64,000 bases of DNA from a virus. The notes beneath the pieces are model-generated. The model had not been told where the DNA came from. It did no database searches and saw only the letters and a list, made by a program, of their open reading frames with translations. Below are positions 1 to 64,000 of this stretch, piece after piece (the stretch's first letter is position 1; the number at the start of each line of letters is the position of its first letter). The position numbers were made by a program, and so were the translations under genes. Location: positions 1-64,000 of the IMG/VR virus record IMGVR_UViG_3300044821_000127; one strand, 5' to 3'.

Positions 1-542
1 TAAGCAGCAGCAGCAGCAGCATAAGCAGCAGCAGCAGCAGCATAAGCAGCAGCAGCAGCAGCATAAGCAGCAGCAGCAGCATAAGCAGCAGCCTTTCTGT
101 TCTCTTCGGTTGGATCGCCGGCCCAGGCTTCCGCCGCCTCAATGGCTCTGAGAGGCCGAATCTCTTCCTCTTTCACATAGACGAGAGCGAGGCGAGCACA
201 GGCGGCGGCGGCTTTAACGAGTATCGTCCGCTCGATGCCGACTCGACCGGATATCCACAGCAGCCAATCACCACGCGGGCAAGTATTCCACGCTTTGGTA
301 ACGTCAGTCTGCGCCCCGAGCCATTCGACGGCCTCGGTGCAGGGTGAAAATTTTGAGATACGCGATGCAATCGTCTTTTTCATTTTTGATGATCCATTAT
401 TGCCACGAGAAGCGCGGACGGCAACCACCGTTCCATCTGAGAAGTACATTTCAATTGTTTCGTTTTTTGTTTCTTTCGTACTCAAATGAGTGATGTGCTT
501 AACCTTCGTGACTTTACCATGAACATTAATCACAATACTCAT
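1..542 (-). CDS. Alanine-rich 'putative immunity protein' family, 3' end cut by window edge
   Basis: The frame is open from an ATG at 542 to the left edge, so the C-terminus is missing. The start has a strong SD (GGAGG, 7 nt upstream). After about 55 residues it enters a domain with the marks of a family often annotated as putative immunity protein in bacteria and phages: AVEWL, KAWNTCPRGDWLLW, a cysteine/alanine helix, then EIRPLRAIEAAEAWA. From about residue 150 it becomes an alanine/tyrosine repeat. An internal ATG at 383 lies just before the recognisable domain and could be a second start. The family's function is unproven; the name comes from similarity to toxin-immunity folds. It is transcribed away from the early region and has its own structured leader. 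Confidence 0.75.
   Translation of the reverse strand, partial: MSIVINVHGKVTKVKHITHLSTKETKNETIEMYFSDGTVVAVRASRGNNGSSKMKKTIASRISKFSPCTEAVEWLGAQTDVTKAWNTCPRGDWLLWISGRVGIERTILVKAAAACARLALVYVKEEEIRPLRAIEAAEAWAGDPTEENRKAAAYAAAAAYAAAAAAYAAAAAAYAAAAAA
3..92 (-). repeat. 21-nt tandem repeat coding six Ala plus one Tyr
   Basis: Runs of GCT codons separated by TAT (read on the minus strand) give units of A6Y, A6Y, A6Y, A5Y and A3 inside the preceding gene. The most regular unit is 21 nt. The near-perfect repeats suggest recent slippage, and the copy number may vary between isolates or be collapsed in assembly. The repeat continues past the window edge. Confidence 0.9.
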
Positions 543-554
543 TTTTATTCCTCC

Positions 555-647
555 AAAAAAGCCGCCAGGAAAAATTCGAAAAGAAGGTCGTTGCTTTCGC
601 AACAGCTTAAAAGGCTGATGAACTTCTTTTCTACGTCACTGGCGGCC
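555..647 (-). promoter_or_regulatory. Structured leader with terminator-like outer stem
   Basis: On the minus strand the outer stem pairs 639-647 with 560-568 (9 bp including one G-U) and is followed at once by five to six U. Inside it, 623-631 pairs with 578-586 (9 bp) and 599-603 with 590-594 (5 bp) around a GAAA tetraloop; a short third stem (614-616 with 604-606) fits between them. The U run ends just before the SD of the gene starting at 542. This arrangement suits an attenuator or terminator controlling that gene. The stems are seen directly; regulation is inference. Confidence 0.55.
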
Positions 648-677
648 TTTCGTTCCGTTCTTCGATTTTCAAATCAT

Positions 678-708
678 GATATAGGCCCACTTGATTTGCA
701 AGTGTCAA
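678..708 (-). promoter_or_regulatory. Possible minus-strand promoter for the leader gene
   Basis: A perfect TTGACA (703-708, minus strand) stands 19 nt before TATATC (678-683), upstream of the structured leader. The spacer is longer than the usual 17 nt, so the call is weak. The rest of 648-860 is AT-rich with a TATAAT at 779-784 on the plus strand but no good matching -35; I see no other gene there. Confidence 0.3.
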
Positions 709-869
709 ATGCGCAAGGGAGCAAAATCTTTTTGCTTGACAAACGAACTTAATTAGAGTAGTTCCTGCGCGTTCCTTATATAATATACACTCAACAGTGT
801 GTGAATACAATGCTCTTGCGCGCATTCGCTCCTCGTGCCATAATGCTTCATCACCCACCATGCCATGAA

Positions 870-1001
870 ATGGAGCACCCCCATGCCTCGCCTCGCCAAT
901 ACCTACCGTGCCGCCCGCCGCAGCGCCGCCAGATCGGAAAGTACATCCCCCACCAAGGCAAGAAAGAATGCACCCGCCGTATCTCACAGATGAAGAAGTA
1001 A
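870..1001 (+). CDS. Small basic protein, possible
   Basis: An open frame ends at 1001. The C-terminal half is strongly basic and contains IGKYIPHQGKKECTRR, a pattern I associate with short conserved phage proteins of unknown function. Starts are possible at 801 (GTG), 840 or 870; none has a clear SD. A second, overlapping 36-aa frame starts at 883 with GGAG six bases upstream and encodes another basic peptide, so the correct frame is uncertain. Confidence 0.35.
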   Translation: MEHPHASPRQYLPCRPPQRRQIGKYIPHQGKKECTRRISQMKK

Positions 1002-1015
1002 CGGCAGTACCATCG

Positions 1016-1033
1016 GCCGTCCTGCGGAGCACC
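1016..1033. repeat. 18-nt direct repeat, copy 1
   Basis: GCCGTCCTGCGGAGCACC occurs exactly here and at 9647-9664. Each copy contains GGAG and lies shortly before a plus-strand gene. In copy 2 the GGAG is at SD distance from the ATG at 9670; here the next gene has its own SD. Confidence 0.8.
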
Positions 1034-1060
1034 TTTCTTTGTATATATTGGAGAAGTTAA

Positions 1061-1714
1061 ATGACAATAGTATACAAACTTACAAACCAAGAAATGCAAA
1101 CGGGGGTTTCTCCTCCTGCCAAACTAACTCGATGGGTTATTGGCGAAAAGCAAACGGCGAGTGGGAAAGGGAATTTATGTGGTCGAGGTTGGCTTCATGC
1201 TTATATTCATCCTTTGTTGGCCAATTTTCTAAATCCAATCCACGCTAACTTTAGCAATCCAAGGCTATTTGAGTGTGAAGGATTTATTGGCAAAGATGAT
1301 AATGGACTTAAAATTGGCTGTACGGAACTGACGATCTTAAAAGAAATTCCTTTGGATAAAATTTCAACTAATCAAAGAGTTGCTTTCTGTATTCTTTGTG
1401 CAAAAGAGGTCTACAATAATGAAGAATGGAATACTTGGGCAAATAATTGGTTAAGCGGAAAGGATAGGTCGTTAACGGCAGCAGGCAGGCAGGTGAGAGC
1501 GACAGCAGGCAGGCAGGTGAGAGCGGCGGAGGCGGCAGGGGCGGAGGCGAGGGCGGCGGCAGGGGCGGCGGCAGGCGCAGGGCTGAGAGAGGCGCTGCGA
1601 GGAGAGGCAGAGGTGAGGGCGGCGGCAGGGGCGGCGAGAGCGGCAGATGCTAACAAAATTAATTCTCCTCTAAACCTAATCGCCCTAGCTAACATAGCAA
1701 TGACTTACCGATAA
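1061..1714 (+). CDS. Conserved phage/bacterial protein with Ala-rich low-complexity tail
   Basis: 217 aa, SD GGAGAAG ahead of the ATG. Residues 1 to about 145 match a family of phage and bacterial proteins I recognise by pattern (YKLT start, LHAYIHPLLANFLNPIHAN, GCTELTILKE, QRVAFCILCAKEVY, WANNWLSGKDRS) but whose function I do not know. Residues 146-200 are a GC-rich A/G/R/E repeat tail. Members of the family usually end in alanine-rich repeats, so the tail is expected, but its base composition differs sharply from the AT-rich coding sequence around it. Short stretches such as GCAGGCAGGCAGGTGAGAGC are tandemly repeated near 1490-1520. Confidence 0.7.
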   Translation: MTIVYKLTNQEMQTGVSPPAKLTRWVIGEKQTASGKGNLCGRGWLHAYIHPLLANFLNPIHANFSNPRLFECEGFIGKDDNGLKIGCTELTILKEIPLDKISTNQRVAFCILCAKEVYNNEEWNTWANNWLSGKDRSLTAAGRQVRATAGRQVRAAEAAGAEARAAAGAAAGAGLREALRGEAEVRAAAGAARAADANKINSPLNLIALANIAMTYR

Positions 1715-1727
1715 AAGGAAACAAGAA

Positions 1728-1871
1728 ATGACCAACCTCCAAATCACCCAATTCCTTCGCCAGTGGTATCTTTCCCACAACTACCCTCACGCTGCCGCCA
1801 GTCCTTGGGAAATCATCAAAGAACATCCAAATCCTGAAAAGCTTGTGGAATATTTGAAAGGATTGAAATAA
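1728..1871 (+). CDS. 47-aa hypothetical protein
   Basis: ATG at 1728 after AAGGAAACAAGAA; ends with TAA at 1869-1871 that overlaps the next ATG (TAATG), a sign of translational coupling. The product has aromatic and charged residues typical of a small folded protein (FLRQWYLSHNYPHAA). No family recognised. Confidence 0.6.
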   Translation: MTNLQITQFLRQWYLSHNYPHAAASPWEIIKEHPNPEKLVEYLKGLK

Positions 1872-2263
1872 TGTCCGCCACAACCCAGTCCAAGCAAATA
1901 AACAAGCTCCGCACCCAACTAGCCGAAAAGGACAGAGAAATCCTCGCCCTCTCCGAACAACTATTCGAAGCCAAGAAAAAGAGAGACTTTATCCTCCCAT
2001 CCGGCATGTACCTCGAACAAGACCCATCCGGCCAGTTAATTCTCCACGTACCGGCCGAAACCACCTATTTTCCGGTAAACCTCGGCCTTGACGATGCTAC
2101 CGCCATGCGGCACATCCGCCGCATTTTTTCCAATCAAAAAGTCCTTCCCCATAAAATCGGCACAGACGCAGTGCCGACCGATCGGGTACTGAAAGAATGG
2201 TTGCAAAACGGCGGTCGGGTTGGGACGGATAGAAAACTAAAAATCGAGGAATTCAACCCATGA
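1871..2263 (+). CDS. 130-aa hypothetical protein with N-terminal coiled coil
   Basis: Starts in the TAATG overlap with the upstream gene. Residues 5-38 are a charged heptad-like segment (KQINKLRTQLAEKDREILAL), probably a coiled coil; the rest is a mixed alpha/beta sequence. It ends four bases into the next gene (ATGA). No function assigned. Confidence 0.65.
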   Translation: MSATTQSKQINKLRTQLAEKDREILALSEQLFEAKKKRDFILPSGMYLEQDPSGQLILHVPAETTYFPVNLGLDDATAMRHIRRIFSNQKVLPHKIGTDAVPTDRVLKEWLQNGGRVGTDRKLKIEEFNP

Positions 2264-2508
2264 CCGGGCCTTTCTGCCAAAAAGTTGAAAACCTCTTCTA
2301 TCTCTTCTATCTTGTCATCGAAGAGAAAAACTCCCCTGCCTACCATCAAATAAAAGAAATCGCGCGCTTAAACGTTGATTTTACCCTAATTGAACAAAAT
2401 TCTCCCGAAGTTCGCTTAGTAAAATGCGCCCGCCGAATGCTTCTCTCGATTAAGCGGGTTAGGGATAATGAAGCCTTTTTTTGTTTAGGAACGAATGATT
2501 ACGTATGA
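2260..2508 (+). CDS. 82-aa hypothetical protein
   Basis: ATGA overlap with the upstream gene. Lysine and phenylalanine rich, with a central helix (YHQIKEIARLNVDFTLIEQ). No signal peptide or membrane segment. Not recognised. Confidence 0.6.
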   Translation: MTGPFCQKVENLFYLFYLVIEEKNSPAYHQIKEIARLNVDFTLIEQNSPEVRLVKCARRMLLSIKRVRDNEAFFCLGTNDYV

Positions 2509-2532
2509 TAAACAATGGAAAGGAAGCACAAA

Positions 2533-2859
2533 ATGTATCCCATGAATGATAAAGACTTCTATCTCCTCCTCACCAAGATGTATGAAGAAGTGAAGAAACA
2601 AGTGGCGGATAGAGGAATAGAAAAAGTTCCTAGAATAATGATTTGGGGCTGGATGACGGACATCGATATTTCACTATCTTCAATGAGCGGCTCACCCGAA
2701 ACTCAAGTTGAAGGAAAGGAACTATCTGTTTTGGTGGACGAATATTGTCGGCGGCTTGGATTTAATCAAGCACAAAAAACCTTGGCCCTTGCGCCCCCGA
2801 TTGTGGAGAATGAAGTACCGTCCGAAGATCCGGTAATTAGCTTAAACGAAGAAGCTTAG
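2533..2859 (+). CDS. 108-aa hypothetical protein
   Basis: The in-frame ATG at 2515 lacks a ribosome site; the ATG at 2533 follows AAAGGAAGCACAAA and is preferred. The sequence is helical and acidic at the C-terminus, with one aromatic-rich stretch (IMIWGWMTDIDI). No recognised domain. Confidence 0.6.
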   Translation: MYPMNDKDFYLLLTKMYEEVKKQVADRGIEKVPRIMIWGWMTDIDISLSSMSGSPETQVEGKELSVLVDEYCRRLGFNQAQKTLALAPPIVENEVPSEDPVISLNEEA

Positions 2860-2988
2860 GTGGATGATCTTTTATATCAGTCTGGTCCTCTTAAGTGCAA
2901 CGTTCGCATCTCCACCTTTCGACGCGCCGCAAAACGTGAACTAGACTTCCTCATTTCCCTACTTCCAGAAGATGAAAAGGGTGAATAA
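2860..2988 (+). CDS. 42-aa hypothetical protein, GTG start
   Basis: The GTG directly follows the TAG of the upstream gene, and the frame ends two bases before the ATG of the next one, so it fills the gap exactly. The product is charged and helical (CNVRISTFRRAAKRELDF). An overlapping 26-aa frame beginning at the nearby ATG looks like a short signal peptide, but it has no better ribosome site. Confidence 0.45.
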   Translation: MDDLLYQSGPLKCNVRISTFRRAAKRELDFLISLLPEDEKGE

Positions 2989-2989
2989 A

Positions 2990-3223
2990 ATGGCAAAAAC
3001 CACCATTGCAGAACTTCAAAAAATTATTGAAGTTAACAAAGTTACAATCTCTGCCCAATCTGAGCAAATCAAACTAATAGTAGAAGAATATACTAGCATA
3101 GTAGAAGAATATACTAATATAATAGAGAAATTACAGAAAGAAATTTCACAAATTTCCGCCGATCGCACCCATGCCCTTAAGCTTCTTCGCGGGCTTATTT
3201 CAGAAATATACGGGGAGGATTAA
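2990..3223 (+). CDS. 77-aa coiled-coil protein
   Basis: Start chosen at 2990 because AGGGTGAATAAA precedes it; an upstream in-frame ATG at 2972 lies before that site. Almost the whole product is a predicted coiled coil (repeated I/V/L-E-E-Y-T pattern at 30-50). It precedes the helicase gene directly. Function unknown. Confidence 0.6.
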   Translation: MAKTTIAELQKIIEVNKVTISAQSEQIKLIVEEYTSIVEEYTNIIEKLQKEISQISADRTHALKLLRGLISEIYGED

Positions 3224-3226
3224 TAA

Positions 3227-4723
3227 TTGCACGCCCCCACCCCCGAACAATCCGACATCCTACAAATTCTTTCCGATTGTCCCCGCGATAGCATAATGAG
3301 TAAGGATTTTGCGGGCACCGGCAAAACCGCCACCATCGAAATGATTTGCCTTGCCATGCCCAAGCACACTTCGGTTCTGGTAACTTCCTTCGCTGTCTCC
3401 ATCGTCGAAGAACTAAAGTGCCGATTGGAAAAAACCCACTGCAACGTTCGTACAATGAATTCCCTCGGCCTCATGGCCTATCGAATGGGGATTAACAAAA
3501 ACCCCGTTCTTGACAACAACAAACCGTACCGATTGCTCCGCCAACTTATCGCCGAAGAAGGATTAAATATCCCCAAAGAAGACCAACCAATAATCCTCTC
3601 TATGTACCGCTCCGCCATGATTTCCGGCCTTGTACCTTCCGACTTCCCCAACGAAGGCTACACCCCCGACCTTCCTGAGATTTGGCAAAGCTTTGAAGTT
3701 GGTGCGGACGACACAGCAATTTTTGCCGCAAGGCTATTACTTATCCGCTCCATCCAAGAAGGTCTAACCGGTACCATTTCCTTTGACGATCAAATCTACC
3801 TTTCCGTTTTGTTCGGCGGCAAGTTCCCCCGCTTCGCTTGCGTTCTTGTCGATGAAGCCCAAGACCTTTCCATTCTCCAGCACAAGATGATTGAAAAGTG
3901 CGCCGTAAGCCGCATCATGTGCTTTGGGGACGAACTCCAATCGATTTACTTCTTCCGCACAAGAACTAGCAACTCGTTTCGGGAATTACAAAAGTTGCGG
4001 CCGGCTTGGCAGCACAAGCCCCTTACCATGTCCTTCCGCTGCCCCAAGCTCATTGTTGAGCGTAACGCCCACCATGCCCTGGGCTTCCGCGCCGCGCCCG
4101 GCAACCTCCAAGGCTCTTTCCGTTACTACAATGAGCCCTGGTACCTCACCCACGCGCCGTCCATTGCCGTGCTATGCCGCAACAATGCCCCGCTCATTTC
4201 CCTAGCCTTCAAGCTATTAAAGAATAGAATTCCGGTAAATTTCCTCGGCAAAGACATTGGAAAATCCCTAATTGCCCTATTTAATAAAATCTGCCCCGAC
4301 AAAACCACCCCGGTGGATCAGATCGCCCAGTTAATTTCCGACTGGGAAAGTAAAGAGAAAGGACTTGCCGCCGATGATGAGGCGAAGAAGGAAAACATTG
4401 GTGATCGCGCCGCATGCCTTCTTACTATCATCGATGGCGAGTGCCGTTCCGCGCGAGACTTTCTTTTCAAGCTGGAAAGCATATTTAACTCCAAGGGCGA
4501 AATCACCCTCTCCACCATCCATCGCGCCAAAGGTCTTGAATGGGAAACCGTCTACCACCTTGACCCCTGGCGCCTTGATCCCGAAAGGCTTTTCGACCGC
4601 TTCGATAAAGGTAGTCTAACCGAGGAACAACTATCTCAAGAGTTGAATAGTAAGTATGTTCTTGAGACCAGAACAAAGAATAACTTAATTGAAGCTCCCG
4701 TCAACCTATTTACTTTTAGGTGA
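3227..4723 (+). CDS. SF1 (UvrD/PcrA-like) DNA helicase
   Basis: 498 aa, TTG start eight bases after GGGGAGGA. Motifs in order: Q-motif region TPEQSDIL, Walker A AGTGKTA (29-35), motif Ia VTSFAV, Walker B VDEAQD (about 207-212), motif III GDELQSIY, motif IV SFRCPK, motif V STIHRAKGLEWE (about 427-438), and a motif VI-like ETRTKNNL near the C-terminus. This is the set for ATP-driven 3'-5' unwinding. It is shorter than cellular UvrD (about 720 aa) and lacks long 1B/2B insertions, as usual for phage helicases. The last Arg-finger motif is less canonical (ETRTK instead of VTRAK). Probable role: phage DNA replication or repair. Confidence 0.9.
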   Translation: MHAPTPEQSDILQILSDCPRDSIMSKDFAGTGKTATIEMICLAMPKHTSVLVTSFAVSIVEELKCRLEKTHCNVRTMNSLGLMAYRMGINKNPVLDNNKPYRLLRQLIAEEGLNIPKEDQPIILSMYRSAMISGLVPSDFPNEGYTPDLPEIWQSFEVGADDTAIFAARLLLIRSIQEGLTGTISFDDQIYLSVLFGGKFPRFACVLVDEAQDLSILQHKMIEKCAVSRIMCFGDELQSIYFFRTRTSNSFRELQKLRPAWQHKPLTMSFRCPKLIVERNAHHALGFRAAPGNLQGSFRYYNEPWYLTHAPSIAVLCRNNAPLISLAFKLLKNRIPVNFLGKDIGKSLIALFNKICPDKTTPVDQIAQLISDWESKEKGLAADDEAKKENIGDRAACLLTIIDGECRSARDFLFKLESIFNSKGEITLSTIHRAKGLEWETVYHLDPWRLDPERLFDRFDKGSLTEEQLSQELNSKYVLETRTKNNLIEAPVNLFTFR

Positions 4724-4726
4724 GAA

Positions 4727-4921
4727 ATGAGACACAAATGGTCCGGTTGGCCAGGCGCAATCTGCTTAAACTGTGGCATTTCAGACCCAATTGAAGAAGC
4801 CCTTGCTGACAACTTATTTGATCCACTTACAGACATATGGAAGGATGAAAAACAAGAGGAAATAACCATGTGGAAAATGTCATGTTGCCCGCCCTTGCCT
4901 CTCCCGGAGCGGTTAAAATGA
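4727..4921 (+). CDS. Small zinc-binding-like protein
   Basis: 64 aa. The N-terminus HKWSGWPGAICLNCGISDPIE matches a frequent phage protein with one or two CxxC knuckles; here one CxxC plus a second pair MSCCPP near the end can be seen. Probably a zinc ribbon of unknown role. Four-base (ATGA) overlap with the next gene. Confidence 0.65.
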   Translation: MRHKWSGWPGAICLNCGISDPIEEALADNLFDPLTDIWKDEKQEEITMWKMSCCPPLPLPERLK

Positions 4922-5097
4922 AACTCACCAAAGGCTACACCGACCGACTTGATAGAATTATTTGGCTAGTAATCGAAGGAACCGACGCCGCCCACAACAT
5001 AGATCTACTATCCTTCGAACACAATCTCCTAAAAATAATCTCCCATTGCGAAATCATGCTGGCTTGGATTGAGTTAAAGAAGAAGGCGGAGGAATAA
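4918..5097 (+). CDS. 59-aa hypothetical protein
   Basis: Start at the ATGA overlap (4918), with GGAG nine bases upstream inside the preceding gene; the longer frame starting at 4870 has no SD. Helical sequence (DRLDRIIWLVIEGTDAAHNI). Not recognised. Confidence 0.55.
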   Translation: MKLTKGYTDRLDRIIWLVIEGTDAAHNIDLLSFEHNLLKIISHCEIMLAWIELKKKAEE

Positions 5098-5098
5098 A

Positions 5099-5347
5099 AT
5101 GGAAAAGACCATCCCTTGCCCAAAATGCTCCCGCCTCTTCGCCACTGAAAATGACCTATCCCAACACAAGCGATGGAAAGGCCATGGCGAGCCCAAGTCT
5201 ACTTACCCCAAACACAACTTGTACAAGAAACGTGACGTGGACGAAGAACTATTTACCGACATGTTCGATGGTCTTCCCGATGGGGCGTTTTTCGCTTTGG
5301 CGGAGGAATTTGGGCTTGATATAGAAGATTTTATTGAGGAGGATTAA
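5099..5347 (+). CDS. C2H2 zinc-finger protein
   Basis: 82 aa; SD GGAGGAATAAA. Residues 7-29 form a C2H2 finger: CPKC, then HxxxxxH after RLFATENDLSQ. The C-terminal half is acidic with repeated ED pairs. It is likely to bind nucleic acid or act as an adaptor; the target is unknown. Confidence 0.7.
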   Translation: MEKTIPCPKCSRLFATENDLSQHKRWKGHGEPKSTYPKHNLYKKRDVDEELFTDMFDGLPDGAFFALAEEFGLDIEDFIEED

Positions 5348-5506
5348 ATGTGGTTAAATGTGCTAGGCGGGATACTATTTGGTGCTGGATTTTCCGTAAT
5401 TCTACCCGAAAATCTGTCACCGTCACTTCAAGTTATTGCATTTCTTGCAATAATTATTGGAATACAACTTCAAATTATTGGTAATATTAATATTTGGAGA
5501 AAATAA
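5348..5506 (+). CDS. 52-aa two-helix membrane protein
   Basis: The ATG abuts the TAA of the upstream gene. Two hydrophobic segments (about residues 4-18 and 26-46) separated by a short polar PENLSPS loop indicate an inner-membrane hairpin. Ends in basic IWRK. No family recognised. Confidence 0.6.
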   Translation: MWLNVLGGILFGAGFSVILPENLSPSLQVIAFLAIIIGIQLQIIGNINIWRK

Positions 5507-5507
5507 A

Positions 5508-5972
5508 ATGACCATCCAAACTTTTACCGCTCCGCTCATGGGGGCTTTCCACCGCATGAAAGACCTCGAAAAGCCCGTTCCGGCCGTGGGCATCCTTTCC
5601 GTACTACCATCCGGCTTTCCCCTCTATCTCCTCCGTGAGCCCGAAAACACCTCCGATGAAAATGCCGTCAAGGTACTTCTGAGTAGTTCCGACCTCGAAG
5701 AACAAAACATCGACATGGACAAACTCGAAGAAGCCATCAACCCCTACGGCTTCATCGTGGAAGACATCGTGGCCGATGAATATTGGCATGTCGGATATAT
5801 TGCTAAGGAGTTTGCCGTTCATCTTACCAAACTACTAATCCCAAGTCTTGTAATGACGGACGAAGGAGAGGAAGAACTTGAGCCCGAATATTCCGCCCAC
5901 CTAACCTTTTTCACCAATAATCGTGGCAAGCAGCAAAATGCCGTGGTAATTGAGATGGATATTGGAGAATAA
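5508..5972 (+). CDS. HIRAN-domain-like protein
   Basis: 154 aa. Start chosen at 5508, just after the membrane-protein gene; an in-frame start at 5457 would overlap that gene. The pattern VPAVGIL... YLLREPENTSDENAVKVLL ... WHVGYIAKEFA matches the HIRAN fold, where the acidic DENAV and the VGYI segment are characteristic. HIRAN domains bind DNA ends or 3' ssDNA in repair helicases; stand-alone phage versions are common. An acidic insertion (residues 65-85) separates the two halves. Confidence 0.7.
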   Translation: MTIQTFTAPLMGAFHRMKDLEKPVPAVGILSVLPSGFPLYLLREPENTSDENAVKVLLSSSDLEEQNIDMDKLEEAINPYGFIVEDIVADEYWHVGYIAKEFAVHLTKLLIPSLVMTDEGEEELEPEYSAHLTFFTNNRGKQQNAVVIEMDIGE

Positions 5973-5973
5973 A

Positions 5974-6372
5974 ATGGATATTGTAAATAGCTACTTCAAA
6001 CAATTCTACCCAGAGGAAATTAATGCAGAAGATTTTCGTTTTACGACAATGCTCGGCGGAATGAAACAATTTTGTCCTATTTTACCAACAGAAATAGATA
6101 CAATTTTTCCACGAATGGAAATGATAGATGGATTTAGCATGTCAGTTCAAGGCCATTTTGGTGCATACTCTCAACCTCGCGATGATTTTGCCGAAAAATA
6201 TTTTACAGTCGAAGTAGGCTTTCCCTCAAATGCCGAAGAACTGTTAATGTCATTTGCAGATGATTCGGACAATCCTACCGAAACTGTTTATGGCTATGTA
6301 CCAATTAGTATAATTGAGGAAATAATTGCCAAGCATGGTGGCTTAGTCAATAAAATTAAGGAAAAAGAATAA
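5974..6372 (+). CDS. 132-aa hypothetical protein
   Basis: Start at 5974 after GGAGAATAAA. Clearly more AT-rich codons than the HIRAN gene before it. Mixed alpha/beta sequence without recognised motifs. It shares its last base with the next start (TAATG). Confidence 0.6.
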   Translation: MDIVNSYFKQFYPEEINAEDFRFTTMLGGMKQFCPILPTEIDTIFPRMEMIDGFSMSVQGHFGAYSQPRDDFAEKYFTVEVGFPSNAEELLMSFADDSDNPTETVYGYVPISIIEEIIAKHGGLVNKIKEKE

Positions 6373-6593
6373 TGCTCTACGACCACAAAATCCTTCTCTT
6401 CCATCTAAATTCCGCTGTGGCCAGAGAAGTCACCCTGACCTGCGACTCCCACAAGGATGCAAAAAAGCTGTCCTTTGCCTTTCGCCACCTCCGAACTAAC
6501 ATGCTAACGGTAAAGATTTCTGTGAAAGATAATGAAGTAATCCTAACCCCCAGACCATTGGTAAAGTTTGAAGTGAAGGAATCTCAGCCATGA
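6372..6593 (+). CDS. 73-aa hypothetical protein
   Basis: Coupled to both neighbours by overlaps (TAATG at 6372, ATGA at 6590). Alternating hydrophobic pattern suggests a beta-rich small domain. Not recognised. Confidence 0.55.
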   Translation: MLYDHKILLFHLNSAVAREVTLTCDSHKDAKKLSFAFRHLRTNMLTVKISVKDNEVILTPRPLVKFEVKESQP

Positions 6594-7120
6594 CCACCGT
6601 AGATGGATTGTCGATCAAGGACGGTGACGTTTTCCACTGGTCCTATCTTCGCGAAGTGAAACACGGAGACTATTCGTACTGGTGCAAGTCACAGATTGCC
6701 ATCGCCAAAGACGGGTTGCTTGTCGATACTTATTGCGATAGCTCCGCGCACTGGTCTTACGAAGATGCGCCGAAGAAGCTAGATCTCACCTTCCTCGGGA
6801 ACCTCGCCGATTTAGTGAACGTCCCAGAATACAACAGGGAATACTACGCCGACTCCGACATCGTAAATCTTAATCATGCTAACTCTTCGAGGGGCAATTT
6901 CTACATCCGTCGTGGCGCCCAACGCAGCAAGGAGAAGATGCTGGAGACGGCGCATTACAAGATGGAGAAGGCCCAGAAAGAACTTGCTTTGGAATATACC
7001 GCCCGATTTGGCAAAACCCACAAAGTGGATTTGCGATCGGCGCAACAGGCTATCGAACGCTTTGTGGCGACGATCAAGAAGATAGAAGAGGCGTCCGACC
7101 TTGCGGAGATTTATTTATGA
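6590..7120 (+). CDS. Conserved phage protein carrying a 16-codon inserted cassette
   Basis: 176 aa. The first about 125 residues match a phage family I know by pattern (IKDGDVFHWSYL, YWCKSQIAIAKDG, DSDIVNLNHANSSRGNFYIRRGA) with no assigned function. The C-terminus is a coiled coil. Residues 130-145 (KELALEYTARFGKTHK) do not fit this coil and are identical, base for base, to part of the gene at 8475. Without them the coil reads continuously from KMEKAQ to VDLRSAQQAIERF. GC-richer codons than the flanking genes suggest transfer together with the following three genes. Confidence 0.7.
   Translation: MTTVDGLSIKDGDVFHWSYLREVKHGDYSYWCKSQIAIAKDGLLVDTYCDSSAHWSYEDAPKKLDLTFLGNLADLVNVPEYNREYYADSDIVNLNHANSSRGNFYIRRGAQRSKEKMLETAHYKMEKAQKELALEYTARFGKTHKVDLRSAQQAIERFVATIKKIEEASDLAEIYL
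6977..7024 (+). repeat. 48-nt exact duplicate, recipient copy
   Basis: Identical to 8709-8756. It begins and ends on codon borders in both genes and is read in the same frame in both. The sequence fits the family of the gene at 8475, so this is judged the recipient. Confidence 0.9.
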
Positions 7121-7464
7121 CCATCAACGAGAAAGCCCTGTTTATCGCAATAATCGCAACAATTACTCTTTTTGGCGTACTGTATCTTTTTGGCGTGCTG
7201 GACGTGGCCCAGTCGTCAGAGAAACCGCAGGATCAATTGTACGTAAGGTCGACAGGCTCAACAAGCAATCTTGCCAATCTCACTCAGCCAACCACGCTAA
7301 CCTTAGCCGTTGGTCAAGGTATTCTCGTGACGATCCATCCTGATGGAAGAATAGATCGCGGCCCAGCGTTCACTACGACTGACCAAGCCAGTCTAGATTT
7401 CTGGCGTGTCATTGACGAGGCTTTCCCACGGTTTCTTGAGCAGAAAGGAAAGGCCCAGCCATGA
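7117..7464 (+). CDS. Membrane-anchored 115-aa protein
   Basis: ATGA overlap with the upstream gene. One strong transmembrane segment at residues 7-29 (FIAIIATITLFGVLYLFGV) and a polar remainder with a beta-like domain (LAVGQGILVTIHPDGRIDRG). Probably anchored in the inner membrane with the domain outside or in the periplasm. Unknown function. Confidence 0.6.
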   Translation: MTINEKALFIAIIATITLFGVLYLFGVLDVAQSSEKPQDQLYVRSTGSTSNLANLTQPTTLTLAVGQGILVTIHPDGRIDRGPAFTTTDQASLDFWRVIDEAFPRFLEQKGKAQP

Positions 7465-7640
7465 CCCGCAATGAGGCTAACAAAAAGGCCGAGGCCGATG
7501 CCATGAACTTCGGCACTGGGTTTGTCTTGCGAACGAATGGTGGATGGGACGCGCCTAGCCCACATGACGTGTTTGTAATTAAAAACACACAAAAATGGGC
7601 GGCGTCCAACTGCACCAAGAAGAAGGATACCCGGCCATGA
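7461..7640 (+). CDS. 59-aa hypothetical protein
   Basis: ATGA overlaps at both ends (7461 and 7637). Basic, lysine-rich product with a central aromatic segment. GC-rich codon style like its neighbours. Not recognised. Confidence 0.55.
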   Translation: MTRNEANKKAEADAMNFGTGFVLRTNGGWDAPSPHDVFVIKNTQKWAASNCTKKKDTRP

Positions 7641-8044
7641 GCCGCTATACAAAGATCCTGACGAGACTACGGGAGGCGACGGGGCCGGATCGGAAACTGG
7701 ACGCGGCCATAATCAAGGCGCTGTTCCCGCGTTGTCGCATTCTGCCCTATTCAGCTTATACGATTTGGTGCAGAGAACCTGGCAAAGACTGGGGATGGGA
7801 GAAGCTTGAGGGGCTCACTGCCAGCATCGACGCCGTCTTTGCGCTGATCGGGGAGATGTTGCCGGGATGGAACTGGGGGGTATATAAAATAGCGGCAGAG
7901 GTTTTCTTCTGTGTTTTGTCGCCGCCTCCTACGCACCCAAACTGTATCATGGATGTCGTTGCCGAAAGTCAAAAGTGCACCGCCCCACTCGCCATTCTGA
8001 CGACCCTATTCCACGCGCTTGAAGCGCAGGAGGTAGAAAAATGA
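7637..8044 (+). CDS. Phage ABA-sandwich-like domain protein
   Basis: 135 aa; start at the ATGA overlap. The pattern TGPDRKLDAAI ... LTASIDAVFALIGEMLPGWNWG ... CTAPLAILTTLFHAL resembles the small 'phage ABA sandwich' family seen in many phages. Function unknown. A long frame on the opposite strand is a shadow. Confidence 0.6.
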   Translation: MSRYTKILTRLREATGPDRKLDAAIIKALFPRCRILPYSAYTIWCREPGKDWGWEKLEGLTASIDAVFALIGEMLPGWNWGVYKIAAEVFFCVLSPPPTHPNCIMDVVAESQKCTAPLAILTTLFHALEAQEVEK

Positions 8045-8208
8045 TTGGGACTTCTCTTATGCTATTTTTGTTTTCTTGGTTCCTCGCCACAGAAAGTAAA
8101 GAACTTAATGATGTAGATAACTCCAAAACTGTAGCACTACTTATCACAGTTATTATTGCCTTGTGCGGCTTTGGGCTTGATGCAGCAATTACTTACATAG
8201 TAAAATAA
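8041..8208 (+). CDS. 55-aa two-helix membrane protein
   Basis: ATGA overlap with the upstream gene. Hydrophobic segments at about 2-16 and 30-52 with a charged middle (ESKELNDVDNSK). AT-rich again, marking the end of the GC-rich block 6590-8044. Not recognised. Confidence 0.55.
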   Translation: MIGTSLMLFLFSWFLATESKELNDVDNSKTVALLITVIIALCGFGLDAAITYIVK

Positions 8209-8211
8209 CCC

Positions 8212-8478
8212 ATGCACGCCCCGCACCGTTCCGATTACTTAATCTTCCTCCTAGTAATCTGCCTCTTCGGGGCGGGCGCGGCGGCTTTCTACTGTCCAAC
8301 CATCCCCATTCCACCAACCCCAAACATAACCCTAGACCAAACCCCTATGCAGAAATATTGCACCCCAATTTGGCAAAAAACCAAACACACAATTTCTGTC
8401 CTTGGAATAACCTACCAAGTAATGGTGTCCCACAACTGTGGTACGCAATATAAAGGTGAAAAGGTTAGAAAGAAATGA
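8212..8478 (+). CDS. Probable exported or anchored 88-aa protein
   Basis: N-terminal hydrophobic stretch (residues 9-28) after a positively charged start, followed by a proline-rich region and three cysteines that could form a disulphide outside the cytoplasm. Basic C-terminus. Overlaps the next start by four bases. Confidence 0.5.
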   Translation: MHAPHRSDYLIFLLVICLFGAGAAAFYCPTIPIPPTPNITLDQTPMQKYCTPIWQKTKHTISVLGITYQVMVSHNCGTQYKGEKVRKK

Positions 8479-8954
8479 ACATCTTCGTTACCCACCCATC
8501 CCCGTTCCGGTCCGCCATCGCCCTCGATGACCGCCGATTAATCAAAATGATCCTGGAAACCGCTCAACTTCTCAGTACTGCCGTTCAATCCATTCCAGGC
8601 TTTGCCCTCGAAATCTACCCTCTTTACAAACCTACCCATGCCAACCACCCATGTTCCATTTGGGCGCGCAGCAGTCAATTTCGTTTTACCTGGCTTTACA
8701 TACATGGAAAAGAACTTGCTTTGGAATATACCGCCCGATTTGGCAAAACCCACAAAAGCGTTGCCGTTCTTGACGTTTGCTTTACCTACGTTGGTATCTT
8801 CCCATCCAATTCCGACCCTCTCGATTTTGACAACTGCACCCCCTACAAACACCTTCCAGTCTTCGAAGCTTATAAGCAAACCCTTCGTGACAAGTGGCAA
8901 GCTGATGGTGACCGCGCCAAATGGACAAATTCCCAACCCCCGGAATGGAAGTAA
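8475..8954 (+). CDS. Conserved phage protein (MNIFV / KMILE family), donor of the 48-nt copy
   Basis: 159 aa. The layout MNIFV, DDRRLIKMILETAQLLST, YKPTHANHPCSIWAR, EYTARFGKTHKS and C-terminal AKWTNSQPPEW matches a widespread phage family in which HxxKMILE, the THxNHPC segment and GKxHKS are conserved. I recall no proven function; a nucleic-acid glycosylase-like role has been suggested for similar proteins but is not visible here. Residues 79-94 are the source segment duplicated at 6977. Confidence 0.65.
   Translation: MNIFVTHPSPFRSAIALDDRRLIKMILETAQLLSTAVQSIPGFALEIYPLYKPTHANHPCSIWARSSQFRFTWLYIHGKELALEYTARFGKTHKSVAVLDVCFTYVGIFPSNSDPLDFDNCTPYKHLPVFEAYKQTLRDKWQADGDRAKWTNSQPPEWK
8709..8756 (+). 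repeat. 48-nt exact duplicate, probable source copy
   Basis: Identical to 6977-7024. Flanked here by AAAAG on both sides (8708-8712 and 8754-8758). Fits the conserved family pattern of this gene, so it is taken as the original. Confidence 0.9.
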
Positions 8955-8958
8955 GTAA

Positions 8959-9174
8959 ATGAATAATATGTATGAAACCTCCCTCCGCCTCGGTAAATAC
9001 CGCATTCGAAAAGAAGAAGCCGACATCCTCTACTCTCGCGCAATCGCCGTCCTAGAGTTAGGGGATTTCAATTCCGCAAATTCCCTTCTCTTGTCAGCTA
9101 GTCGAAATGAAACAGTGGCAAGTGAACTACTTGCAGAAATTGAGGGGCTAAAAAATGAAACCCGCGCCCGTTGA
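8959..9174 (+). CDS. 71-aa helical hypothetical protein
   Basis: ATG at 8959. A tetratricopeptide-like helical pair may be present (ADILYSRAIAVLELGDFNSANSLL), but a single repeat is not proof. Overlaps the next gene by 20 bases. Confidence 0.5.
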   Translation: MNNMYETSLRLGKYRIRKEEADILYSRAIAVLELGDFNSANSLLLSASRNETVASELLAEIEGLKNETRAR

Positions 9175-9250
9175 ATGGGGGACGGTAGTAATCGCCGCCC
9201 TTGCAACTGCCGTTATTCTTTCCGCTATGTTTGGATGGATAGAGATATGA
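9155..9250 (+). CDS. 31-aa single-span membrane peptide
   Basis: ATG at 9155 with GAGGGG upstream; ends in an ATGA overlap at 9247. One transmembrane helix (residues 9-27). Overlap with both neighbours supports it as a real coupled gene. Confidence 0.5.
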   Translation: MKPAPVEWGTVVIAALATAVILSAMFGWIEI

Positions 9251-9501
9251 CCCCCGAAGACTACGCCCTGCTCTCCACCACCGCCTATCCCGCCCTGTAC
9301 CAAATCTCCCTTCTAATGGATCGGGGCGTAGAATATTCCTCCCCCTTCTTCCTTGTCCCGCAAGAACTCTTCTCCGATGCCTTCGTCGAAATGGTAAGAT
9401 TTTGTGCTAAGACGGGGAGTAAGATGACCATGTATGACGGAGAGGTAGATAAGAATAACTTCTTGTTCAAGGGACTTTTTGTAACTTTTATTGAGGAATA
9501 A
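9247..9501 (+). CDS. 84-aa hypothetical protein
   Basis: Start set at the ATGA overlap (9247) rather than the longer frame from 9175. Aromatic-rich compact sequence (FFLVPQELFSDAFVEMVRF). Not recognised. Confidence 0.55.
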   Translation: MTPEDYALLSTTAYPALYQISLLMDRGVEYSSPFFLVPQELFSDAFVEMVRFCAKTGSKMTMYDGEVDKNNFLFKGLFVTFIEE

Positions 9502-9505
9502 GTTA

Positions 9506-9607
9506 TTGAATAACACACCCATCCCTTGTGAAATTATCTTGCGTGACGGCGCTGCGCCGCCCCCTCCCATGGTCGATTTCGTGGGCCGTGGCGCCCATCA
9601 CCCTTGA
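9506..9607 (+). CDS. 33-aa proline-rich peptide, possible
   Basis: TTG start with GAGGA nine bases upstream, inside the end of the previous gene. Proline-rich middle and mixed remainder (NNTPIPCEIILRDGAAPPPP). Small and unsupported by a family. Confidence 0.3.
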   Translation: MNNTPIPCEIILRDGAAPPPPMVDFVGRGAHHP

Positions 9608-9646
9608 CACCCACCCCACCCCATGCCACACTATGCACTCAGCCCA

Positions 9647-9664
9647 GCCGTCCTGCGGAGCACC
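9647..9664. repeat. 18-nt direct repeat, copy 2
   Basis: Exact copy of 1016-1033. Its GGAG lies nine bases before the ATG at 9670 and probably serves as ribosome site. The gap 9608-9669 holds no other feature I can support. Confidence 0.8.
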
Positions 9665-9669
9665 ATCAG

Positions 9670-9786
9670 ATGAAAATCAAAGTAACAACTCCCACCCCAC
9701 TACCGCTACCCACCGAATGGTACTGTTTAGAAATGACCCAAGCAGTTGTTGTAGCGGCAGCTAATGCTAATCCGCCATGGAAATAG
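9670..9786 (+). CDS. 38-aa hypothetical peptide
   Basis: ATG at 9670 behind the GGAG of the 18-nt repeat. Pro/Thr-rich start, then a short helix (LEMTQAVVVAAANANPPW). Overlaps the next gene by ten bases. Confidence 0.4.
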   Translation: MKIKVTTPTPLPLPTEWYCLEMTQAVVVAAANANPPWK

Positions 9787-9902
9787 TTGCACTCACTTGT
9801 GATTATGTTTTAGCAGAAAAACTTGCAATCAGTATGAGCGAAATGTCTCAAGGACTTATTGGAGTGTTAAATTTGACTAGCGGCTTGGTTACCGTGCCAT
9901 AA
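9777..9902 (+). CDS. 41-aa hypothetical peptide
   Basis: ATG at 9777; stop overlaps the next ATG as TAATG. Mostly hydrophobic, with possible amphipathic helices. No family known. Confidence 0.4.
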   Translation: MEIVALTCDYVLAEKLAISMSEMSQGLIGVLNLTSGLVTVP

Positions 9903-10117
9903 TGTCCTCCCCTAAAGAATTTCTCCCCCTTCTCTACCAAGCAATGGCGACCCCGTTTGGAATTGAATTCCCCACTTCCGATGTAACCCGCCTGCGCGCC
10001 CGCCTCTATGCCGCCCGATCGGCTTCAAAAGATCCAAGCCTAAGCTGCTTACAGTTCCGTGACACCCCAAATAATGATGCCGTTTGGATTGTGAAAGGAC
10101 AGAGTAAAGATGAATGA
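9902..10117 (+). CDS. 71-aa hypothetical protein
   Basis: Begins in the TAATG overlap. The sequence (LLYQAMATPFGIEFPTSD, RLRARLYAARS, DPSLSCLQFRD) resembles small phage proteins of unknown function with a conserved central RLYAAR helix. Confidence 0.55.
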   Translation: MSSPKEFLPLLYQAMATPFGIEFPTSDVTRLRARLYAARSASKDPSLSCLQFRDTPNNDAVWIVKGQSKDE

Positions 10118-10129
10118 GGAGATAAACTA

Positions 10130-10360
10130 ATGGGATATTCCCCAGGATCAGTAGATGATGCAAGACTTCATTCTGTTGCCGATATTGACGTAGAAGTTTA
10201 TTGCGGTTACATTGAAGTTCGTATTACTGACGAAGTTACCGGCATTCTTTGTTGTTTGAATGTAGAAGGTGCAAGAAAATTGGCAGGTTATTTGGAATTG
10301 TTAGCAGACATGTTGGAAAAAGGTACTTACCAATGCCCAAGCCCGCCGAAGAACCCATAA
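10130..10360 (+). CDS. 76-aa hypothetical protein
   Basis: SD GAGGAGATAAACTA before the ATG. Beta-rich pattern (VEVYCGYIEVRITDEVTGIL) followed by a helix. Overlaps the next gene by 28 bases. Confidence 0.55.
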   Translation: MGYSPGSVDDARLHSVADIDVEVYCGYIEVRITDEVTGILCCLNVEGARKLAGYLELLADMLEKGTYQCPSPPKNP

Positions 10361-10530
10361 CCCGCATCCATATCCAACCCTATTCCCGAGACTTGGAAAT
10401 CCTCCAAACTTATTTCGGCGATAACATCGGTGTATCCCCCGCCATTCGCAAGATCATCCGTAGTTGGTTGGAGACAAATAACATCCTGCTAAAGCATCGG
10501 GCAAAAGAAATAGAGGAGATGATATTGTGA
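10333..10530 (+). CDS. Possible ribbon-helix-helix DNA-binding protein
   Basis: 65 aa from the ATG at 10333. A short beta strand (ITRIHIQPY) is followed by two helices (RDLEILQTYFGD; SPAIRKIIRSWLE), the arrangement of Arc/MetJ-type RHH regulators and similar in size. A longer frame from 10249 overlaps the previous gene more and has no SD. The DNA-binding role is inference. Confidence 0.5.
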   Translation: MPKPAEEPITRIHIQPYSRDLEILQTYFGDNIGVSPAIRKIIRSWLETNNILLKHRAKEIEEMIL

Positions 10531-10628
10531 TTGACATTCCTTCGTTGTTAAATGGAATAATCTTGGGTGTATTAATTATGAATATTCCTTTGGCTATAAT
10601 TTATTTAATAAATTTGCCAAGGAGATAA
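10527..10628 (+). CDS. 33-aa membrane peptide, GTG start
   Basis: GTG overlapping the upstream TGA, with GGAG eight bases before. Almost wholly hydrophobic (LLNGIILGVLIMNIPLAIIY) with a basic end. Probably a single membrane span. Confidence 0.45.
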   Translation: MIDIPSLLNGIILGVLIMNIPLAIIYLINLPRR

Positions 10629-10638
10629 ATATTTCAGT

Positions 10639-10828
10639 AGCCCCACTACATGACGGCGGTGAACAAGGCGAGTGGTTAGGTTACCATTTCTCGCCTCACT
10701 TGGACGGTGGTAAGCCTCCAATTTCCGCCCAATAGTCGAAAGGCAATTTATTCCATCCCGCCATTGTGGCAGTAAACGGTATAAGTTGCCCACACTGACA
10801 AACCAGTGTTCCGGTATGTAGTGGGGCT
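10639..10828 (+). ncRNA. Candidate multi-branched structured RNA
   Basis: About 190 nt in a gene-free gap, with nested perfect pairings. Closing stem: 10639-10651 with 10816-10828 (13 bp). Next: 10655-10659 with 10725-10729 (5 bp), enclosing a hairpin 10667-10676 with 10683-10686 and 10690-10695 (10 bp, 3-nt bulge) and one at 10700-10704 with 10717-10721. Then 10742-10751 with 10781-10790 (10 bp, one G-U) capped by 10760-10763 with 10767-10770, and finally 10792-10797 with 10804-10809. The G-U pair favours the plus strand. The gene at 10853 follows. No known RNA family recognised. Confidence 0.6.
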
Positions 10829-10852
10829 TCCTAAATATTTGGAGAAAACTTA

Positions 10853-11107
10853 ATGCCTGAAATAAATCCCATACAGGGCCTAAAGCTCCTTTCCGAGGCA
10901 ACCGTAGACAGCCTCTCCGAACTCTTCAACCGCGACCCCCTCACCTATACCCATGAAGACCGCGTAAGATTCGTTTCCGAGCTTCGAGCCCTTCGCGCTC
11001 GCTGGGCAGTAGCTGAGATGGCGGGAAAGAAATCTCTTCCCAAAGTCGATAAGCCCAAGGTGGAAAAATCCACCGCTGTGGCCGCCCCAAAAGATATGGA
11101 TTTTTAA
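10853..11107 (+). CDS. 84-aa protein with acidic DMDF tail
   Basis: SD TTGGAGAAAAC before the ATG. A helical N-terminal domain (LTYTHEDRVRFVSELRALRARW) is followed by a Lys/Pro-rich linker and a C-terminus APKDMDF. The gene at 16400 ends in APKDLDF. Short acidic tails ending in Phe are used by single-strand-binding proteins to dock replication partners; here that is only an analogy. Confidence 0.6.
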   Translation: MPEINPIQGLKLLSEATVDSLSELFNRDPLTYTHEDRVRFVSELRALRARWAVAEMAGKKSLPKVDKPKVEKSTAVAAPKDMDF

Positions 11108-11121
11108 CCTTGCGAGAAAAA

Positions 11122-11412
11122 ATGAATGAAATAATTGAAAGAGTGGCAATAGAATTAATTAAAGACGAACTTAGGGCTTTTTCTCCTGAGATGATTGAAG
11201 AATTTGCCATAACAAATTGGTTTCAATTTTCTGATGAATTAAAGGAAAAATATCTTAGACCTGCTCGGGCCGTTATTCTTGCAATGAGAGAGCCAACTAT
11301 TGAAATGGAGAAAAAAGGACAATTAAAATGTGGAACAAAACCTCATATACAAGACCCTAATTTACCTTCATTTTTTGTTTGGCAAGCAATGATTGACGAG
11401 GCATTAAAATAA
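11122..11412 (+). CDS. 96-aa conserved phage protein
   Basis: Ends in VILAMREPTIEME and later WQAMIDEALK, the pair of motifs seen in a very common phage protein of unknown function. Start chosen at the ATG at 11122; a TTG at 11110 is possible. AT-rich. TAATG overlap with the nuclease gene. Confidence 0.6.
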   Translation: MNEIIERVAIELIKDELRAFSPEMIEEFAITNWFQFSDELKEKYLRPARAVILAMREPTIEMEKKGQLKCGTKPHIQDPNLPSFFVWQAMIDEALK

Positions 11413-12365
11413 TGTCATTCCACTACGGCCCCAACAACTCCTTTTCCAAAACCCTCCCATATCTCCAACTTTATTGGGACAGCACCTCCCTTGGCCTTCT
11501 TAAAGAATGCCCCCGGAAATATTTCTACAGTATCATATGCGGCTACACCTCCCGCACCACTTCCATTCATCTCACCTTTGGACTGTTATTCCATTCCTCC
11601 CTTGAATACTACGACCACATGAAATTTTCCGGCCTGGACCACGAAACGGCCCTTGAAAGGACATTACAAAAAGTTCTCGAAGACACCTGGGATAAGGAAC
11701 TAAAGCGCCCGATCGAAATGGACTCGGACAGCAAGACCCGTTCTGGGCTTATTCGTACCATCGTGTGGTATCTAGACCAGTTCCAAAACGATCCCTTAGA
11801 AACAGTGAAACTCGCAAATGGAAAACCGGCGATTGAACTTTCCTTCCAGTTCGAAACTAGTTACAAATCACAATCAACTAATGAAAACTTTTTACTTTGC
11901 GGGCACCTCGATAAAGTTGCCAAGATGGATGGACGATCATATATTGTTGATAGAAAAACAACTTCAACAACTTTATCCTCCTCCTACTTCGACAAATACT
12001 CCCCCGACAACCAATTCTCCCTTTACGACTTTGCCGGGAAAGTAATCTACGCCAACGATATGAGTGGAATTATTGTCGATGCCGCCCAAGTCGCCGTTAC
12101 CTTTTCTCGCTTCCAACGTCAAACTATCTTCCGCACCGATTCCGTACGAGAGGAATGGTACAGAGATTTCGGCGAATATCTTTTTCTTGCCGAACGCTAC
12201 GCGGAGAAAGAATATTGGCCGATGAACGACAAATCCTGCAATAACTACGGCGAGTGCCCATTCCGCTCAATATGCTCAAAACCTGCTTCCATCCGTGAGC
12301 AATTCCTTCATGGGCTTTTCGGGCGAAGGACTTGGGATCCTACGGTTGCGCGAGGCGATATTTGA
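11412..12365 (+). CDS. Cas4/RecB-like PD-(D/E)XK nuclease
   Basis: 317 aa. Motifs: LKECPRKYFYSIICGY near the start; an aspartate in CGHLDKV (about 163-168); IVDRKTT (about 178-184) giving the DxK pair; then QFSLYDF (motif QxxxY-like). One N-terminal Cys in ECPRKY plus three C-terminal ones in CNNYGECPFRSIC can bind a 4Fe-4S cluster as in Cas4 and AddB. Likely an exonuclease producing single strands for recombination; the Sak4-like ATPase follows two genes later. Not a CRISPR component: no array or other cas gene is present. Confidence 0.85.
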   Translation: MSFHYGPNNSFSKTLPYLQLYWDSTSLGLLKECPRKYFYSIICGYTSRTTSIHLTFGLLFHSSLEYYDHMKFSGLDHETALERTLQKVLEDTWDKELKRPIEMDSDSKTRSGLIRTIVWYLDQFQNDPLETVKLANGKPAIELSFQFETSYKSQSTNENFLLCGHLDKVAKMDGRSYIVDRKTTSTTLSSSYFDKYSPDNQFSLYDFAGKVIYANDMSGIIVDAAQVAVTFSRFQRQTIFRTDSVREEWYRDFGEYLFLAERYAEKEYWPMNDKSCNNYGECPFRSICSKPASIREQFLHGLFGRRTWDPTVARGDI

Positions 12366-12400
12366 TTATTTTACAACTATTAACTAAAAGGGCTAAGAAG

Positions 12401-12718
12401 ATGATCGGACACGAATTACAAAACGCACAATACCAAGGAAACTCGCCAAAATCCCCAGAAGAACCAAAATTCCTTCAAGATCAAATAAGGTATTTAAGTA
12501 CGGAACTTGATAGTATTAACATTTCAATTGTAAAATTGTCTGACATTGCCAATGCAATTTTTGGCGTAGAGCCGGAAGCCGTTATCCATGCTGCTTCAAG
12601 TAAAGAAGCTCAAACATCCAATACAATTGAAGAAAAATTCAACATTCTCCTAGCAAGGATGCAAAGTGTACAAGCTAGGCTTTCTTCAGTTACCTCCCGT
12701 TTGCAAAGGCTCGCATAA
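12401..12718 (+). CDS. 105-aa coiled-coil protein
   Basis: ATG at 12401 after AAAAGGGCTAAGAAG. Heptad-like helices (LSTELDSINISIVKLSDIAN; FNILLARMQSVQARLSSV). Between the nuclease and the ATPase, so possibly part of recombination, but no motif shows it. Confidence 0.5.
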   Translation: MIGHELQNAQYQGNSPKSPEEPKFLQDQIRYLSTELDSINISIVKLSDIANAIFGVEPEAVIHAASSKEAQTSNTIEEKFNILLARMQSVQARLSSVTSRLQRLA

Positions 12719-12719
12719 T

Positions 12720-12926
12720 ATGAACCAAGATGAAGCAAACAACCTTAAAGCTGAAGTAATGTCACTCTTAAAGGAGTCTCAAAAAGATCCTGAATTAGAA
12801 ATTCCTGCAATTGAAAAACTAATAGATCTTGCGATTACGGTATCTTTGGATATTGCAGTAAGTCTTGGAACTATTGCTTGGGCAATTCAATCCATTGACG
12901 AAAGAATGCTAAGGAGTAATCGCTAA
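12720..12926 (+). CDS. 68-aa helical hypothetical protein
   Basis: ATG at 12720, one base after the previous stop codon. All-helical with a hydrophobic segment (LIDLAITVSLDIAVSLGTIA) that could be a membrane helix or a packed core. TAATG overlap with the ATPase gene. Confidence 0.5.
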   Translation: MNQDEANNLKAEVMSLLKESQKDPELEIPAIEKLIDLAITVSLDIAVSLGTIAWAIQSIDERMLRSNR

Positions 12927-13858
12927 TGCCCAACATCCTAAAACACCCATCCGCCACCAGTACCAAACTACTATTCATCGGCGAGTCCGGGGCGGGCAAA
13001 ACCGGGGCGCTTTGTTCTCTTGCCGCAGCGGGATACAAACTCCGCATTCTCGACATGGATAACGGCGTAGAGCTAATCAAAGACTACCTTTCCAATCCAA
13101 ACTCCCCCTACGTCAAGCAAAACCCCGATTGTTGGAAAAACGTTGAATACCGCATCATCACCGATGTAACAAAATCCTCCATTGGAAAGGTAATTTGCAC
13201 ACAGGCAACTGCATGGCCCACCATGCTTAGAATGCTTAATGAATGGAAGTATACCTCTGAGGACGGCGAAGAAATCAACTACGGCAAACCCCACGAATGG
13301 GGTAGTGACACCATTCTTGTCATTGACTCCCTTACCTCAGCGGCTTATGCGGCCTTGAATTACCACCTCGCACAAAACGGGGCTTTGTCGGCCGCCCGCA
13401 CCCAAAATGAAGCCCGTAGGGATATTGGCGCCGCACAGGACTACATCCGAGGGCTATTGGCCATATTCAAAGATGCCACAATGTCTTGCAATCTTATCCT
13501 AACCTCCCAAATCACCCAAGTTTCCGAAAGTGGAATGGGACCGCAAAGCGATGAAGTAAAAAAAGAGGGGGAAAGTATTATGGGCTTTCCCGCCGCAATC
13601 GGTCGGGCGCTTTCTCCTCAAATCCCCCGATACTTTAATACCGTCCTCCAAGCTAAGGTTGTCGGCACCAAGCAAATCATTACCACCAAAACCCAAGGGG
13701 ATATTTGCACGAAAAATACCGCCCCGTTAAGGGTAAAACCTCAGTATGATCTTGCCACTGGGTTGGCCGATTACTTTCGGGATGTGCGGGGAAATGGGCC
13801 GTCCGCCGGAGGCCCGGCAACCTCGGCAGCACCGAAAATTCCTCTTAAGGAGGATTAA
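12926..13858 (+). CDS. Sak4-like RecA-fold ATPase
   Basis: 310 aa. Walker A GESGAGKTG (about 18-26), early strand ILDMDNG, Walker B region TILVIDSLTS, and a Q/S-rich sensor LILTSQITQVSESG. The layout matches phage Sak4-type single-strand annealing/recombination ATPases (AAA_24-like). It stands with a nuclease upstream and a probable ssDNA-binding protein downstream, the usual recombination module. The C-terminus is a Gly/Pro/Ala-rich tail ending in an acidic residue pair. Confidence 0.8.
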   Translation: MPNILKHPSATSTKLLFIGESGAGKTGALCSLAAAGYKLRILDMDNGVELIKDYLSNPNSPYVKQNPDCWKNVEYRIITDVTKSSIGKVICTQATAWPTMLRMLNEWKYTSEDGEEINYGKPHEWGSDTILVIDSLTSAAYAALNYHLAQNGALSAARTQNEARRDIGAAQDYIRGLLAIFKDATMSCNLILTSQITQVSESGMGPQSDEVKKEGESIMGFPAAIGRALSPQIPRYFNTVLQAKVVGTKQIITTKTQGDICTKNTAPLRVKPQYDLATGLADYFRDVRGNGPSAGGPATSAAPKIPLKED

Positions 13859-13860
13859 CT

Positions 13861-14103
13861 ATGTATGTCGGTCATTATTATTCTTTCGAAGAATTCAAAG
13901 AAGAAAGTTCAGAAAAAACATTGCTGGGCTATTACAAGTCAAACGTAAATTTAATGAAAGAAGAATATAAACACTTATCAATTCACGCTAATGGAATGCC
14001 CGGTGACCTCGCTAAACTTTGGGAAGCCGAAAGCATTCTGGAAATTTTAAAAAAGCGTCATTCTTTAGGACATTTACCTACGTCCACAACCCAACCTAGC
14101 TAG
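13861..14103 (+). CDS. 80-aa hypothetical protein
   Basis: SD AAGGAGGATTAACT shared with the end of the ATPase gene. Helical, AT-rich. Not recognised. Confidence 0.55.
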   Translation: MYVGHYYSFEEFKEESSEKTLLGYYKSNVNLMKEEYKHLSIHANGMPGDLAKLWEAESILEILKKRHSLGHLPTSTTQPS

Positions 14104-14116
14104 GAAAACAATTACC

Positions 14117-14560
14117 ATGGCAAAAGAAACAACCCTTCCTCCCGATTTCAAAGTCCTCTTGAACAAGCCCCTTGACTCCTTTGAACGCCCCCCGAGCATT
14201 CCCGCTGGAACTTATTTCGGTGTTCTCGGAGCTTACCAAGTGGGGAAATCCCGCTTCGGCACTGATCGGGGCACCGTCATCCACATTCCCGTCATTCTTA
14301 CCGGCCCAACCGAAGACGTTCCGGTCGATGAGCTTGACGAAAGCCTCCTGCCCAAAATGAAGCTTAAACAAGAATTCACCCTTGACTACAAGTTCAATGA
14401 CTTCCTTGAAGCCTTGGGCCACAACACCGCCGGAAAGGGCGCGGACGAATTTCTCCACCTTCTTGAAGGTTCCGAAGTTCTTGTCACTGTTTCCCAAACT
14501 CCGGGAAAAAATGAGAAGGACAAGTTTAACAACGTACGCCGAATTGTCGGGGCGAACTAA
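14117..14560 (+). CDS. Probable ssDNA-binding / recombination accessory protein
   Basis: 147 aa. IPAGTYFGVL, a GKSRFGTDRG segment, then a helix-poor central region (LKQEFTLDYKFNDFLEAL) and VLVTVSQTPGK resemble proteins that follow Sak4-type ATPases in many phages and are thought to bind single strands. No experimental function known to me. The position right after the recombination genes supports the call. Confidence 0.5.
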   Translation: MAKETTLPPDFKVLLNKPLDSFERPPSIPAGTYFGVLGAYQVGKSRFGTDRGTVIHIPVILTGPTEDVPVDELDESLLPKMKLKQEFTLDYKFNDFLEALGHNTAGKGADEFLHLLEGSEVLVTVSQTPGKNEKDKFNNVRRIVGAN

Positions 14561-14607
14561 GGGAAAAGTAGTTTCGGCAGGGTGATTCATCGCATCTCCT
14601 CGACCAC

Positions 14608-14637
14608 TTGCCGGCCAGTGGGCCGAAAGACCGGCAA
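14608..14637 (+). terminator. Hairpin just upstream of the tRNA, terminator-like
   Basis: 14608-14614 pairs with 14631-14637 (7 bp), with an inner GGCC/GGCC stem, followed by TCTTTCTCCC, a weak U-rich run. It may end the transcript of the preceding gene or guide tRNA 5' processing. The rest of 14561-14641 shows nothing else. Confidence 0.4.
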
Positions 14638-14641
14638 TCTT

Positions 14642-14715
14642 TCTCCCTTAGTTTAATGGTAGAACATATGACTTTGACTCATAAAATTAAGGTTCGAATC
14701 CTTGAGGGAGAACCA
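14642..14715 (+). tRNA. tRNA-Gln (UUG anticodon), CCA encoded
   Basis: Cloverleaf read by eye: acceptor TCTCCCT/AGGGAGA (7 bp), D-stem GTTT/GAAC, anticodon stem TATGA/TCATA with loop CTTTGAC (anticodon TTG), T-stem TAAGG/CCTTG with loop TTCGAAT, discriminator A and an encoded CCA. The gene following it starts at 14718, two bases after the CCA, and the acceptor strand GAGGGAG doubles as its SD. A Gln tRNA would support CAA codons. Confidence 0.9.
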
Positions 14716-14717
14716 AA

Positions 14718-15884
14718 ATGCATCAAGTCTCCCGACCCTTCGCCTTTTCTCGCGGCTCAATCCCCAACAAAATCATGTTTGTTGCCGAGGCTTGGGGCAC
14801 CTCCGAGAACAAAATAAAGCGCCCCCTTGTCGGGGCGAGCGGCCGAGAATTCGCCCGTATGCTAATTGAAACGGGCTTTATTTCCACCCCCTATCCCGAC
14901 AAAACCGACAAAGACGGCAACCACTCTTCCCTCACCCCCACCGAACTCGATTCCTGGTGGAACCAAACCTCCATCTTCCAAACCAACGTTCTCCCCTTTC
15001 AGCCTGATGCCAACAACCTAGTAAACATCTGTGGCACCAAGATTCAAGTCGGAGGAAAGAAGTATCTCCATCCTCCCATCCGCACCGGCGCGGCGGGGCC
15101 AAAATATCTCCTCCCTGAATACCTTCCAGAGCTTGATCGTCTTGCTGAGGAAATTAAGCAGGTTAATCCCAACATCATCATCGCCCTGGGCAATGTCGCC
15201 GCCTGGGCGCTCCTTAATCGTACCGGCATTACTTCCATTCGCGGCACCACCGCCGAATGTACTTTGGTTGGCGGATACAAAGTCCTCCCCACCTTTCACC
15301 CCAGCAACATCCTCCGCCAATGGGAAAACCGCACAATAATGCTGGCAGATTTGATAAAAGCCAAACGTGAAAGTGAATTCTCCGAAATCCGCCGCCCGGA
15401 GCGGGAAATACTTGTAGATCCCACCATTACCGAAATCTACAACTACATTCAATTTATGAATTTTACCCAGACCCAACTTCTCTCCATCGACATTGAAACC
15501 AAAAACAAAACCATCACCATGATCTCCTTCTCCTACTCTCCTAAATTCTCCCTCGTAATTCCTTTCCACGCCCCCCACAAAAAGGATGGCAATTATTGGG
15601 AAAGTGCCGAGGATGAAGTAACGGCGTGGGAAATGGTTGGAACCCTTCTTCATTGTGATATTCCCAAGCTCTTCCAGAACGGTTTGTATGATATTACTTA
15701 TTTATTCCGCGCAGGCTTTCGCCCGAAGAATTGTCACCAAGACACCATGCTTCTCCATCATGCCATGCTTCCCGAAATGCAGAAGGGGCTTGGCTTTCTC
15801 GGTTCATTGTATACCTACGAAAGTAGTTGGAAACTCATGCGTCGTGTTCGAGCAAAAGAACAATCGAATAAGAGTGATGAATAA
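14718..15884 (+). CDS. Uracil-DNA-glycosylase plus 3'-5' exonuclease (N-terminal half of a split polymerase)
   Basis: 388 aa. Residues about 15-215 resemble family 4/5 uracil-DNA glycosylases (FVAEAWGTSENK, ASGREFARMLI, TNVLPFQPD, and LPTFHPSNILRQ near the end). Residues about 250-375 are a DnaQ-like exonuclease: LSIDIETKN (Exo I), LFQNGLYDITYLF (Exo II), CHQDTMLLHHAM (Exo III). In related phages this fusion continues into a family A polymerase; here the frame stops and the polymerase domain begins as a new gene at 17333, after six small genes. The SD lies inside the tRNA acceptor stem. TAATG overlap with the next gene. Confidence 0.8.
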   Translation: MHQVSRPFAFSRGSIPNKIMFVAEAWGTSENKIKRPLVGASGREFARMLIETGFISTPYPDKTDKDGNHSSLTPTELDSWWNQTSIFQTNVLPFQPDANNLVNICGTKIQVGGKKYLHPPIRTGAAGPKYLLPEYLPELDRLAEEIKQVNPNIIIALGNVAAWALLNRTGITSIRGTTAECTLVGGYKVLPTFHPSNILRQWENRTIMLADLIKAKRESEFSEIRRPEREILVDPTITEIYNYIQFMNFTQTQLLSIDIETKNKTITMISFSYSPKFSLVIPFHAPHKKDGNYWESAEDEVTAWEMVGTLLHCDIPKLFQNGLYDITYLFRAGFRPKNCHQDTMLLHHAMLPEMQKGLGFLGSLYTYESSWKLMRRVRAKEQSNKSDE

Positions 15885-16201
15885 TGAAAAACTCTTCCGA
15901 AAAACAATCTGGCCGTACGACAAAACAAATATTAAAAGCAAAACAGGGAGCAATATACTTAATTCCTTTTCATCATCACTTATCCTACTTCAAATCACTT
16001 GCACATGCACTTGATAGAAATGACTTAACAATAAAACCATTTATAATTCTTGATGGCTTTGCTGATTTTTTTCGCGGTAGAAAATTCACAGAAATTGTTG
16101 TTGATCATTCCTGTTGGGAGCTTCTCGGAACTCATTCAAAATATCAACTTTGTTTCAACAATTTGCAACAAATAATCAAATATATGAAAATGGACGAATA
16201 A
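15884..16201 (+). CDS. 105-aa hypothetical protein in the polymerase split
   Basis: TAATG overlap with the exonuclease gene. Basic N-terminus, then an alpha/beta sequence (AIYLIPFHHHLSYFKSLAHAL; KFTEIVVDHSC). AT-rich, unlike the polymerase halves. No homing-endonuclease motif. Confidence 0.55.
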   Translation: MKNSSEKQSGRTTKQILKAKQGAIYLIPFHHHLSYFKSLAHALDRNDLTIKPFIILDGFADFFRGRKFTEIVVDHSCWELLGTHSKYQLCFNNLQQIIKYMKMDE

Positions 16202-16202
16202 A

Positions 16203-16403
16203 ATGCCAAACATAACCGACCTCCTTGACGATACCATTTTCTATCGCCAATCCAACGAAGATCTCATAAAAACCGCTTACAAATTTTCCGCCGCCCAGCG
16301 TGACCTTGCGAGTAATTGCAAAGAAGATAGTGAATTTTGGCACCACGTAGCCCTAGCCGATCTTCTTTCCGCCCTCGCCCGCCGTCTTGCAGAAGAAAAA
16401 TGA
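16203..16403 (+). CDS. 66-aa helical hypothetical protein
   Basis: Follows the previous stop by two bases; ends in an ATGA overlap at 16400. All-helical (DLIKTAYKFSAAQRDLASN; HHVALADLLSALARRLAEE). Unknown. Confidence 0.5.
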   Translation: MPNITDLLDDTIFYRQSNEDLIKTAYKFSAAQRDLASNCKEDSEFWHHVALADLLSALARRLAEEK

Positions 16404-16759
16404 ACCTCCGTGACCCCGCTCGCCCTAAAAATACCATCGGCATTCCCCTTCTACTAAACGGCGCTTGTACCGTACCGCCCATTCATTTAGTTTGCCGTGA
16501 AGCGGGGGGTTGGCACATTTGCATCGATGTCCCTATCGCCTTTAACCAATTTGCCCAGCGTTTCAAAGTAGTTGAATCAACCGGGGAATTACAGGAATTC
16601 CTGACCAAATATGTGAACGACCCGGAGAATGAGTTAATAAGCCATTGGAACATGCCGAGGGAATTAAAAGAAGTAGAACTTGTCGCCCCGAAAAAAACTA
16701 AAAGGCTGTATAAGCAATTGGATAAGGAGGCCGAGGCCCCGAAGGATTTGGATTTTTAA
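16400..16759 (+). CDS. 119-aa protein with acidic DLDF tail
   Basis: Start at the ATGA overlap. Compact N-terminal domain (IGIPLLLNGACTVPPIHLV, GGWHICIDVPIAF), a helical middle, then a charged tail ending APKDLDF. The same tail type occurs at 11107. It may be a replication accessory, by place and tail only. Confidence 0.5.
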   Translation: MNLRDPARPKNTIGIPLLLNGACTVPPIHLVCREAGGWHICIDVPIAFNQFAQRFKVVESTGELQEFLTKYVNDPENELISHWNMPRELKEVELVAPKKTKRLYKQLDKEAEAPKDLDF

Positions 16760-16770
16760 GGAGAACCAAA

Positions 16771-16938
16771 ATGACAATGACCGCCATTCACCCCAGCCGT
16801 ATCCTGGACCTAGAAGACGAAGGATATTCCTTTGATGAGGCGCTTGCAATCGCTGAGGATGAACTAAATGAATATGCAGATTTGAAGATTAAGCAAAGGA
16901 AAGAGGATAAGATTTGCGGATGGGAGGGGGAGGAATGA
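16771..16938 (+). CDS. 55-aa hypothetical protein
   Basis: SD AAGGAGAACCAAA. Acidic helices (FDEALAIAEDELNEYADL), with a basic end. Stop overlaps the next ATG inside GAATGA. Confidence 0.5.
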   Translation: MTMTAIHPSRILDLEDEGYSFDEALAIAEDELNEYADLKIKQRKEDKICGWEGEE

Positions 16939-17138
16939 AAAAAAAAAACCTCGCTGTCCAAAGCTCACTCTCGTCCAAAAGAAAGAAGTGTGGTCCTCCA
17001 GCAAAGAAAATGCTGGGGCGGGCCGGGAAACAAAGGGCAACACAACTACGGGGAGGTGGTCGGACGATCAATCTTACGTCTCAAATCCTCCCCGCCGCTT
17101 TATCCCCAATCGTGAAAGAGATAGTGAACCGTTGTTAA
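16935..17138 (+). CDS. 67-aa basic protein beginning with an A11 run; frame uncertain
   Basis: ATG at 16935 followed by eleven A (16938-16948). The annotated frame gives a strongly basic protein. A second frame, open from the A run to 17163, also looks protein-like and ends three bases before the next ATG. Slippage on A11 could let both be made, or the count could be a sequencing error. Confidence 0.4.
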   Translation: MKKKNLAVQSSLSSKRKKCGPPAKKMLGRAGKQRATQLRGGGRTINLTSQILPAALSPIVKEIVNRC

Positions 17139-17165
17139 CTGAGATTTTTAAAAAGGAGAAATAAG

Positions 17166-17333
17166 ATGGAACAAGACGATATGAAAAAACTTACAGAACT
17201 TTTGTTCGAGGCAATAAATGAAGTAAGGAATGATAAAGAAATTAGCAGCAATATCAAAGCTCATGCAATCCACCCATTGGCTAACATAATTCTTGAGATT
17301 GATATTCATCTTACCAAAAAGAATCTTATCTAA
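17166..17333 (+). CDS. 55-aa helical hypothetical protein
   Basis: SD AAGGAGAAATAAG. Helical, AT-rich (KKLTELLFEAINEVRNDKE). TAATG overlap with the polymerase gene, so the two are translationally coupled. Confidence 0.5.
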   Translation: MEQDDMKKLTELLFEAINEVRNDKEISSNIKAHAIHPLANIILEIDIHLTKKNLI

Positions 17334-18868
17334 TGCCCCTGATCCAAACCGCCCTCCTAACCCCAGCCTACAACAACCCCGATGTACATCAAATATACAA
17401 TGGGTTGGACAGCGCACTCACGCTCGAAATTTTCAATAGTATAGCACCCGCCAACCAAGAAAATCCCATCTATGCCTTTGAGCGCGCGCTTCAAGCCCCC
17501 GCTCTTGACATGATGCTACGTGGCATCAAAGTAGATCGCGCCGCCGCCATCGGCGGAATCCAAACCATCAACGCAAAGATCCGCACCCTCGATTCCTTCC
17601 TTCAATCCTGTGCCGAAGTAATCTGGTCCAAGCGCTTCAAAACCAAAGAGGGGGATATTGTTGCCCTAAACCACGCATCCCACGCACAGCTAAAAGACTT
17701 CCTATACAATGCCTTCCACCTCCCTGAGCAATTTAAGATAGAAAAGGGGGTGCGGAAGCTTTCCGTTGACCGCGAATGTTTGGAGAAACTCGATGACTAC
17801 GCTTACGCCCGACCTATTCTCAACTCAATCCTACAGATTAGAGACTTGGTCAAGCAACGAGAAGTTTTCCAAACTGACATTGACAACGACGGACGAATTC
17901 GGACATCTTTTAACATTGCAGGTACAACTACCGGAAGATGGAGTAGTAGTTCCTCCAGTGAAGACACCGGACGAAATCTCCAAAATATTGATGAAGACCT
18001 TAGACATATTTTCATCGCCGACAAAGGATGGAAACTCTGCGGAATAGATCTTGAACAGGCAGAGTCTCGCGAGGTTGGCTGGCTTCAAGGCGTTCTGTTC
18101 GACCGCTGGGAATATCTTGATGTATGTTATAACCAAGACCTTCACAGTTATGTTACCAAACTCGCCTGGCCACATCTGCCCTGGGTTGGTGATAAAAAGA
18201 AAGATAGAGAAGTTGCCGAAACAGTTTTCTATCGTGGACTGCCCTATCGTTTCTACTCAAAAAAACTTGGGCATGGATCAAATTACGTTGGTAAGCCTCC
18301 AACACTAGCTAAGCATTCGAAGTTGCCGATTGCTGCCTGCGAAGCTTTTCAAGAGGCATATTTCTTTGGCTTTCCGGGCTTCCCTCTTTGGCATGAATGG
18401 GTGCATGAACAACTCATGACAACCCAATCCCTGACCACCATATGGGGCAGAACGAGACATTTTTTCGGGCGCCCAGACGACGATAGCACCCTCCGTGAAG
18501 CCGTTGCCTATTCCCCTCAATCATCCACCGCCGATCGAATGAACCTTGCCCTTTGGCGTATCTGGCGCTACATGCCGGAAGTCAAAATCCTAATGCAAGT
18601 ACACGATGCAATTTACTTTCTCATGCCAGATAATGGAATAGAAGAGGAAAAGCGCATTATCTCCAAAGCTCTATCCTTAGTTGATATCCGTCTACAGCAC
18701 ATTGATGGTTCCGGTAAACTTCGCGAACTCATAGTGCCAGGAGAAGCAAAGACAGGTTACAACTGGGGGAACTACGCAACAGAAGAAGATGTAAGAAAGG
18801 GAAAGGCAAGTAAAGTTAACTTAAACGGGCTTAAGAAATTTGATATGAACCTGCTCAAAGCTGCATAA
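17333..18868 (+). CDS. Family A DNA polymerase, polymerase domain only
   Basis: 511 aa. Begins with the junction segment YNGLDSALTLEI that in fused relatives follows the exonuclease domain. Motif A GIDLEQAESR (about 237-246), motif B KKLGHGSNYVGKPPT (about 309-323) and motif C QVHDAI (about 422-427) carry the catalytic residues: two Asp and the Lys/Tyr of the O helix. No exonuclease domain is left in this gene. It needs the protein from 14718 for proofreading, probably as a two-chain enzyme. Start: the ATG in the TAATG overlap. Confidence 0.88.
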   Translation: MPLIQTALLTPAYNNPDVHQIYNGLDSALTLEIFNSIAPANQENPIYAFERALQAPALDMMLRGIKVDRAAAIGGIQTINAKIRTLDSFLQSCAEVIWSKRFKTKEGDIVALNHASHAQLKDFLYNAFHLPEQFKIEKGVRKLSVDRECLEKLDDYAYARPILNSILQIRDLVKQREVFQTDIDNDGRIRTSFNIAGTTTGRWSSSSSSEDTGRNLQNIDEDLRHIFIADKGWKLCGIDLEQAESREVGWLQGVLFDRWEYLDVCYNQDLHSYVTKLAWPHLPWVGDKKKDREVAETVFYRGLPYRFYSKKLGHGSNYVGKPPTLAKHSKLPIAACEAFQEAYFFGFPGFPLWHEWVHEQLMTTQSLTTIWGRTRHFFGRPDDDSTLREAVAYSPQSSTADRMNLALWRIWRYMPEVKILMQVHDAIYFLMPDNGIEEEKRIISKALSLVDIRLQHIDGSGKLRELIVPGEAKTGYNWGNYATEEDVRKGKASKVNLNGLKKFDMNLLKAA

Positions 18869-18989
18869 TTATTAAACAAAGCTAACCTTATAATTTAATA
18901 CCGTAAAATAACAAGTCCTAATCATACAATAAATAAAATTTAGAAGAGTTTACTCTTCATCTCGTTAATATTTTGGTTAGGAATTTATT
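18869..18989. other. AT-rich intergenic gap with a hairpin
   Basis: 121 bases, very AT-rich. Contains GAAGAGT-TT-ACTCTTC (about 18942-18957), a 7-bp hairpin without a clear U run, and a TATAAT-like element near 18890 without a good -35. May separate two transcripts. Confidence 0.35.
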
Positions 18990-20273
18990 TTGTGGGCTAA
19001 GGATTTAGTTGAAAGATTTATCACCTATACTGGCGGGCAGAAGTCCCCTGAAATCTTCCGACAATGGACGATGATTTCAATGATAGCTGGGTGTTTGGAA
19101 CGGCGTGTTTGGAGCGAAAGCCTGGAAGAGAAGCCGGCATATCCAAATCTTTACATACTTTTAGTGGGGCGCCCCGGACGCGGCAAGGAAGTAATTCAGC
19201 TAGGGGAGAATATGATGAGGGAGTTGACGGGGGGCGGATATAGTGCAGCGTATGGAAGCGGGGCGCACAGTAAGGTACAAATCGGCTCACACGATATCAC
19301 CTCCGCTTCCCTCATCGATGAAGTAAACGGCTGCCAAATCTCCCGCCACATGCCAAATGGAAAGATTGAGCAATATGCATACCTATCCGCCTTTGCTGAA
19401 GAACTCGGCGTCTTCCTTAAGTCCTATGATAATACATTCATTACTACGCTTACAAAACTTTGGAATAATGTTCCCAGCTATCAACAAACAAGACGTACAG
19501 GGGGCCTATCTATCGACATTAAAAACCCGAGCTTTAATTTACTTATTGGCGGAACTCCCGGCGCGCTAGGAGATGTTCTTCCCGAAGTAGCCTGGTCCAT
19601 GGGCTTTATGGGTCGGATGCTAATGGTATATTCCGATCAGGAAATAAAGGTCAAATACTTTACCTCCACCACCCAACAGGAAAAAGATCGCCGCAAGGCC
19701 ATGAGAAAAGATATTCTGGATGATATGTTTCAGCTTACCGCCTTGCGAGGCAGATTTATTTGGGATGATGAGGCGATTCGGGCGCTGCAACTTTGGGATG
19801 ATAATGGCTGCCAACCTCGTCCCAAGCACAGTAAGCTAGAAGACTACTGCTCCCGCCGCACCTTCTTCATCATAAAGCTCACCATGATCGCGGCCATTTC
19901 CGCGCGGGGCGAGCTTCACATAAAGGTGGAAGACTTCCTTCGCGCCAAGGATTGGATCTTAGAAATAGAAGAAGTAATGCCGGATGTATTCCGGGCGATG
20001 GTTGGGAGGAGCGACAAGGATCTTATTGAAGAAGCTCATTCCTTCGCTTGGCAAATGTACGCCAAACAGGGCAATAAGCCCATGCCAATTTCCCTTTTGG
20101 TTAAATTCCTTTCCTCGCGCGCCCCAAATGATAAAGTAAAAGGGTTGATTGAGACCATGGCGACGGGGGATTTTATCACCCTTTATTTGGAAGATGATGA
20201 GGGAAATCCGGGGAAGAAGGTGCCGTATCAGTTTGTGCCATTACCCGCGACAGGCTTTTTTGGGATTGAATAA
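18990..20273 (+). CDS. DUF3987-like replication helicase/primase protein
   Basis: 427 aa, TTG start with AGGA upstream. Fold pattern of phage DUF3987-type proteins: LYILLVGRPGRGKE (P-loop, about 59-66), AYLSAFAEELGVFLKSY, LLIGGTPGALGDVLPEVA, GFMGRMLMVYSD. In the P-loop the residue after Lys is Glu instead of Ser/Thr, which would change Mg-ATP binding. Likely role: helicase loading or unwinding at the fork beside the polymerase. Alternative: an inactive structural ATPase-fold protein. Confidence 0.6.
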   Translation: MWAKDLVERFITYTGGQKSPEIFRQWTMISMIAGCLERRVWSESLEEKPAYPNLYILLVGRPGRGKEVIQLGENMMRELTGGGYSAAYGSGAHSKVQIGSHDITSASLIDEVNGCQISRHMPNGKIEQYAYLSAFAEELGVFLKSYDNTFITTLTKLWNNVPSYQQTRRTGGLSIDIKNPSFNLLIGGTPGALGDVLPEVAWSMGFMGRMLMVYSDQEIKVKYFTSTTQQEKDRRKAMRKDILDDMFQLTALRGRFIWDDEAIRALQLWDDNGCQPRPKHSKLEDYCSRRTFFIIKLTMIAAISARGELHIKVEDFLRAKDWILEIEEVMPDVFRAMVGRSDKDLIEEAHSFAWQMYAKQGNKPMPISLLVKFLSSRAPNDKVKGLIETMATGDFITLYLEDDEGNPGKKVPYQFVPLPATGFFGIE

Positions 20274-20275
20274 TC

Positions 20276-20431
20276 ATGACACAAGAAGAATTGAATGAAT
20301 TTGAAAAGGCCAAGGTAGAAATTGATTATATGATTTACGGTACTGGAGCATATCTGGCTAAAGATAATGGAAAGATAATTCATGTTCCATTTCATGAATT
20401 AGTCCTTTTAATTAAGGAATATAAAAAATGA
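20276..20431 (+). CDS. 51-aa hypothetical protein
   Basis: Starts two bases after the helicase stop; ends in an ATGA overlap at 20428. Helix followed by a strand pair. AT-rich. Confidence 0.5.
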   Translation: MTQEELNEFEKAKVEIDYMIYGTGAYLAKDNGKIIHVPFHELVLLIKEYKK

Positions 20432-20721
20432 AAGCAATTCTAATCGGCGGACCTTGCGATCATGAGGTTAGAAACATTCCCTATTCATGTAATTACATTT
20501 CCATTCCCGCTCGAGGATCACTAAATGTAGCGGACCCATTTCCTAAAATTGAAAATGGATTGCCACCAATTCTAGCAACAGTAATTAATCATCAATATAT
20601 AAAAGACTGTATTTGTTTCGAAAATGATAAGCTATATTTCTACCGCCATGAATCCCTATCTTCTCTAGAAGCCCTCATGGCTATGTTGAATTATTACGTT
20701 AAATCTATGCGGTCGTTATAA
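20428..20721 (+). CDS. 97-aa conserved phage protein
   Basis: Start MKAILIGGPCDHE plus a late YRHESLSS motif matches a frequent phage protein (GGPxDG start, YRH near the end). Function not known. Beta-rich. Confidence 0.6.
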   Translation: MKAILIGGPCDHEVRNIPYSCNYISIPARGSLNVADPFPKIENGLPPILATVINHQYIKDCICFENDKLYFYRHESLSSLEALMAMLNYYVKSMRSL

Positions 20722-20733
20722 GGAGAAGAGAAA

Positions 20734-20973
20734 ATGCCCTATTCCGATTCCTCCGACAAGTCCTTTCGTTCCAAAGTCACCGCCTCCGACCCAACCTACA
20801 AAGAAAAGGTTGCCGAGCCCACCATGGCCGCAATCGACTCAATGCTAAAGGAATGGCGCCTTCTCGTTCATGAATTCGACTACATCCCAATTTACTTAGC
20901 TTGGAAGCGGGGATGGACGACCACTCAGGTAAGAGAAAAAGCTTCCCAAAATCATGGAGTGTTTACAATATGA
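20734..20973 (+). CDS. 79-aa hypothetical protein
   Basis: SD AAGGAGAAGAGAAA. Helical middle (MAAIDSMLKEWRLLVHEFDY) and a Trp-rich end. ATGA overlap with the next gene. Confidence 0.55.
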   Translation: MPYSDSSDKSFRSKVTASDPTYKEKVAEPTMAAIDSMLKEWRLLVHEFDYIPIYLAWKRGWTTTQVREKASQNHGVFTI

Positions 20974-21437
20974 GCAAGTTACTTTCCACTGCCCTATTTT
21001 TCCTAGGTAGATTTACCATCTACCAAGTAATGGCCACATGCCAATTACCTAGGCGAGCATTAATCACACTAAAATCACAAACAAAATTTGGAAGAAATTC
21101 ACTTACCTTGACTAAGGCAGATAAGGAAATGCTGCGACTGTTTAAAGATGATATGATATTAGTTGAATCTTATTGGTTGGGAAGGGATCACAGAGTGTGT
21201 CCACAGTTTGTTACCTTAGATACCGCACCGAATCATTGTCTAACTCCCATAAATTTTCCAGCTAAAATAATCTACAATATCTGGATAAAACAATCAGGAA
21301 AAGGTAATAAGTTAACAATAAATAAACATTCACAATGCACTTCTAAAGCACTAGCCAAAACATTTGTTCACAATGCAAAAAGGTGCAAAGCATTTTATGT
21401 TCACAAATCATCAACTAAGTCGGAGAATTCAAAATGA
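20970..21437 (+). CDS. 155-aa basic hypothetical protein
   Basis: Start at the ATGA overlap (20970). Very AT-rich, with 9 cysteines/histidines in the C-terminal half (HSQCTSKALAKTFVHNAKRC) that might bind metal, but not in a known spacing. Not recognised. Confidence 0.5.
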   Translation: MSKLLSTALFFLGRFTIYQVMATCQLPRRALITLKSQTKFGRNSLTLTKADKEMLRLFKDDMILVESYWLGRDHRVCPQFVTLDTAPNHCLTPINFPAKIIYNIWIKQSGKGNKLTINKHSQCTSKALAKTFVHNAKRCKAFYVHKSSTKSENSK

Positions 21438-21495
21438 TGATAGCCACCACAATCTTTACCATGAGAAGTGTTTCGAAATCTTTCTCATCCTTTAC

Positions 21496-21579
21496 ATGTT
21501 CCTCGGGGGCGCCTTTTCCACATTTCAATTACTTTCCCTTATCAAACTTTTAATAAAAATAAGCGGAGTAGCCCCATGA
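21496..21579 (+). CDS. 27-aa membrane peptide, uncertain start
   Basis: The frame ends in an ATGA overlap with the next gene (21576) and is strongly hydrophobic. Its only ATG is at 21496; the open frame reaches further upstream without a usual start. A different frame starting at 21434 has a better SD but a less protein-like product. Confidence 0.35.
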   Translation: MFLGGAFSTFQLLSLIKLLIKISGVAP

Positions 21580-21869
21580 CCGCCCACCTCTCCCTTAATC
21601 CAACCGCTCGCATAATAAAAGTAAACACAACCTATCGAGTTATTCGCCATCAACCAAAAGCAATTCTATGGCTCTTAATGTGCCACAAATTTGTTTCCCG
21701 AGAACTAATAACCGCCGTTCTTTGGCCGCAAAATTGTCATCTCCCTGATCATTTTCTTACCGAAATAAAAGTGCAGATATTTCGTCTAAGAAATAATCTT
21801 GCCGGATCGGGTTGGAAGATAATTAACGAACGGCGGTTAGGATATTCTCTTATTAAAGAGGGAGAATGA
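21576..21869 (+). CDS. Winged-helix protein of the OmpR/PhoB C-terminal type
   Basis: 97 aa from the ATGA overlap. SRELITAVLWP, EIKVQIFRLRNNLAGSGWKI and RLGYSLIKE correspond to the recognition helix and wing hairpin (R-x-x-GY) of response-regulator DNA-binding domains. There is no receiver domain, as in other stand-alone phage versions. Possible transcription regulator near the end of the early region. Confidence 0.65.
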   Translation: MTAHLSLNPTARIIKVNTTYRVIRHQPKAILWLLMCHKFVSRELITAVLWPQNCHLPDHFLTEIKVQIFRLRNNLAGSGWKIINERRLGYSLIKEGE

Positions 21870-21870
21870 A

Positions 21871-22101
21871 ATGGATAAAGAAGATCCATTAGTTGCCGTG
21901 ATGAGCAACTTGCCAGAACTACTTAAAATTGTGGAAAAAACCGAAACGGATGTTCTCAAGACCTTCTTATTTTCCTTGGAGCATCCATCAATTTACTGTC
22001 ATTGCCAAGCGGTGGAGCAGATGTATCGGGCGGGACAAGTGGTTAGGAAGGAATTAGACAAAAGAAAATCAGAGTCCCTGCCGCCTCATTCCACCTCATA
22101 A
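21871..22101 (+). CDS. 76-aa hypothetical protein, last early gene
   Basis: SD in GAGGGAGAATGAA. Helical with a HCQAVEQMYRAGQVVRKEL segment. Its 3' end overlaps the convergent lipase gene by 16 bases; I see no terminator between the two transcription units. Confidence 0.5.
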   Translation: MDKEDPLVAVMSNLPELLKIVEKTETDVLKTFLFSLEHPSIYCHCQAVEQMYRAGQVVRKELDKRKSESLPPHSTS

Positions 22102-22730
22102 ATCGGCATTGGGTTAATCTTCGCAATTCCAGCCTGATACAAACCTACATGATGAAAGCGTAGCGGCCCCCACGGATCATTTTCTGCGGGGGCTTCGTTT
22201 ATCTTGATTGTCTTATACGGATGGCTGCACCATGGTGGAACGTCCGGCACGACATCACCCTCATTCCAATAAGCATGGATGTTTTTTATCGGCGCAAGAA
22301 GTTGAAAGAGCTTGTCTCCTCCGGTGGTTGGCGGAGCAAGAGGAATTAGTGCGATCGGCGGGCGCCCCTCCAACATCATCCGAGCGGCGTAAATCGTAAC
22401 TTCCGCCGCGCCCCGCGAATGCCCGGTCCCGATCCAATTACTTCCCACCACATTAAGTAAATTATAAAATGGGGCGTCCATTCCAACCATAAACCCATCA
22501 GCGATCCAACCCAATCCCTCACGATAAATCGGAAACGCTTCAAAATTCCTTACCCAATCCTCCGTATTACTACTCCCACGAAATGCCACCACATCAAGAT
22601 TCCCAAGCCTCTTTACCCCCACATAAGTATCATCATTTAACTTCCCTTGAAAGATATAGTCAAAGGGAAAACTGCTGTCATACGTTCCGGCGCAAATATC
22701 AGCAATATCCAATTCACTAATTGTCACCAT
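22086..22730 (-). CDS. Lipase (class 3) family hydrolase
   Basis: 214 aa. VAFRGSSNTEDWVRNFEA is the strand-loop before the nucleophile elbow; WIGTGHSRGAAEV carries the GHSRG nucleophile serine (about residue 105); NEGDVVPDV and FHHVGLY supply candidate Asp and His. This is the alpha/beta hydrolase triad of lipase_3 proteins. No signal peptide. Start at 22730 (GGAG seven bases upstream) rather than 22736. As the last gene of the lysis cassette it may attack membrane lipids at lysis or during entry; inference from place. Confidence 0.75.
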   Translation of the reverse strand: MVTISELDIADICAGTYDSSFPFDYIFQGKLNDDTYVGVKRLGNLDVVAFRGSSNTEDWVRNFEAFPIYREGLGWIADGFMVGMDAPFYNLLNVVGSNWIGTGHSRGAAEVTIYAARMMLEGRPPIALIPLAPPTTGGDKLFQLLAPIKNIHAYWNEGDVVPDVPPWCSHPYKTIKINEAPAENDPWGPLRFHHVGLYQAGIAKINPMPIYEVE

Positions 22731-22849
22731 GGCCATACTCCATTTACTTTCATGGCTATGAAAATAAAGACCGCTGAGGCAAACATTAGGATAAGAATGC
22801 CTGCCACAGCGGCCCAAACGCTACCATCAATGGGGTCTTCTTGTTTCAT
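22724..22849 (-). CDS. 41-aa single-span membrane protein
   Basis: Starts one base after the lipoprotein stop (22851) and overlaps the lipase start by seven bases. One transmembrane helix (about residues 11-33). Candidate lysis accessory. Confidence 0.5.
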   Translation of the reverse strand: MKQEDPIDGSVWAAVAGILILMFASAVFIFIAMKVNGVWPW

Positions 22850-22850
22850 T

Positions 22851-23321
22851 TTATGGAAGAGGTAGAACGGGGAGGATGCCGGTAATTCCACCGGTGGCCG
22901 CCGCGCCGCCCGCAATACTAATAAGTTTATTGATAGTAGTTTGTGTATCGATGACGAGGGGCGCGCAAGCAAGGTTTAGCGGCTTTAGGGAGTTTTGCAC
23001 ATTATTGGCTGAGGCATTCAAATCACGTAATTTCTGAAAAGCCAGCACAGCCCCAACATTTGTGGCAGGAGTAAAGCTTGGCAAAGTTGGCAACCAAGTA
23101 ATAAGATAATCATAGCATTGATAAGCCGTTTGATCCCCGGTCGCATGGGCATCAGCAGTAGCCGCAGTAAGGTCGGAAAGGGTAAAGGCCTTTAGTTGAG
23201 CAAGTGGATCAGTAGAAGTTACAATTGGAGAAGTAGTAGCCGGCGCTGAAACCTGCACCTGCCCCGAGCACGCCGAAAGAAGTGGAAGAGCAAGGGCAAG
23301 AATGATAAGTTTACTTTTCAT
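22851..23321 (-). CDS. Outer-membrane-type lipoprotein
   Basis: 156 aa. Signal sequence with lipobox LLSAC (Cys at residue 18) followed by SGQVQ, so export and lipidation are expected. The rest is Ala/Thr-rich with four more cysteines, and ends Gly/Ala-rich. SD AGGAGTTTAACT. Might play the outer part of a spanin pair, but it is longer and less proline-rich than typical ones. Confidence 0.65.
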   Translation of the reverse strand: MKSKLIILALALPLLSACSGQVQVSAPATTSPIVTSTDPLAQLKAFTLSDLTAATADAHATGDQTAYQCYDYLITWLPTLPSFTPATNVGAVLAFQKLRDLNASANNVQNSLKPLNLACAPLVIDTQTTINKLISIAGGAAATGGITGILPVLPLP

Positions 23322-23323
23322 AG

Positions 23324-23713
23324 TTAAACTCCTGGAGCTTGAGCAACAGTGGCAACGGGAATAGTCTCGGAAGAAACAGCAATACTCGGAACATTAACTG
23401 GAATAGCCTCAACCTTATCGTGCAAATTCTTTACCGCCTCCAATAAGGAAGTAAGATCAGCTTGGGGCGGAAGCTGGGCGATAATTTGATCCACCCATTC
23501 CTTCGGTACTCCGACCGCTTCAATCTTCCCAATCTCCTTCTGCCCGAACGGGGAATCGGTAAACAACCTAAGTCCCATAAAGACAATTCCAATAACCTCC
23601 ACCGCATCCGAAGCATAAGCTTGCACAATTTCGGGCGGAAGATGCCGTCCGAAAACCCCCGCAATCATAACAATTACAAAGGTAATTGCCGTCTTGTATC
23701 CTTTTACATTCAT
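23324..23713 (-). CDS. Holin-like membrane protein
   Basis: 129 aa. Hydrophobic helix at about 8-24, a short polar turn, a second helix about 38-52 ending GLRLFTDSPFG, a pattern of small phage holin families. The rest is a soluble helical tail. SD AGGAGTATAGAAA. Next to the putative endolysin. Confidence 0.55.
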   Translation of the reverse strand: MNVKGYKTAITFVIVMIAGVFGRHLPPEIVQAYASDAVEVIGIVFMGLRLFTDSPFGQKEIGKIEAVGVPKEWVDQIIAQLPPQADLTSLLEAVKNLHDKVEAIPVNVPSIAVSSETIPVATVAQAPGV

Positions 23714-23716
23714 TTT

Positions 23717-24226
23717 CTATACTCCTAAATTAGGGGACATCAGTGCTCCCCAGTTATCAATAGCAGACACGCCCACTATTGCATTCCATTTATTAACATA
23801 CTCCTGGATTGTCGCCGCGCCGCCAGCAGTATTATAGTAGGCTTTATAGTAGTTTGCTTGTCCGATAAGATCTAGCGGTATGGCGCCGGGCGCCCGCAGG
23901 TAGTGCAATCGGCAAACTCCCGCCGCATACAGTGGATACATTATCAAACAATGCCAATCTTGCCCAACAGTCGGCGGTAACAAACTCATCAACTTCTCCC
24001 CAAGCACCTTGTGATATTTTAGGTAGTTTTTCCAAAGATCATTATGATCTATCGGCTCATCTTGAAAATAACCTAATGCAGGACCGTTATGCTGTTGAAC
24101 GTTTTGTAAATTACTTTCTTGCAGCGCCGTTCCAAGCATTATTTGTTCCGCCTCAAAACTACCCAACCCAAGAGCCTCATTTGCCGGGCGGATAATCGTA
24201 TTCACAAATTTATTCGGCGTCATCAT
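23717..24226 (-). CDS. Putative endolysin / muramidase-like protein
   Basis: 169 aa. LGTALQESNLQNVQQHNGPALGYFQDEP carries the glutamate and the GxxQ-like segment of lysozyme-fold transglycosylases; families with this start are common beside phage holins. Start at the first of two ATG codons, seven bases after GGGAG. No signal peptide, so release would need the holin. No other peptidoglycan hydrolase lies in the cassette. Confidence 0.55.
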   Translation of the reverse strand: MMTPNKFVNTIIRPANEALGLGSFEAEQIMLGTALQESNLQNVQQHNGPALGYFQDEPIDHNDLWKNYLKYHKVLGEKLMSLLPPTVGQDWHCLIMYPLYAAGVCRLHYLRAPGAIPLDLIGQANYYKAYYNTAGGAATIQEYVNKWNAIVGVSAIDNWGALMSPNLGV

Positions 24227-24555
24227 TATCTTTCTCCCGCAGCACAAGACATTTTAGAGGTAAGAAAGGCCAACTGCTGTTCAAGCTTGGCGATTCTTTC
24301 TCTTTGATCTACCATGGTATCGGCCAACTTAAGTTGAGATTTTGCCGTGGCATCCGCAAGTTCCAATCTCATTACAGTAGTGATGTTTGATAATGCTAAA
24401 TTATCCCTAACAATGGTGTCAATCCTTTTGCTGTCTTCCACCACTTGAAATTGAATTTCTCCGAACCGAACAAATACCACAGCCCCCGATACCACAAGAG
24501 AAACGAAGATAGCTACCAATTGCCAATTAAGCGGCGGTTTATGAACTTCTTCCAT
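24226..24555 (-). CDS. Membrane-anchored coiled-coil protein (spanin-like)
   Basis: 109 aa. One N-terminal membrane helix (about residues 11-31) and a long periplasmic coiled coil, the layout of an inner-membrane spanin (Rz-like). Start at 24555: AGGAGG six bases upstream. Stop shares bases with the endolysin start. Confidence 0.5.
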   Translation of the reverse strand: MEEVHKPPLNWQLVAIFVSLVVSGAVVFVRFGEIQFQVVEDSKRIDTIVRDNLALSNITTVMRLELADATAKSQLKLADTMVDQRERIAKLEQQLAFLTSKMSCAAGER

Positions 24556-24799
24556 CATCCTCCTCCTCATCCTCAGAATGTTGAAAAAATATCAAATTGC
24601 CCTTGTTCCGCCGATTCACCCCATCATATTTACCTTTGCCAATTGCTCTATGCCATGTCCAAATGGTAAAGATTATGCCAATAACAAGACTAATAAATGC
24701 CAAAATGGTGTTAATTTGTTGAAGCCATTGATACCACGCGGGTGCGGAAGTTGTCACCGCAATTGCAACAGTTTCATCACCGGTAAGCGGGCTTGCCAT
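24539..24799 (-). CDS. Small membrane protein, holin candidate
   Basis: 86 aa. WYQWLQQINTILAFISLVIGIIF is a single membrane helix region like phage holins of class III; the C-terminus is basic then acidic. Start at 24799 after GGAAAGGTAAAATA. Overlaps the spanin-like gene by 17 bases. Confidence 0.5.
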   Translation of the reverse strand: MASPLTGDETVAIAVTTSAPAWYQWLQQINTILAFISLVIGIIFTIWTWHRAIGKGKYDGVNRRNKGNLIFFQHSEDEEEDDGRSS

Positions 24800-24827
24800 T
24801 ATTTTACCTTTCCAATCAGAGAATTGA

Positions 24828-27800
24828 TTAGTCTTCAAGTTTTTCTAGCCTCGCCCGAGTAGCATCGTGGATGATGTGTGGATATTTCATCATGATGATA
24901 CCCCGCGCCGCCTCGCGGGATTCTTTAATTGACTGAGTAATAACATCCCGTTGGATATGCGGCGCCCAAGTATTCCAATCAGGAGATTTTACTATCACAT
25001 CAAGTCGGCTCTTACTCATGCGCCCGGCAATACGGGAGAAGTTATCATACTCATCATCAGTAAGATCCACATTTCGAATACTTCTTGGGAGTTGAGACGG
25101 AAAGACGCCGAGATTGGAAAGAGCAAGATTTACCGGATCATGAGAAAGCTGTTGTTCCCAAAGAGCGGAAACGGCTGCGCCGCCCAGCGCAGTACGGGAG
25201 GAGATTGGTTCCCCCCAAATATTTCTTCTTGGAAGAAGATCAAGAGACTGCCCCGGTACCTTGGATTTAATTGCATCCATAATGCTTCTAGTTTGCCGGG
25301 AATATGGATCTACTGCTCGGGCAATTTGTGCGCTACCGACCGAGAATGGAACGAAGGAGGAAAGGAAATTCTGAATATACCTATCTCCATACCGATCGGG
25401 GTCTTCCACGGCTTTGATTAATTCCGCCGGCCCGCGCATGAAACTTTCATCAAGGACAGTTTGGGCAATGGAATGGGCAAAGGAAACGGCGGCTTCGGTA
25501 AGATCGGCTGAATGCGCTACGTCATACATATCGGCGGCAATGCCCGTCATCATGCCAAGCGACCCCAACCGATGGGTATCATACCACATGTCACCGATTT
25601 TAACTGAAAATGGCTGATTACCGGCAAGACGCCAAACTGCCGCTTCACGCGGATCGGTTGGGGGTGAGCCGGTAGTAAGTCCCATGCCCTTCATTGCTCC
25701 AAATCCAATAGCTACCGCCGTTCCCAGGATCATCTTTGCCCACGCCATATCCTGAGCAACCTTATTCTTTCCAAAAAGATCGGCGCGGATCTCCGGGGCA
25801 AGAATTCCGGCCGGCGTGCGCTTAAGCAAGCCTTCGGAAATAACATTAGAGGTGATATGAACAAAGGGATCGATGAATTTCAGGAATGGGAAGCCAAAGA
25901 ACTCGGTATTGGTTAATCTAGATAATGTTTGAACAAACTGACCGCCCCCCGCCATCAAAGTCTTTTCATAAGATTGCGGCACCGCCTTTGACATCATCTC
26001 CTCAGTTGGATTTTGCCAAAGATCGGCAACGCGACTTTTAAACGCATCCCCCGTCAATCCCTCCACCGTGGCTTGTCGATAAGCTAAGGCTGATTTATTT
26101 ACTGAGAAATTCTCTCCCAAGAAAAAGCTATGAATCATTGCTACGCTACGGCCAGGAAGCCTCGCCGCCGTGCCAACCGGCAATACTGTTGTTCCCTTAT
26201 ACTGCAAATTCGGTATTGCCCCGATTCCGCTAAACTCCCATCCAAGCAGCGGGGCATTTTCCTTGCCGTCGGAAAGCAAGGTTCCGTAGGATTTAATTGC
26301 GTCAAGAGTGCCCCGACCAAGGGAGAAAGAATATTCCTTTAGTTCATGTGGGGAAAGGGTTTGTTCTATGTGAGCGGGGGTAACAAGTTCCGTACCTTGT
26401 TGAAACGGGAGAGAGCGCCGCCCCGTTTCGCCGGGGAGTAATGACCCAACTCCTGTTTGCGCCGCCTCCATAGTTCCTTTAATTGCAGCCGGAAGACCTT
26501 GCACAGCCCCCTTAAATCCGGCCGGCACTTCACCAAAGTAAACCCGCTCGCCTTTATTTCCAAGGGCTTCGCGCCCTGCACCAATAAGTGCCGCCATGGC
26601 CGTTTCAGGCCCCGCACCGTAACTAAGTAAAAGTGCATTACCGATAGTATACGTACTGTGCGTTGCTGGGCCAGAAATCAACCCATTAATCCAATATTCC
26701 AAAACCATCCGCCCGAAACTTCTCTTTACTGAGTCTCGAACAGTTTTACTAACCTGCTGCGGGGTATCAAGTTTTCCGATAAGTTCCGCCTCTTGGGCAA
26801 GCTGGAAATAAGTCTTTCCAGTAGCCTTTTTCAAGAACTCATTAACTGCTGCAACATCAGTCATTTCCTCGGTAAGAGAATGAAATGCCCGAAGTGCCCG
26901 ACCTGCCTCCGCAGTAATGCCACTCACTTGTCCTTGAATCATCGTGTGGCGGGCTTTGGCCTCTGCAAAAGCAATCAATGTAGGTATGTCGTTCTTTTCC
27001 CCGACCGCCTGTGCCGCCGATCGAACGTCCTTAGCCGACTGTACCAGCAACATCCGTGCTGCAACAATTTGTTCCGCATTAAATGTCTGACCCAACTTCC
27101 TTTTACTAAGCTCATTGGCATCCATTCCGAGAGAATCGGCAAGATCAATTACTTGTCCATCGGTAATAATCCCACGCCGTTCGCCAATAAATCCACCATT
27201 TTGGCTGGCAATTTCCTTAATTACCTTACCAACATCCTCGGTGGTATTCAACAACTCCACCCGAATATTTCCGGCCTTATCTACGAATTCTCCTGACCGG
27301 TCTGCAATTGGTCGGTTGGGATTTGTTCGGCTGTCGGGGGCGGGACTAAGCTCATTCCCTTTTGCCTCAGACTCACTTCCGCCATTGCGCTCCGCTGCAT
27401 TTGCCTCACCACCGCCGCCGCTTCCGGACTGAGATTTGGATTCATTCCCATTTCTTGCAGGTTCGCCATTTCTTTCTGCACTTGGGCCAACTTGTCCTGT
27501 GGGCTCAATATTTCCTGTTCCTGACTCTGCGGCTCGCTTGGCTTCGATTTCGGCTTGGGCGCTTTCGATTTCATTCTTTATCTCCGGCTTCAACGTTTCC
27601 AGTTGTTGGGCGCGCTCGGCAGAAATTCTATCTGCGGCGGCCTCGGCCTCATGGGGTTCAGTTTCATTGGCGTCGTTTTCATGAATATCTGCCAAGGTTT
27701 TCGGGGGAATATTCTCCTCCACAACTACTGTCCGCTTCGGCTCATTAGACAAAAGCCGGTCAAATACCCCCCGTATATCATCATTAATCGGCACACCAAG

Positions 27801-29621
27801 ATTTTTTATTGTGGAGTAAATTTTAGTAAGCCAATCCTTGAACTTGCCGAAGACCTCAGCCAACTTTCCGCTTGGGGCCACACCCTCCCGAAAGTATTGT
27901 TCCCCCCACTTGGCAAATTGCTCATGATGACTATTCTTTATTTGCCTAGAAGATGTAAGTTTCATGGATTTAAGAACGGTAGTTGCGTCATCTTTCAAAG
28001 CTTGCGGAGCTTGTGGATCGGCCGCATACCGCATAAGTTCATCCAACCACATGTGGGAGAATTCATGAACTACGGTGGAGGGGTTGTCATTTCCGGTAAA
28101 GAGTTTTAGAGTGTATTTATTATCCCCAACGGTAAGAGAACCATTTCTGGTTTGATCAAAGGTTAGGTCATTCGGGGCCTTGGGAGGTTGAGAAATGGAG
28201 AATTCCGGCGCTTCTGGTTTAGGCTGCACGGCCTTAATTTCTAAATTTGCCGCCTTGTACATATCAAGGGCGGACCCTTTTTGCCCGCCAAATAATTCAC
28301 TCCAGGCATCGTAATGCGCGGCGAGAAGCTGGGCTTCCGCATTGGCCTGTTCGGGCGCGCGCCCGGCAGCAAGGAGCTTTTGCTCTACATCGGCCGAAAC
28401 AACCTTGGCCGCTTCACTTGGGCCGGTAATTGGAGCAGTTGGGGCGCTCGGCGCATTTTCAATACTACCAGCTTCTTCGGGCTTCACGCCCTGTTCAACA
28501 ACATTCACCCCATGCCGTTCGGCCGCCCGTCGATAAGCCGCGCTAACTTCCGGCCCAAGATCATCAAGAAGGGTTTGTGCACCATTCAGCCTATTTTGAA
28601 TAACCGCCCGATCTTCACCCTCCCCAAGATTATCCAAATGCTCTTTAAACGTATCTCGCATTTGAGTAAGATTATCATACTCCCGAAATAACTCCGGTTC
28701 ACTTGCCCGAACTTGTTCATGAAGATTAACCGGGCGCTGGGCACCATTTACCAAACTATCTTCTGCCTGGGCAATGGCCATATTAGTTGCCCCAGCGGCG
28801 GGCGCAATATCCTCAGTACCTTGAAATACCCCCTCAGTAACGCCTGGCCCGGCAACTTTAGCATCGCCTGCATTGGCGATAGTCGGGGTTGGGCGGAGTG
28901 TTTCCCGAACGGGGCGCGCGCCAAACTCAGTAATAGCCTCACCAAGCTTATTAGGCTTGTTAAATACAATTCCAAATCCCGTTGCAATGGCAATATTTCG
29001 CCAATTCAAATCCTCGCCACTCGCCGCTTCTTGCCCAAGTTCCATGCCCCCCATCAACCCACCACCAAATACCCGGCTTGTCGCCGGATTACTCATGATG
29101 CGCTGAAGGGCCGTGGCACCTTCGGGGACAGCAAAACCGGTAAACTTACCGGGAGACATAGTAAGGGCATACGGAAGCAACCCGCCGAGAAAACTTGCTG
29201 TCGGCTGTTGCTGTTCATCCAATCTTTGCTGCCGATCACTCTGCCCAAGTGCCTCGGTCCAACTATCGGGAAGCTTATGGAGAAGCCAATTTTGTGCGGC
29301 ACTTACCGCCGTTGCGCCCGCAAATCCAGCAGCCACGCCACCGATCAATCCACCAAGAGGAGCAGCAATCGGAGCTGCCGGCCCGGTCATCAGCCCCAAT
29401 CCCGCACCGAGTTCCGCACCAGCCCCCGCAGCTACTAAACTACCAGCGGCCGGCAATGCACCCCTTACTGCTGCCCGAGTTCCAGCCCCCATTACTCCAA
29501 TATCAGTATCTAACTCCTGATTGCCTGCAATCTGTGCAAAAGGATTAGCAGTCTCCGTTGGAGAATTTGCCCTTCTTCCCGTCATTATTTCTTCAAAGGG
29601 ATTGATAATTTCTTCACTCAT
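24828..29621 (-). CDS. Very large virion protein with metallopeptidase-like motif
   Basis: 1597 aa from the ATG at 29621 (ATGA overlap with the previous gene). Gly/Ala-rich hydrophobic stretch about residues 45-105, a zincin-like HEFSHMW (about 518-524), then a long Glu-rich linker of low complexity (about 610-790) and a helical half. Place and size fit an ejected internal virion protein (T7 gp15/gp16 neighbourhood) or a polyvalent protein injected with the DNA. HExxH with a following WLDEL suggests a zinc site; activity is unproven. Confidence 0.6.
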   Translation of the reverse strand: MSEEIINPFEEIMTGRRANSPTETANPFAQIAGNQELDTDIGVMGAGTRAAVRGALPAAGSLVAAGAGAELGAGLGLMTGPAAPIAAPLGGLIGGVAAGFAGATAVSAAQNWLLHKLPDSWTEALGQSDRQQRLDEQQQPTASFLGGLLPYALTMSPGKFTGFAVPEGATALQRIMSNPATSRVFGGGLMGGMELGQEAASGEDLNWRNIAIATGFGIVFNKPNKLGEAITEFGARPVRETLRPTPTIANAGDAKVAGPGVTEGVFQGTEDIAPAAGATNMAIAQAEDSLVNGAQRPVNLHEQVRASEPELFREYDNLTQMRDTFKEHLDNLGEGEDRAVIQNRLNGAQTLLDDLGPEVSAAYRRAAERHGVNVVEQGVKPEEAGSIENAPSAPTAPITGPSEAAKVVSADVEQKLLAAGRAPEQANAEAQLLAAHYDAWSELFGGQKGSALDMYKAANLEIKAVQPKPEAPEFSISQPPKAPNDLTFDQTRNGSLTVGDNKYTLKLFTGNDNPSTVVHEFSHMWLDELMRYAADPQAPQALKDDATTVLKSMKLTSSRQIKNSHHEQFAKWGEQYFREGVAPSGKLAEVFGKFKDWLTKIYSTIKNLGVPINDDIRGVFDRLLSNEPKRTVVVEENIPPKTLADIHENDANETEPHEAEAAADRISAERAQQLETLKPEIKNEIESAQAEIEAKRAAESGTGNIEPTGQVGPSAERNGEPARNGNESKSQSGSGGGGEANAAERNGGSESEAKGNELSPAPDSRTNPNRPIADRSGEFVDKAGNIRVELLNTTEDVGKVIKEIASQNGGFIGERRGIITDGQVIDLADSLGMDANELSKRKLGQTFNAEQIVAARMLLVQSAKDVRSAAQAVGEKNDIPTLIAFAEAKARHTMIQGQVSGITAEAGRALRAFHSLTEEMTDVAAVNEFLKKATGKTYFQLAQEAELIGKLDTPQQVSKTVRDSVKRSFGRMVLEYWINGLISGPATHSTYTIGNALLLSYGAGPETAMAALIGAGREALGNKGERVYFGEVPAGFKGAVQGLPAAIKGTMEAAQTGVGSLLPGETGRRSLPFQQGTELVTPAHIEQTLSPHELKEYSFSLGRGTLDAIKSYGTLLSDGKENAPLLGWEFSGIGAIPNLQYKGTTVLPVGTAARLPGRSVAMIHSFFLGENFSVNKSALAYRQATVEGLTGDAFKSRVADLWQNPTEEMMSKAVPQSYEKTLMAGGGQFVQTLSRLTNTEFFGFPFLKFIDPFVHITSNVISEGLLKRTPAGILAPEIRADLFGKNKVAQDMAWAKMILGTAVAIGFGAMKGMGLTTGSPPTDPREAAVWRLAGNQPFSVKIGDMWYDTHRLGSLGMMTGIAADMYDVAHSADLTEAAVSFAHSIAQTVLDESFMRGPAELIKAVEDPDRYGDRYIQNFLSSFVPFSVGSAQIARAVDPYSRQTRSIMDAIKSKVPGQSLDLLPRRNIWGEPISSRTALGGAAVSALWEQQLSHDPVNLALSNLGVFPSQLPRSIRNVDLTDDEYDNFSRIAGRMSKSRLDVIVKSPDWNTWAPHIQRDVITQSIKESREAARGIIMMKYPHIIHDATRARLEKLED

Positions 29622-31975
29622 TGAATTTGCTCCGACCAAGGTTCATTAAGACTTTGTTCAGTTTTTGGCTTGGTCATCTTTCTAATTAATTCTTCGGCGC
29701 GAATTCCGGTCTTGCCAAAGTAGTTGTCAAAATTGGCAATATTTTCTGGAGTTGGGCTAGAAATAAGATAAGATAATGCTTGTGACCATCTATTCATATT
29801 TTCATTAGTCTTGTCTTTAAACGGAAGGAGACTAATTGCATTTTTCCACTCATCAGAATTTACTACTTCTTTTGGAGCGGTCGGAATATTTTGTGTCTTT
29901 CCGGGGACTACTGGACTATTGTCATTTTCTCCCAATGCCGTAAGCCTCTCCCTTTCCATTTGATCTCTCGGCCGCATACCCTTTATCAAGTCATCAATCT
30001 TATCTTGAGTAAGAAAATCCCAAGGATTTTTTCCCTGCTTAACCCATTCGTCAAAGCTTTGGTTAAACTTAGGAATGAATTGGGAGTTGAAGATTTGTTC
30101 CCCTTTCGGGTCACGAATTTTAATCGGCCCGGTATCTTGCTCGAAACTAAGCTTACCTTTTGCATAGTTGTAGAAGCCCGCCATGGTACGATTTACTGCC
30201 GCATCATCGGCGGACTTGAAATTCATACTAAGCATACTATTAACCTTACTCACCCCCTCAGAGCTAAGACCATCCTTCCCATACCTTTGTAAAATATCCG
30301 CCGAGGTAGTAATTCTATTTGGATCGCCGACCGGCAATTGCAATGAATTTACTGCATCATGAAATCCCGGCCCGTAATTTGCTTCTTCCCGATCATAGGC
30401 ATTCTTACTTTCCTGTGTTACCATACTTTGGAGAAGATGAACCTCATTAGCTGAAAGGGATGGATCGGCCGCAATTTTAGTAAGAAAATCGGGGGGAAGA
30501 GGATTAGTTTTTGCCCCAATAATTTGCCCCATATAGCCCTTAGTGGCCTTATCCGCCGCATCCCTCTTAGCCGCCGCATCCTGCATACTAGCCACTTCTG
30601 CCGCCCGGTATTGTTCATTTATTCTCGACAAGGCCCATTTCTGTGCATCGGGGTTATCCTTAGTCATATCCATCGCCCGACCAATTACATCCGCCCGCGC
30701 TTGAAAACTACTTGGCGCTCCTAATTTCTTAGCAACCTGTTCCACGTAGGTTGAAGTTGCTGTTCCGTCGGAATCTGTTTTATCTTGTAACCAGGGTGTA
30801 GGACTGCCCAAAGGTGCCACATTTCCGGGGCCGGAAAAATATCCAACAGCAACTCTTTCGGGATCTCCGTTATATTTTGCTGAAAGGTCATTTATGATCC
30901 TTTCGCTTACTGTACGATTGTCAGTGGGATTATTAATATTTTCCCCTGGTCGGGCGTACTGCGCAAACGTTGCCGGCATTATCTGCCCTGGTCCAACAGC
31001 ACCAGCACTACTATTGCCAACCTTATCACTGTTCCCGGATTCTTGCTTAAGTATCGCTGAGGAAATATCTTGAACGGAGAAGGGTTTATTTGGGACAGGA
31101 ATTGCGCCATTAGATTGGGTGCCAAGACTTGCCGCTGTTCCGGCCATTGCGGCGCCCGCCGCATCTTCACCCACCTTCTTATCGTAATGACTCTTTACTG
31201 TATAACTCAACGCATCGTAGTTTGGTGCCCCTTGCATAATTGTTCTATTATCTTCAAGTAACTTCTTCGCCGCGATTGGATCGGTGGGCAGTAAAGACTT
31301 AATCCTCACCTCCGCCACATCCCGCGCCGTGTCCAACATTGCATTCTTCATTGCGTTCGGATCACCCGCAAGTCCATTTACTTGAAGCTGTTGGATTTTA
31401 TATTCCAGGGCTTTGTGAATTGTGTCTTGGGCAAAGGTATCATCTTGCGGACGAAGAGCTATGGATTGAAGGGCGGCGCTATATCCTTCTTTATTTACTT
31501 CATTTGCCCAAGCCGTTTGCTGTTGTTTACCATGGCGACCAAGTTCCCCCTCCATGTAGTATTGCATACGGCGGGTATCAGTATCGAACTGGAGTTGGCT
31601 AGCGGAGGTTGTGAGGCCGGTGCGGAATTGGTCCCTAAGATCTTGAAGCTTTTGCTTATACTCCGGAATAGCGCGTAAGGCATCAGCGCCCTTTAGCCCA
31701 AACACTCCTCCATCCACCTGTCCAGTAATTGGATCAGTTTTACCAGTTCCATATAGAAGGTCATTACTGGATTGGAGAAATTTATTAGTTTGGTCATCAG
31801 CCGCAACTTGGCCATAGAAGAGGGTTGCCGCTTCGGCGCCCGCCCCAGCTTTGGCCTCTCCTTGTGCAGCAAATCCACCGAAGCTGGCCGGGTTAGCTTG
31901 AATATGCTGATAATCTTCCGGCGGAGTGGCATTCGGGGCGACTTGAGCGACACCGTTGTAGTCAACTTGTGCCAT
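29618..31975 (-). CDS. Internal virion protein with lytic transglycosylase domain
   Basis: 785 aa. About residues 300-395 hold an SLT-type domain: ILKQESGN with the catalytic Glu, SSAGAVGPGQIMPATF, then YNGDPERVAVGYFSGPG. Flanking parts are long helical segments. This is the T7 gp16 type: a core protein that cuts peptidoglycan during DNA entry. Located between the gp14-like gene and the 1597-aa protein. Confidence 0.75.
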   Translation of the reverse strand: MAQVDYNGVAQVAPNATPPEDYQHIQANPASFGGFAAQGEAKAGAGAEAATLFYGQVAADDQTNKFLQSSNDLLYGTGKTDPITGQVDGGVFGLKGADALRAIPEYKQKLQDLRDQFRTGLTTSASQLQFDTDTRRMQYYMEGELGRHGKQQQTAWANEVNKEGYSAALQSIALRPQDDTFAQDTIHKALEYKIQQLQVNGLAGDPNAMKNAMLDTARDVAEVRIKSLLPTDPIAAKKLLEDNRTIMQGAPNYDALSYTVKSHYDKKVGEDAAGAAMAGTAASLGTQSNGAIPVPNKPFSVQDISSAILKQESGNSDKVGNSSAGAVGPGQIMPATFAQYARPGENINNPTDNRTVSERIINDLSAKYNGDPERVAVGYFSGPGNVAPLGSPTPWLQDKTDSDGTATSTYVEQVAKKLGAPSSFQARADVIGRAMDMTKDNPDAQKWALSRINEQYRAAEVASMQDAAAKRDAADKATKGYMGQIIGAKTNPLPPDFLTKIAADPSLSANEVHLLQSMVTQESKNAYDREEANYGPGFHDAVNSLQLPVGDPNRITTSADILQRYGKDGLSSEGVSKVNSMLSMNFKSADDAAVNRTMAGFYNYAKGKLSFEQDTGPIKIRDPKGEQIFNSQFIPKFNQSFDEWVKQGKNPWDFLTQDKIDDLIKGMRPRDQMERERLTALGENDNSPVVPGKTQNIPTAPKEVVNSDEWKNAISLLPFKDKTNENMNRWSQALSYLISSPTPENIANFDNYFGKTGIRAEELIRKMTKPKTEQSLNEPWSEQIQ

Positions 31976-32520
31976 TAGAAGTCTCCCGGATTGGCGGGGC
32001 TTCCACCACTGCTAGCCCCACTACCACTAGTTCCTGAAAGCCAGCTAGTAGGAATAGCTTTAGCCCCGGAAAGCAAAGAACCAGAAACCCCACCAGCCTC
32101 GGCAACTCCCGTTTGGCTTGCAGTAAGATTTTCCAGTCCCGCCTGAGCGGCATAACCAGTCCCAGCCACCTTATATCCATAAGCTTGAAGAAGCGCATTG
32201 CTCATTTGAGATTCGGTGTCTAGCTTGCCCAGTTCTCGTTGGCTTTCAATAACATCCGCCGCGCTACCAGTATTTACATCAACGCCATTCGCTCCGATTG
32301 CGGCCTTAATTTGTCCAATTTTTTGAGCATTGGCCATGCTAGTCATTTGGGCTTTTTCTTCGCCGGCCGCAATGGTATAATTGGCATTTTGTTGAGCGAT
32401 GGTGGCGTTGTTAGCCGCAACTTGTGATTGGTAATGTGCTGCGGCGCCTTGCGCACTGGCGGAACTGTAGGCGCTATAGGCAGCAATTGCAACAGCTGCA
32501 ACAGCAAGAACTGGAACCAT
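31975..32520 (-). CDS. T7 gp14-like internal virion protein
   Basis: 181 aa. Hydrophobic N-terminus (VPVLAVAAVAIAAYSAYSS), Ala/Gln-rich helices with NNATIAQQNANY, and IKAAIGANGVDVNTGSAADV, all marks of the gp14 virion core family that forms a pore in the outer membrane. ATGA/ATG overlaps with both neighbours. Confidence 0.75.
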   Translation of the reverse strand: MVPVLAVAAVAIAAYSAYSSASAQGAAAHYQSQVAANNATIAQQNANYTIAAGEEKAQMTSMANAQKIGQIKAAIGANGVDVNTGSAADVIESQRELGKLDTESQMSNALLQAYGYKVAGTGYAAQAGLENLTASQTGVAEAGGVSGSLLSGAKAIPTSWLSGTSGSGASSGGSPANPGDF

Positions 32521-32966
32521 TATCTCTCTCCGCCATCAAATTCAAAATACGTCCACAGCTCATTATGATCAAACTCAGAAAAGCCCAGAAATTCTATAAA
32601 TCGGCGTGCCCGAACATCACCATAAAATGTAGTGGCAAGAAGCTTAGAGTGGAATTCAAGAGCAAGAGCTACTTGCCGCTGTGACTCCTTCACAATTTCC
32701 TTAGGAAACTTCAATGCATTGGAATTAAGTGCAACCCAAATAAATCCAGCGCAGGAAACTGCCGAGCCGGAAATTCCGCCAATACCGCACAATTTCCCGT
32801 CCACCACCCAAATCTTTCGATAATAGGACTCGTTGAAAACCTTACTCATTTCTCGGTGAACATTCATGTTATAGTTCTCAATATAGCCGATTAAATCACT
32901 ACGAAGTGTCCTTGCCATTTGACCCACATGCCAGGACTTGGCTTCTTTGACTTCAAAAACGTGCAT
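32520..32966 (-). CDS. GNAT-like protein (T7 gp13 position)
   Basis: 148 aa. VDGKLCGIGGISGS and the later ARRFIEFLGF resemble the core of acetyltransferase-like proteins that lie beside gp14 in T7-type phages (gp13 family). Catalysis is doubtful; it may help virion assembly. Confidence 0.65.
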   Translation of the reverse strand: MHVFEVKEAKSWHVGQMARTLRSDLIGYIENYNMNVHREMSKVFNESYYRKIWVVDGKLCGIGGISGSAVSCAGFIWVALNSNALKFPKEIVKESQRQVALALEFHSKLLATTFYGDVRARRFIEFLGFSEFDHNELWTYFEFDGGER

Positions 32967-35900
32967 TATCTGTGCCCTTGGGTTTGTTGCGGTCGGGCGG
33001 CGGGGCCGGGCGGTTGGGGTAAATCACCGCCATCCACTTCTGGAATAAAGGCAAGAATGTTCATTGGAAGGGGAAGATCTTGTTGCATGGCTACTTGACC
33101 GGGGCGCGAGAAGCCCCCACTTACAGGTATACGAATATCTCCGGTATAGAGGGGGTTGACAAAGGTATTGTAGGTTGGTGTACCAGCATTCGGTACATCA
33201 TCAAGATCAGTCCAAATAGGGGCAAGTTGTGGCGGATTTAGAGTAGAACCATCCACTTGATTAGACCCAATCACCATACCACTTGAAGCCTCCACGCGCG
33301 CCGTAACCGCCGCAATCTTCTTTCTTTGCCCTTGAACTGTTGGCTGCCCGGCATCAAGATAAACACTCTGCACTTGTACTTGAAATGGCAAGCCAAGAGT
33401 GATGGCCGAGCCAGAAAATTCCCCAAGATTAACGCTACCGTCAGAAGCAACCGTAATCGGAGGAACTACCTTACCATCAGAAAGCCCCGTTACCTTCATT
33501 CCAGCTAAGTAATCCAATCCATAAACAATATCGGTCGGTCGGGTAAAGGTCCAAGTGCCAGGAAGGGCCGGCGTGACAACGGGGGGCGTTCCACTATTTG
33601 GAATGGTCATTACTATTGGTTGAATAATGTTAGCAATTACATGGGTGGAGTCAATAAGTGTGGTAATTACTGCAATTCCACCGCCCATACGGATATAATA
33701 ACCCAATGAGCTTGGAGTAAACAATACCCCTGTACTTGTAAAAGTTGCGGAATTATCCAATTCAACAGACATTTCAGCGCCGCTTCCAGCGCCCGTAGGA
33801 TCAACAAAGAAGAATTGTGGATTGGTGTAGCCGCTTCCGGCGCTAGTAATTGTCACCGAGGTAATATGTCCAGTTCCATCAATAACTGGGGTTACCAAGC
33901 CACCAATTCCGGTGGGATCATTAATGGTGATTGTGGTCGATGTAGAATAGTTAGCGCCCCCAATAAGATGATTAACTACACTGATTGCCCCCAATCCTGT
34001 TGCAGAGCTTGCATAAAGTGTTGCATTAGGTTGATACATTGGATAAGCCAGTCCCGCATCAACACACCAGCAATTTTCGGTATTGTTCCAAAGACGATTA
34101 TCCATTCTTTCAATTAAATAAGCTGTGCCATTCGGGAGAAAACGCTGAACGGCAATATAAACAGCATCAACGGGGGGTTCAACAATGGAACAAACACTTT
34201 GAACCAATCCGTTTGTGTCATGGCGCGCCCAACCGATCACATCTTGCTGTTTTAAGTAAGTCAAACTCAGTAAGATTCCATCATTCCTGACCGCCCAAAG
34301 AATTTTGTATGGTTCTTCCGCCCAAGCCCATTCACGAATAGTGTAGTTGGTAAAAAGATGGGATGAAAGTTGAGTAATGTCCGCACCGGTGTAGATGTTG
34401 GTAAAGAAGTTATACTCAAGATTGCGAACAATGGAACCTTTGGATTGAACATATAGAACATTATAGTCGATTTTAATTGGTGGAACTGTGGCGGAACAGC
34501 CGTTATAGGATTGTGGTTGGGCTTGCTGATTGGCGGGGGTGATTGGTTGGGGATTAAGGGAACTTCCGCCGACACCGGTCAATTGCCAAGCAGCAAGGCC
34601 GGTAAGAACGACCAATCCACCCGGCATACTTACCATGAATTGAATACCATTTACTTCCACTGACCAAGGGGTGCCGGTTATGGCATCGGAAGCAATTGTG
34701 GGGATGCGATAGTCAAAATTCAGGAAGGCGCCGGGCTGGCTCATCCAGTAAGTATCGGGGTTGTTCGGCGAAGAAGCGTATACGCGCCGTTCTTGAAAAT
34801 AAGCCACTACACTTGGATAGGTGCCGGTCTCAGGGCCGATAATTAACGTGGCTGTGGGAAGGATGCCGCTTCCACTAAAAGAAATTGAGTCGCCGGGCTG
34901 ATAATTTATCCCATGATTGGTAACTATAAAGGCGGTAAGCGCCCCGCCAACAATTACTGGATAACCGGAAAACCCACTACCGGTTATGGTAGAAATGGCG
35001 AAACCTAATGTGGTTAGCCCCGAACCGCCAGAAGTAATATTTACTCGAATTGCTTGACCAGGAGCAAAAGGATTAATATGTAGTGGTGGTACTTGGCTAA
35101 AATCAGGGGTAATATTTGTGTCGATAAATTCTGTGCCCGCCGCTTGCCCAGCGTATCCGAAGGCCGCTCCGGCAGGTACAGCAAATCCTGTACTACTATC
35201 AACCGGAAGGGCCTTATATACGTAATAGGTGAAAACGCCCGAAACGGCTGACCAAGTAATACTATTTGAGCCGTATGTCGCGGCAATATTTACGGCGGAT
35301 GGAATATCGGCAATAGGAGAGGAAACACTCTCAGTGCCGTTGATTGGGCTAATGGCCGTTACTGCATAATTGTAATCGGTAGTTCCGCTACTGGTAGTTG
35401 CTCCAGTGCAGGTTGCGGGGGGCAGAATAGATGGAACAGGATTAACGGCGGTTAGCGTCCAGGAAGTGTCAGTAATCCGTGCCAAATCATATGCGGGATA
35501 GGAAATGTTTGTTATTTGATTCCAGCAGCAAATGGACATTACATCGGCGGACTGAGTGAACTTTAGATAAGAAAGATCGGCCTCAGCATACGGAGTTACT
35601 AAGGTAAAAATCCTAGTAATTGTTCCGCCAATAGTATATGTTCCATATGGAATGGTATTTACATTATTTCCGTAAACATCGGTAAGAGAGATAGTGGTGG
35701 GGGTTCTGGCTGAAACAATAAATGTTCTATCATTTATCTGCGGCATTCCGCTGACATTGGAAATAAATACCCAATCACCATTAGAGAAGGTGTTTACCAC
35801 ACTTACCACACCGGGGTTTGAATTGGTAATTCCGGTGATAAAAAGAAGCGCTTCGGTGACATACGCTCCGTTAAGAATAACCCGCATATAGAAATTACCA

Positions 35901-36151
35901 AATTCTAATGCTAGTCCTTGGTTAATGGAGAATTGAAATGGAATGAGGCGGGGTGGAATTGTGCGGCCGGTTTGTTTGGAAAAGCCAACGAAGGCAGTTC
36001 CGGCGCGGGAGTATGCCCCACCACGGTAGGAAACGAAAGCATTTCGCATTGTGGCCGCGCCAACATGAAAGCGCGCAAGATCCACATGGCCGAAAAGGCT
36101 AGGCGTCAATTCCCCCGAAGCAAAAGAGGTTTGAATAAATGGTACCGACAA
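32966..36151 (-). CDS. Tail tubular protein B / nozzle-like
   Basis: 1061 aa. IQTSFASGELTPSLFGHVDLARF at the start and repeated beta segments (Gly/Ser/Thr-rich) match the T7 gp12-type tail nozzle. Much longer than T7 gp12 (about 794 aa), with Ig-like or carbohydrate-binding beta modules probably inserted. Builds the lower tail tube. One-base spacing to the neighbouring genes. Confidence 0.75.
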   Translation of the reverse strand: MSVPFIQTSFASGELTPSLFGHVDLARFHVGAATMRNAFVSYRGGAYSRAGTAFVGFSKQTGRTIPPRLIPFQFSINQGLALEFGNFYMRVILNGAYVTEALLFITGITNSNPGVVSVVNTFSNGDWVFISNVSGMPQINDRTFIVSARTPTTISLTDVYGNNVNTIPYGTYTIGGTITRIFTLVTPYAEADLSYLKFTQSADVMSICCWNQITNISYPAYDLARITDTSWTLTAVNPVPSILPPATCTGATTSSGTTDYNYAVTAISPINGTESVSSPIADIPSAVNIAATYGSNSITWSAVSGVFTYYVYKALPVDSSTGFAVPAGAAFGYAGQAAGTEFIDTNITPDFSQVPPLHINPFAPGQAIRVNITSGGSGLTTLGFAISTITGSGFSGYPVIVGGALTAFIVTNHGINYQPGDSISFSGSGILPTATLIIGPETGTYPSVVAYFQERRVYASSPNNPDTYWMSQPGAFLNFDYRIPTIASDAITGTPWSVEVNGIQFMVSMPGGLVVLTGLAAWQLTGVGGSSLNPQPITPANQQAQPQSYNGCSATVPPIKIDYNVLYVQSKGSIVRNLEYNFFTNIYTGADITQLSSHLFTNYTIREWAWAEEPYKILWAVRNDGILLSLTYLKQQDVIGWARHDTNGLVQSVCSIVEPPVDAVYIAVQRFLPNGTAYLIERMDNRLWNNTENCWCVDAGLAYPMYQPNATLYASSATGLGAISVVNHLIGGANYSTSTTITINDPTGIGGLVTPVIDGTGHITSVTITSAGSGYTNPQFFFVDPTGAGSGAEMSVELDNSATFTSTGVLFTPSSLGYYIRMGGGIAVITTLIDSTHVIANIIQPIVMTIPNSGTPPVVTPALPGTWTFTRPTDIVYGLDYLAGMKVTGLSDGKVVPPITVASDGSVNLGEFSGSAITLGLPFQVQVQSVYLDAGQPTVQGQRKKIAAVTARVEASSGMVIGSNQVDGSTLNPPQLAPIWTDLDDVPNAGTPTYNTFVNPLYTGDIRIPVSGGFSRPGQVAMQQDLPLPMNILAFIPEVDGGDLPQPPGPAARPQQTQGHR

Positions 36152-37048
36152 TTAGTAAGAACTCCCATCGCTAAAACTACATGAGTCCCAGCCAAAACCC
36201 AAGCCGCCGAAACCTTCACCCATTCCACCAAATCCACCAAAAGCGCCCGATCCCCACGCACCGGTATTTCTTGTCCTCACCCAATCAGGTACATGCTCCA
36301 CCGAATACCAGCCCTCATTTCCATCAGTAATTCTTGCTTGCATAATCTTATTCTTGGCAATGAGAATTTGATCATCACGAAGGGCTTTACCAAGCTTTTT
36401 GTCTTTGGTGAGAGGTAGGGCTACTTGACTGGCGAGATAGGCCACCATGGCTTCACGGAATAATGCATCCCACATATTGGGGTAAACCATAAGGGCGGTA
36501 TATACTCCCCAAGCTTGAAATACATTGGTAAGAACTACGGTGGTGCCAGCCGGACTTGTGCCTTGTTGATTCCACCAGTCGCCCTGAGAGGTATTGCCGA
36601 TGTAGTTAAAATCGGTGGAAACGACGAAGCGGGCAGGAACTAGGCGAAGTTGATTGAGTGGTGGACCGCCGAACGGCAAGATCGGAACTTGGGAATTCGG
36701 CGGAACAATATTACCATTTGGGGCGCCCGAGGTCTGAAAGCAATCATTCATCGGAATGAAGCGCATCTTCAAGCAATCGGTCGGATAGCCGTATTCATAG
36801 GTCCATGGACGGGGGACAATCTTACCAACCCCCTGCGTTTGACCGGTGGCATCGGCAAGTAATTCCAATGGGGCTTGTTTACGGGCGAAATCCCAGTGGG
36901 CGGAGCGAAGAAGCTGCCGAATACATTGACCATACGCCCGAAGGCAGACTTGTGCCTCCCTGGTGCCTTCTTCCGGTTCGCCAATAATTACCTCACTCCC
37001 AATAGCATCAAGGGCTTGGTTGATTACATCGGCTGGGAGATTTGACAT
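36152..37048 (-). CDS. Tail tubular protein A-like, copy 1 (gp11 type)
   Basis: 298 aa. ADVINQALDAIGSE, AYGQCIRQLLRSAHWDFARK and WTYEYGYPTDCLKMRFI are the family marks shared with the next two genes. C-terminus Gly-rich (about 265-290). Adaptor between portal and nozzle. Confidence 0.7.
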   Translation of the reverse strand: MSNLPADVINQALDAIGSEVIIGEPEEGTREAQVCLRAYGQCIRQLLRSAHWDFARKQAPLELLADATGQTQGVGKIVPRPWTYEYGYPTDCLKMRFIPMNDCFQTSGAPNGNIVPPNSQVPILPFGGPPLNQLRLVPARFVVSTDFNYIGNTSQGDWWNQQGTSPAGTTVVLTNVFQAWGVYTALMVYPNMWDALFREAMVAYLASQVALPLTKDKKLGKALRDDQILIAKNKIMQARITDGNEGWYSVEHVPDWVRTRNTGAWGSGAFGGFGGMGEGFGGLGFGWDSCSFSDGSSY

Positions 37049-37052
37049 TCAC

Positions 37053-37682
37053 TTAACCTTGATTAATGTCGGCGGTGAAGGTAGCAACCGGTTCTTCTTG
37101 CTTTTCTTGCTTTTCGGTTTCGGCTTGGCCTTGGTTTAGTTCGCCGAGATTTGGGGCAAGCTTTATGCCGAGGGCCGCAACAAGAGCTTCTACGAATAGC
37201 GGCTCCCATAATGTAACATTTGTGACTTGCCCTGTATATACTAAAATAGCGGTGTCAACGTTGCAAACAATTGATTTGGCGGGGGGCGAAAGAGCATTAT
37301 CGTTGTAAACGTCAAATACTTGCGGTTGTGGATCAAAAGACGGGAGAAAGAATGGTTGGGACTTTACTGAGCGAACCTTTAGGCAGTCGTCAGGATAGAC
37401 GTATTCAAAAAGCCAGGGAACGGGGGGATAGGCGCTAGTCCAAGGATTTACTGGATTGTAGCCGCCCGCCGGCGCTGTTTTTATTAACGTCATGGTGACA
37501 TTTCTTTCCGCAAAGCCCCAAGATTGCTTACGGAGAAGTTCATCGCGTGTTTGGGAATAAACGTCCAGGCATTTTTTAGAGGCGTTTGAGCCCTCATAAA
37601 TTGAGCCGATACGCTTATCACAGCCAATACTGCCGAGAACGATATTGCAAATGTCTTCAACATTTCTAACACTGAGTGGCAT
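37053..37682 (-). CDS. Tail tubular protein A-like, copy 2
   Basis: 209 aa. VEDICNIVLGSIGCDKRIG, DVYSQTRDELLRKQSWGFA and FEYVYPDDCLKVR parallel the neighbouring copies. Ends in a Gln/Glu-rich stretch. One-base overlap with copy 3. Confidence 0.7.
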   Translation of the reverse strand: MPLSVRNVEDICNIVLGSIGCDKRIGSIYEGSNASKKCLDVYSQTRDELLRKQSWGFAERNVTMTLIKTAPAGGYNPVNPWTSAYPPVPWLFEYVYPDDCLKVRSVKSQPFFLPSFDPQPQVFDVYNDNALSPPAKSIVCNVDTAILVYTGQVTNVTLWEPLFVEALVAALGIKLAPNLGELNQGQAETEKQEKQEEPVATFTADINQG

Positions 37683-38251
37683 TATCCGTCTCTACTTTGT
37701 CCAATTTGTTCAATTTGTGAACTTGTGCCATACGCGTCGCGGGCGGTATCAGGACGGCCGTTTATGGCAATGGCAAGTTCAGAAGCCAATAATCTTACAA
37801 CAGTTTCCCTAAACAATGCGTCCCAGGTGGATTCAAGCGGCTGATTAGTATAAACCGCCAAGGCATTTGCTACATTAGTTTGGATTACCTTGGTTGGAAT
37901 GCCGGCAACAAGGTTATTGCAAACTACCCAATTATCTGGCAACGGATTAAATTGATCGGTAACGGTGGTTGGCATTAATTGTCGAACTTCTACGCCATTG
38001 GTAGGGTAAAAATATTCAAGGGGCCAAGGAAATAATGGGGTATTGCCGGTTAGGGTGAGTACGACTGTGTTCCGGTTAAAGTCCCAACCAAATTGTTTGG
38101 CAACAGTTTGGACGCAGGGCACGTAAAGTTGCGCGGCGGCTTTGCCGGCCGTGGAGTTGTCAAAAGTTGGGGCCACGCCCGTAACCGGGGTTTGGTTATC
38201 CCCGATCATAAAGATTGCCTGGTTTACGATGTCGGTGGAAGTTACGGGCAT
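37682..38251 (-). CDS. Tail tubular protein A-like, copy 3
   Basis: 189 aa. TDIVNQAIFMIGDN, LYVPCVQTVAKQFGWDFNR and WPLEYFYPTNGVEVRQ follow the same plan. Three adjacent paralogues may form successive rings or a hetero-oligomeric adaptor. Confidence 0.7.
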   Translation of the reverse strand: MPVTSTDIVNQAIFMIGDNQTPVTGVAPTFDNSTAGKAAAQLYVPCVQTVAKQFGWDFNRNTVVLTLTGNTPLFPWPLEYFYPTNGVEVRQLMPTTVTDQFNPLPDNWVVCNNLVAGIPTKVIQTNVANALAVYTNQPLESTWDALFRETVVRLLASELAIAINGRPDTARDAYGTSSQIEQIGQSRDG

Positions 38252-38260
38252 AACTTTACC

Positions 38261-41098
38261 TTAATGTCCAACGGCCATCCAACCACAAAAACCGGAGGTT
38301 GGATTTGAGTTTGTTACCACTGTAAAGCCAGTGACACTTGTACCGGAAAAAGAAGCGTAAACTGGAGTTGTTGAGTTTGTGCTTATATTAAAGAAATCGA
38401 TGCCATTAGGAAATGCTGCGGCAAATGTATATGAGGCTGGAGTTGTTGAGCAAACGACACTGCCAACTTTGATAATTGGCTGAGAGAATCCAGGATCATT
38501 GATTTTTGGTATGGTAGTTGAGGCGGAGATAGTGGATGGACCGGTGCCCCCAGAAATAGAAATGCCATATCCAGCGGAATTGCTGGTAACACCGGTGTTG
38601 GATACTATTACCGCTCCGGTGGTGGGAGAAACGGAAATTCCACTGCCACTACCAGTAACACTGCTAACCGCACCGGCCCCGCCGCAAGCGCCCCCGGAAC
38701 CGGCAACAATACCGGAGGAGTTCACTTGTAGACATTGAGTTGACCCGGTTATTGGGGTGGTGATTGCTCCGGAGAACGTTGCATTTTTTGTCCAAAAATT
38801 ATTCCAAATGTTGGACGCGCCACCAAGATCAACGGTGTTGGTTAACGTTGGAAGAAAACTTCCATTAACAAAGTTAGTTGCTCCAGCATAGCTAAGTGCC
38901 ACTCCGGTAGAGTTTACCTTAATCATATCGTAGCCAAGATTGGACGTAAGCCAGGTATTATCTGGGAAGACCGTTCCGCCCCCACCGCCACCACTACAAC
39001 CATTTGGTTGGTTACAAAAGATATATGTATTAGTTCCAGCATCTGGAATAGTATTACTAACATTTCCTGCAAACTGATTACCTGCGATCAGATTAGCATT
39101 CCCAGCAAGAACTTGAATTGGGTAGGATTGATTTGCCCCAGAACTACTTGAATTAACTACTGAACTATTATTCGCTCCGTTAATCACAATTCCGGGGTAT
39201 AGTCCACTTCCTTGAAGGGAGCTTGCGTAAACATGAACACCTTGAAGAATAATACGTGATCCAGCCCCAAGGACAATTCCGGCATTATAGGAGTTTATAT
39301 AGTTTCCGCCGGTAATTGTTAGTCCATCCAACGCGGCGTTATTTGCATAAATTGCCGCTAATCCAGTAGCTGCATGGCAATTATCCATAAACACATTGTA
39401 GATTTGTCCAGTTCCGGTAAATAGAAATGGATAGCCGGTATGAAGAGCAAAAGTCTCAGAAATAACATTTGTCAGATGCACGGCATAAATTTGTTGAGAA
39501 CCAGTTGGATTAAAAACTAATCCATAGGTGTTTGATAGATTGGATTCAAGAGAAAGGGCATCCACATAAAGCCCAGAAACATTATCTACTTCCATATCGG
39601 TGAGATAATTTCCTACCTCACCAATGTGAAAGAAGATATCTTGCGGTACGTCGGAGGCGAAACTTGTTCCGGTGATCATGATTGCAGCGGTACCGGTAGT
39701 TGATACTGGAGTTCCATTATTAGAGTAGTTATTGTTTGTGTGGCGATCGGCAATGGTGCCACCGTCGATATAATCGGCGTAAAGGCCGCCAGCCACACTA
39801 ATCTTATCAAAGATAAGTCCAAAATCTCCATGTTCACGAAGGATAGCCCCAACACCACTACCGGCCGTTCGAGTTGGAACGGAGTAAATTCCAATATTTT
39901 GTGCTCCGCCAAACTGCGTGTGAGAAAAGGTTACCATGTCGCCGGCTGTAAAGGTATTAAGGGCGCAGATTTGAGAAGCCTGCATTCCATCACCAACAAG
40001 AGTGATATTGTATCCAGTTATATTAATGCCAGCCGAAATCCCATAGCAATTGGGGGTGCCCGGAAAGTAAATCATTGCATTTGAGCCGGCCGCTGCAATG
40101 GCAGCATTTATTGCAGCTAGGTCATCGGCACTTCCGTTTCCGACTGCTCCGTAGTTTTGGATGTTATACCATTGGACGTTTTGCTTAATGGCAGCGGGCG
40201 CGGCGGGGCCGGTGGTGTTATTTCCAAGAACGGTTTTTGCGGCGATGTTTCCCAATTGAGAAGGAGAGAGCGAGCCGGCAAGATCGGAAAAGTTTGGCTG
40301 GGTTGTGGAGGGAATACCGCTGGTTGAGATTGTATTTACCCACTGGTGAGTGGTGGAAACTATGCTGCGCACCCCGCCAAGGGTAGTAGCGGAAGGATTC
40401 GGCAGAACGGTCGGAGAAATAGTCCCACCGGAAGTTGTTTGTAAGAGAACGCTATTTCCGGTGGTTCCGGTAATCATTTCACCAAGAACACTTGCATTAT
40501 CATAAAGTACTCGCCCAGAAGTGCCACTAGAGATTGGGGTTGTTCCTACTGTCAAATTTGTGTTGAGAGTGCCGCAATCTTTCAGTAATGTTCCAGTGGT
40601 GTTGTTCCAGCATGCTACATCGTTTACTACGGAAGTTGCAGGGCCTACTATTCCACCGATGGTAAAGGGGAAGGAGTAGTAAGAACCATTTACGTAGAAT
40701 TTAAATGGAAGAGGGGCCGCGGAACCGCCGTTACCATAGGCAAGTAATCCGCCGCCTTGGGCATTGGGAGACAGGCAGAAGAAGTGATAGCCAGTGGCGT
40801 TGGTGATGGGGGCGTCGTAGTCACAGAAGTTGGTAAGAAGCTGCCCGGTGCCGGCATTGGCAAAGGGAGGAGTGCCAGTACCTCTAATGGTCATGCCTAA
40901 TTCATTTATACCAGTACCAACATTTCCCCCACCAGCCGGACCACTATCAAGCATTGGAGGGTTGTTTGGCCCGCCAGTAGTTGCATACATGGGAATGCGC
41001 CCGGCAGTGCGGTTGCCAGTTTGTAATAGACTGGTTTGTGCATTGGCTGAAAAAGCCAAGAAGCTAAATATTGTGGAAAGAAGAATTGTCTTTTTCAT
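38261..41098 (-). CDS. Tailspike-like protein with pectate-lyase beta helix and signal peptide
   Basis: 945 aa. Residues 1-20 are a Sec signal sequence ending SANA-Q. Residues about 21-140 form a domain shared with the product of 42744-44633 (FCDYD, CLSPNAQGGGLLAYG). From about 305: YGAVGNGSADDLAAINAAI and IYFPG, the start of a pectate-lyase-type right-handed beta helix, running to about 720. The C-terminal part is Ser/Gly-rich. Probably the host-surface-degrading or binding protein. The signal peptide is unusual for a virion protein. Confidence 0.75.
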   Translation of the reverse strand: MKKTILLSTIFSFLAFSANAQTSLLQTGNRTAGRIPMYATTGGPNNPPMLDSGPAGGGNVGTGINELGMTIRGTGTPPFANAGTGQLLTNFCDYDAPITNATGYHFFCLSPNAQGGGLLAYGNGGSAAPLPFKFYVNGSYYSFPFTIGGIVGPATSVVNDVACWNNTTGTLLKDCGTLNTNLTVGTTPISSGTSGRVLYDNASVLGEMITGTTGNSVLLQTTSGGTISPTVLPNPSATTLGGVRSIVSTTHQWVNTISTSGIPSTTQPNFSDLAGSLSPSQLGNIAAKTVLGNNTTGPAAPAAIKQNVQWYNIQNYGAVGNGSADDLAAINAAIAAAGSNAMIYFPGTPNCYGISAGINITGYNITLVGDGMQASQICALNTFTAGDMVTFSHTQFGGAQNIGIYSVPTRTAGSGVGAILREHGDFGLIFDKISVAGGLYADYIDGGTIADRHTNNNYSNNGTPVSTTGTAAIMITGTSFASDVPQDIFFHIGEVGNYLTDMEVDNVSGLYVDALSLESNLSNTYGLVFNPTGSQQIYAVHLTNVISETFALHTGYPFLFTGTGQIYNVFMDNCHAATGLAAIYANNAALDGLTITGGNYINSYNAGIVLGAGSRIILQGVHVYASSLQGSGLYPGIVINGANNSSVVNSSSSGANQSYPIQVLAGNANLIAGNQFAGNVSNTIPDAGTNTYIFCNQPNGCSGGGGGGTVFPDNTWLTSNLGYDMIKVNSTGVALSYAGATNFVNGSFLPTLTNTVDLGGASNIWNNFWTKNATFSGAITTPITGSTQCLQVNSSGIVAGSGGACGGAGAVSSVTGSGSGISVSPTTGAVIVSNTGVTSNSAGYGISISGGTGPSTISASTTIPKINDPGFSQPIIKVGSVVCSTTPASYTFAAAFPNGIDFFNISTNSTTPVYASFSGTSVTGFTVVTNSNPTSGFCGWMAVGH

Positions 41099-41101
41099 TT
41101 T

Positions 41102-41359
41102 TTACTTCTTGTCTTGCTCATTGGTAGTTTTTGCCGCTTCGGCCTTAAGTTTGACATTTTCTTCGGTGAGTTGCTTTACCTGCATCTTAAGCGTGTCGCG
41201 CTCTTGGACAAGTGGCATGATGGCGGGACCGAGATGCTTGACTTGGGTAGAGAGAGCTTGCAGTTCTTCGCTGATGGACTGCACTGTCTGATCCGGCGCA
41301 CCTTGGGCAAAGGCCATGACTGGGAAGAGGATGATCGGCAGGATGATTAAAAGACGCAT
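41102..41359 (-). CDS. 85-aa exported coiled-coil protein
   Basis: Start set at 41359, in front of a signal sequence ending VMAFA-Q. The mature part is one long coiled coil (residues about 25-80). An upstream in-frame start at 41455 would hide the signal peptide. It may trimerise with or chaperone the neighbouring tail proteins. Confidence 0.6.
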   Translation of the reverse strand: MRLLIILPIILFPVMAFAQGAPDQTVQSISEELQALSTQVKHLGPAIMPLVQERDTLKMQVKQLTEENVKLKAEAAKTTNEQDKK

Positions 41360-41391
41360 GATTTTTCCGTTTATGGGCATTGGGTAAGGAC

Positions 41392-41441
41392 ACCGGCGAC
41401 AACAGCGATGCTCTTCGATGGGCTTATCCATTGTCGCCGGT
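41392..41441. repeat. 11-bp perfect inverted repeat
   Basis: ACCGGCGACAA (41392-41402) and TTGTCGCCGGT (41431-41441) can close a stem with a 28-nt loop between the genes ending at 41424 and starting at 41359. No U run, so a processing or attenuation hairpin rather than a terminator. Confidence 0.5.
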
Positions 41442-41705
41442 CGATAGACTGACATCCGTCATGGCCTGCAGGTTGCTGTAAACAGCATCATGGATGAGGC
41501 TGTAGAGCGCCGCGCCAGTTCCGGTCGGGACACCATAGGCGATCGTCTCAACGTTAGCCGGGGTAGCCCCGCCAGCAGTGATCGAGTTCAAGAGGGCAAC
41601 AGCTCTGACGGACGACTGCTTGAGTTTGATGGCGTCGGCGACGACTTGGGCCATGATGTTAGCAACAGCCTTGGATCGGTCGAGGTCAATGTGTGTGTTA
41701 GCCAT
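41424..41705 (-). CDS. 93-aa hypothetical protein
   Basis: Start at 41705: AGGAGC six bases upstream; the longer frame to 41843 lacks one. Ala-rich helices (VVADAIKLKQSSVRAVALL). GC-richer than the tail genes around it. Unknown. Confidence 0.55.
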   Translation of the reverse strand: MANTHIDLDRSKAVANIMAQVVADAIKLKQSSVRAVALLNSITAGGATPANVETIAYGVPTGTGAALYSLIHDAVYSNLQAMTDVSLSTGDNG

Positions 41706-41713
41706 GATTGCTC

Positions 41714-42079
41714 CTAGAGTGCCAGAAGTTGGGCGAGAAGTTGATTTATCAGAGTCTGATTTCCGTCTTCCACCGCCTTTTTCAGTTGGGCGGCAACAAC
41801 ATCCTTTGTCCTTGTGGTTATTTGGTACGGGGTCGTAACCCAAACCACCGTGGGGACGCCGGCTAGGACCTGGATCGTTCGCGTGATGGACCCAAAATCC
41901 CCGGTTGGGGGAGATGTCTCAACGACAGCCAGTATCCCGACAGACGCCCTGTTAGCCGGACTCGACGAATGAAGCCATGGTGGTGGGAAGGAGAGCGCCC
42001 CAATGCTAAACGTCTGGTCCGTGAACTCATCGAGATACTGGTATTGCCCCCCGCCAAGCGGGATTGCATAGGTTGTCAT
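41714..42079 (-). CDS. 121-aa hypothetical tail-region protein
   Basis: ATGA overlap with the SPRY-like gene. Beta-rich start (IPLGGGQYQYLDEFT) and a helical end. No domain recognised. Confidence 0.55.
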   Translation of the reverse strand: MTTYAIPLGGGQYQYLDEFTDQTFSIGALSFPPPWLHSSSPANRASVGILAVVETSPPTGDFGSITRTIQVLAGVPTVVWVTTPYQITTRTKDVVAAQLKKAVEDGNQTLINQLLAQLLAL

Positions 42080-42747
42080 GGGATCACCGTAGGGGTGAAG
42101 ATGAAGGAGGAGGATGTAGCGGCTCCGCCCCAGGCTGAAAACCCAGACGGAATACTGTACGCAAAGGCCGTAGCTCCAGTGTTTAGGGTAACTGTGGACG
42201 ATAATGCAGAAAGACTATACGCAGGAAAAACAGGGGATGTCGTGATATAATCGGCACCGCCTGTACCTAGGCCAGGATTGGCACTATTTTGCCATGTCCC
42301 ATTTTTTGCCCAATATATTAAATGATTAGTTACGTCAACGGCAATCGAGATAACGTTGCCCGTTGTATAGAAGCTTCCAGCTATGGAAGTACTACCTGTA
42401 TTTGCGTATAGGACTCCGTTAGCGGCATAATAACCGGCCCCATTAGAGTCACCATATCCGAATGGTACTGACGATAAATTTGAAGAAGAATTAGCTACGC
42501 CGATATAAGAATGCCCAAATGTGTCCAGCGTATCCGTCACTTCAAAGTAATATTTTCCGCTTGAGTGAGATAGTGTTCCACGTACCCCTTCTTCCCCCCC
42601 CCCCAAAACCGCTGCGGCGGTCAGGTTTCCATTCGACAATGTTACACCGGACGTTTTATCAGACGGGTTCCACGTTGACTGAGCTAGTGTTTCACTACAA
42701 AGCAAAGCCATTACTGATATTGTTACTAAGAAGATGTAGTTTTTCAT
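42076..42747 (-). CDS. SPRY-like domain protein with signal peptide
   Basis: 223 aa. Signal sequence ending ETLA-Q, then a single beta-sandwich domain: GKYYFEVTDT, SYIGVANSS, GYYAANGVLY, NVISIAVDVTNHLIYWAKNG, the marks of SPRY/concanavalin-like folds that bind proteins or glycans. Four-base overlap with the next tail gene upstream. Likely a surface-binding accessory. Confidence 0.7.
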   Translation of the reverse strand: MKNYIFLVTISVMALLCSETLAQSTWNPSDKTSGVTLSNGNLTAAAVLGGGEEGVRGTLSHSSGKYYFEVTDTLDTFGHSYIGVANSSSNLSSVPFGYGDSNGAGYYAANGVLYANTGSTSIAGSFYTTGNVISIAVDVTNHLIYWAKNGTWQNSANPGLGTGGADYITTSPVFPAYSLSALSSTVTLNTGATAFAYSIPSGFSAWGGAATSSSFIFTPTVIP

Positions 42748-44633
42748 TGCAGCGCCGCGATTCTGTACGTTGAATGTCCGTGGATACGGATGATGGAGAT
42801 GTCAAAATAGTGTCCGTTTGTCGTGTCGAGGGCGTCCCCCGTGCTCGTCCCGACCGAAAAACCGGAAAACGTGATTGCTCCTGCCGAACCATTGTTTTCG
42901 ACCTCCACGATGCAGGAGCTATCACTTGACGGCGCAGCCAAGGTAAATGCCCCTCCGTTCGTCAGCCATTGCAGAGGGCTCGTGCCGCAGTTGATTGTTG
43001 TCGTTCCCGAGCTGATTGTACCGAGGGCCGCAGCGGTCACAAGTACGCCCCCGGTCATCACTTGGTTGGCGACATCCAGGTCTGCCACCGTACCAGAGAC
43101 GGCCTGAAAGGTCTGGGTGTAATTGGACGCCCCAGCGTTCGCGCTTGTGAAGGTCGTGTAGCCGGTGGATGACCCTAGCAGGCGGATGTTGGAATTGGTA
43201 AATGTCTGCACTGCCGTCCAAGTCTGTGCGAGCCCCAATTCCGCTAATGTCCCTGTGGCTGCCGGAAAGGTGTAGGTAAAGGCTCCGGTTCCGAATGCCA
43301 AGGTGGGGGTCGCGGCGCCTGTCGTGGTCAACGCGCCGCCCAATGTTAGATTTGTCACATTCCCGGCCGTCAGGCCAGAAGCTGTCCCCGAAAGGTTTGT
43401 TGCCGTTCCACTTGATGGAGTTCCTAGAGCACCGCCATTGACGATAATAGCGCCAGCCGTTCCAACGTTAACGCCAAGGGCTGTCGCCACACCAGTCCCG
43501 ACAGATAGCTCCCCAAGAACACCAGCGTTATCGTAGAGAATACGCCCACTCGTCCCGCTCGTGATCGTCGTTGTCCCAACTGTCAAGCCCCCAGATCCAG
43601 CGGGAACCGACCACGTTCCGTCGCCTCGAAGGAACGTGGTCGCAGATGGCGTACCTGTTGCCGGGTTAGTAGCGGGAGCGGTCACACTACCAATGATTGT
43701 CCCCGATGCCGGGCCAGCTACACCCGTAGCAAGCGCCGTCCCGCTCGTTCCGCTCCATGTCGGGAAAAACCCGCTGGTCGAGCTACCGGGACCGGAGACA
43801 TTACCGCCGCCCGATGGAGTTGACCATGTTCCGTCTCCCCTCAAATACGTACTGGACGATGGAGTTCCAGTTGCAGGATTAACCGCCGGGGCCGTGACAC
43901 TCCCCAGCAATGTTCCAGAAGTGGGCGCCGCCAATCCCGCAGCTAATGCAGTGCCACCCGTTCCATTCCACGTCGGAACATATCCCGTCACTGTGGTGCC
44001 GGGTCCACTAATTCCACCTCCTCCACCACCATAACAATTACCGGATGCATTATAAATCACATGCCCACTGGAATCTTCACACAAAGAACCTGAAATTGTA
44101 CCACTAGTCAAGAGTCCACTCATGGTAACGTTACTACTAAACGTCTGCGGCTGCGTCCATGTGTTTGTAGTATTCAAAATATTACTAGTTAGAACTGGGC
44201 TTCCATTAATATTAACCCCACCAGCAGAAACAATATTTAGTGGAAGATCAGTAAGCCCACTTTGTCCATAAACAATTAACCCGCCCCCGCCAGAATTTGG
44301 GCTCATGCAAAGATAATGATAGCCAAGGCCAACTCCAGTCGGGGAGTCATAATCGCAAAAGTTGGTAAAGCTTGGGCCGTTCCCAGTATTAGCATATGGA
44401 GGATTGCCGGGCGCCCGAATAGTAAGGGCCAATTCACTTGGGCCAATACCAAATCCCCCGCCACCCGCAGTTCCCCCATCTTGAACTACTGGAATTGTGC
44501 TGCTGGTAGAATAAACGGGAACGTGGCCGGGGGTGAAGGTTCCAGCTTGAAGGATGGTGCTTTGGGCAAAGACGGGAAGGGCGAAGAAGGAAATGAGAAG
44601 GGAAAATATGGCAAGCTTGAAAATGTTTTTCAT
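42744..44633 (-). CDS. Large tail-fibre-like protein with signal peptide and tandem repeats
   Basis: 629 aa from the ATG at 44633 (AAGGGAATTATT upstream). Signal sequence ends LPVFA-Q. The next about 115 residues match the N-terminus of the tailspike at 38261. About residues 215-350 hold two tandem units of some 65 residues, each with a PTW-GT motif and ending LRGDGTWS. The C-terminal half is Gly/Thr/Ala-rich beta structure. The distal part is GC-richer than the N-terminal part, suggesting a recombination joint near 43990. Confidence 0.7.
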   Translation of the reverse strand: MKNIFKLAIFSLLISFFALPVFAQSTILQAGTFTPGHVPVYSTSSTIPVVQDGGTAGGGGFGIGPSELALTIRAPGNPPYANTGNGPSFTNFCDYDSPTGVGLGYHYLCMSPNSGGGGLIVYGQSGLTDLPLNIVSAGGVNINGSPVLTSNILNTTNTWTQPQTFSSNVTMSGLLTSGTISGSLCEDSSGHVIYNASGNCYGGGGGGISGPGTTVTGYVPTWNGTGGTALAAGLAAPTSGTLLGSVTAPAVNPATGTPSSSTYLRGDGTWSTPSGGGNVSGPGSSTSGFFPTWSGTSGTALATGVAGPASGTIIGSVTAPATNPATGTPSATTFLRGDGTWSVPAGSGGLTVGTTTITSGTSGRILYDNAGVLGELSVGTGVATALGVNVGTAGAIIVNGGALGTPSSGTATNLSGTASGLTAGNVTNLTLGGALTTTGAATPTLAFGTGAFTYTFPAATGTLAELGLAQTWTAVQTFTNSNIRLLGSSTGYTTFTSANAGASNYTQTFQAVSGTVADLDVANQVMTGGVLVTAAALGTISSGTTTINCGTSPLQWLTNGGAFTLAAPSSDSSCIVEVENNGSAGAITFSGFSVGTSTGDALDTTNGHYFDISIIRIHGHSTYRIAALQ

Positions 44634-44667
44634 AATAATTCCCTTCGAAAAAGATGGAAGAAAAGAC

Positions 44668-44988
44668 TTAGTACTTTTCGTTATCTTCCTCTTCTTCATT
44701 TTCTTCATCTTCGGATTCAATTTCTAGATCTTCGATTTGGAGTTCTACCCTACAACAGTTTTCTTGGGCATTTACGCATGTAACTCTTGCCATGAAGTGG
44801 CCATGGACGATTCCGCCGATTTCGGCCTCTTCGGAATCAAGTCCGAGCTTTTCCATTTCAATGTGGGTTAGGGTAATGCGAAGGCCGTAGGGAAATTCCG
44901 GCTTATCGGGCATCGGAATTGGGAGCATGGCCTCTAACTGATCCTCGTCGTCCAGTTCCATTGAGGTCATTTTCTGGAAGGCTTTCAT
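44668..44988 (-). CDS. Capsid staple-like protein
   Basis: 106 aa. MELDDEDQ, PYGLRITLTHIEMEKLGLDSEEAEIG and ARVTCVNAQENCCRVELQIEDL fit the short phage protein described as a capsid staple in podovirus-like heads. Very acidic C-terminus. Position in the head-gene region supports this. Confidence 0.6.
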   Translation of the reverse strand: MKAFQKMTSMELDDEDQLEAMLPIPMPDKPEFPYGLRITLTHIEMEKLGLDSEEAEIGGIVHGHFMARVTCVNAQENCCRVELQIEDLEIESEDEENEEEEDNEKY

Positions 44989-45471
44989 TTATGCAGTTCC
45001 AGTTGGGGCACCCACGCCGGAATCACCGGGAAGTGCTTGGGGAGGAATTGCGGGCGCAGCGCCGGGAGAACCAGCACCAGCACCGGGCGCTTGATTTGCA
45101 AGCTCTGCCTCCTGGCGCTTATGCATGACATTGTGTTCTTCTTCGTGCCGGGCTTGCATTTTACGATGCTCTTCCTTGTGATTGCCATGAAGATCGCGTC
45201 GTTCGCCCTCATGGCGCTTATGAGTTATTTCCCGCTCAGCCTTATGCCGCTCATGGATATTAGCTGGCATTTCGGCCTCTTTCTTAATATCCTTTTCGTT
45301 AGTTCCGGTATTTTCCTTAGCCTTAGTAGTTTTTGATCCACCCTCATCCCCAGACCCTGGATGCTTGGCTTCTTCCTTTGGCTTATTAGCCTTTTCTTCG
45401 TTCTTACTGCCCGTCTTCATCTTGTCATGATCATACAAGGGACTTGGCTTGCGCTTGGTTTCTTCGGCCAT
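44989..45471 (-). CDS. 160-aa highly charged His-rich protein
   Basis: Lys/Glu-rich disordered first half, then repeated R/H/E motifs (ERHKAEREITHKRHEGERR) forming a long helix, then a Pro/Gly/Ala tail. The stop codon abuts the next ATG. No fold recognised; similar charged proteins occur in BPP-1-like head regions. Confidence 0.55.
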   Translation of the reverse strand: MAEETKRKPSPLYDHDKMKTGSKNEEKANKPKEEAKHPGSGDEGGSKTTKAKENTGTNEKDIKKEAEMPANIHERHKAEREITHKRHEGERRDLHGNHKEEHRKMQARHEEEHNVMHKRQEAELANQAPGAGAGSPGAAPAIPPQALPGDSGVGAPTGTA

Positions 45472-45483
45472 TTTGGCTATCCT

Positions 45484-45717
45484 TTACTTACGATGAGAAG
45501 TAGGATGGGTATAGAGGGGGGATTTCCTGTGCTTTCCCATCTTTTCAAAGGTTTGGGCGAGGCGGGCTTCTTTTCCGAGGGTACCTGTCGCACCACTTTT
45601 TTCACTGGCAAACTCCGCAGTGGATTTGCCCGCCGCTTTTGCCTTGGCAGAAAAAATGCCCTCATGAGACTTTGGCACGGCCTTTTGAATCCAGTGCTTT
45701 TTCTTTTTCTCTGCCAT
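45484..45717 (-). CDS. 77-aa conserved basic phage protein
   Basis: Start at 45717. KHWIQKAVPKSHEG, a middle AKAAGKSTAEFA and LGKEARLAQTFEKM resemble a frequent small basic phage protein found near head genes. Function unknown. Ends in the motif SPLYTHPTS that also ends the scaffold gene product. Confidence 0.6.
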   Translation of the reverse strand: MAEKKKKHWIQKAVPKSHEGIFSAKAKAAGKSTAEFASEKSGATGTLGKEARLAQTFEKMGKHRKSPLYTHPTSHRK

Positions 45718-45758
45718 TTTACCAGTCCTTGAGGTAAGGTCAAGAAGGGATAAGTTCA

Positions 45759-45935
45759 TTACTTTTTCTTATCGTAAAGAACAGAGCCTCGGGATTTTTT
45801 CTTCCTTTCAGGAAGTTTGCCGCCGAGGTCTGCGTCGGCAAACTCTTTTCCTACTTTCTGCGGAATACCGAGGGTTGATTTACCCTCGGCGGCCGCAAAC
45901 ATTGCTTTACGTTGTGCTTCGGAAACAGAAGGCAT
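45759..45935 (-). CDS. 58-aa conserved phage protein
   Basis: [20 protein letters not shown] is a well-known start of small phage proteins of unknown function; [12 protein letters not shown] follows. Start at 45935. Confidence 0.6.
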
Positions 45936-45939
45936 TGGA

Positions 45940-47229
45940 TTAAAGTTCAGAAGACACGTTGATGATGGAACCACCGGCAACACCTTGAAGTTGACAACCC
46001 CAACCAGCGGTAGAGGCAGTGGTAAGGGTTGCAGTAAGTGCAAGGTTATTGGGCGAAGCAGTACTAAACACCAAAAAGGTAGTAGCAAGGGTACTAGTAG
46101 TACTATCCTGAATACGCCAAGTAGAGCTGGATAAGGCAGTGCCGGTAAAGGTTACTCCGCCGGTAACAGGAGCAGCGCGCATGGTAACAGGGAAGGGGAT
46201 GATTGCATTACAGGTAGTTGTAGAAGTCAAAACGCCTTGACCAACTGTTACACCGGTAGCCGGTTCGGTGAAGGATAGGAAATACCGCTGTTGAAGGGCG
46301 GTTTCCATTTGCTGCAGGCGGCGCGTAAAGGATTTTGCCCGAAGGTCATTAGCGGAGAGAACAACACCAGTAGTTCCAACCAATGGGGTAAGTGCTTGGT
46401 TGGGAGTAAGCTGTACACCAGTGAATTCGAACCAGTCATTTGCAGTGCCAGTACCAACAGGGGTGTAGCAAATAATGGCGGCGACTTCGGTTGCGGCGGA
46501 AGGAATAGCTGCGGCGATAGTATATCTATTCCAAGCGGTATTGATAGGAACGAGAAGATTGCTTGCCGCGCTAGTTTGACCAGTCCAGGTGGAAGAACCG
46601 CCGCCGCCACCGTTAAAGGCGAAGGCGAGCTTAGAGGTTCCTTCGTCAGTACCAGTACCATAGACAATGGAAACTTGAAGGTTGGAGTTGACGGCGGAAA
46701 AGCCGGAACCAGCTTTTGCCAGGAAATCAAGTTCGGCGGTCTTGCCTTGGAAGCGGAGAGAGGCAGTAGTTTCAACTTCTTGGGCAATACAAGATTGAAC
46801 AACACCAGCGCCAGAACCCTTATTAACACGAAGGGAGGCATTGTAGCCGACGGGAATATCGGTCGCACCGGTTTGTTGGGTAACGGTAAGGGTTGTAGCA
46901 GCGCCAGACCATGCAATCCAACGATCGGCAGTATAAGTTGCGGTAGTTGTAATGGAACCTACCGAAGTACCACGTTGGAAAAGGTTGGTGGAAAAGTCAC
47001 CGCCGATAATGGCATTATCGTAGTTACCGCCATCAAGTGTTTGGCCGTAGGTTCCCATTTGGGCGGCGGTAGCGTAAAAATTCTGGGCCTGCGGGGCACC
47101 GCCGACAACATCTTGGAAAAGATCAGTCGGGCCAATCTGAACTACTTGAGGAACATAGGGAACCTGGGCGACTACGGAAGCGGCGAAAGTTGCAGCGGCC
47201 ACACCCGCAAGAAGGTAACGAAGTTTCAT
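45940..47229 (-). CDS. Exported head-fibre or tail-like protein
   Basis: 429 aa, SD GGAGAACTTCA. Signal sequence ending [23 protein letters not shown] and YTADRWIAW introduce a carbohydrate-binding-like beta sandwich often found in phage fibres. C-terminus beta-rich and Thr/Ala-rich. Fourth in line of the A-x-A-Q signal-peptide proteins. Confidence 0.65.
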
Positions 47230-47259
47230 TGAAGTTCTCCGAGTTAGAAGGTATGGTCG

Positions 47260-47796
47260 TTAGGAATTCGTGCCGGTGCCGATGGATTGGGCGGTAACAG
47301 TAGCGGCAGTAACATTCGGGCTTGCGCCAGTTAGGGCAGTGGCAGTAAAGAGAAATTCACGCCAAGTATTCTGAGCAATGGTAGCTGTACCAGAGACAGT
47401 TACACCAGTTCCGCCGGCCAAGGTCCAGTTGGAAGAGTTTCCGGAATTGATGATTCGAAGAATCCAAGTCTGGTTTAATTGAATAACGGTAAAGCCTTGG
47501 ACCAAGGCAAGAGCAGTTGGAGTGGTGATAGTTAAGGGAGACGCTGGGGCACCAGTAAGATTTAGCGTGATATGATCACTACCGGAAGCACTGCCAATAA
47601 TATTTCCAACTGGGGCCGGAGTTAGTGCAGCAATTGCCGCATTTACTTGATAGTTTTGTTGGTTAATAGTATTAAAACTATCAATAACCTGAACGGGGGC
47701 ACCAGCAACTTGCGCACCGCCATTATCAATATTTAGCCTGTCTGTGCCAGCCACACTAGTAAGAACTTTTACGCCCGGTTGATAAAGTTGTGCCAT
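47260..47796 (-). CDS. 178-aa structural protein
   Basis: SD AAAGGAATAGATC. Ala/Thr/Ile-rich beta protein (TPTALALVQGFTVIQLNQTW). Likely head decoration or fibre by position. No signal peptide. Confidence 0.55.
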   Translation of the reverse strand: MAQLYQPGVKVLTSVAGTDRLNIDNGGAQVAGAPVQVIDSFNTINQQNYQVNAAIAALTPAPVGNIIGSASGSDHITLNLTGAPASPLTITTPTALALVQGFTVIQLNQTWILRIINSGNSSNWTLAGGTGVTVSGTATIAQNTWREFLFTATALTGASPNVTAATVTAQSIGTGTNS

Positions 47797-47808
47797 GATC
47801 TATTCCTT

Positions 47809-48438
47809 TTAGATGGACGTAGAAGTCGATGCTGAGAGGGCGGCAATTCCAGTTTCGGATAGTCGATAATTGATGGTGCCAGAAGTATAGGCAATGCAAT
47901 TAAGGCGATAGAGAACTTGCTTTTCGGACTCGGAGAAAGTTTGTGAAAGTGGCGTTCCAGCAGTCCATTGGGCGATAGTTCCAGTCTGAGCAATATTTGC
48001 CAAGGACCAAGTAGCTCCGCCATTAAAGCTCTTTTCTAATTGAATAGTCCCAGAAAAGTTTATTGCCGCTCCGGTAAAGGTTGCAGCATTATCAGTCCCA
48101 GTAGTTACGGAAGCATTGGTAACTCCAGGTGGAAAAGCAAGGGTGCCTGTTGTGCCAGAAAATGTGGCAAAAGTGGTACCAAGGGGAACATTGATGCTGT
48201 TTACTGCATTTCCTACAGCAAGTCCGGTTCCACTAGTTACAGAAATACCACTACTTCCCACTGTTGTAGTTAGTGCAGTATTAATGCTTGCCCAAACATT
48301 TACATTAAATGGCCCGTAAAAGGCAAATGGGGCGGTCGGGCCAACAGCGGTAATTATACCGGAAATTACCGCATTGGCCTTATCACCAGAAGGGGGAAGA
48401 CCGGAGGCACCTACACCAGCAGGAGCGGGTTGTCCCAT
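47809..48438 (-). CDS. 209-aa structural beta-rich protein
   Basis: SD AAAGGACTTAATAA. Gly/Thr-rich; central SGTIQLEKSFNGGATWSL resembles beta modules of phage surface proteins. Not recognised further. Confidence 0.55.
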   Translation of the reverse strand: MGQPAPAGVGASGLPPSGDKANAVISGIITAVGPTAPFAFYGPFNVNVWASINTALTTTVGSSGISVTSGTGLAVGNAVNSINVPLGTTFATFSGTTGTLAFPPGVTNASVTTGTDNAATFTGAAINFSGTIQLEKSFNGGATWSLANIAQTGTIAQWTAGTPLSQTFSESEKQVLYRLNCIAYTSGTINYRLSETGIAALSASTSTSI

Positions 48439-48441
48439 TTA

Positions 48442-49218
48442 TTAAGTCCTTTGAAGGGCGGGAGGGGCAACGGTGCCGAGGACGTTGATGGTTTTGAGAG
48501 TGCCGACCATTTCTCGGCCTCGGAGTTTAAGGCCGGTTTCAGCTTCAACGGCGTTCATTACCGGAGTTTGACGCAGGCGTCCGGTAGCGCTTGGAGCACC
48601 GTTAATAACAAGTCCCTTAGCGGTAATATACATACCTTTATCTGGAGCTTGCCAATCAACACTACCGATGGATTCGAGAAAGGCATTATGGATTTCGGCG
48701 GCAATTTCGTTAACCGGAGTCATTGCCTCATTCGGAACATTCATCCACTCAATTTCGGTCGGGCGTGCCACATGGTCAGGCCCGATAAAGAAAGGCTCAA
48801 CCACTTGTTCGGCAAGATGCACTTTATTTTTCAAGGCATAGATTGGGGTATTTTCGGATACAATTTCCTTAAGTTTGGCTGAGGTAATTGCACCTTCATC
48901 AAAATCCTTTTCGGCCTTTTTACATTTGCTGTAGGCTTCGGTAATAAGATTATTCATCTTATCTCGCGCATCAATTCGGGCTTTGATAATTTCCGGCGCT
49001 ACACGTTTGCGCCCAGTGCCTTGGTCGGTAAGGGAGGCAATTGCTTGGGCGAGCATGTCGGCAAAGGACTGCATGGCAGGATCGACCGAAGCCGTCTTTA
49101 CTTGCAGTTCCTTGCTAACATCTGCCAAAGCGCGAGAAAGAGCGTCCTTGAATTCTTGAGTTTCCTCAAGGGGGATTTTCTTCTCTTCTACTTCTTTATT
49201 TTTTTCAACAATTGCCAT
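48442..49218 (-). CDS. 258-aa head-region protein
   Basis: SD AAGGGCGAATAAA. Charged coiled-coil start, then a mixed domain with PVNEIAAEIHNAFLESIGSV and GRLRQTPVMNAVEAETG. Next to the cement gene, so probably part of the head. No family assigned. Confidence 0.55.
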   Translation of the reverse strand: MAIVEKNKEVEEKKIPLEETQEFKDALSRALADVSKELQVKTASVDPAMQSFADMLAQAIASLTDQGTGRKRVAPEIIKARIDARDKMNNLITEAYSKCKKAEKDFDEGAITSAKLKEIVSENTPIYALKNKVHLAEQVVEPFFIGPDHVARPTEIEWMNVPNEAMTPVNEIAAEIHNAFLESIGSVDWQAPDKGMYITAKGLVINGAPSATGRLRQTPVMNAVEAETGLKLRGREMVGTLKTINVLGTVAPPALQRT

Positions 49219-49229
49219 TTTATTCGCCC

Positions 49230-49823
49230 TTATTGTACAATGAAGTTCTTAGCTGCAAACTTCTGAGCAAGATCATCACGAACGGTTGTTACGAGTGCGG
49301 AAGCAATATATCCGGCGGTGAAATTTGTGGCTGCAAGTGGTTGGAAAAGCAGCCGAAGATATCTAGGAGAGAAGCCCGGCGGAAAAGCCGGCGGGAAGTC
49401 AAATCGGCCAATCGGACTTGCTTGTGCAGCGGTAGGAAGAAGTAGGTTTAGCTGCGCGGCAGTCATATAACCGGTTTCCATAAAGGTCTGCCAAGCACCG
49501 GGTTGATAAAGTCCAGCAAGTCCAGTGTCTTCGGCACCTTGAAAGGCGATATTTAGCGTTGCAGCATTAGCGGTAGTAATGGTAGTTGTACCAAGAAAAA
49601 CCGCAACTTGAGCTTTGTATCGGCCAATGCCGACATCAGTACCAAAGTTGCCGGAATTAAAGCCGGTGGTAGGGGTATCACCGATAATGTTTTGCGGTGC
49701 GGTACCGACACCTTGGCCGAGCAAGTCAATTACTTGAGTAGAAGGAATACCAATTCCAGCACCCCCGACAAGACTAAGATTTCCACCAATCGGTACGAAA
49801 GCAAGCTGTGCGTCTGAACGCAT
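49230..49823 (-). CDS. Bbp16-like capsid cement protein
   Basis: 197 aa. VIDLLGQGVGTAPQNIIGD, AQVAVFLGT, ATLNIAFQGAEDTGL, and RYLRLLFQPLAATNFTAG match the Bbp16 family that caps the BPP-1 capsid. Directly follows the major capsid gene. SD AGGAGTAATTCCC. Confidence 0.75.
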   Translation of the reverse strand: MRSDAQLAFVPIGGNLSLVGGAGIGIPSTQVIDLLGQGVGTAPQNIIGDTPTTGFNSGNFGTDVGIGRYKAQVAVFLGTTTITTANAATLNIAFQGAEDTGLAGLYQPGAWQTFMETGYMTAAQLNLLLPTAAQASPIGRFDFPPAFPPGFSPRYLRLLFQPLAATNFTAGYIASALVTTVRDDLAQKFAAKNFIVQ

Positions 49824-49847
49824 GGGAATTACTCCTAATGAGCTGCG

Positions 49848-50894
49848 TTAGACAACGCGAGCTTCGGTTGTCAAAAGCTGGTCGATGATCTTAATGGGGA
49901 TGCCACGGAAGGTTTCGCAGGGCATCCCGGCATAGTCGGTGAGGGAAAGGAGAACGTTGCGGTCGCGCATGGCTTGCACGTCCATCCAATGGCGGACGGT
50001 ACGATTGCAGTAGAAGACGGTGCGAATGCCGGGCGCCGGGTCATGCGGAGCATCGGTTTTGGTGATGCCGGAAGTAGTACGGGAGAGGTGCGGCGGGTAG
50101 AACATCATGGCCGCCATACCGGCGAACAAGTCGTAGGCATTCGGGCCGGCAAGACCAGCATTGGTTACATCGAGATTGGCGAGGCGAACGGCATATCGCC
50201 AATCTTGCGGGCAAAGCCCGGCTTGCTGGCGGAACCAGGAAGTATAGGCTTCGAAACGATTACCGAGGGAATCATAGCCAGGGACGGTGTCCCCTTTGTC
50301 TTCCATGGTAAGGCCGGCTTTACTGCCACGTGGGTAAACGGCGAAGATGGTACGCTCACCCCAACAGACAAGCCAAAGGGAAGCATTGGAAGTACCAGTA
50401 CCGCCACCATCGATAACGTTTTGGGCGTTCTGGGCATTGGCGGTGTTTACGGTATTATAGAAAGGCGAGAAGCCCATAAATTCGGCGGGCGTTGCGGTGG
50501 TATTACCGTAGAAGAAAGTTTGGACCATTGTTTGGGCCATACCTTCAAGGAAGGCAACATCTTCGTTTTCCCGGAAGCGGGCGATATCGCCGGAATCTTC
50601 CGCAAGCATACGATCTACTTGAGAATAATCTTCAAGAGAGCCAACACCAACGCGGGCCTTGGCAGTGGTGGACTTAGCGTATGGCACACCCATATTGTAC
50701 TGGCGCCATGCACCGGCGGGGATGGAGGTACGGAAGACAAATTCATGTCCGCCGATTTCATTACCTTCAACCCAAGGCAAATCATCAAACAAATCATTTG
50801 ACTGTGAAAGCATTTCAGCAATATATGCCTGCTTACCTTCTGGATCGGTTCGAGTTGTAAGATCTACGAGAGAAAGCCATGCACCCGTCGCCAT
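49848..50894 (-). CDS. Major capsid protein (HK97 fold, BPP-1 type)
   Basis: 348 aa, near the size of podoviral capsid proteins. LTTRTDPEGKQAYIAEMLSQ start, DDLPWVEGNEIGGHEFVF, AMMFYPPHLSRTTSG and NVLLSLTDYAGMP are family marks. SD AGGAGTAATTCAC. Between scaffold and cement genes. Confidence 0.8.
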   Translation of the reverse strand: MATGAWLSLVDLTTRTDPEGKQAYIAEMLSQSNDLFDDLPWVEGNEIGGHEFVFRTSIPAGAWRQYNMGVPYAKSTTAKARVGVGSLEDYSQVDRMLAEDSGDIARFRENEDVAFLEGMAQTMVQTFFYGNTTATPAEFMGFSPFYNTVNTANAQNAQNVIDGGGTGTSNASLWLVCWGERTIFAVYPRGSKAGLTMEDKGDTVPGYDSLGNRFEAYTSWFRQQAGLCPQDWRYAVRLANLDVTNAGLAGPNAYDLFAGMAAMMFYPPHLSRTTSGITKTDAPHDPAPGIRTVFYCNRTVRHWMDVQAMRDRNVLLSLTDYAGMPCETFRGIPIKIIDQLLTTEARVV

Positions 50895-50939
50895 GTGAAT
50901 TACTCCTTAAAAGTGCCGCACACTGGCGACGAATTGCAA

Positions 50940-51776
50940 TTACCTAGGATGTTGTGAAGTTGGGTGAGTATAAAGTGGCGAACCACTGCCGTTCTTCTTC
51001 TGTGGAACTGGAGTACCAACTACTTTCGGCGGGGTTGGCTCGTCGAAGAGACGAGCTGCGTTATGAAGTAGTTTGAGGAAGGCCGGATGATCGCCCGCTC
51101 CGGTAATTCGCAAAAACTCGTCAAAGGCTGGTCGGTCGCCCTCGGGAACGAATTTGTCCCGCATACGGGCAATGGCTTGCATGGAAGTGTGATGGCCGGA
51201 ACCACCCAATTGTTCGTCGGCCATTACTTGAGCTTGCCAGGACTTACGCATTTCGCCAAAAACGCGGTGTTGTTCGGAAAGGGTATGATCAGCATACTGC
51301 TTCATTATTTCAGTATGGAGATTGATAAGTTCTTGCCCGCCCTCTTGTGGAAGGTGATATTTTGTTAGGACTTCTTTATATTGTTCAAGCCGTTCGCCCT
51401 TTAGTTCAAAGCCTTCTGGGATTTCAAAATCGGTATAGGTGATTTGTTGAGAAAGAAGATCGGCGGCCTTTTCTTCGGGCTTGGCTTCAATCTTTTCTTC
51501 TGGCTTGGTTTCTTCCTTTACCTCAACTTTCGGTTCGAGCTTTACTTCTTCCTTGGTTGCTTCTTCAAGAAGAGTTGGAGTTTCAGTGTGGAGTTTTACT
51601 TCGGGGAGAGCTGGAGTAGTTTCAACAGCGGCGGCGGGCGCCAAGGAGTCGCTAGTAGTTACGGAGGGCGAGGCCGTTTCCACACTCACCGCCGCTGTAT
51701 CTACCATTACCGGGGAGGGGGCACTGGTAGATGAGGTTTGCTCTTTTGGTGTTTCGTTCACTTGTTCATTTGCCAT
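50940..51776 (-). CDS. Scaffolding protein
   Basis: 278 aa. Disordered acidic first 90 residues (Pro/Glu/Thr), then DFEIPEGFELKGERLEQYKEVL and helices, ending in a short basic tail with SPLYTHPTS. Gene order portal-scaffold-capsid and composition fit an assembly scaffold. Confidence 0.75.
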   Translation of the reverse strand: MANEQVNETPKEQTSSTSAPSPVMVDTAAVSVETASPSVTTSDSLAPAAAVETTPALPEVKLHTETPTLLEEATKEEVKLEPKVEVKEETKPEEKIEAKPEEKAADLLSQQITYTDFEIPEGFELKGERLEQYKEVLTKYHLPQEGGQELINLHTEIMKQYADHTLSEQHRVFGEMRKSWQAQVMADEQLGGSGHHTSMQAIARMRDKFVPEGDRPAFDEFLRITGAGDHPAFLKLLHNAARLFDEPTPPKVVGTPVPQKKNGSGSPLYTHPTSQHPR

Positions 51777-51777
51777 T

Positions 51778-52197
51778 TTAATCGCCCGCTAAGTTGGTTC
51801 GCCTTGGTTTGGTTGGAATAAACCTATAATCCCATTCCTTATGCATTTGTAGCACGTCGATGGGGGAAATTGCAAGTAGTTTTTGATAGAGACGAAGGCC
51901 AAAATCTTGCTGTCCGGCATGAAACCAAGTTGCTTCGGTCTGCGGGAAACCAGATGGGCCGCAGGCGAAGCGAGTTTCAAAGGTATGGGCTTCGTCTAGT
52001 ATTGTCCAAATCTCTTGGCGCCCAATTGCAACGGAAAGTATTTCTTTCCAGAACTCGGCGGATTGATCTTTTTTCTGGCGAGACTTACGCTCTGCTTTAC
52101 GAAGTGAGGTTGGTGAGGAGGCACTTGGGATTTCAGAATCGTCAAGGGGTTCTTCGGAAAGTTCGTCAAGAAACGGATCTTCGTTTTCTTCTATCAT
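51778..52197 (-). CDS. Bbp19-like head protein
   Basis: 139 aa. EIWTILDEAHTFETRFA, AGQQDFGLRLYQKLLAI and LQMHKEW reflect the Bbp19-type domain found between the portal and the scaffold in BPP-1-like phages. Acidic disordered N-terminus. Confidence 0.65.
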   Translation of the reverse strand: MIEENEDPFLDELSEEPLDDSEIPSASSPTSLRKAERKSRQKKDQSAEFWKEILSVAIGRQEIWTILDEAHTFETRFACGPSGFPQTEATWFHAGQQDFGLRLYQKLLAISPIDVLQMHKEWDYRFIPTKPRRTNLAGD

Positions 52198-52616
52198 GAT
52201 GGAAGAATCAACCCGCCGGAAGATTTACGATATTGGGTTGGAACGGTAGATTCGTCAGGGAGGATAGCACCACGCTTACCGGTAGCATTTGTTTCTAGAT
52301 TTTTACAGTAGACGAAGGTGGTGCAAAGAGTTTCGGCAAGGGTGATAAAAAGCTTTCTGGGAGAAAAGACCCGAAGCCAATTGCCGGAACGTTTGTGAAC
52401 TTCTTCCATGAAAAGGCCGACTTGAAACCAACGGGAATCTTCGCGCCAAAAGCCGATTTGGCGGCAGGCGCCTTCTATTAGTTTGAGTTCGGCGCGAAGC
52501 TTGTTGTAGGTTGGACCTCGGACTGGAAGTTCGGCGAGAAGGCGGCAATTGATTGTGGCGGATTTTAGGTTAGAGTAGAGACAGTCCAGGATTTCACGTT
52601 CGGTTAGGTCAGACAT
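52194..52616 (-). CDS. 140-aa hypothetical head-region protein
   Basis: ATGA overlap with the next gene. Helical (LTEREILDCLYSNLKSA; ELKLIEGACRQIGFWRED). Conserved place in this phage type; function unknown. Confidence 0.55.
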   Translation of the reverse strand: MSDLTEREILDCLYSNLKSATINCRLLAELPVRGPTYNKLRAELKLIEGACRQIGFWREDSRWFQVGLFMEEVHKRSGNWLRVFSPRKLFITLAETLCTTFVYCKNLETNATGKRGAILPDESTVPTQYRKSSGGLILPS

Positions 52617-52941
52617 CTTTTAAAGCTCCCTTTATTAGCCCAACAAGTTCCTTTTCTCTTGCATGATATCTACTAAATTTCACTTCAATAATTGTACCAT
52701 CAGATAGTGGAATTAAGTATCCTTTCGAAATTTTAGCATAATCAACAGGAACAAATTCTGGAATAGGCTTAATTCGATTACCATAAGCATCAATTAATTA
52801 TAGTTTCTTTAGCCTAGAACTAATTGCGCCTTCAGTTCGTCTATGTAAAGCTGCAATTCTTGAGAAGTAAACGTTTTCCTTAAATTCATTATATAAACGT
52901 AGTTCCTCCTCTTCCGTCCAGGGTTTATATGAGTTAATCAC
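52609..52941 (-). pseudogene. Small HTH protein interrupted by an in-frame TAA
   Basis: GTG at 52941 with AAGGGCG upstream. Codons 1-47 give a SANT/HTH-like domain (YKPWTEEEELRLYNEF ... ALHRRTEGAISSRLKKL). A TAA at 52800-52798 follows, but the same frame continues for 62 protein-like codons (IDAYGNRIKPIPEFVPVDYA ... LVGLIKGALKDV) to a TGA that overlaps the next start. No start codon lies after the TAA. Either a nonsense mutation, a readthrough site, or a sequence error; the 47-aa part may work alone. Confidence 0.65.
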
Positions 52942-52956
52942 TTTATCGCCCTTTTC

Positions 52957-53049
52957 TTATGGCCGTCGCGGGCCGCAAGCGGCCCACTCTTCAGGTGTTT
53001 TTCCAAACGAAGTGAAGGGCCACCGCAAAATAGTTAGTAATTCTCTCAT
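52957..53049 (-). CDS. 30-aa peptide, possible
   Basis: ATG at 53049 just after the terminator-like hairpin; RWPFTSFGKTPEEWAACGP looks protein-like. No SD. A GGGCCGC-AA-GCGGCCC palindrome lies inside it. Confidence 0.35.
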   Translation of the reverse strand: MRELLTILRWPFTSFGKTPEEWAACGPRRP

Positions 53050-53152
53050 CTAAAGTAAAAGGAGTCTGCATAATAAACACAGACTCCTTCTTCACTTGCG
53101 TTTGGCAGAAGTAAAACTTCTGACGGTCATCGGGCACCACCCCTGTACCGTG
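53050..53152 (-). ncRNA. Short structured leader or small RNA with terminator hairpin
   Basis: Downstream of the consensus promoter the transcript can form ACGGU/ACCGU, then CAGAAGT-TTT-ACTTCTG (53105-53121, 7 bp), then GGAGTCTG...CAGACTCC (10-bp stem 53059-53068 with 53080-53089) followed by TTTTAC. This gives a roughly 100-nt RNA ending in a terminator, or an attenuator ahead of the head-gene operon. Confidence 0.55.
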
Positions 53153-53158
53153 AGGCCC

Positions 53159-53186
53159 ATTATATATGAAGGGTTAGGCTTGTCAA
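53159..53186 (-). promoter_or_regulatory. Consensus sigma70-type promoter
   Basis: TTGACA (53181-53186) and TATAAT (53159-53164) on the minus strand, 16-nt spacer. Both boxes are perfect. It lies just downstream of the stop of the 53192-53377 gene and should start RNA near 53152, reading into the head genes. Confidence 0.75.
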
Positions 53187-53191
53187 GCACT

Positions 53192-53377
53192 TTACGCACT
53201 TCCCATTGGAATAGCGATCAACAACGAAAAGGCCAAAGCCGCCGTAAACTCATTCGCAAAAGGTCCGCTAACTTCTTTAAATTCCTCAAACTCATTACTA
53301 TAATTAACGTCAGTATGAAGAACTATTGTTCTATCTTGGCCGAGTTCATATCTTACTGAAACTTCTTGAATCATCAT
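53192..53377 (-). CDS. 61-aa hypothetical protein
   Basis: Overlaps the portal stop (ATGATG). Beta-like first half, hydrophobic end (FTAALAFSL). Sits between the portal gene and the strong promoter. Unknown. Confidence 0.5.
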   Translation of the reverse strand: MMIQEVSVRYELGQDRTIVLHTDVNYSNEFEEFKEVSGPFANEFTAALAFSLLIAIPMGSA

Positions 53378-55188
53378 TGCCCGCCTCCCGCGCCACCGAT
53401 TATATCACCTAATGCATTACCTGGGCCTGTGTTGGATTGGCTGAGAGTTTTGGCGGCATTTACTCCCGCCATGGTAGTTGCCATTTGTTGTTGTTGCTGG
53501 GATTGTTTCGCCCGCTCAAGATCATGCTTGGCAATTTCTTGATCGGTGAAGAGAGCCACGGATGGGAAATTGCTGAGTTTGGCGTAAACTTGCATGGCTT
53601 TATCGAGATTGATTACGCGGATTGGGTCGGGAACTCCGGCAGCTTTGGCGGCGGCCGAAAGCGCCCCAGCAGTTTGAAGAGTATCTTTCATTGCCACGGT
53701 TTCGGCGGCAATTTGAGCCAATTTTAGAATTGATTTGTATTGGATTTTGATTGGGGCTTTTCCGAGTGAGGCGGGCTTGGGCGCCAACAAACCTCTCCGT
53801 TCCAGAATTGCAAGGACTCGGCGGATGGCGGGGTCGGCACATTCAGTTTCGAATAACTCAATGAAGGGGCCAAGAACTTGAAGCCGCTCAAGATCCCGTT
53901 TAGTAAGTTCCAACTCGTTGCGAGGCTGAACACCTTCCATGCGAGAGATAGCAAGGAAGACGTCAACAAAAAAGCAGCGTTCAATTCGGGCGGATATTTT
54001 TTCAATGTCGGCCACCATGGGGGCTAGGCTAGTGGCATTTACTTCGAACAAGGGCCAGAAACCCTTTTTGCCACCTTCGGTAGAGACGTAGGTAATTTTA
54101 TCGGGGATGATACTGCTGGGTTCGTTCTTTAGTTCTGGGTTGGCGCCCATCGGGGGCCGGACAAGTTTTTCAATAAATTCGGCCTTACGGCGGGTTTCTT
54201 GCTGGAGTTGCTTAATATCTCCGAGGGCATCCATACCGGGGGAACGGCCGTAAGCATCATTACTTACTGTACTCCACCGCATGGCAATGAATGGGCGCTC
54301 ATGGAAACCCTTACGGGAAAGTTCGGCACTGGTTTTAATTCCCTTAAGCCAATATACTTCTCGAAAGGTGAAGGATTGGGGAATTACGGAAATTTTCTTA
54401 TTTGCCCCCCGGCCATCAAGGGCGAAGTTGGGCTCGATAGCATGGCAAACAACAAATTCTAGTTCAAGGCTGGCGCCGCCCGCCGTCCAAAGTTTTACTA
54501 CTTGCTCTGGGCAATTTTCAAGGGTGACCCAATCTACAATCTGTGCGACGGTAAGGGTGTATTCGCGATAAAGAGTGTCCACACTGAGGCGCCCGCCGAC
54601 AGCAAGATAAAATTCCCCCGCACAGGGAGAATAACACCGAATGATATCTTCATAGTCTTCATAGATAATGACGGGGGCTGTGCCGAAGGTACTCACATCC
54701 TGAAAGCCCTGGGCCAATACGGTGTAGAAGTTACTGCCATGTAGTACCTTATAGACCTTTCCCTGAGTATCCTCTACCCATTCTTTTTCTTCTTGGGAAA
54801 GATCATCATCGTCTTTGTCTTGAATTCCGAGGGCAAACCAAGGACGAGATGGGGAAGTAAGCCCGGTCCACATGCCACTAGCACAGACTTGCATGGCAAG
54901 AGTAGCAGTGCCGTCCATGATCGCTTGGTTGATCGGGCTTCCGCGTGTCATCTTATTAGCCACAACAAACCAATGATAACGACGGGGAAGGATAAATTCC
55001 GCAAGCTGTGCCCAGTAAGCCCACCAGGAATAGCGCCAAGTACGGAGCATTCCTAAGCGGGATTCTAGGTAAGTGAAGATGTCGCCCCAATCTTTTCCTT
55101 GTTTCTCATCTCCCGAAAGGGTCGGGGGCTGTTGGGAAAGTAGCGAAGGCCCGGCAAACTCATATGGGGCGGTGGAATAGTCTTCCAT
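53374..55188 (-). CDS. Portal / head-to-tail connector protein
   Basis: 604 aa. ESRLGMLRTWRYSWWAYWAQLAEFILPRR, MDGTATLAMQVCASGMWTGL, FGTAPVIIYEDYEDI and QPRNELELTKRDLERL are marks of the podoviral head-to-tail connecting protein. The C-terminal 70 residues are Gln/Ala/Gly-rich. One-base overlap with the gene before it. Confidence 0.82.
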   Translation of the reverse strand: MEDYSTAPYEFAGPSLLSQQPPTLSGDEKQGKDWGDIFTYLESRLGMLRTWRYSWWAYWAQLAEFILPRRYHWFVVANKMTRGSPINQAIMDGTATLAMQVCASGMWTGLTSPSRPWFALGIQDKDDDDLSQEEKEWVEDTQGKVYKVLHGSNFYTVLAQGFQDVSTFGTAPVIIYEDYEDIIRCYSPCAGEFYLAVGGRLSVDTLYREYTLTVAQIVDWVTLENCPEQVVKLWTAGGASLELEFVVCHAIEPNFALDGRGANKKISVIPQSFTFREVYWLKGIKTSAELSRKGFHERPFIAMRWSTVSNDAYGRSPGMDALGDIKQLQQETRRKAEFIEKLVRPPMGANPELKNEPSSIIPDKITYVSTEGGKKGFWPLFEVNATSLAPMVADIEKISARIERCFFVDVFLAISRMEGVQPRNELELTKRDLERLQVLGPFIELFETECADPAIRRVLAILERRGLLAPKPASLGKAPIKIQYKSILKLAQIAAETVAMKDTLQTAGALSAAAKAAGVPDPIRVINLDKAMQVYAKLSNFPSVALFTDQEIAKHDLERAKQSQQQQQMATTMAGVNAAKTLSQSNTGPGNALGDIIGGAGGGQ

Positions 55189-55403
55189 TATGACCCCAGT
55201 AATTGTTTGAGGGCGGTATTGGGTGCGGGGGCACCTTGTGGACTGGATTGGAGAGTACCGGCGAAGCCCATCCCACCTGCGGCAGCAGCGGCAGCTTGGC
55301 GAGCGGCAGCGCCCGCATCTTGCACGCTAGAACTGGCAAAGGTTGCCGGATTAGGCGGAGGCGGCGGCGGAGCGGGCGCGGAAGGAGTACCACCAAAGCT
55401 CAT
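55188..55403 (-). CDS. 71-aa Pro/Ala-rich protein before the portal
   Basis: MSFGGTPSAPAPPPPPPNPA start, then Ala-rich helix. Such short Pro-rich proteins often precede the portal in podoviruses. Role unknown. Confidence 0.55.
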   Translation of the reverse strand: MSFGGTPSAPAPPPPPPNPATFASSSVQDAGAAARQAAAAAAGGMGFAGTLQSSPQGAPAPNTALKQLLGS

Positions 55404-57887
55404 TTAATTCACCGTATCATTATAATGATAATGACCCTCATTGATTTTAGCGAAGGGGTCGTATTCAGTAGTATGACGAGAGAGCCGATTAACTCGCTGG
55501 GAAATTGTAACTGGTTCGGCAAAGGTTTGGATGAAGGCATCGGCATGATCCGGGGAGTAGCGGAGCTTCTCCTTAATCATTTCCTTTGGTTCGATAAGAA
55601 GAATTCCGTTCTTGATGGTGTAAGTTGTGGCGGTGAGGGCTTCTTCTAGTTCCTTACATTCTGGTAGCGCCCCGCCGGCCTTAATCCATTCTACTGCATC
55701 GTAGTACATTTCGGCGCGCTTATTACCGAACTTACCGGGGTCATGGGCTTTACGGGCGTAACCTACGCCGATCGGCGAGCGCCCCAATACTTTAAGCTGA
55801 TCGATCCAACCGCTGCCAAAACCGCCCGTATCATCAATAAATACCGCATCGGCATTAAGTGCCAGCCATTCCCGGTTAACCCAACTGGCGCCCTCGGTAG
55901 AATTAATATTTCTCATTGTTTTTGGGGGAAAGGCCTGAATTCCGCGCCGTGGGAAAATTACTGAGCTATCAAGGCCATACCGCGCCACATCTACTCCCAG
56001 AATCATCGGAGCTTTGCCGATTTCATATTCCCGATAATATCTATTAGTTGCTTCTCTTATTTCTTCCGGCCCGATAAGGGCGTTAATGCTGGAAAGTGGG
56101 AATTGCCCGAGAATATTAATCATGACCCAAGCATCGTCTCGACCATATCTTGCAATTTCAGTTTTTGCATGATCAAGATTGATACGGGACGAACGCTTGG
56201 GATCATCGGGGTCGCCGGTAATTTCCACTACGTACCAAAGATGGCGTTCGGAAGTACAAGCACGGTAGAGCGGCCCTTCGCGCATGGTGGGGTTTCCGGC
56301 CTGGATTACGTGGCCTTCAATGCAGGAGGTTAGGATTTGTTCGGCGGTAGTAACAATAGCGTCGGGGATACCGCTAGATTCGTCAAGAAGTACCATTACG
56401 TAATCTTCATGAAGCCCGGCAAGGGTATCCGACTGTTGTTGCTTATCGGCCGTCTTACTCCAAGTGCGCGCCGACATCCACCAAATTTCGGGGTGTTCTT
56501 TCTGTTCAATTCTGGTCTTTGTCCAGGTAAACATGTTGGTAAGAAGTTCGGACTTATGTTGCCACTTTGCCATTTCTGACCAGAAGTTATCGGAAAGGTT
56601 GTTGGCGGAAATTGATGTGGCGGCAATACGGGGGAATGGGCGGGTTAGGAGGAAGTTCCAGGCAATCCAAGAAAGACAGGCCGTATTGTGTGTAACAATA
56701 AAATCTCTCGTAAGATAACAGTGTGAAGGATGATCTATCTCAACACACATCGCATCCTCAATTCCATCAGGCTCAATTGAGGCAATAAATCTAGTAAGAT
56801 ATCTTTCAGTACTTTTACTTCTTTTAGGATCAACCCATCGAACTGCCTTATGATTAACTTTAAATGGATTAAATGTCAGCCGAAGTGAAACTCTATAACA
56901 ATCTTTACAAACTATTTTTTCTCCATTCTCATTCCGATACCATCCACTTTTTATCCCAGACTTAATTAAAGCAATTCCACCTAAAGAACGCACTAACCAA
57001 ACTACATCATTAGCTAGAGCTTCAGATGTAGTATCATACTCCATACTGGAATCATCACAAATACATCCATCTGTGTCCATTAGTCCGCAAAGAAGATCTT
57101 GTCTTTGGGAAATAGATGAATGGAGATAAGAATAAGGGATTCGACGTTCATGGCTATTAAGGTTTAGTATTGGACTATTTTTAAAAATATCTGACATACC
57201 TAAAAGGTAAACATTTGTAGTTCTTGTCTCAGACTCATGTCTTGTAACTTTATACCCTCTTCGCACAATTTCTTTTTCAATTTCATCATATTCTTGAGTA
57301 TATTTCGGCTGACCTTTAGTTCCGTCTCCAAGCCAAACTCCCATAAGATATGGATCAATTATTAAGTTAGCATTAGGATATTGAACTGCTCCTTGTTGCG
57401 GAATAATAAATTGCTTCTGCCGCCACTTTCCATTAGGAATAGTTACCCCGCGATTAATGATTTCTTGTGTTGATAAAACTGCCCATCCAAGATTTTTTCT
57501 TCTTTCAGTTCTTCCTTGAACTTTCCAAAGATGTTCCGCCCCAACTCTTGCAAATGAACCATCATCAAATGTAACTTTATAAATTTGTTTTTGTAAATGT
57601 TTGTAAATACCTACTATTTTTGTGTAACTTCCATCCTCAGCAAAAAGATAATCACCAAGATAAAGATCGCCCCATCGTTTTGTTCCAACTGGAGTTTCAA
57701 CAATTGTTGACATTGCCTCCATTTTTCCCGGCCCCTTACAGGCCTTTGCGGCAATACGAAGTTTATGCGGATATGCCTCTAGCATTTCCTCTTGCCAAGG
57801 ATCGGGCTCAACGCCGAAAAGCTCCCGAACCATCTTAGCTGGGTGCTCCCTCCATTCAGTTACTTTTGAAATAGCAAGTTCACTCAT
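55404..57887 (-). CDS. Terminase large subunit containing an intein
   Basis: 827 aa. Extein residues: WQEEML then ACKGPGK (Walker A) cut after Lys55 and resumed by TACLSWIAW; Walker B VMVLLDESSG; nuclease residues in MILGVDVARYG, VFIDDTGG and DHADAFIQTF. After removal of the 346-aa intein the protein would be 481 aa, a normal TerL size. It packages DNA and cuts it. Starts in an ATGA overlap with the small subunit gene. Confidence 0.88.
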   Translation of the reverse strand: MSELAISKVTEWREHPAKMVRELFGVEPDPWQEEMLEAYPHKLRIAAKACKGPGKMEAMSTIVETPVGTKRWGDLYLGDYLFAEDGSYTKIVGIYKHLQKQIYKVTFDDGSFARVGAEHLWKVQGRTERRKNLGWAVLSTQEIINRGVTIPNGKWRQKQFIIPQQGAVQYPNANLIIDPYLMGVWLGDGTKGQPKYTQEYDEIEKEIVRRGYKVTRHESETRTTNVYLLGMSDIFKNSPILNLNSHERRIPYSYLHSSISQRQDLLCGLMDTDGCICDDSSMEYDTTSEALANDVVWLVRSLGGIALIKSGIKSGWYRNENGEKIVCKDCYRVSLRLTFNPFKVNHKAVRWVDPKRSKSTERYLTRFIASIEPDGIEDAMCVEIDHPSHCYLTRDFIVTHNTACLSWIAWNFLLTRPFPRIAATSISANNLSDNFWSEMAKWQHKSELLTNMFTWTKTRIEQKEHPEIWWMSARTWSKTADKQQQSDTLAGLHEDYVMVLLDESSGIPDAIVTTAEQILTSCIEGHVIQAGNPTMREGPLYRACTSERHLWYVVEITGDPDDPKRSSRINLDHAKTEIARYGRDDAWVMINILGQFPLSSINALIGPEEIREATNRYYREYEIGKAPMILGVDVARYGLDSSVIFPRRGIQAFPPKTMRNINSTEGASWVNREWLALNADAVFIDDTGGFGSGWIDQLKVLGRSPIGVGYARKAHDPGKFGNKRAEMYYDAVEWIKAGGALPECKELEEALTATTYTIKNGILLIEPKEMIKEKLRYSPDHADAFIQTFAEPVTISQRVNRLSRHTTEYDPFAKINEGHYHYNDTVN
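56685..57722 (-). mobile_element. Class 3 intein with LAGLIDADG endonuclease in the TerL P-loop
   Basis: Residues 56-401 of the terminase. Starts with Met where most inteins have Cys/Ser, followed by STIVETPVGT and DLYLGDYLF (block A). Block B GAEHLWKV has Trp121, block F SHCYL has Cys390, and the C-terminus IVTHN-T has Thr399 before His-Asn: the Trp-Cys-Thr triad of class 3 inteins. Endonuclease motifs YLMGVWLGDGT and LLCGLMDTDG are both intact. Insertion in the ATP-binding loop is a favoured intein site. Confidence 0.8.
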
Positions 57888-58483
57888 TCGGCTGCATTTT
57901 CTATAGTTTTTGGCGGATTGGCCTTTTTAATGCTTTCTTCTACGATATTTGCCCAAGAAAGGGTGACATTTTGGTCAATCTTTGTCGTATTTTTCTTCGG
58001 CGCAATGCTACGATCGCCGGTTTCGGAAATAATCTCATTCAATTCCCTTACTGAAATGCCCTCTGGGTTTTCTTCCAACCTTTCTTGTAAAATTTCAGTA
58101 GCTGTGATACAAAGCGCCGCAAGTCTTTCTTGTGCATCGACAAAAACTGCGTCCTTTTGATTCTTATAATTCGCCACAAGTTCCAAAAACCCCGGATCTT
58201 GCATGAAGGTGGAAATTCTGCTTTGTGAATATCCGGTAATAAGACTTGCATCTACTTGCTTCATGCCGGAAGCAATAAGTTGTGCTAACCGGTGATGGGT
58301 ACTGCGCAACTTTTGTGTCATTAGTGGCTTGGAATTTACTGAGGATGGGTGAATTAGTTCGGAAAGATCGGCCTCGGTGAGTTCTCTGGGCGTGCCGATA
58401 GTAAGAGGAGCGGACGGCCGGCGCCCGCCGCGAGCCGGGGAAATTTTTGCAGACATGATTGCGAGAAGTTCTGAATCGTCCAT
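57884..58483 (-). CDS. Terminase small subunit-like DNA-binding protein
   Basis: 199 aa from the ATG at 58483. The HTH region ASGMKQVDASLITGYSQSRIS (about residues 75-95) is followed by helices for oligomerisation (AQERLAALCITATEILQERL) and a C-terminal tail. It precedes TerL. A 52-nt piece of the HTH coding region (58226-58277) is copied, permuted, at 60891. No SD is visible; translation may be leaderless from the promoter noted upstream. Confidence 0.65.
   Translation of the reverse strand: MDDSELLAIMSAKISPARGGRRPSAPLTIGTPRELTEADLSELIHPSSVNSKPLMTQKLRSTHHRLAQLIASGMKQVDASLITGYSQSRISTFMQDPGFLELVANYKNQKDAVFVDAQERLAALCITATEILQERLEENPEGISVRELNEIISETGDRSIAPKKNTTKIDQNVTLSWANIVEESIKKANPPKTIENAAE
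58226..58277. repeat. Source of the 52-nt permuted copy
   Basis: Segment A (58226-58241) followed by segment B (58242-58277). At 60891-60942 the order is B then A, both exact. Confidence 0.9.
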
Positions 58484-58489
58484 GTGAGC

Positions 58490-58518
58490 AGTATAGTATA
58501 TAAAGCGTAGGGGTACAA
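58490..58518 (-). promoter_or_regulatory. Possible promoter for the terminase operon
   Basis: TTGTAC (58513-58518) and TATACT (58490-58495), 17-nt spacer, minus strand. The predicted start falls at or next to the ATG at 58483, which would make the mRNA leaderless. The -35 is weak. Confidence 0.35.
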
Positions 58519-59220
58519 CGGAATGTGTGGGACAGAGGTGAAAAATCCATGGGTTGTAGTGGGCGTAAGTGGGCCTCACGATGGATTTTAGGCCAGAAAA
58601 TTCCCCCACGCAAACTTCTACCCCATGCCGCTCAGTAGTTCAAATTTTGGCGGCCCACTCATCTTTTTAATTTTTCTAAAAAATTTCCGAAAAAGAAAAA
58701 GAAAGGCCCATTACCTTTGAAAATAGCATTGACATGAGAGGATGGAGATACGTACCCCCATACCCGTACCCCCATCACAGCGAAGTCGGTTTTGGGCCAA
58801 GCTGTAGGAAAAGGAATTCCTTACTTGCGTTGAGAAAAAAGATTGGGAGGAATGGTCGGGCGGGCGAGTGTTGGTGGTTGGGAGGGTGAGGATAGTAGTT
58901 TGGGCGTGGTCGGGCGTCGGATGGTGTTGACAAGGGAATGTAGTAAATTCAATAACTTATCCAAATAGTTTCCAATTGAGCACATTGCTAGAAGTGGTTG
59001 ATATTATTGGGGAATATTTTTAATTTATCGGGCGATCATTCTGGAGTAAACGGGGTGGCCGGTAGGTCTATGGCCCTGGGGGAGTAATTGGCCTGTACGG
59101 GGCTAGAAACGCGATTGCGGGGCTATTGGTTTTGGGCGGAATGGAGTTGTGTGAGGCTAAAGGGCCTCCGGCGGACGGCGGGAGATTTACTGGAAATTTG
59201 TGTGAATTACTGAGAAAAGA
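58519..59220. other. 700-base gap without supported genes
   Basis: Contains a tandem GTACCCCCATACCC / GTACCCCCAT (about 58752-58775), a 12-bp palindrome AAGGAATTCCTT (58811-58822) and a TTGACA at about 58729 without a -10. G-rich stretches (GGTCGGGCGGGCGAG) follow. It could hold operators or an origin; I see no gene. Confidence 0.4.
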
Positions 59221-59240
59221 AAGGGGGCAATCGCCCCCTT
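59221..59240. terminator. Bidirectional hairpin terminator
   Basis: AAGGGGGC-AATC-GCCCCCTT, 8-bp stem, next to the stop of the minus-strand gene at 59246; read on the minus strand it is followed by TTTCTTTTC. Confidence 0.65.
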
Positions 59241-59245
59241 ATAAT

Positions 59246-59467
59246 TTATTCGGAAAAACTGTGCTGCTTATTTAGTTCAATGACCGCATCCCAAAGATCG
59301 CCAGACCAATTGATTATTCCGTTCCATTCGCAATACCATTTAAAAATTTCCATTGGCGTGGCGAGGGTTAATGCGGCCTCGACCGAAGCAAATCCTTTCA
59401 GATTGTTGTCAGTCAGATAGTTTGTAACATCGCGCAAAACTCGCGCGGGAATTTTCTCAAACACCAT
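59246..59467 (-). CDS. 73-aa hypothetical protein
   Basis: Start at 59467 with GGAGGTAAATATC. FKWYCEWNGIINWSGDLWDAV resembles a short helix-turn segment found in several small phage proteins (xxWNGIIxY). Function unknown. Ends at the terminator above. Confidence 0.55.
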   Translation of the reverse strand: MVFEKIPARVLRDVTNYLTDNNLKGFASVEAALTLATPMEIFKWYCEWNGIINWSGDLWDAVIELNKQHSFSE

Positions 59468-59629
59468 GATATTTACCTCCCAACTACCAGAAACCCTTCG
59501 GGTGGAATTCGCTCGTCCCCAATAAATAGGTCCAATCCTGGTAGTTGTTAAGCGTGAATTACTGGAATTGAAGAACGAACCGGGCACAAGCATGCTTATT
59601 GGTGAACTTTTCGGCGTGCTGATTGGTTC

Positions 59630-59649
59630 GGCATACCTTTCAGTATGCC
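59630..59649. repeat. Inverted repeat GGCATAC / GTATGCC
   Basis: 7-bp stem separated by six bases. A related AGGTATGC occurs at 59847-59854. Together with the next element it makes this region rich in operator-like sites. Confidence 0.5.
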
Positions 59650-59651
59650 AT

Positions 59652-59804
59652 GTCAGTGGTACCCCCATCTTGAAAATAGTTCTTGACTTTCTCAGTTTTC
59701 TCGTTTTGTTCTCAATTTTTTTTTTTTTTAGAGAATTTTAAGAGAGCTATGCAAGGACCGTGCCAAACAAGGCGACTGTGAGAGGAGTATAGGGTACCAC
59801 TGAC
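59652..59804. repeat. 12-bp inverted repeat spanning an A/T-rich tract
   Basis: GTCAGTGGTACC (59652-59663) and GGTACCACTGAC (59793-59804) are perfect complements. Between them lies a T-rich run (TTTTTTTTTTTT). Might be a regulatory or replication site. Confidence 0.55.
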
Positions 59805-59807
59805 AAG

Positions 59808-59879
59808 GTGCACCTTTCGGTCATCCGAAGCGACAAGTGCACCTTTAGGTATGCTCAATCAGCACACAAAAAGTGCACC
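59808..59879. repeat. Three iteron-like GTGCACC repeats
   Basis: GTGCACC at 59808-59814, 59837-59843 and 59873-59879, each within AAG(G)TGCACC(C)TT, all in the same direction, upstream of the gene at 59956. Spacings are 29 and 36 bases. The rest of 59468-59955 has no gene I can support. Confidence 0.5.
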
Positions 59880-59955
59880 CTTGAGCGCCCGCCGCAAGCG
59901 CTGTATAATGCTCCCGCCACCCGCCGCAACTTTTTCAAGTAAATAGGAGAATAAA

Positions 59956-60801
59956 ATGGCAATAACCAAGGAAATGTTTTTTCAGTGCCTTGAAGAAGGT
60001 AAATACGCAAGTGATTTACTTAAGATGATTATTGATGAAACTAGGGAAATGATTTTGAAAGAAGTGGAATTAGATGAATGGCAGGCTTTCGGCAATTGGA
60101 TTGTTGCACAAAAGCCGGCCGAAATGACAGAAAGCAAAATTAGATACGAGTTAATGAAAAGACGTTGGAAGACATTACAAGGGCAACAGCATTTACAAGT
60201 GGTGCTTCGGCGGGTTAAGACAGAAAGAAAGATTGAAGCAAAAATAGAAAATACTTTCTTAATAAGAGAACAAATGGATAGAATGGCCAATAAAAGGGGA
60301 ATGGAAAGATACGATGATTTGAGTGAAGAAGAAAAAGATAAGATAGCAAGCACAATTGCTTTAGGCGACTACACGGTTGATTACAAAGCGGAATTAATTT
60401 TAAGAATGATCAGAAAAATTATAAGGGAAAAGGATGGAAGCGATCAGGTTACAGTATGCCCCAATGAAGAAAAGATTAACTTAAATGAGCTAACTATGGA
60501 ATTGTATCAGTCAAAAACTGAACGAGAAGAAATTATCAACGGGGAAGTCACTTATGACAATGAGGAACTAGAGGATAAAGAGTTTTGGAAACGTAAAGCC
60601 GATGCAGAAAAACTTATGGAAGCATGGGCATTTACTGATACGGATTATAGGTATTCATCAATTTATCAAAGAAAGGATAATAATCTTTGGTATGTTGAGG
60701 GAACACAAAATGAAGAGCCTGTCGGAATTTTGACATATAGAAAAATCAGAGAACATCCAAAACATGTTAGACAAAAAGGTGGAAGTACACGGGGAAGCTG
60801 A
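59956..60801 (+). CDS. 281-aa hypothetical protein
   Basis: SD AGGAGAATAAA. Charged helical protein, many Arg/Lys/Glu; KRRWKTLQGQQHLQVVLRRVK suggests nucleic-acid contact but no motif is clear. AT-rich, plus strand, with repeat sites upstream. Its last about 20 codons abut a GC-rich foreign block, so the C-terminus may be altered by the joint. Confidence 0.55.
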   Translation: MAITKEMFFQCLEEGKYASDLLKMIIDETREMILKEVELDEWQAFGNWIVAQKPAEMTESKIRYELMKRRWKTLQGQQHLQVVLRRVKTERKIEAKIENTFLIREQMDRMANKRGMERYDDLSEEEKDKIASTIALGDYTVDYKAELILRMIRKIIREKDGSDQVTVCPNEEKINLNELTMELYQSKTEREEIINGEVTYDNEELEDKEFWKRKADAEKLMEAWAFTDTDYRYSSIYQRKDNNLWYVEGTQNEEPVGILTYRKIREHPKHVRQKGGSTRGS

Positions 60802-61035
60802 CCGACGCCCTGGTCACGCTTGCCCGGCTGGAAAAGTTCATCAGCGGCAACTATGACGCCCACGTTGCGGTCCGCTCCGGCGCTGGCTACAAGACTTGCA
60901 TCTACTTGCTTCATGCCGGAAGCAATGTGAATATCCGGTAATTACATCGAGCGCGCCCCTGACGATTTCTGGATCGAGCAGGGCGACGACTTCGTGCCGA
61001 ACCTCGCGGCCTATCCCGATGTGATCGCGTACTGA
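60786..61035 (+). pseudogene. GC-rich gene fragment broken by the 52-nt insert
   Basis: Reading frame LTDALVTLARLEKFISGNYD ... RSGAGY up to 60890, then 52 foreign bases, then YIERAPDDFWIEQGDD ... PDVIAY to the TGA at 61033-61035. Deleting the 52 bases joins the two parts in frame. Composition and codon use differ from the phage genes around it, and no start is seen upstream. The following gene starts three bases after the stop, as in an operon. Confidence 0.6.
60891..60942. repeat. 52-nt permuted copy of terminase small-subunit sequence
   Basis: Exact copy of 58242-58277 (36 nt) followed by exact copy of 58226-58241 (16 nt), i.e. the source order is reversed, as from a circle. Flanked on both sides by TAC, possibly a 3-bp target duplication. 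Confidence 0.9.
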
Positions 61036-61038
61036 GCG

Positions 61039-61488
61039 ATGACCACTCTCTTCGATCTTCTGGCTCAGGCGTGCGGCCTCTCGCAAAGGGAGGCCGCAGA
61101 CTTTCTCCGGGTCCGGCTCGACACCATCAAATCCTGGGCCTCCGGTCGGCGTCAGGCGCCGCAGGACGCGCTGGCGGAACTGGCGACGCTGGCCAATCGG
61201 ATCGACACGGCCGCCGCCGAAGCGCTGGCGCAGATCGAAAGAATGGCCGCTCAGCATGGTATTCCGTCCGAGATCGACCTGGGTGTCGCCGCCGACGATG
61301 CCGAAGCCCAAAGCATCGGCTGGCCGTGCGTCGGCGCCCAATGCGCAAGTCTCGGCTTGGTCGTGGCGCGCGGCACGAAGCGCGGGTATCGTTTCCGCGT
61401 GTCGCCGCGCGGATCGACCGTCGCCACGGCTGCCGCGCTCTATTCCGGCGATTGGTCACACCCTACATCTAGTGGGTGTGGGTGCTAA
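61039..61488 (+). CDS. HTH protein in a foreign GC-rich block
   Basis: 149 aa. LSQREAADFLRVRLDTIKSWASGRRQAP is an XRE/YdiL-like helix-turn-helix. The rest is Ala-rich; the last dozen codons (SHPTSSGCGC) look like read-through past a recombination joint near 61456. High GC suggests origin from a proteobacterial chromosome or prophage. No obvious SD. Confidence 0.55.
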   Translation: MTTLFDLLAQACGLSQREAADFLRVRLDTIKSWASGRRQAPQDALAELATLANRIDTAAAEALAQIERMAAQHGIPSEIDLGVAADDAEAQSIGWPCVGAQCASLGLVVARGTKRGYRFRVSPRGSTVATAAALYSGDWSHPTSSGCGC

Positions 61489-61544
61489 CCGGATAGGCAA
61501 GGAATAAACTAATTTAAAATCTTGATAAAAAAAAAAAAAAGAAG

Positions 61545-61576
61545 AAGCCCCGGTACATCCCTACCGGGGCTTTTTT
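61545..61576. terminator. Bidirectional rho-independent terminator
   Basis: AAGCCCCGGTA (61545-61555) pairs with TACCGGGGCTT (61562-61572), 11 bp, T run after it on the plus strand and A14 before it, so it works both ways. Separates the HTH gene from the minus-strand set. 61489-61544 is otherwise empty. Confidence 0.85.
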
Positions 61577-61600
61577 ATTGGGGGTTGGAGGGGCGGAAAA

Positions 61601-61858
61601 CTAGCTTTCCAGGTTTTGCCATTTTGTTGGCCGAAGGATAACTCTATAGCCCTCACCCATTCCTCGGCCGGTCCATTCAATGCCGTCATGGCATGCGTAA
61701 ATTTGATACATGCGAGCGCGGAGGTGGTAACGAATTCGCCATCCTTTGCCGAGGATGCAAATACCGATTTTTGCGCCGCCAAGGGTAATAAGATCGTGAC
61801 AATTGCCCAGTGATCGTTCACCCACATAGGCGACAAGCCTGTCAGTCATTTTTGCCAT
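61601..61858 (-). CDS. 85-aa hypothetical protein
   Basis: AGGACTACTATC before the ATG. GWRIRYHLRARMYQIYACHD is Tyr/Arg-rich. A second frame on the same strand (61561-61836) is a shadow. Unknown. Confidence 0.55.
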   Translation of the reverse strand: MAKMTDRLVAYVGERSLGNCHDLITLGGAKIGICILGKGWRIRYHLRARMYQIYACHDGIEWTGRGMGEGYRVILRPTKWQNLES

Positions 61859-61871
61859 GATAGTAGTCCTT

Positions 61872-62069
61872 TCAATTCCAGGCCATGTTCAGGCCGTATT
61901 CTTCTAGGTCTTTCATAGTGAGGTGGTCGGGGATATCTTCACACGTTTCGGCCATTGTGACGCCCAGTTGATCAATGGCTTCCATTGTGGTGCGCGCCCG
62001 GATCATTGCAACCGCACGCCCGGTATCGACGTCATAGAATTTCACCACATGAGATTTGCTTTGTGCCAT
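61872..62069 (-). CDS. 65-aa hypothetical protein
   Basis: Start at 62069 with AAGGAAT upstream; an earlier in-frame ATG is less well placed. Beta-alpha fold pattern (HVVKFYDVDTGRAVAMI then a helix). Unknown. Confidence 0.55.
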   Translation of the reverse strand: MAQSKSHVVKFYDVDTGRAVAMIRARTTMEAIDQLGVTMAETCEDIPDHLTMKDLEEYGLNMAWN

Positions 62070-62088
62070 ATTCCTTACTCCCATAAGA

Positions 62089-62117
62089 AAAGGGTCAGGG
62101 ATTTTCGGCCCTGGCCC
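62089..62117 (-). terminator. Terminator after the frameshifted gene
   Basis: GGGCCAGGG (62117-62109) pairs with CCCTGACCC (62100-62092), one G-U pair, followed by TTTTCTT on the minus strand. Confidence 0.7.
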
Positions 62118-62142
62118 ATACTAGGAGGATGGTGGTTAGAAG

Positions 62143-62338
62143 TCAACGATACCTTTCCGGTTTGTACGGTGACGGCGGATGGGCCAATCTTCCGGGTCTG
62201 GGCGATTTACCTTCCGAACCGTCAGCGGCCTTATTCGCGTCGGCCCGGATCTCAAGATTTTCCCGGTGATTGGCTCTTTTGTTTTCGCGGTTAAGGTGCT
62301 TGGTTGGCCGACCGAGTTTTACTTTCGGTGTAAGGCAT
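62143..62338 (-). pseudogene. Probable small gene with a one-base frameshift after its start
   Basis: ATG at 62338 with a strong GGAGATAAAA site gives only 15 codons. If one T in CCTTAC (right after the start) is left out, a frame of about 64 codons opens (KLGRPTKHLNRENKRANH ... RPGRLAHPPSPY) to the TGA at 62143. A third frame ending at a TAA nearby also looks plausible, so the call is tentative. Sequencing error is possible. Confidence 0.3.
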
Positions 62339-62353
62339 TTTTATCTCCACAAG

Positions 62354-63514
62354 TTAGAAGTCAATAATTGGCGAGGAATATCCGACTTGAGTTTTACTGG
62401 CGTCGGGAAGGGCCAGCGCCATCGGGCGGGTGTAGACCTTGGCTAGCATGTCGCCCGCTGCCGTCTCAATGGCGATCCGGTCGTCCGTGAATGGCACTGA
62501 GCGCCCGTAGGCTGTAAGCCCCGTCACCACATCCCACAGTGTCTCCATGGGCCGGTTTTCGTCGTCCTTGAACGCCTTGACCACCAACGGCACCGTCCGC
62601 TTGCCAACCACATTACCCAACATGTCGATGACTTTGGGCTCGTCTAGCTTAGTAAGCTGTGCGACCTTCAGTCCTTCTTCAATACCCGCCGTACTGGCAT
62701 TGTGATACGCTTGCAACGCCGGCATCACCCGATCAATCCACAAGTTGGGCGCGTTCTTGCCGTGCCGAATGCTAACTTCCATAACCTGTTCCGCGCCCCA
62801 TACGATACGATTGCGACAGACGTCGTCAAAAAGAAATGTGGTGATAGAAAACCGCCGTGCGCCGACCTCAGAATTGGCAATGAAAAAGCCCCGAGCCATG
62901 GTTCCGGTCTTACCATTGCGGCGGTTAGGCAATTCAATCCGTTTCTTTTCATCTGCCAGAAAAATAAACATATCGTGGTCGGAAGCATAGAGGGTTGTGT
63001 TGTCTTTGGTAACGGTGACTTCCTTGCCAAATTCGCCCGGCACAACCCAATCACCATTCACCCCATCAATACCACGCGAAAGCAAAAGCCCAGTGATTTC
63101 ATCGCCCCAAATCCGGCCATACTTGGGGCCGTTCAGGGAGTTAACAATCCGCCCCTCGCCATTACTACGCAGGCGAAGGCCCACTTCATTTTCGGAAACC
63201 AATTGCATGGAATGGTTGAGGCATTCCGCTGCGAGTGGGACGGGCAGGTTGCGGATATAGTTCGCGGGCGCGGAAATCTTGCCACATAGGGTTGAAAGAG
63301 CGTGGTAGGTCGGAGAGTAGCCGATGCCCGCATTGCCAGTAAGCAACAAGTCGTCATTTTCCGCCACGATCTTAAGCCCGTTCCAATTGGTGACGATTTC
63401 CCGGCTTTCTTGCCGGACGAGAACTTGGGCGTTGTGCATTTCTTGCAGAGAGATGAACCGCTCGTCGTCCGAACGGGTTGCCCACTGGCGGGAGCACTGC
63501 ATGAGTTCGGTCAT
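62354..63514 (-). CDS. DUF932 family protein
   Basis: 386 aa. ADNYIRNLP-like APANYIRNLPV, SLNGPKYGRIWGDEI, GFFIANSEVGARRFSITTFLFDDVCRNRIVWG are clear marks of DUF932, a family common on phages and plasmids, function unknown. The ribosome site GGTAGGTAA lies partly in a CTACC-CGAAA-GGTAG hairpin, which could damp its translation. Ends in IIDF. Confidence 0.8.
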   Translation of the reverse strand: MTELMQCSRQWATRSDDERFISLQEMHNAQVLVRQESREIVTNWNGLKIVAENDDLLLTGNAGIGYSPTYHALSTLCGKISAPANYIRNLPVPLAAECLNHSMQLVSENEVGLRLRSNGEGRIVNSLNGPKYGRIWGDEITGLLLSRGIDGVNGDWVVPGEFGKEVTVTKDNTTLYASDHDMFIFLADEKKRIELPNRRNGKTGTMARGFFIANSEVGARRFSITTFLFDDVCRNRIVWGAEQVMEVSIRHGKNAPNLWIDRVMPALQAYHNASTAGIEEGLKVAQLTKLDEPKVIDMLGNVVGKRTVPLVVKAFKDDENRPMETLWDVVTGLTAYGRSVPFTDDRIAIETAAGDMLAKVYTRPMALALPDASKTQVGYSSPIIDF

Positions 63515-63613
63515 TTTATTACCTACCTTTCGGGTAGCTGGGGTTAGAAAATTTTACCAAAATCATCTTAGCAGATTTTCCTCACAAATAAGAAGAATTT
63601 TTTATTCCACCAG

Positions 63614-64000
63614 CTAGAATGTTGCGAGCCAGGCAGTTGCGTGAGCTAGTGCATCAGCAGACGTCACCACGCCCACAAGCGCCAAGGATATTGGTTGTGC
63701 CGCTTCGGCAGGTGTCGGATTTCGACAAAGAGTGTTCTCATAAATCATTGCCACATTCGCAACGTATGGTGCAAAGTTTTCTGCAACACCATTAATTCCC
63801 CGCACAGACAACTGTGCAATCCAGTAATTTAGTCCAACCAAATCTGGAACCCTTGCGAATACGGCTTGGTAGAGCAAAGCAACCGGCGCATCGACCGCCG
63901 GAACTGCCGCAGATAACCCAGGATCAATAACCGGGAATGTCAGTCCAAGAGCATGCATTACGTCAGGAACAACATGCAATACGTCCGCCGCTAATGTGGG
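63614..64000 (-). CDS. DUF4214-like protein, 5' end cut by window edge
   Basis: The frame is open to the right edge, so the start is missing; the visible part is 128 codons. VALLYQAVFARVPDLVGLNYWIAQLSVRG matches DUF4214 repeats of secreted and surface proteins, where the LY-x-xx-xR-x-PD...GLxYW pattern is typical. C-terminal end is Ala-rich. May be a tail or surface-binding protein. 63515-63613 holds the leader of the DUF932 gene only. Confidence 0.6.
   Translation of the reverse strand, partial: PTLAADVLHVVPDVMHALGLTFPVIDPGLSAAVPAVDAPVALLYQAVFARVPDLVGLNYWIAQLSVRGINGVAENFAPYVANVAMIYENTLCRNPTPAEAAQPISLALVGVVTSADALAHATAWLATF

Follow-up and report, generated by a model that had tools for sequence, protein, structure and literature searches.

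A perfect, circularly permuted 52-nt copy of terminase-region DNA in a GC-rich frame of a tailed phage genome

A tailed phage genome carries, at positions 60891-60942 (+ strand) of the window (the whole analyzed stretch, which covers the first 64,000 nt of a virus record of 67,360 bases), a perfect, circularly permuted copy of a 52-nt block located at 58225-58276 (52/52 positions in an exact-repeat comparison). The first 36 nt of the insert (60891-60926) are identical to 58241-58276 (36/36), and the remaining 16 nt (60927-60942), along with the T at 60926 that is common to both parts, reproduce 58224-58240 (60926-60942; 17/17). The two parts are immediate neighbours in the donor and appear in the copy in swapped order, with no gap or overlap and nothing doubled. 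Direct repeats that arose by chance in 30 first-order Markov simulations of the genome reached at most 14-17 nt, so that matches of 36 and 17 nt exclude chance. Thus, the original prediction of a 36-nt plus 16-nt terminase copy in swapped order is borne out by exact matches, with the correction that the source block, placed there at 58226-58277, was off by one. We estimate at about 0.5 the probability that this segment is a scar of joining, left in vivo when a short fragment of the phage's own DNA was captured non-homologously. The insert is most likely such a joining scar rather than a working element, and no function is indicated.

The donor block (- strand) lies within a small-terminase-like gene (57884-58483, - strand), which is located directly upstream of the large terminase gene (55404-57887, - strand), i.e., where a small terminase would be expected, and which shows weak family matches. 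Judging from its translation, the block probably codes for a helix-turn-helix-like stretch, IASGMKQVDASLITGYS.

The insert splits a GC-rich small ORF remnant without a start codon (60783-61035, + strand; stop codon at 61033-61035) that was delineated from open frames and from GC content by codon position. The only fully open frame of the left flank is KYTGKLTDALVTLARLEKFISGNYDAHVAVRSGAGY, which reads ...KLTDALVTLARLEKFISGNYDAHVAVRSGAGY just before the insert, and the only fully open frame of the right flank is YIERAPDDFWIEQGDDFVPNLAAYPDVIAY, followed by the stop codon. The GC content by codon position is 0.63/0.46/0.86 on the left and 0.65/0.35/0.84 on the right, in contrast to 0.45/0.29/0.32 in the upstream AT-rich gene. 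When exactly 52 nt are removed, the two flanks fuse in one frame of like codon composition, in agreement with the earlier proposal of a GC-rich frame that is broken by the insert and rejoined by its deletion. Therefore, no target bases were demonstrably lost at this site, and frame continuity suggests a pure insertion into a presumed empty site that composition would place at 60890/60943. Given that no in-frame ATG, GTG or TTG is present between the upstream stop codon (60768-60770) and the insert, the broken gene was truncated at the 5' end independently of the insert and was already decaying; the insert would have been tolerated because it hit a gene already damaged.

The insert is bordered by TAC on both sides (GGCTAC[52]TACATC), as previously noticed, but the interpretation of this triplet as a target duplication fares less well: with no homologue for comparison, a 3-nt duplication is indistinguishable from a native Tyr-Tyr pair, and there is no such duplication at the second patch described below. 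An uninterrupted version of the broken frame was sought in phages, plasmids, viral contigs and genomes, and no usable homologue emerged. The only genome match (L032) falls within a 415-aa ORF of an Eremiobacterota MAG and seems fortuitous, and a match in the relative phage G007 (YYIER, E 0.11) sits in an unrelated long frame.

The GC-rich tract (~60783-61455) is shared by the broken ORF and a gene for a helix-turn-helix protein (61039-61488, + strand; assigned from phrog_955, HTH_3 and its neighbours) that begins three bases past the stop codon of the broken ORF. This protein matches that of Bradyrhizobium phage ppBeUSDA76-1 at 45% and that of L057 at 60%, and its relatives are found in alphaproteobacterial phages and plasmids. 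The entire tract has the appearance of a module of two genes acquired from an alphaproteobacterial phage or host, and the left junction seems to have cost the first of these genes its start. Of the five related viral loci, four have a small ORF immediately before the helix-turn-helix gene; these ORFs (in L057, L058, L060 and L061) were considered as homologues of the broken ORF and rejected, being unrelated to it in sequence.

A companion patch of 48 nt (6977-7024, + strand; within ORF 6590-7120) is identical at 48/48 positions to 8709-8756 (+ strand), a segment of a pyrimidine-dimer-glycosylase-like gene (8475-8954; Pyr_excise, E 1.2e-8; phrog_624, E 1.1e-38), and codes for KELALEYTARFGKTHK in the same reading phase in donor and target. 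The closest homologue of the target ORF, from the phage G007, shows 50% identity up to the patch site; when the 16 codons are removed, the alignment becomes gap-free around the site and its score rises from 289 to 312. Therefore, the copy at 6977-7024 is the derived one and represents an insertion with no loss of target bases. Three more distant homologues (L063, L065 and L066) are consistent with the absence of the patch, but they align poorly in this region. The view of this case as a second short resident patch is thereby upheld, whereas the accompanying description of the targets as GC-rich acquired genes is supported for the 52-nt target only: the ORF that received the 48-nt patch has a GC content of 50%, is matched by a homologue from a relative phage within the family, and may be an old family gene. 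Given that both copies are exact, both insertions are recent.

A functional or mobile mini-element, be it a recombination site, an integrated minicircle or a binding site for a packaging protein, would accommodate the location of the donor in the helix-turn-helix coding region of the small-terminase-like gene, the exact permutation and the possible 3-nt TAC duplication. Nevertheless, we consider an element of this kind very improbable: the ends of the 52-nt segment lack terminal inverted repeats or any other transposon-like features, the hairpin of the donor or the insert is no better than in shuffled sequences (z -1.2 to -1.3), searches revealed no further copies of the 52-nt block, and no reverse transcriptase was found in the genome. 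In addition, TAC flanks one site only, and the 48-nt and 52-nt patches have no sequence in common.

In the entire 67-kb genome, these two pairs are the only direct or inverted repeats of at least 20 nt that are not of low complexity, which is the outcome of the whole-contig check for other short copies that had been advised. Once terminal and low-complexity repeats were set aside, no repeat pair of at least 24 nt with unrelated flanks was detected in the relatives (four long records along with several partial records, which carry tandem arrays, terminal repeats and collagen-like repeats), and no such pair was found in ~141 kb from two unrelated control phages. The presence of two perfect patches in one assembly and of none in the relatives counts against capture of self-derived fragments, since it fits a dataset-specific artefact as well. 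An artefact of library preparation, amplification or assembly, whereby chimeric molecules made the patches and the assembler kept them, is unlikely but has an appreciable chance of being the correct explanation: the phage is represented by a single metagenomic record, a second assembly was not found in our searches, and low local coverage would let rare chimeras win. However, the gene on either side of each patch runs on past it with nothing missing, unlike in a simple ligation chimera or misjoin; the junction k-mers must have been present in the reads; and the 48-nt patch keeps the frame in phase. Moreover, from the way assemblers work, de Bruijn repeat errors would be expected to misjoin long contigs rather than to place short inserts between adjacent bases.

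Perfect patches of 38 and 35 nt are also present in G007 (L039; 53694/54868 and 53941/55121), between paralogous genes that are ~55% identical around them, and resemble short-tract gene conversion between homologous positions. They are similar to the patches described here in being short, perfect and contained in one genome of the same phage family, but they occupy aligned positions of paralogues, whereas the 52-nt and 48-nt patches sit at unrelated sites.

In the case of non-homologous capture, a ~50-nt piece of the phage's own DNA would be trapped at a break or gap elsewhere in the same genome. The 52-nt piece would first have been closed into a circle, or would have been present as a head-to-tail repeat, and would then have been reopened, prior to its insertion, at 58240/58241; the 48-nt patch would result from the same kind of event with no permutation, and would have survived because the target frame stayed open. 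We infer the fragment intermediate, the break at the target and the in-vivo origin alike. That the donor parts abut exactly is expected for a unit-length circle or repeat and not for free template jumps. Of the circular intermediate that was originally proposed, what stands is the exact permutation, which suggests a circular or head-to-tail 52-nt unit; the intermediate itself is putative. The genome codes for a Sak4-like single-strand annealing protein, a PD-(D/E)XK nuclease and a helicase, which makes short single-stranded fragments and their handling plausible. Weighing against capture, neither Ku nor an ATP-dependent ligase, both of which Ku/LigD end joining with filler DNA would use, was found in the phage record, and the joining enzymes would thus have to come from the host. 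Also against it, there is no microhomology at the outer junctions, with an extended match score of 0 at all four joints, a score that 66% of random pairs likewise obtain in this test.

Replicative template switching would account for the same sequence by copying of 58241-58276, slippage back by 52 nt, copying of 58225-58240 and return to the target. This route does not need a circle, and the return to the exact departure point would be natural for a paused fork. A pause site could be marked by AAT^AAG hexamers, which occur at 58238-58243 and 58274-58279 and coincide, at the same place in the hexamer, with two of the three donor breakpoints; the chance of this coincidence, which was spotted after the fact, is ~0.0015 for a random reopening point, and an end hexamer recurs somewhere inside ~5% of 52-mers. 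Nevertheless, the microhomology at the switch points amounts to only 0-1 nt and the second tract must end by chance exactly where the first began, and we regard template switching as improbable.

A broader version of the capture hypothesis, namely that this phage lineage re-inserts its own fragments of ~35-55 nt at unrelated sites at a measurable rate, sometimes via tiny circles and perhaps through the Sak4-like protein and the nuclease, seems to us quite doubtful. The Sak4-like protein was also considered as a family-wide cause and rejected: it was found in this genome (G000) only and not in five relatives, so that the conversion-like patches of G007 give that cause no support.

Several known processes are similar to non-homologous capture of self-derived fragments in some respects. 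In bacteria, short-patch illegitimate recombination (SPDIR) reportedly exchanges resident bases at positions of microhomology. A defining feature of SPDIR is microhomology at its joints, and the process also depends on single-stranded DNA levels (recombination and nuclease mutants). SPDIR puts short intragenomic segments at unrelated sites (PMC7192050), and the segments described here, of 52 and 48 nt, likewise have their donors in the same genome. The differences are that the present junctions lack homology, that the genome is that of a phage, that no loss of target bases is apparent, and that one of the patches is circularly permuted; with respect to replacement of resident bases, the 48-nt site is a pure insertion by the G007 alignment, and the 52-nt site is judged by frame continuity rather than against a homologue. 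Templated or filler insertions (MMBIR/FoSTeS and end joining) are described mainly in eukaryotes. They similarly bring tens of nucleotides, sometimes scrambled, from elsewhere to a break, but in the present case the donor parts abut exactly, the phage record yielded no Ku or ATP-dependent ligase, and the 0-1 nt of microhomology falls short of the few nucleotides seen at MMBIR/FoSTeS switch points. No phage cases of short self-DNA insertion at non-homologous sites were found in the literature searched. If the patches are real, they would imply that short stretches of a phage genome become inserted elsewhere in it where no homology exists, and that one of these stretches can lengthen a gene by 16 codons while leaving it intact; the exact permutation would then argue for tiny circles or repeats of unit length as the intermediate form, which is a testable claim. 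If artefactual, they would serve as a warning on short exact repeats scattered over phage contigs from metagenomes.

With regard to the genome as a whole, the portal protein (53374-55188; Head-tail_con) is similar to those of epsilon15 and phiV10, and relatives in viral contigs show 52-83% portal identity; the GC content is 47.5%, compared with 53-67% in the longer relatives. The two ends of the record (1-93 and 67273-67360) consist of a CAG-rich, low-complexity TAAGCAGCAGC repeat, which codes for an Ala/Tyr-rich tract on the minus strand, and overlap by ~88 nt, so that the genome is probably near complete and either circular or terminally redundant. Exactly at its Walker A motif (GPGK/T), the large terminase contains an intein-like insert with matches to LAGLIDADG homing endonucleases. 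L022, L024 and, apparently, L004 align across this insert without interruption, and it is absent from L012, L013, L014, L026, L021 and L027-L029. The replication block includes a UvrD-like helicase, the PD-(D/E)XK nuclease, the Sak4-like protein, a family A DNA polymerase and a primase/helicase. The polymerase (14718-18868, + strand) seems to be split into a UDG-plus-polymerase N-terminal part (14718-15884) and a polymerase domain (17333-18868), which match adjacent stretches of phrog_17 (553-800 and 809-1239, respectively) and are separated by ~1.45 kb containing small ORFs without family matches. Finally, an 18-nt motif, GCCGTCCNNCGGAGNNCC, occurs in four exact copies (1016-1033, 9647-9664 and 13798-13815 on the + strand, and 59162-59179 on the - strand), with 0.31 matches expected even when up to two mismatches are allowed, and is possibly a regulatory or terminator-like element.
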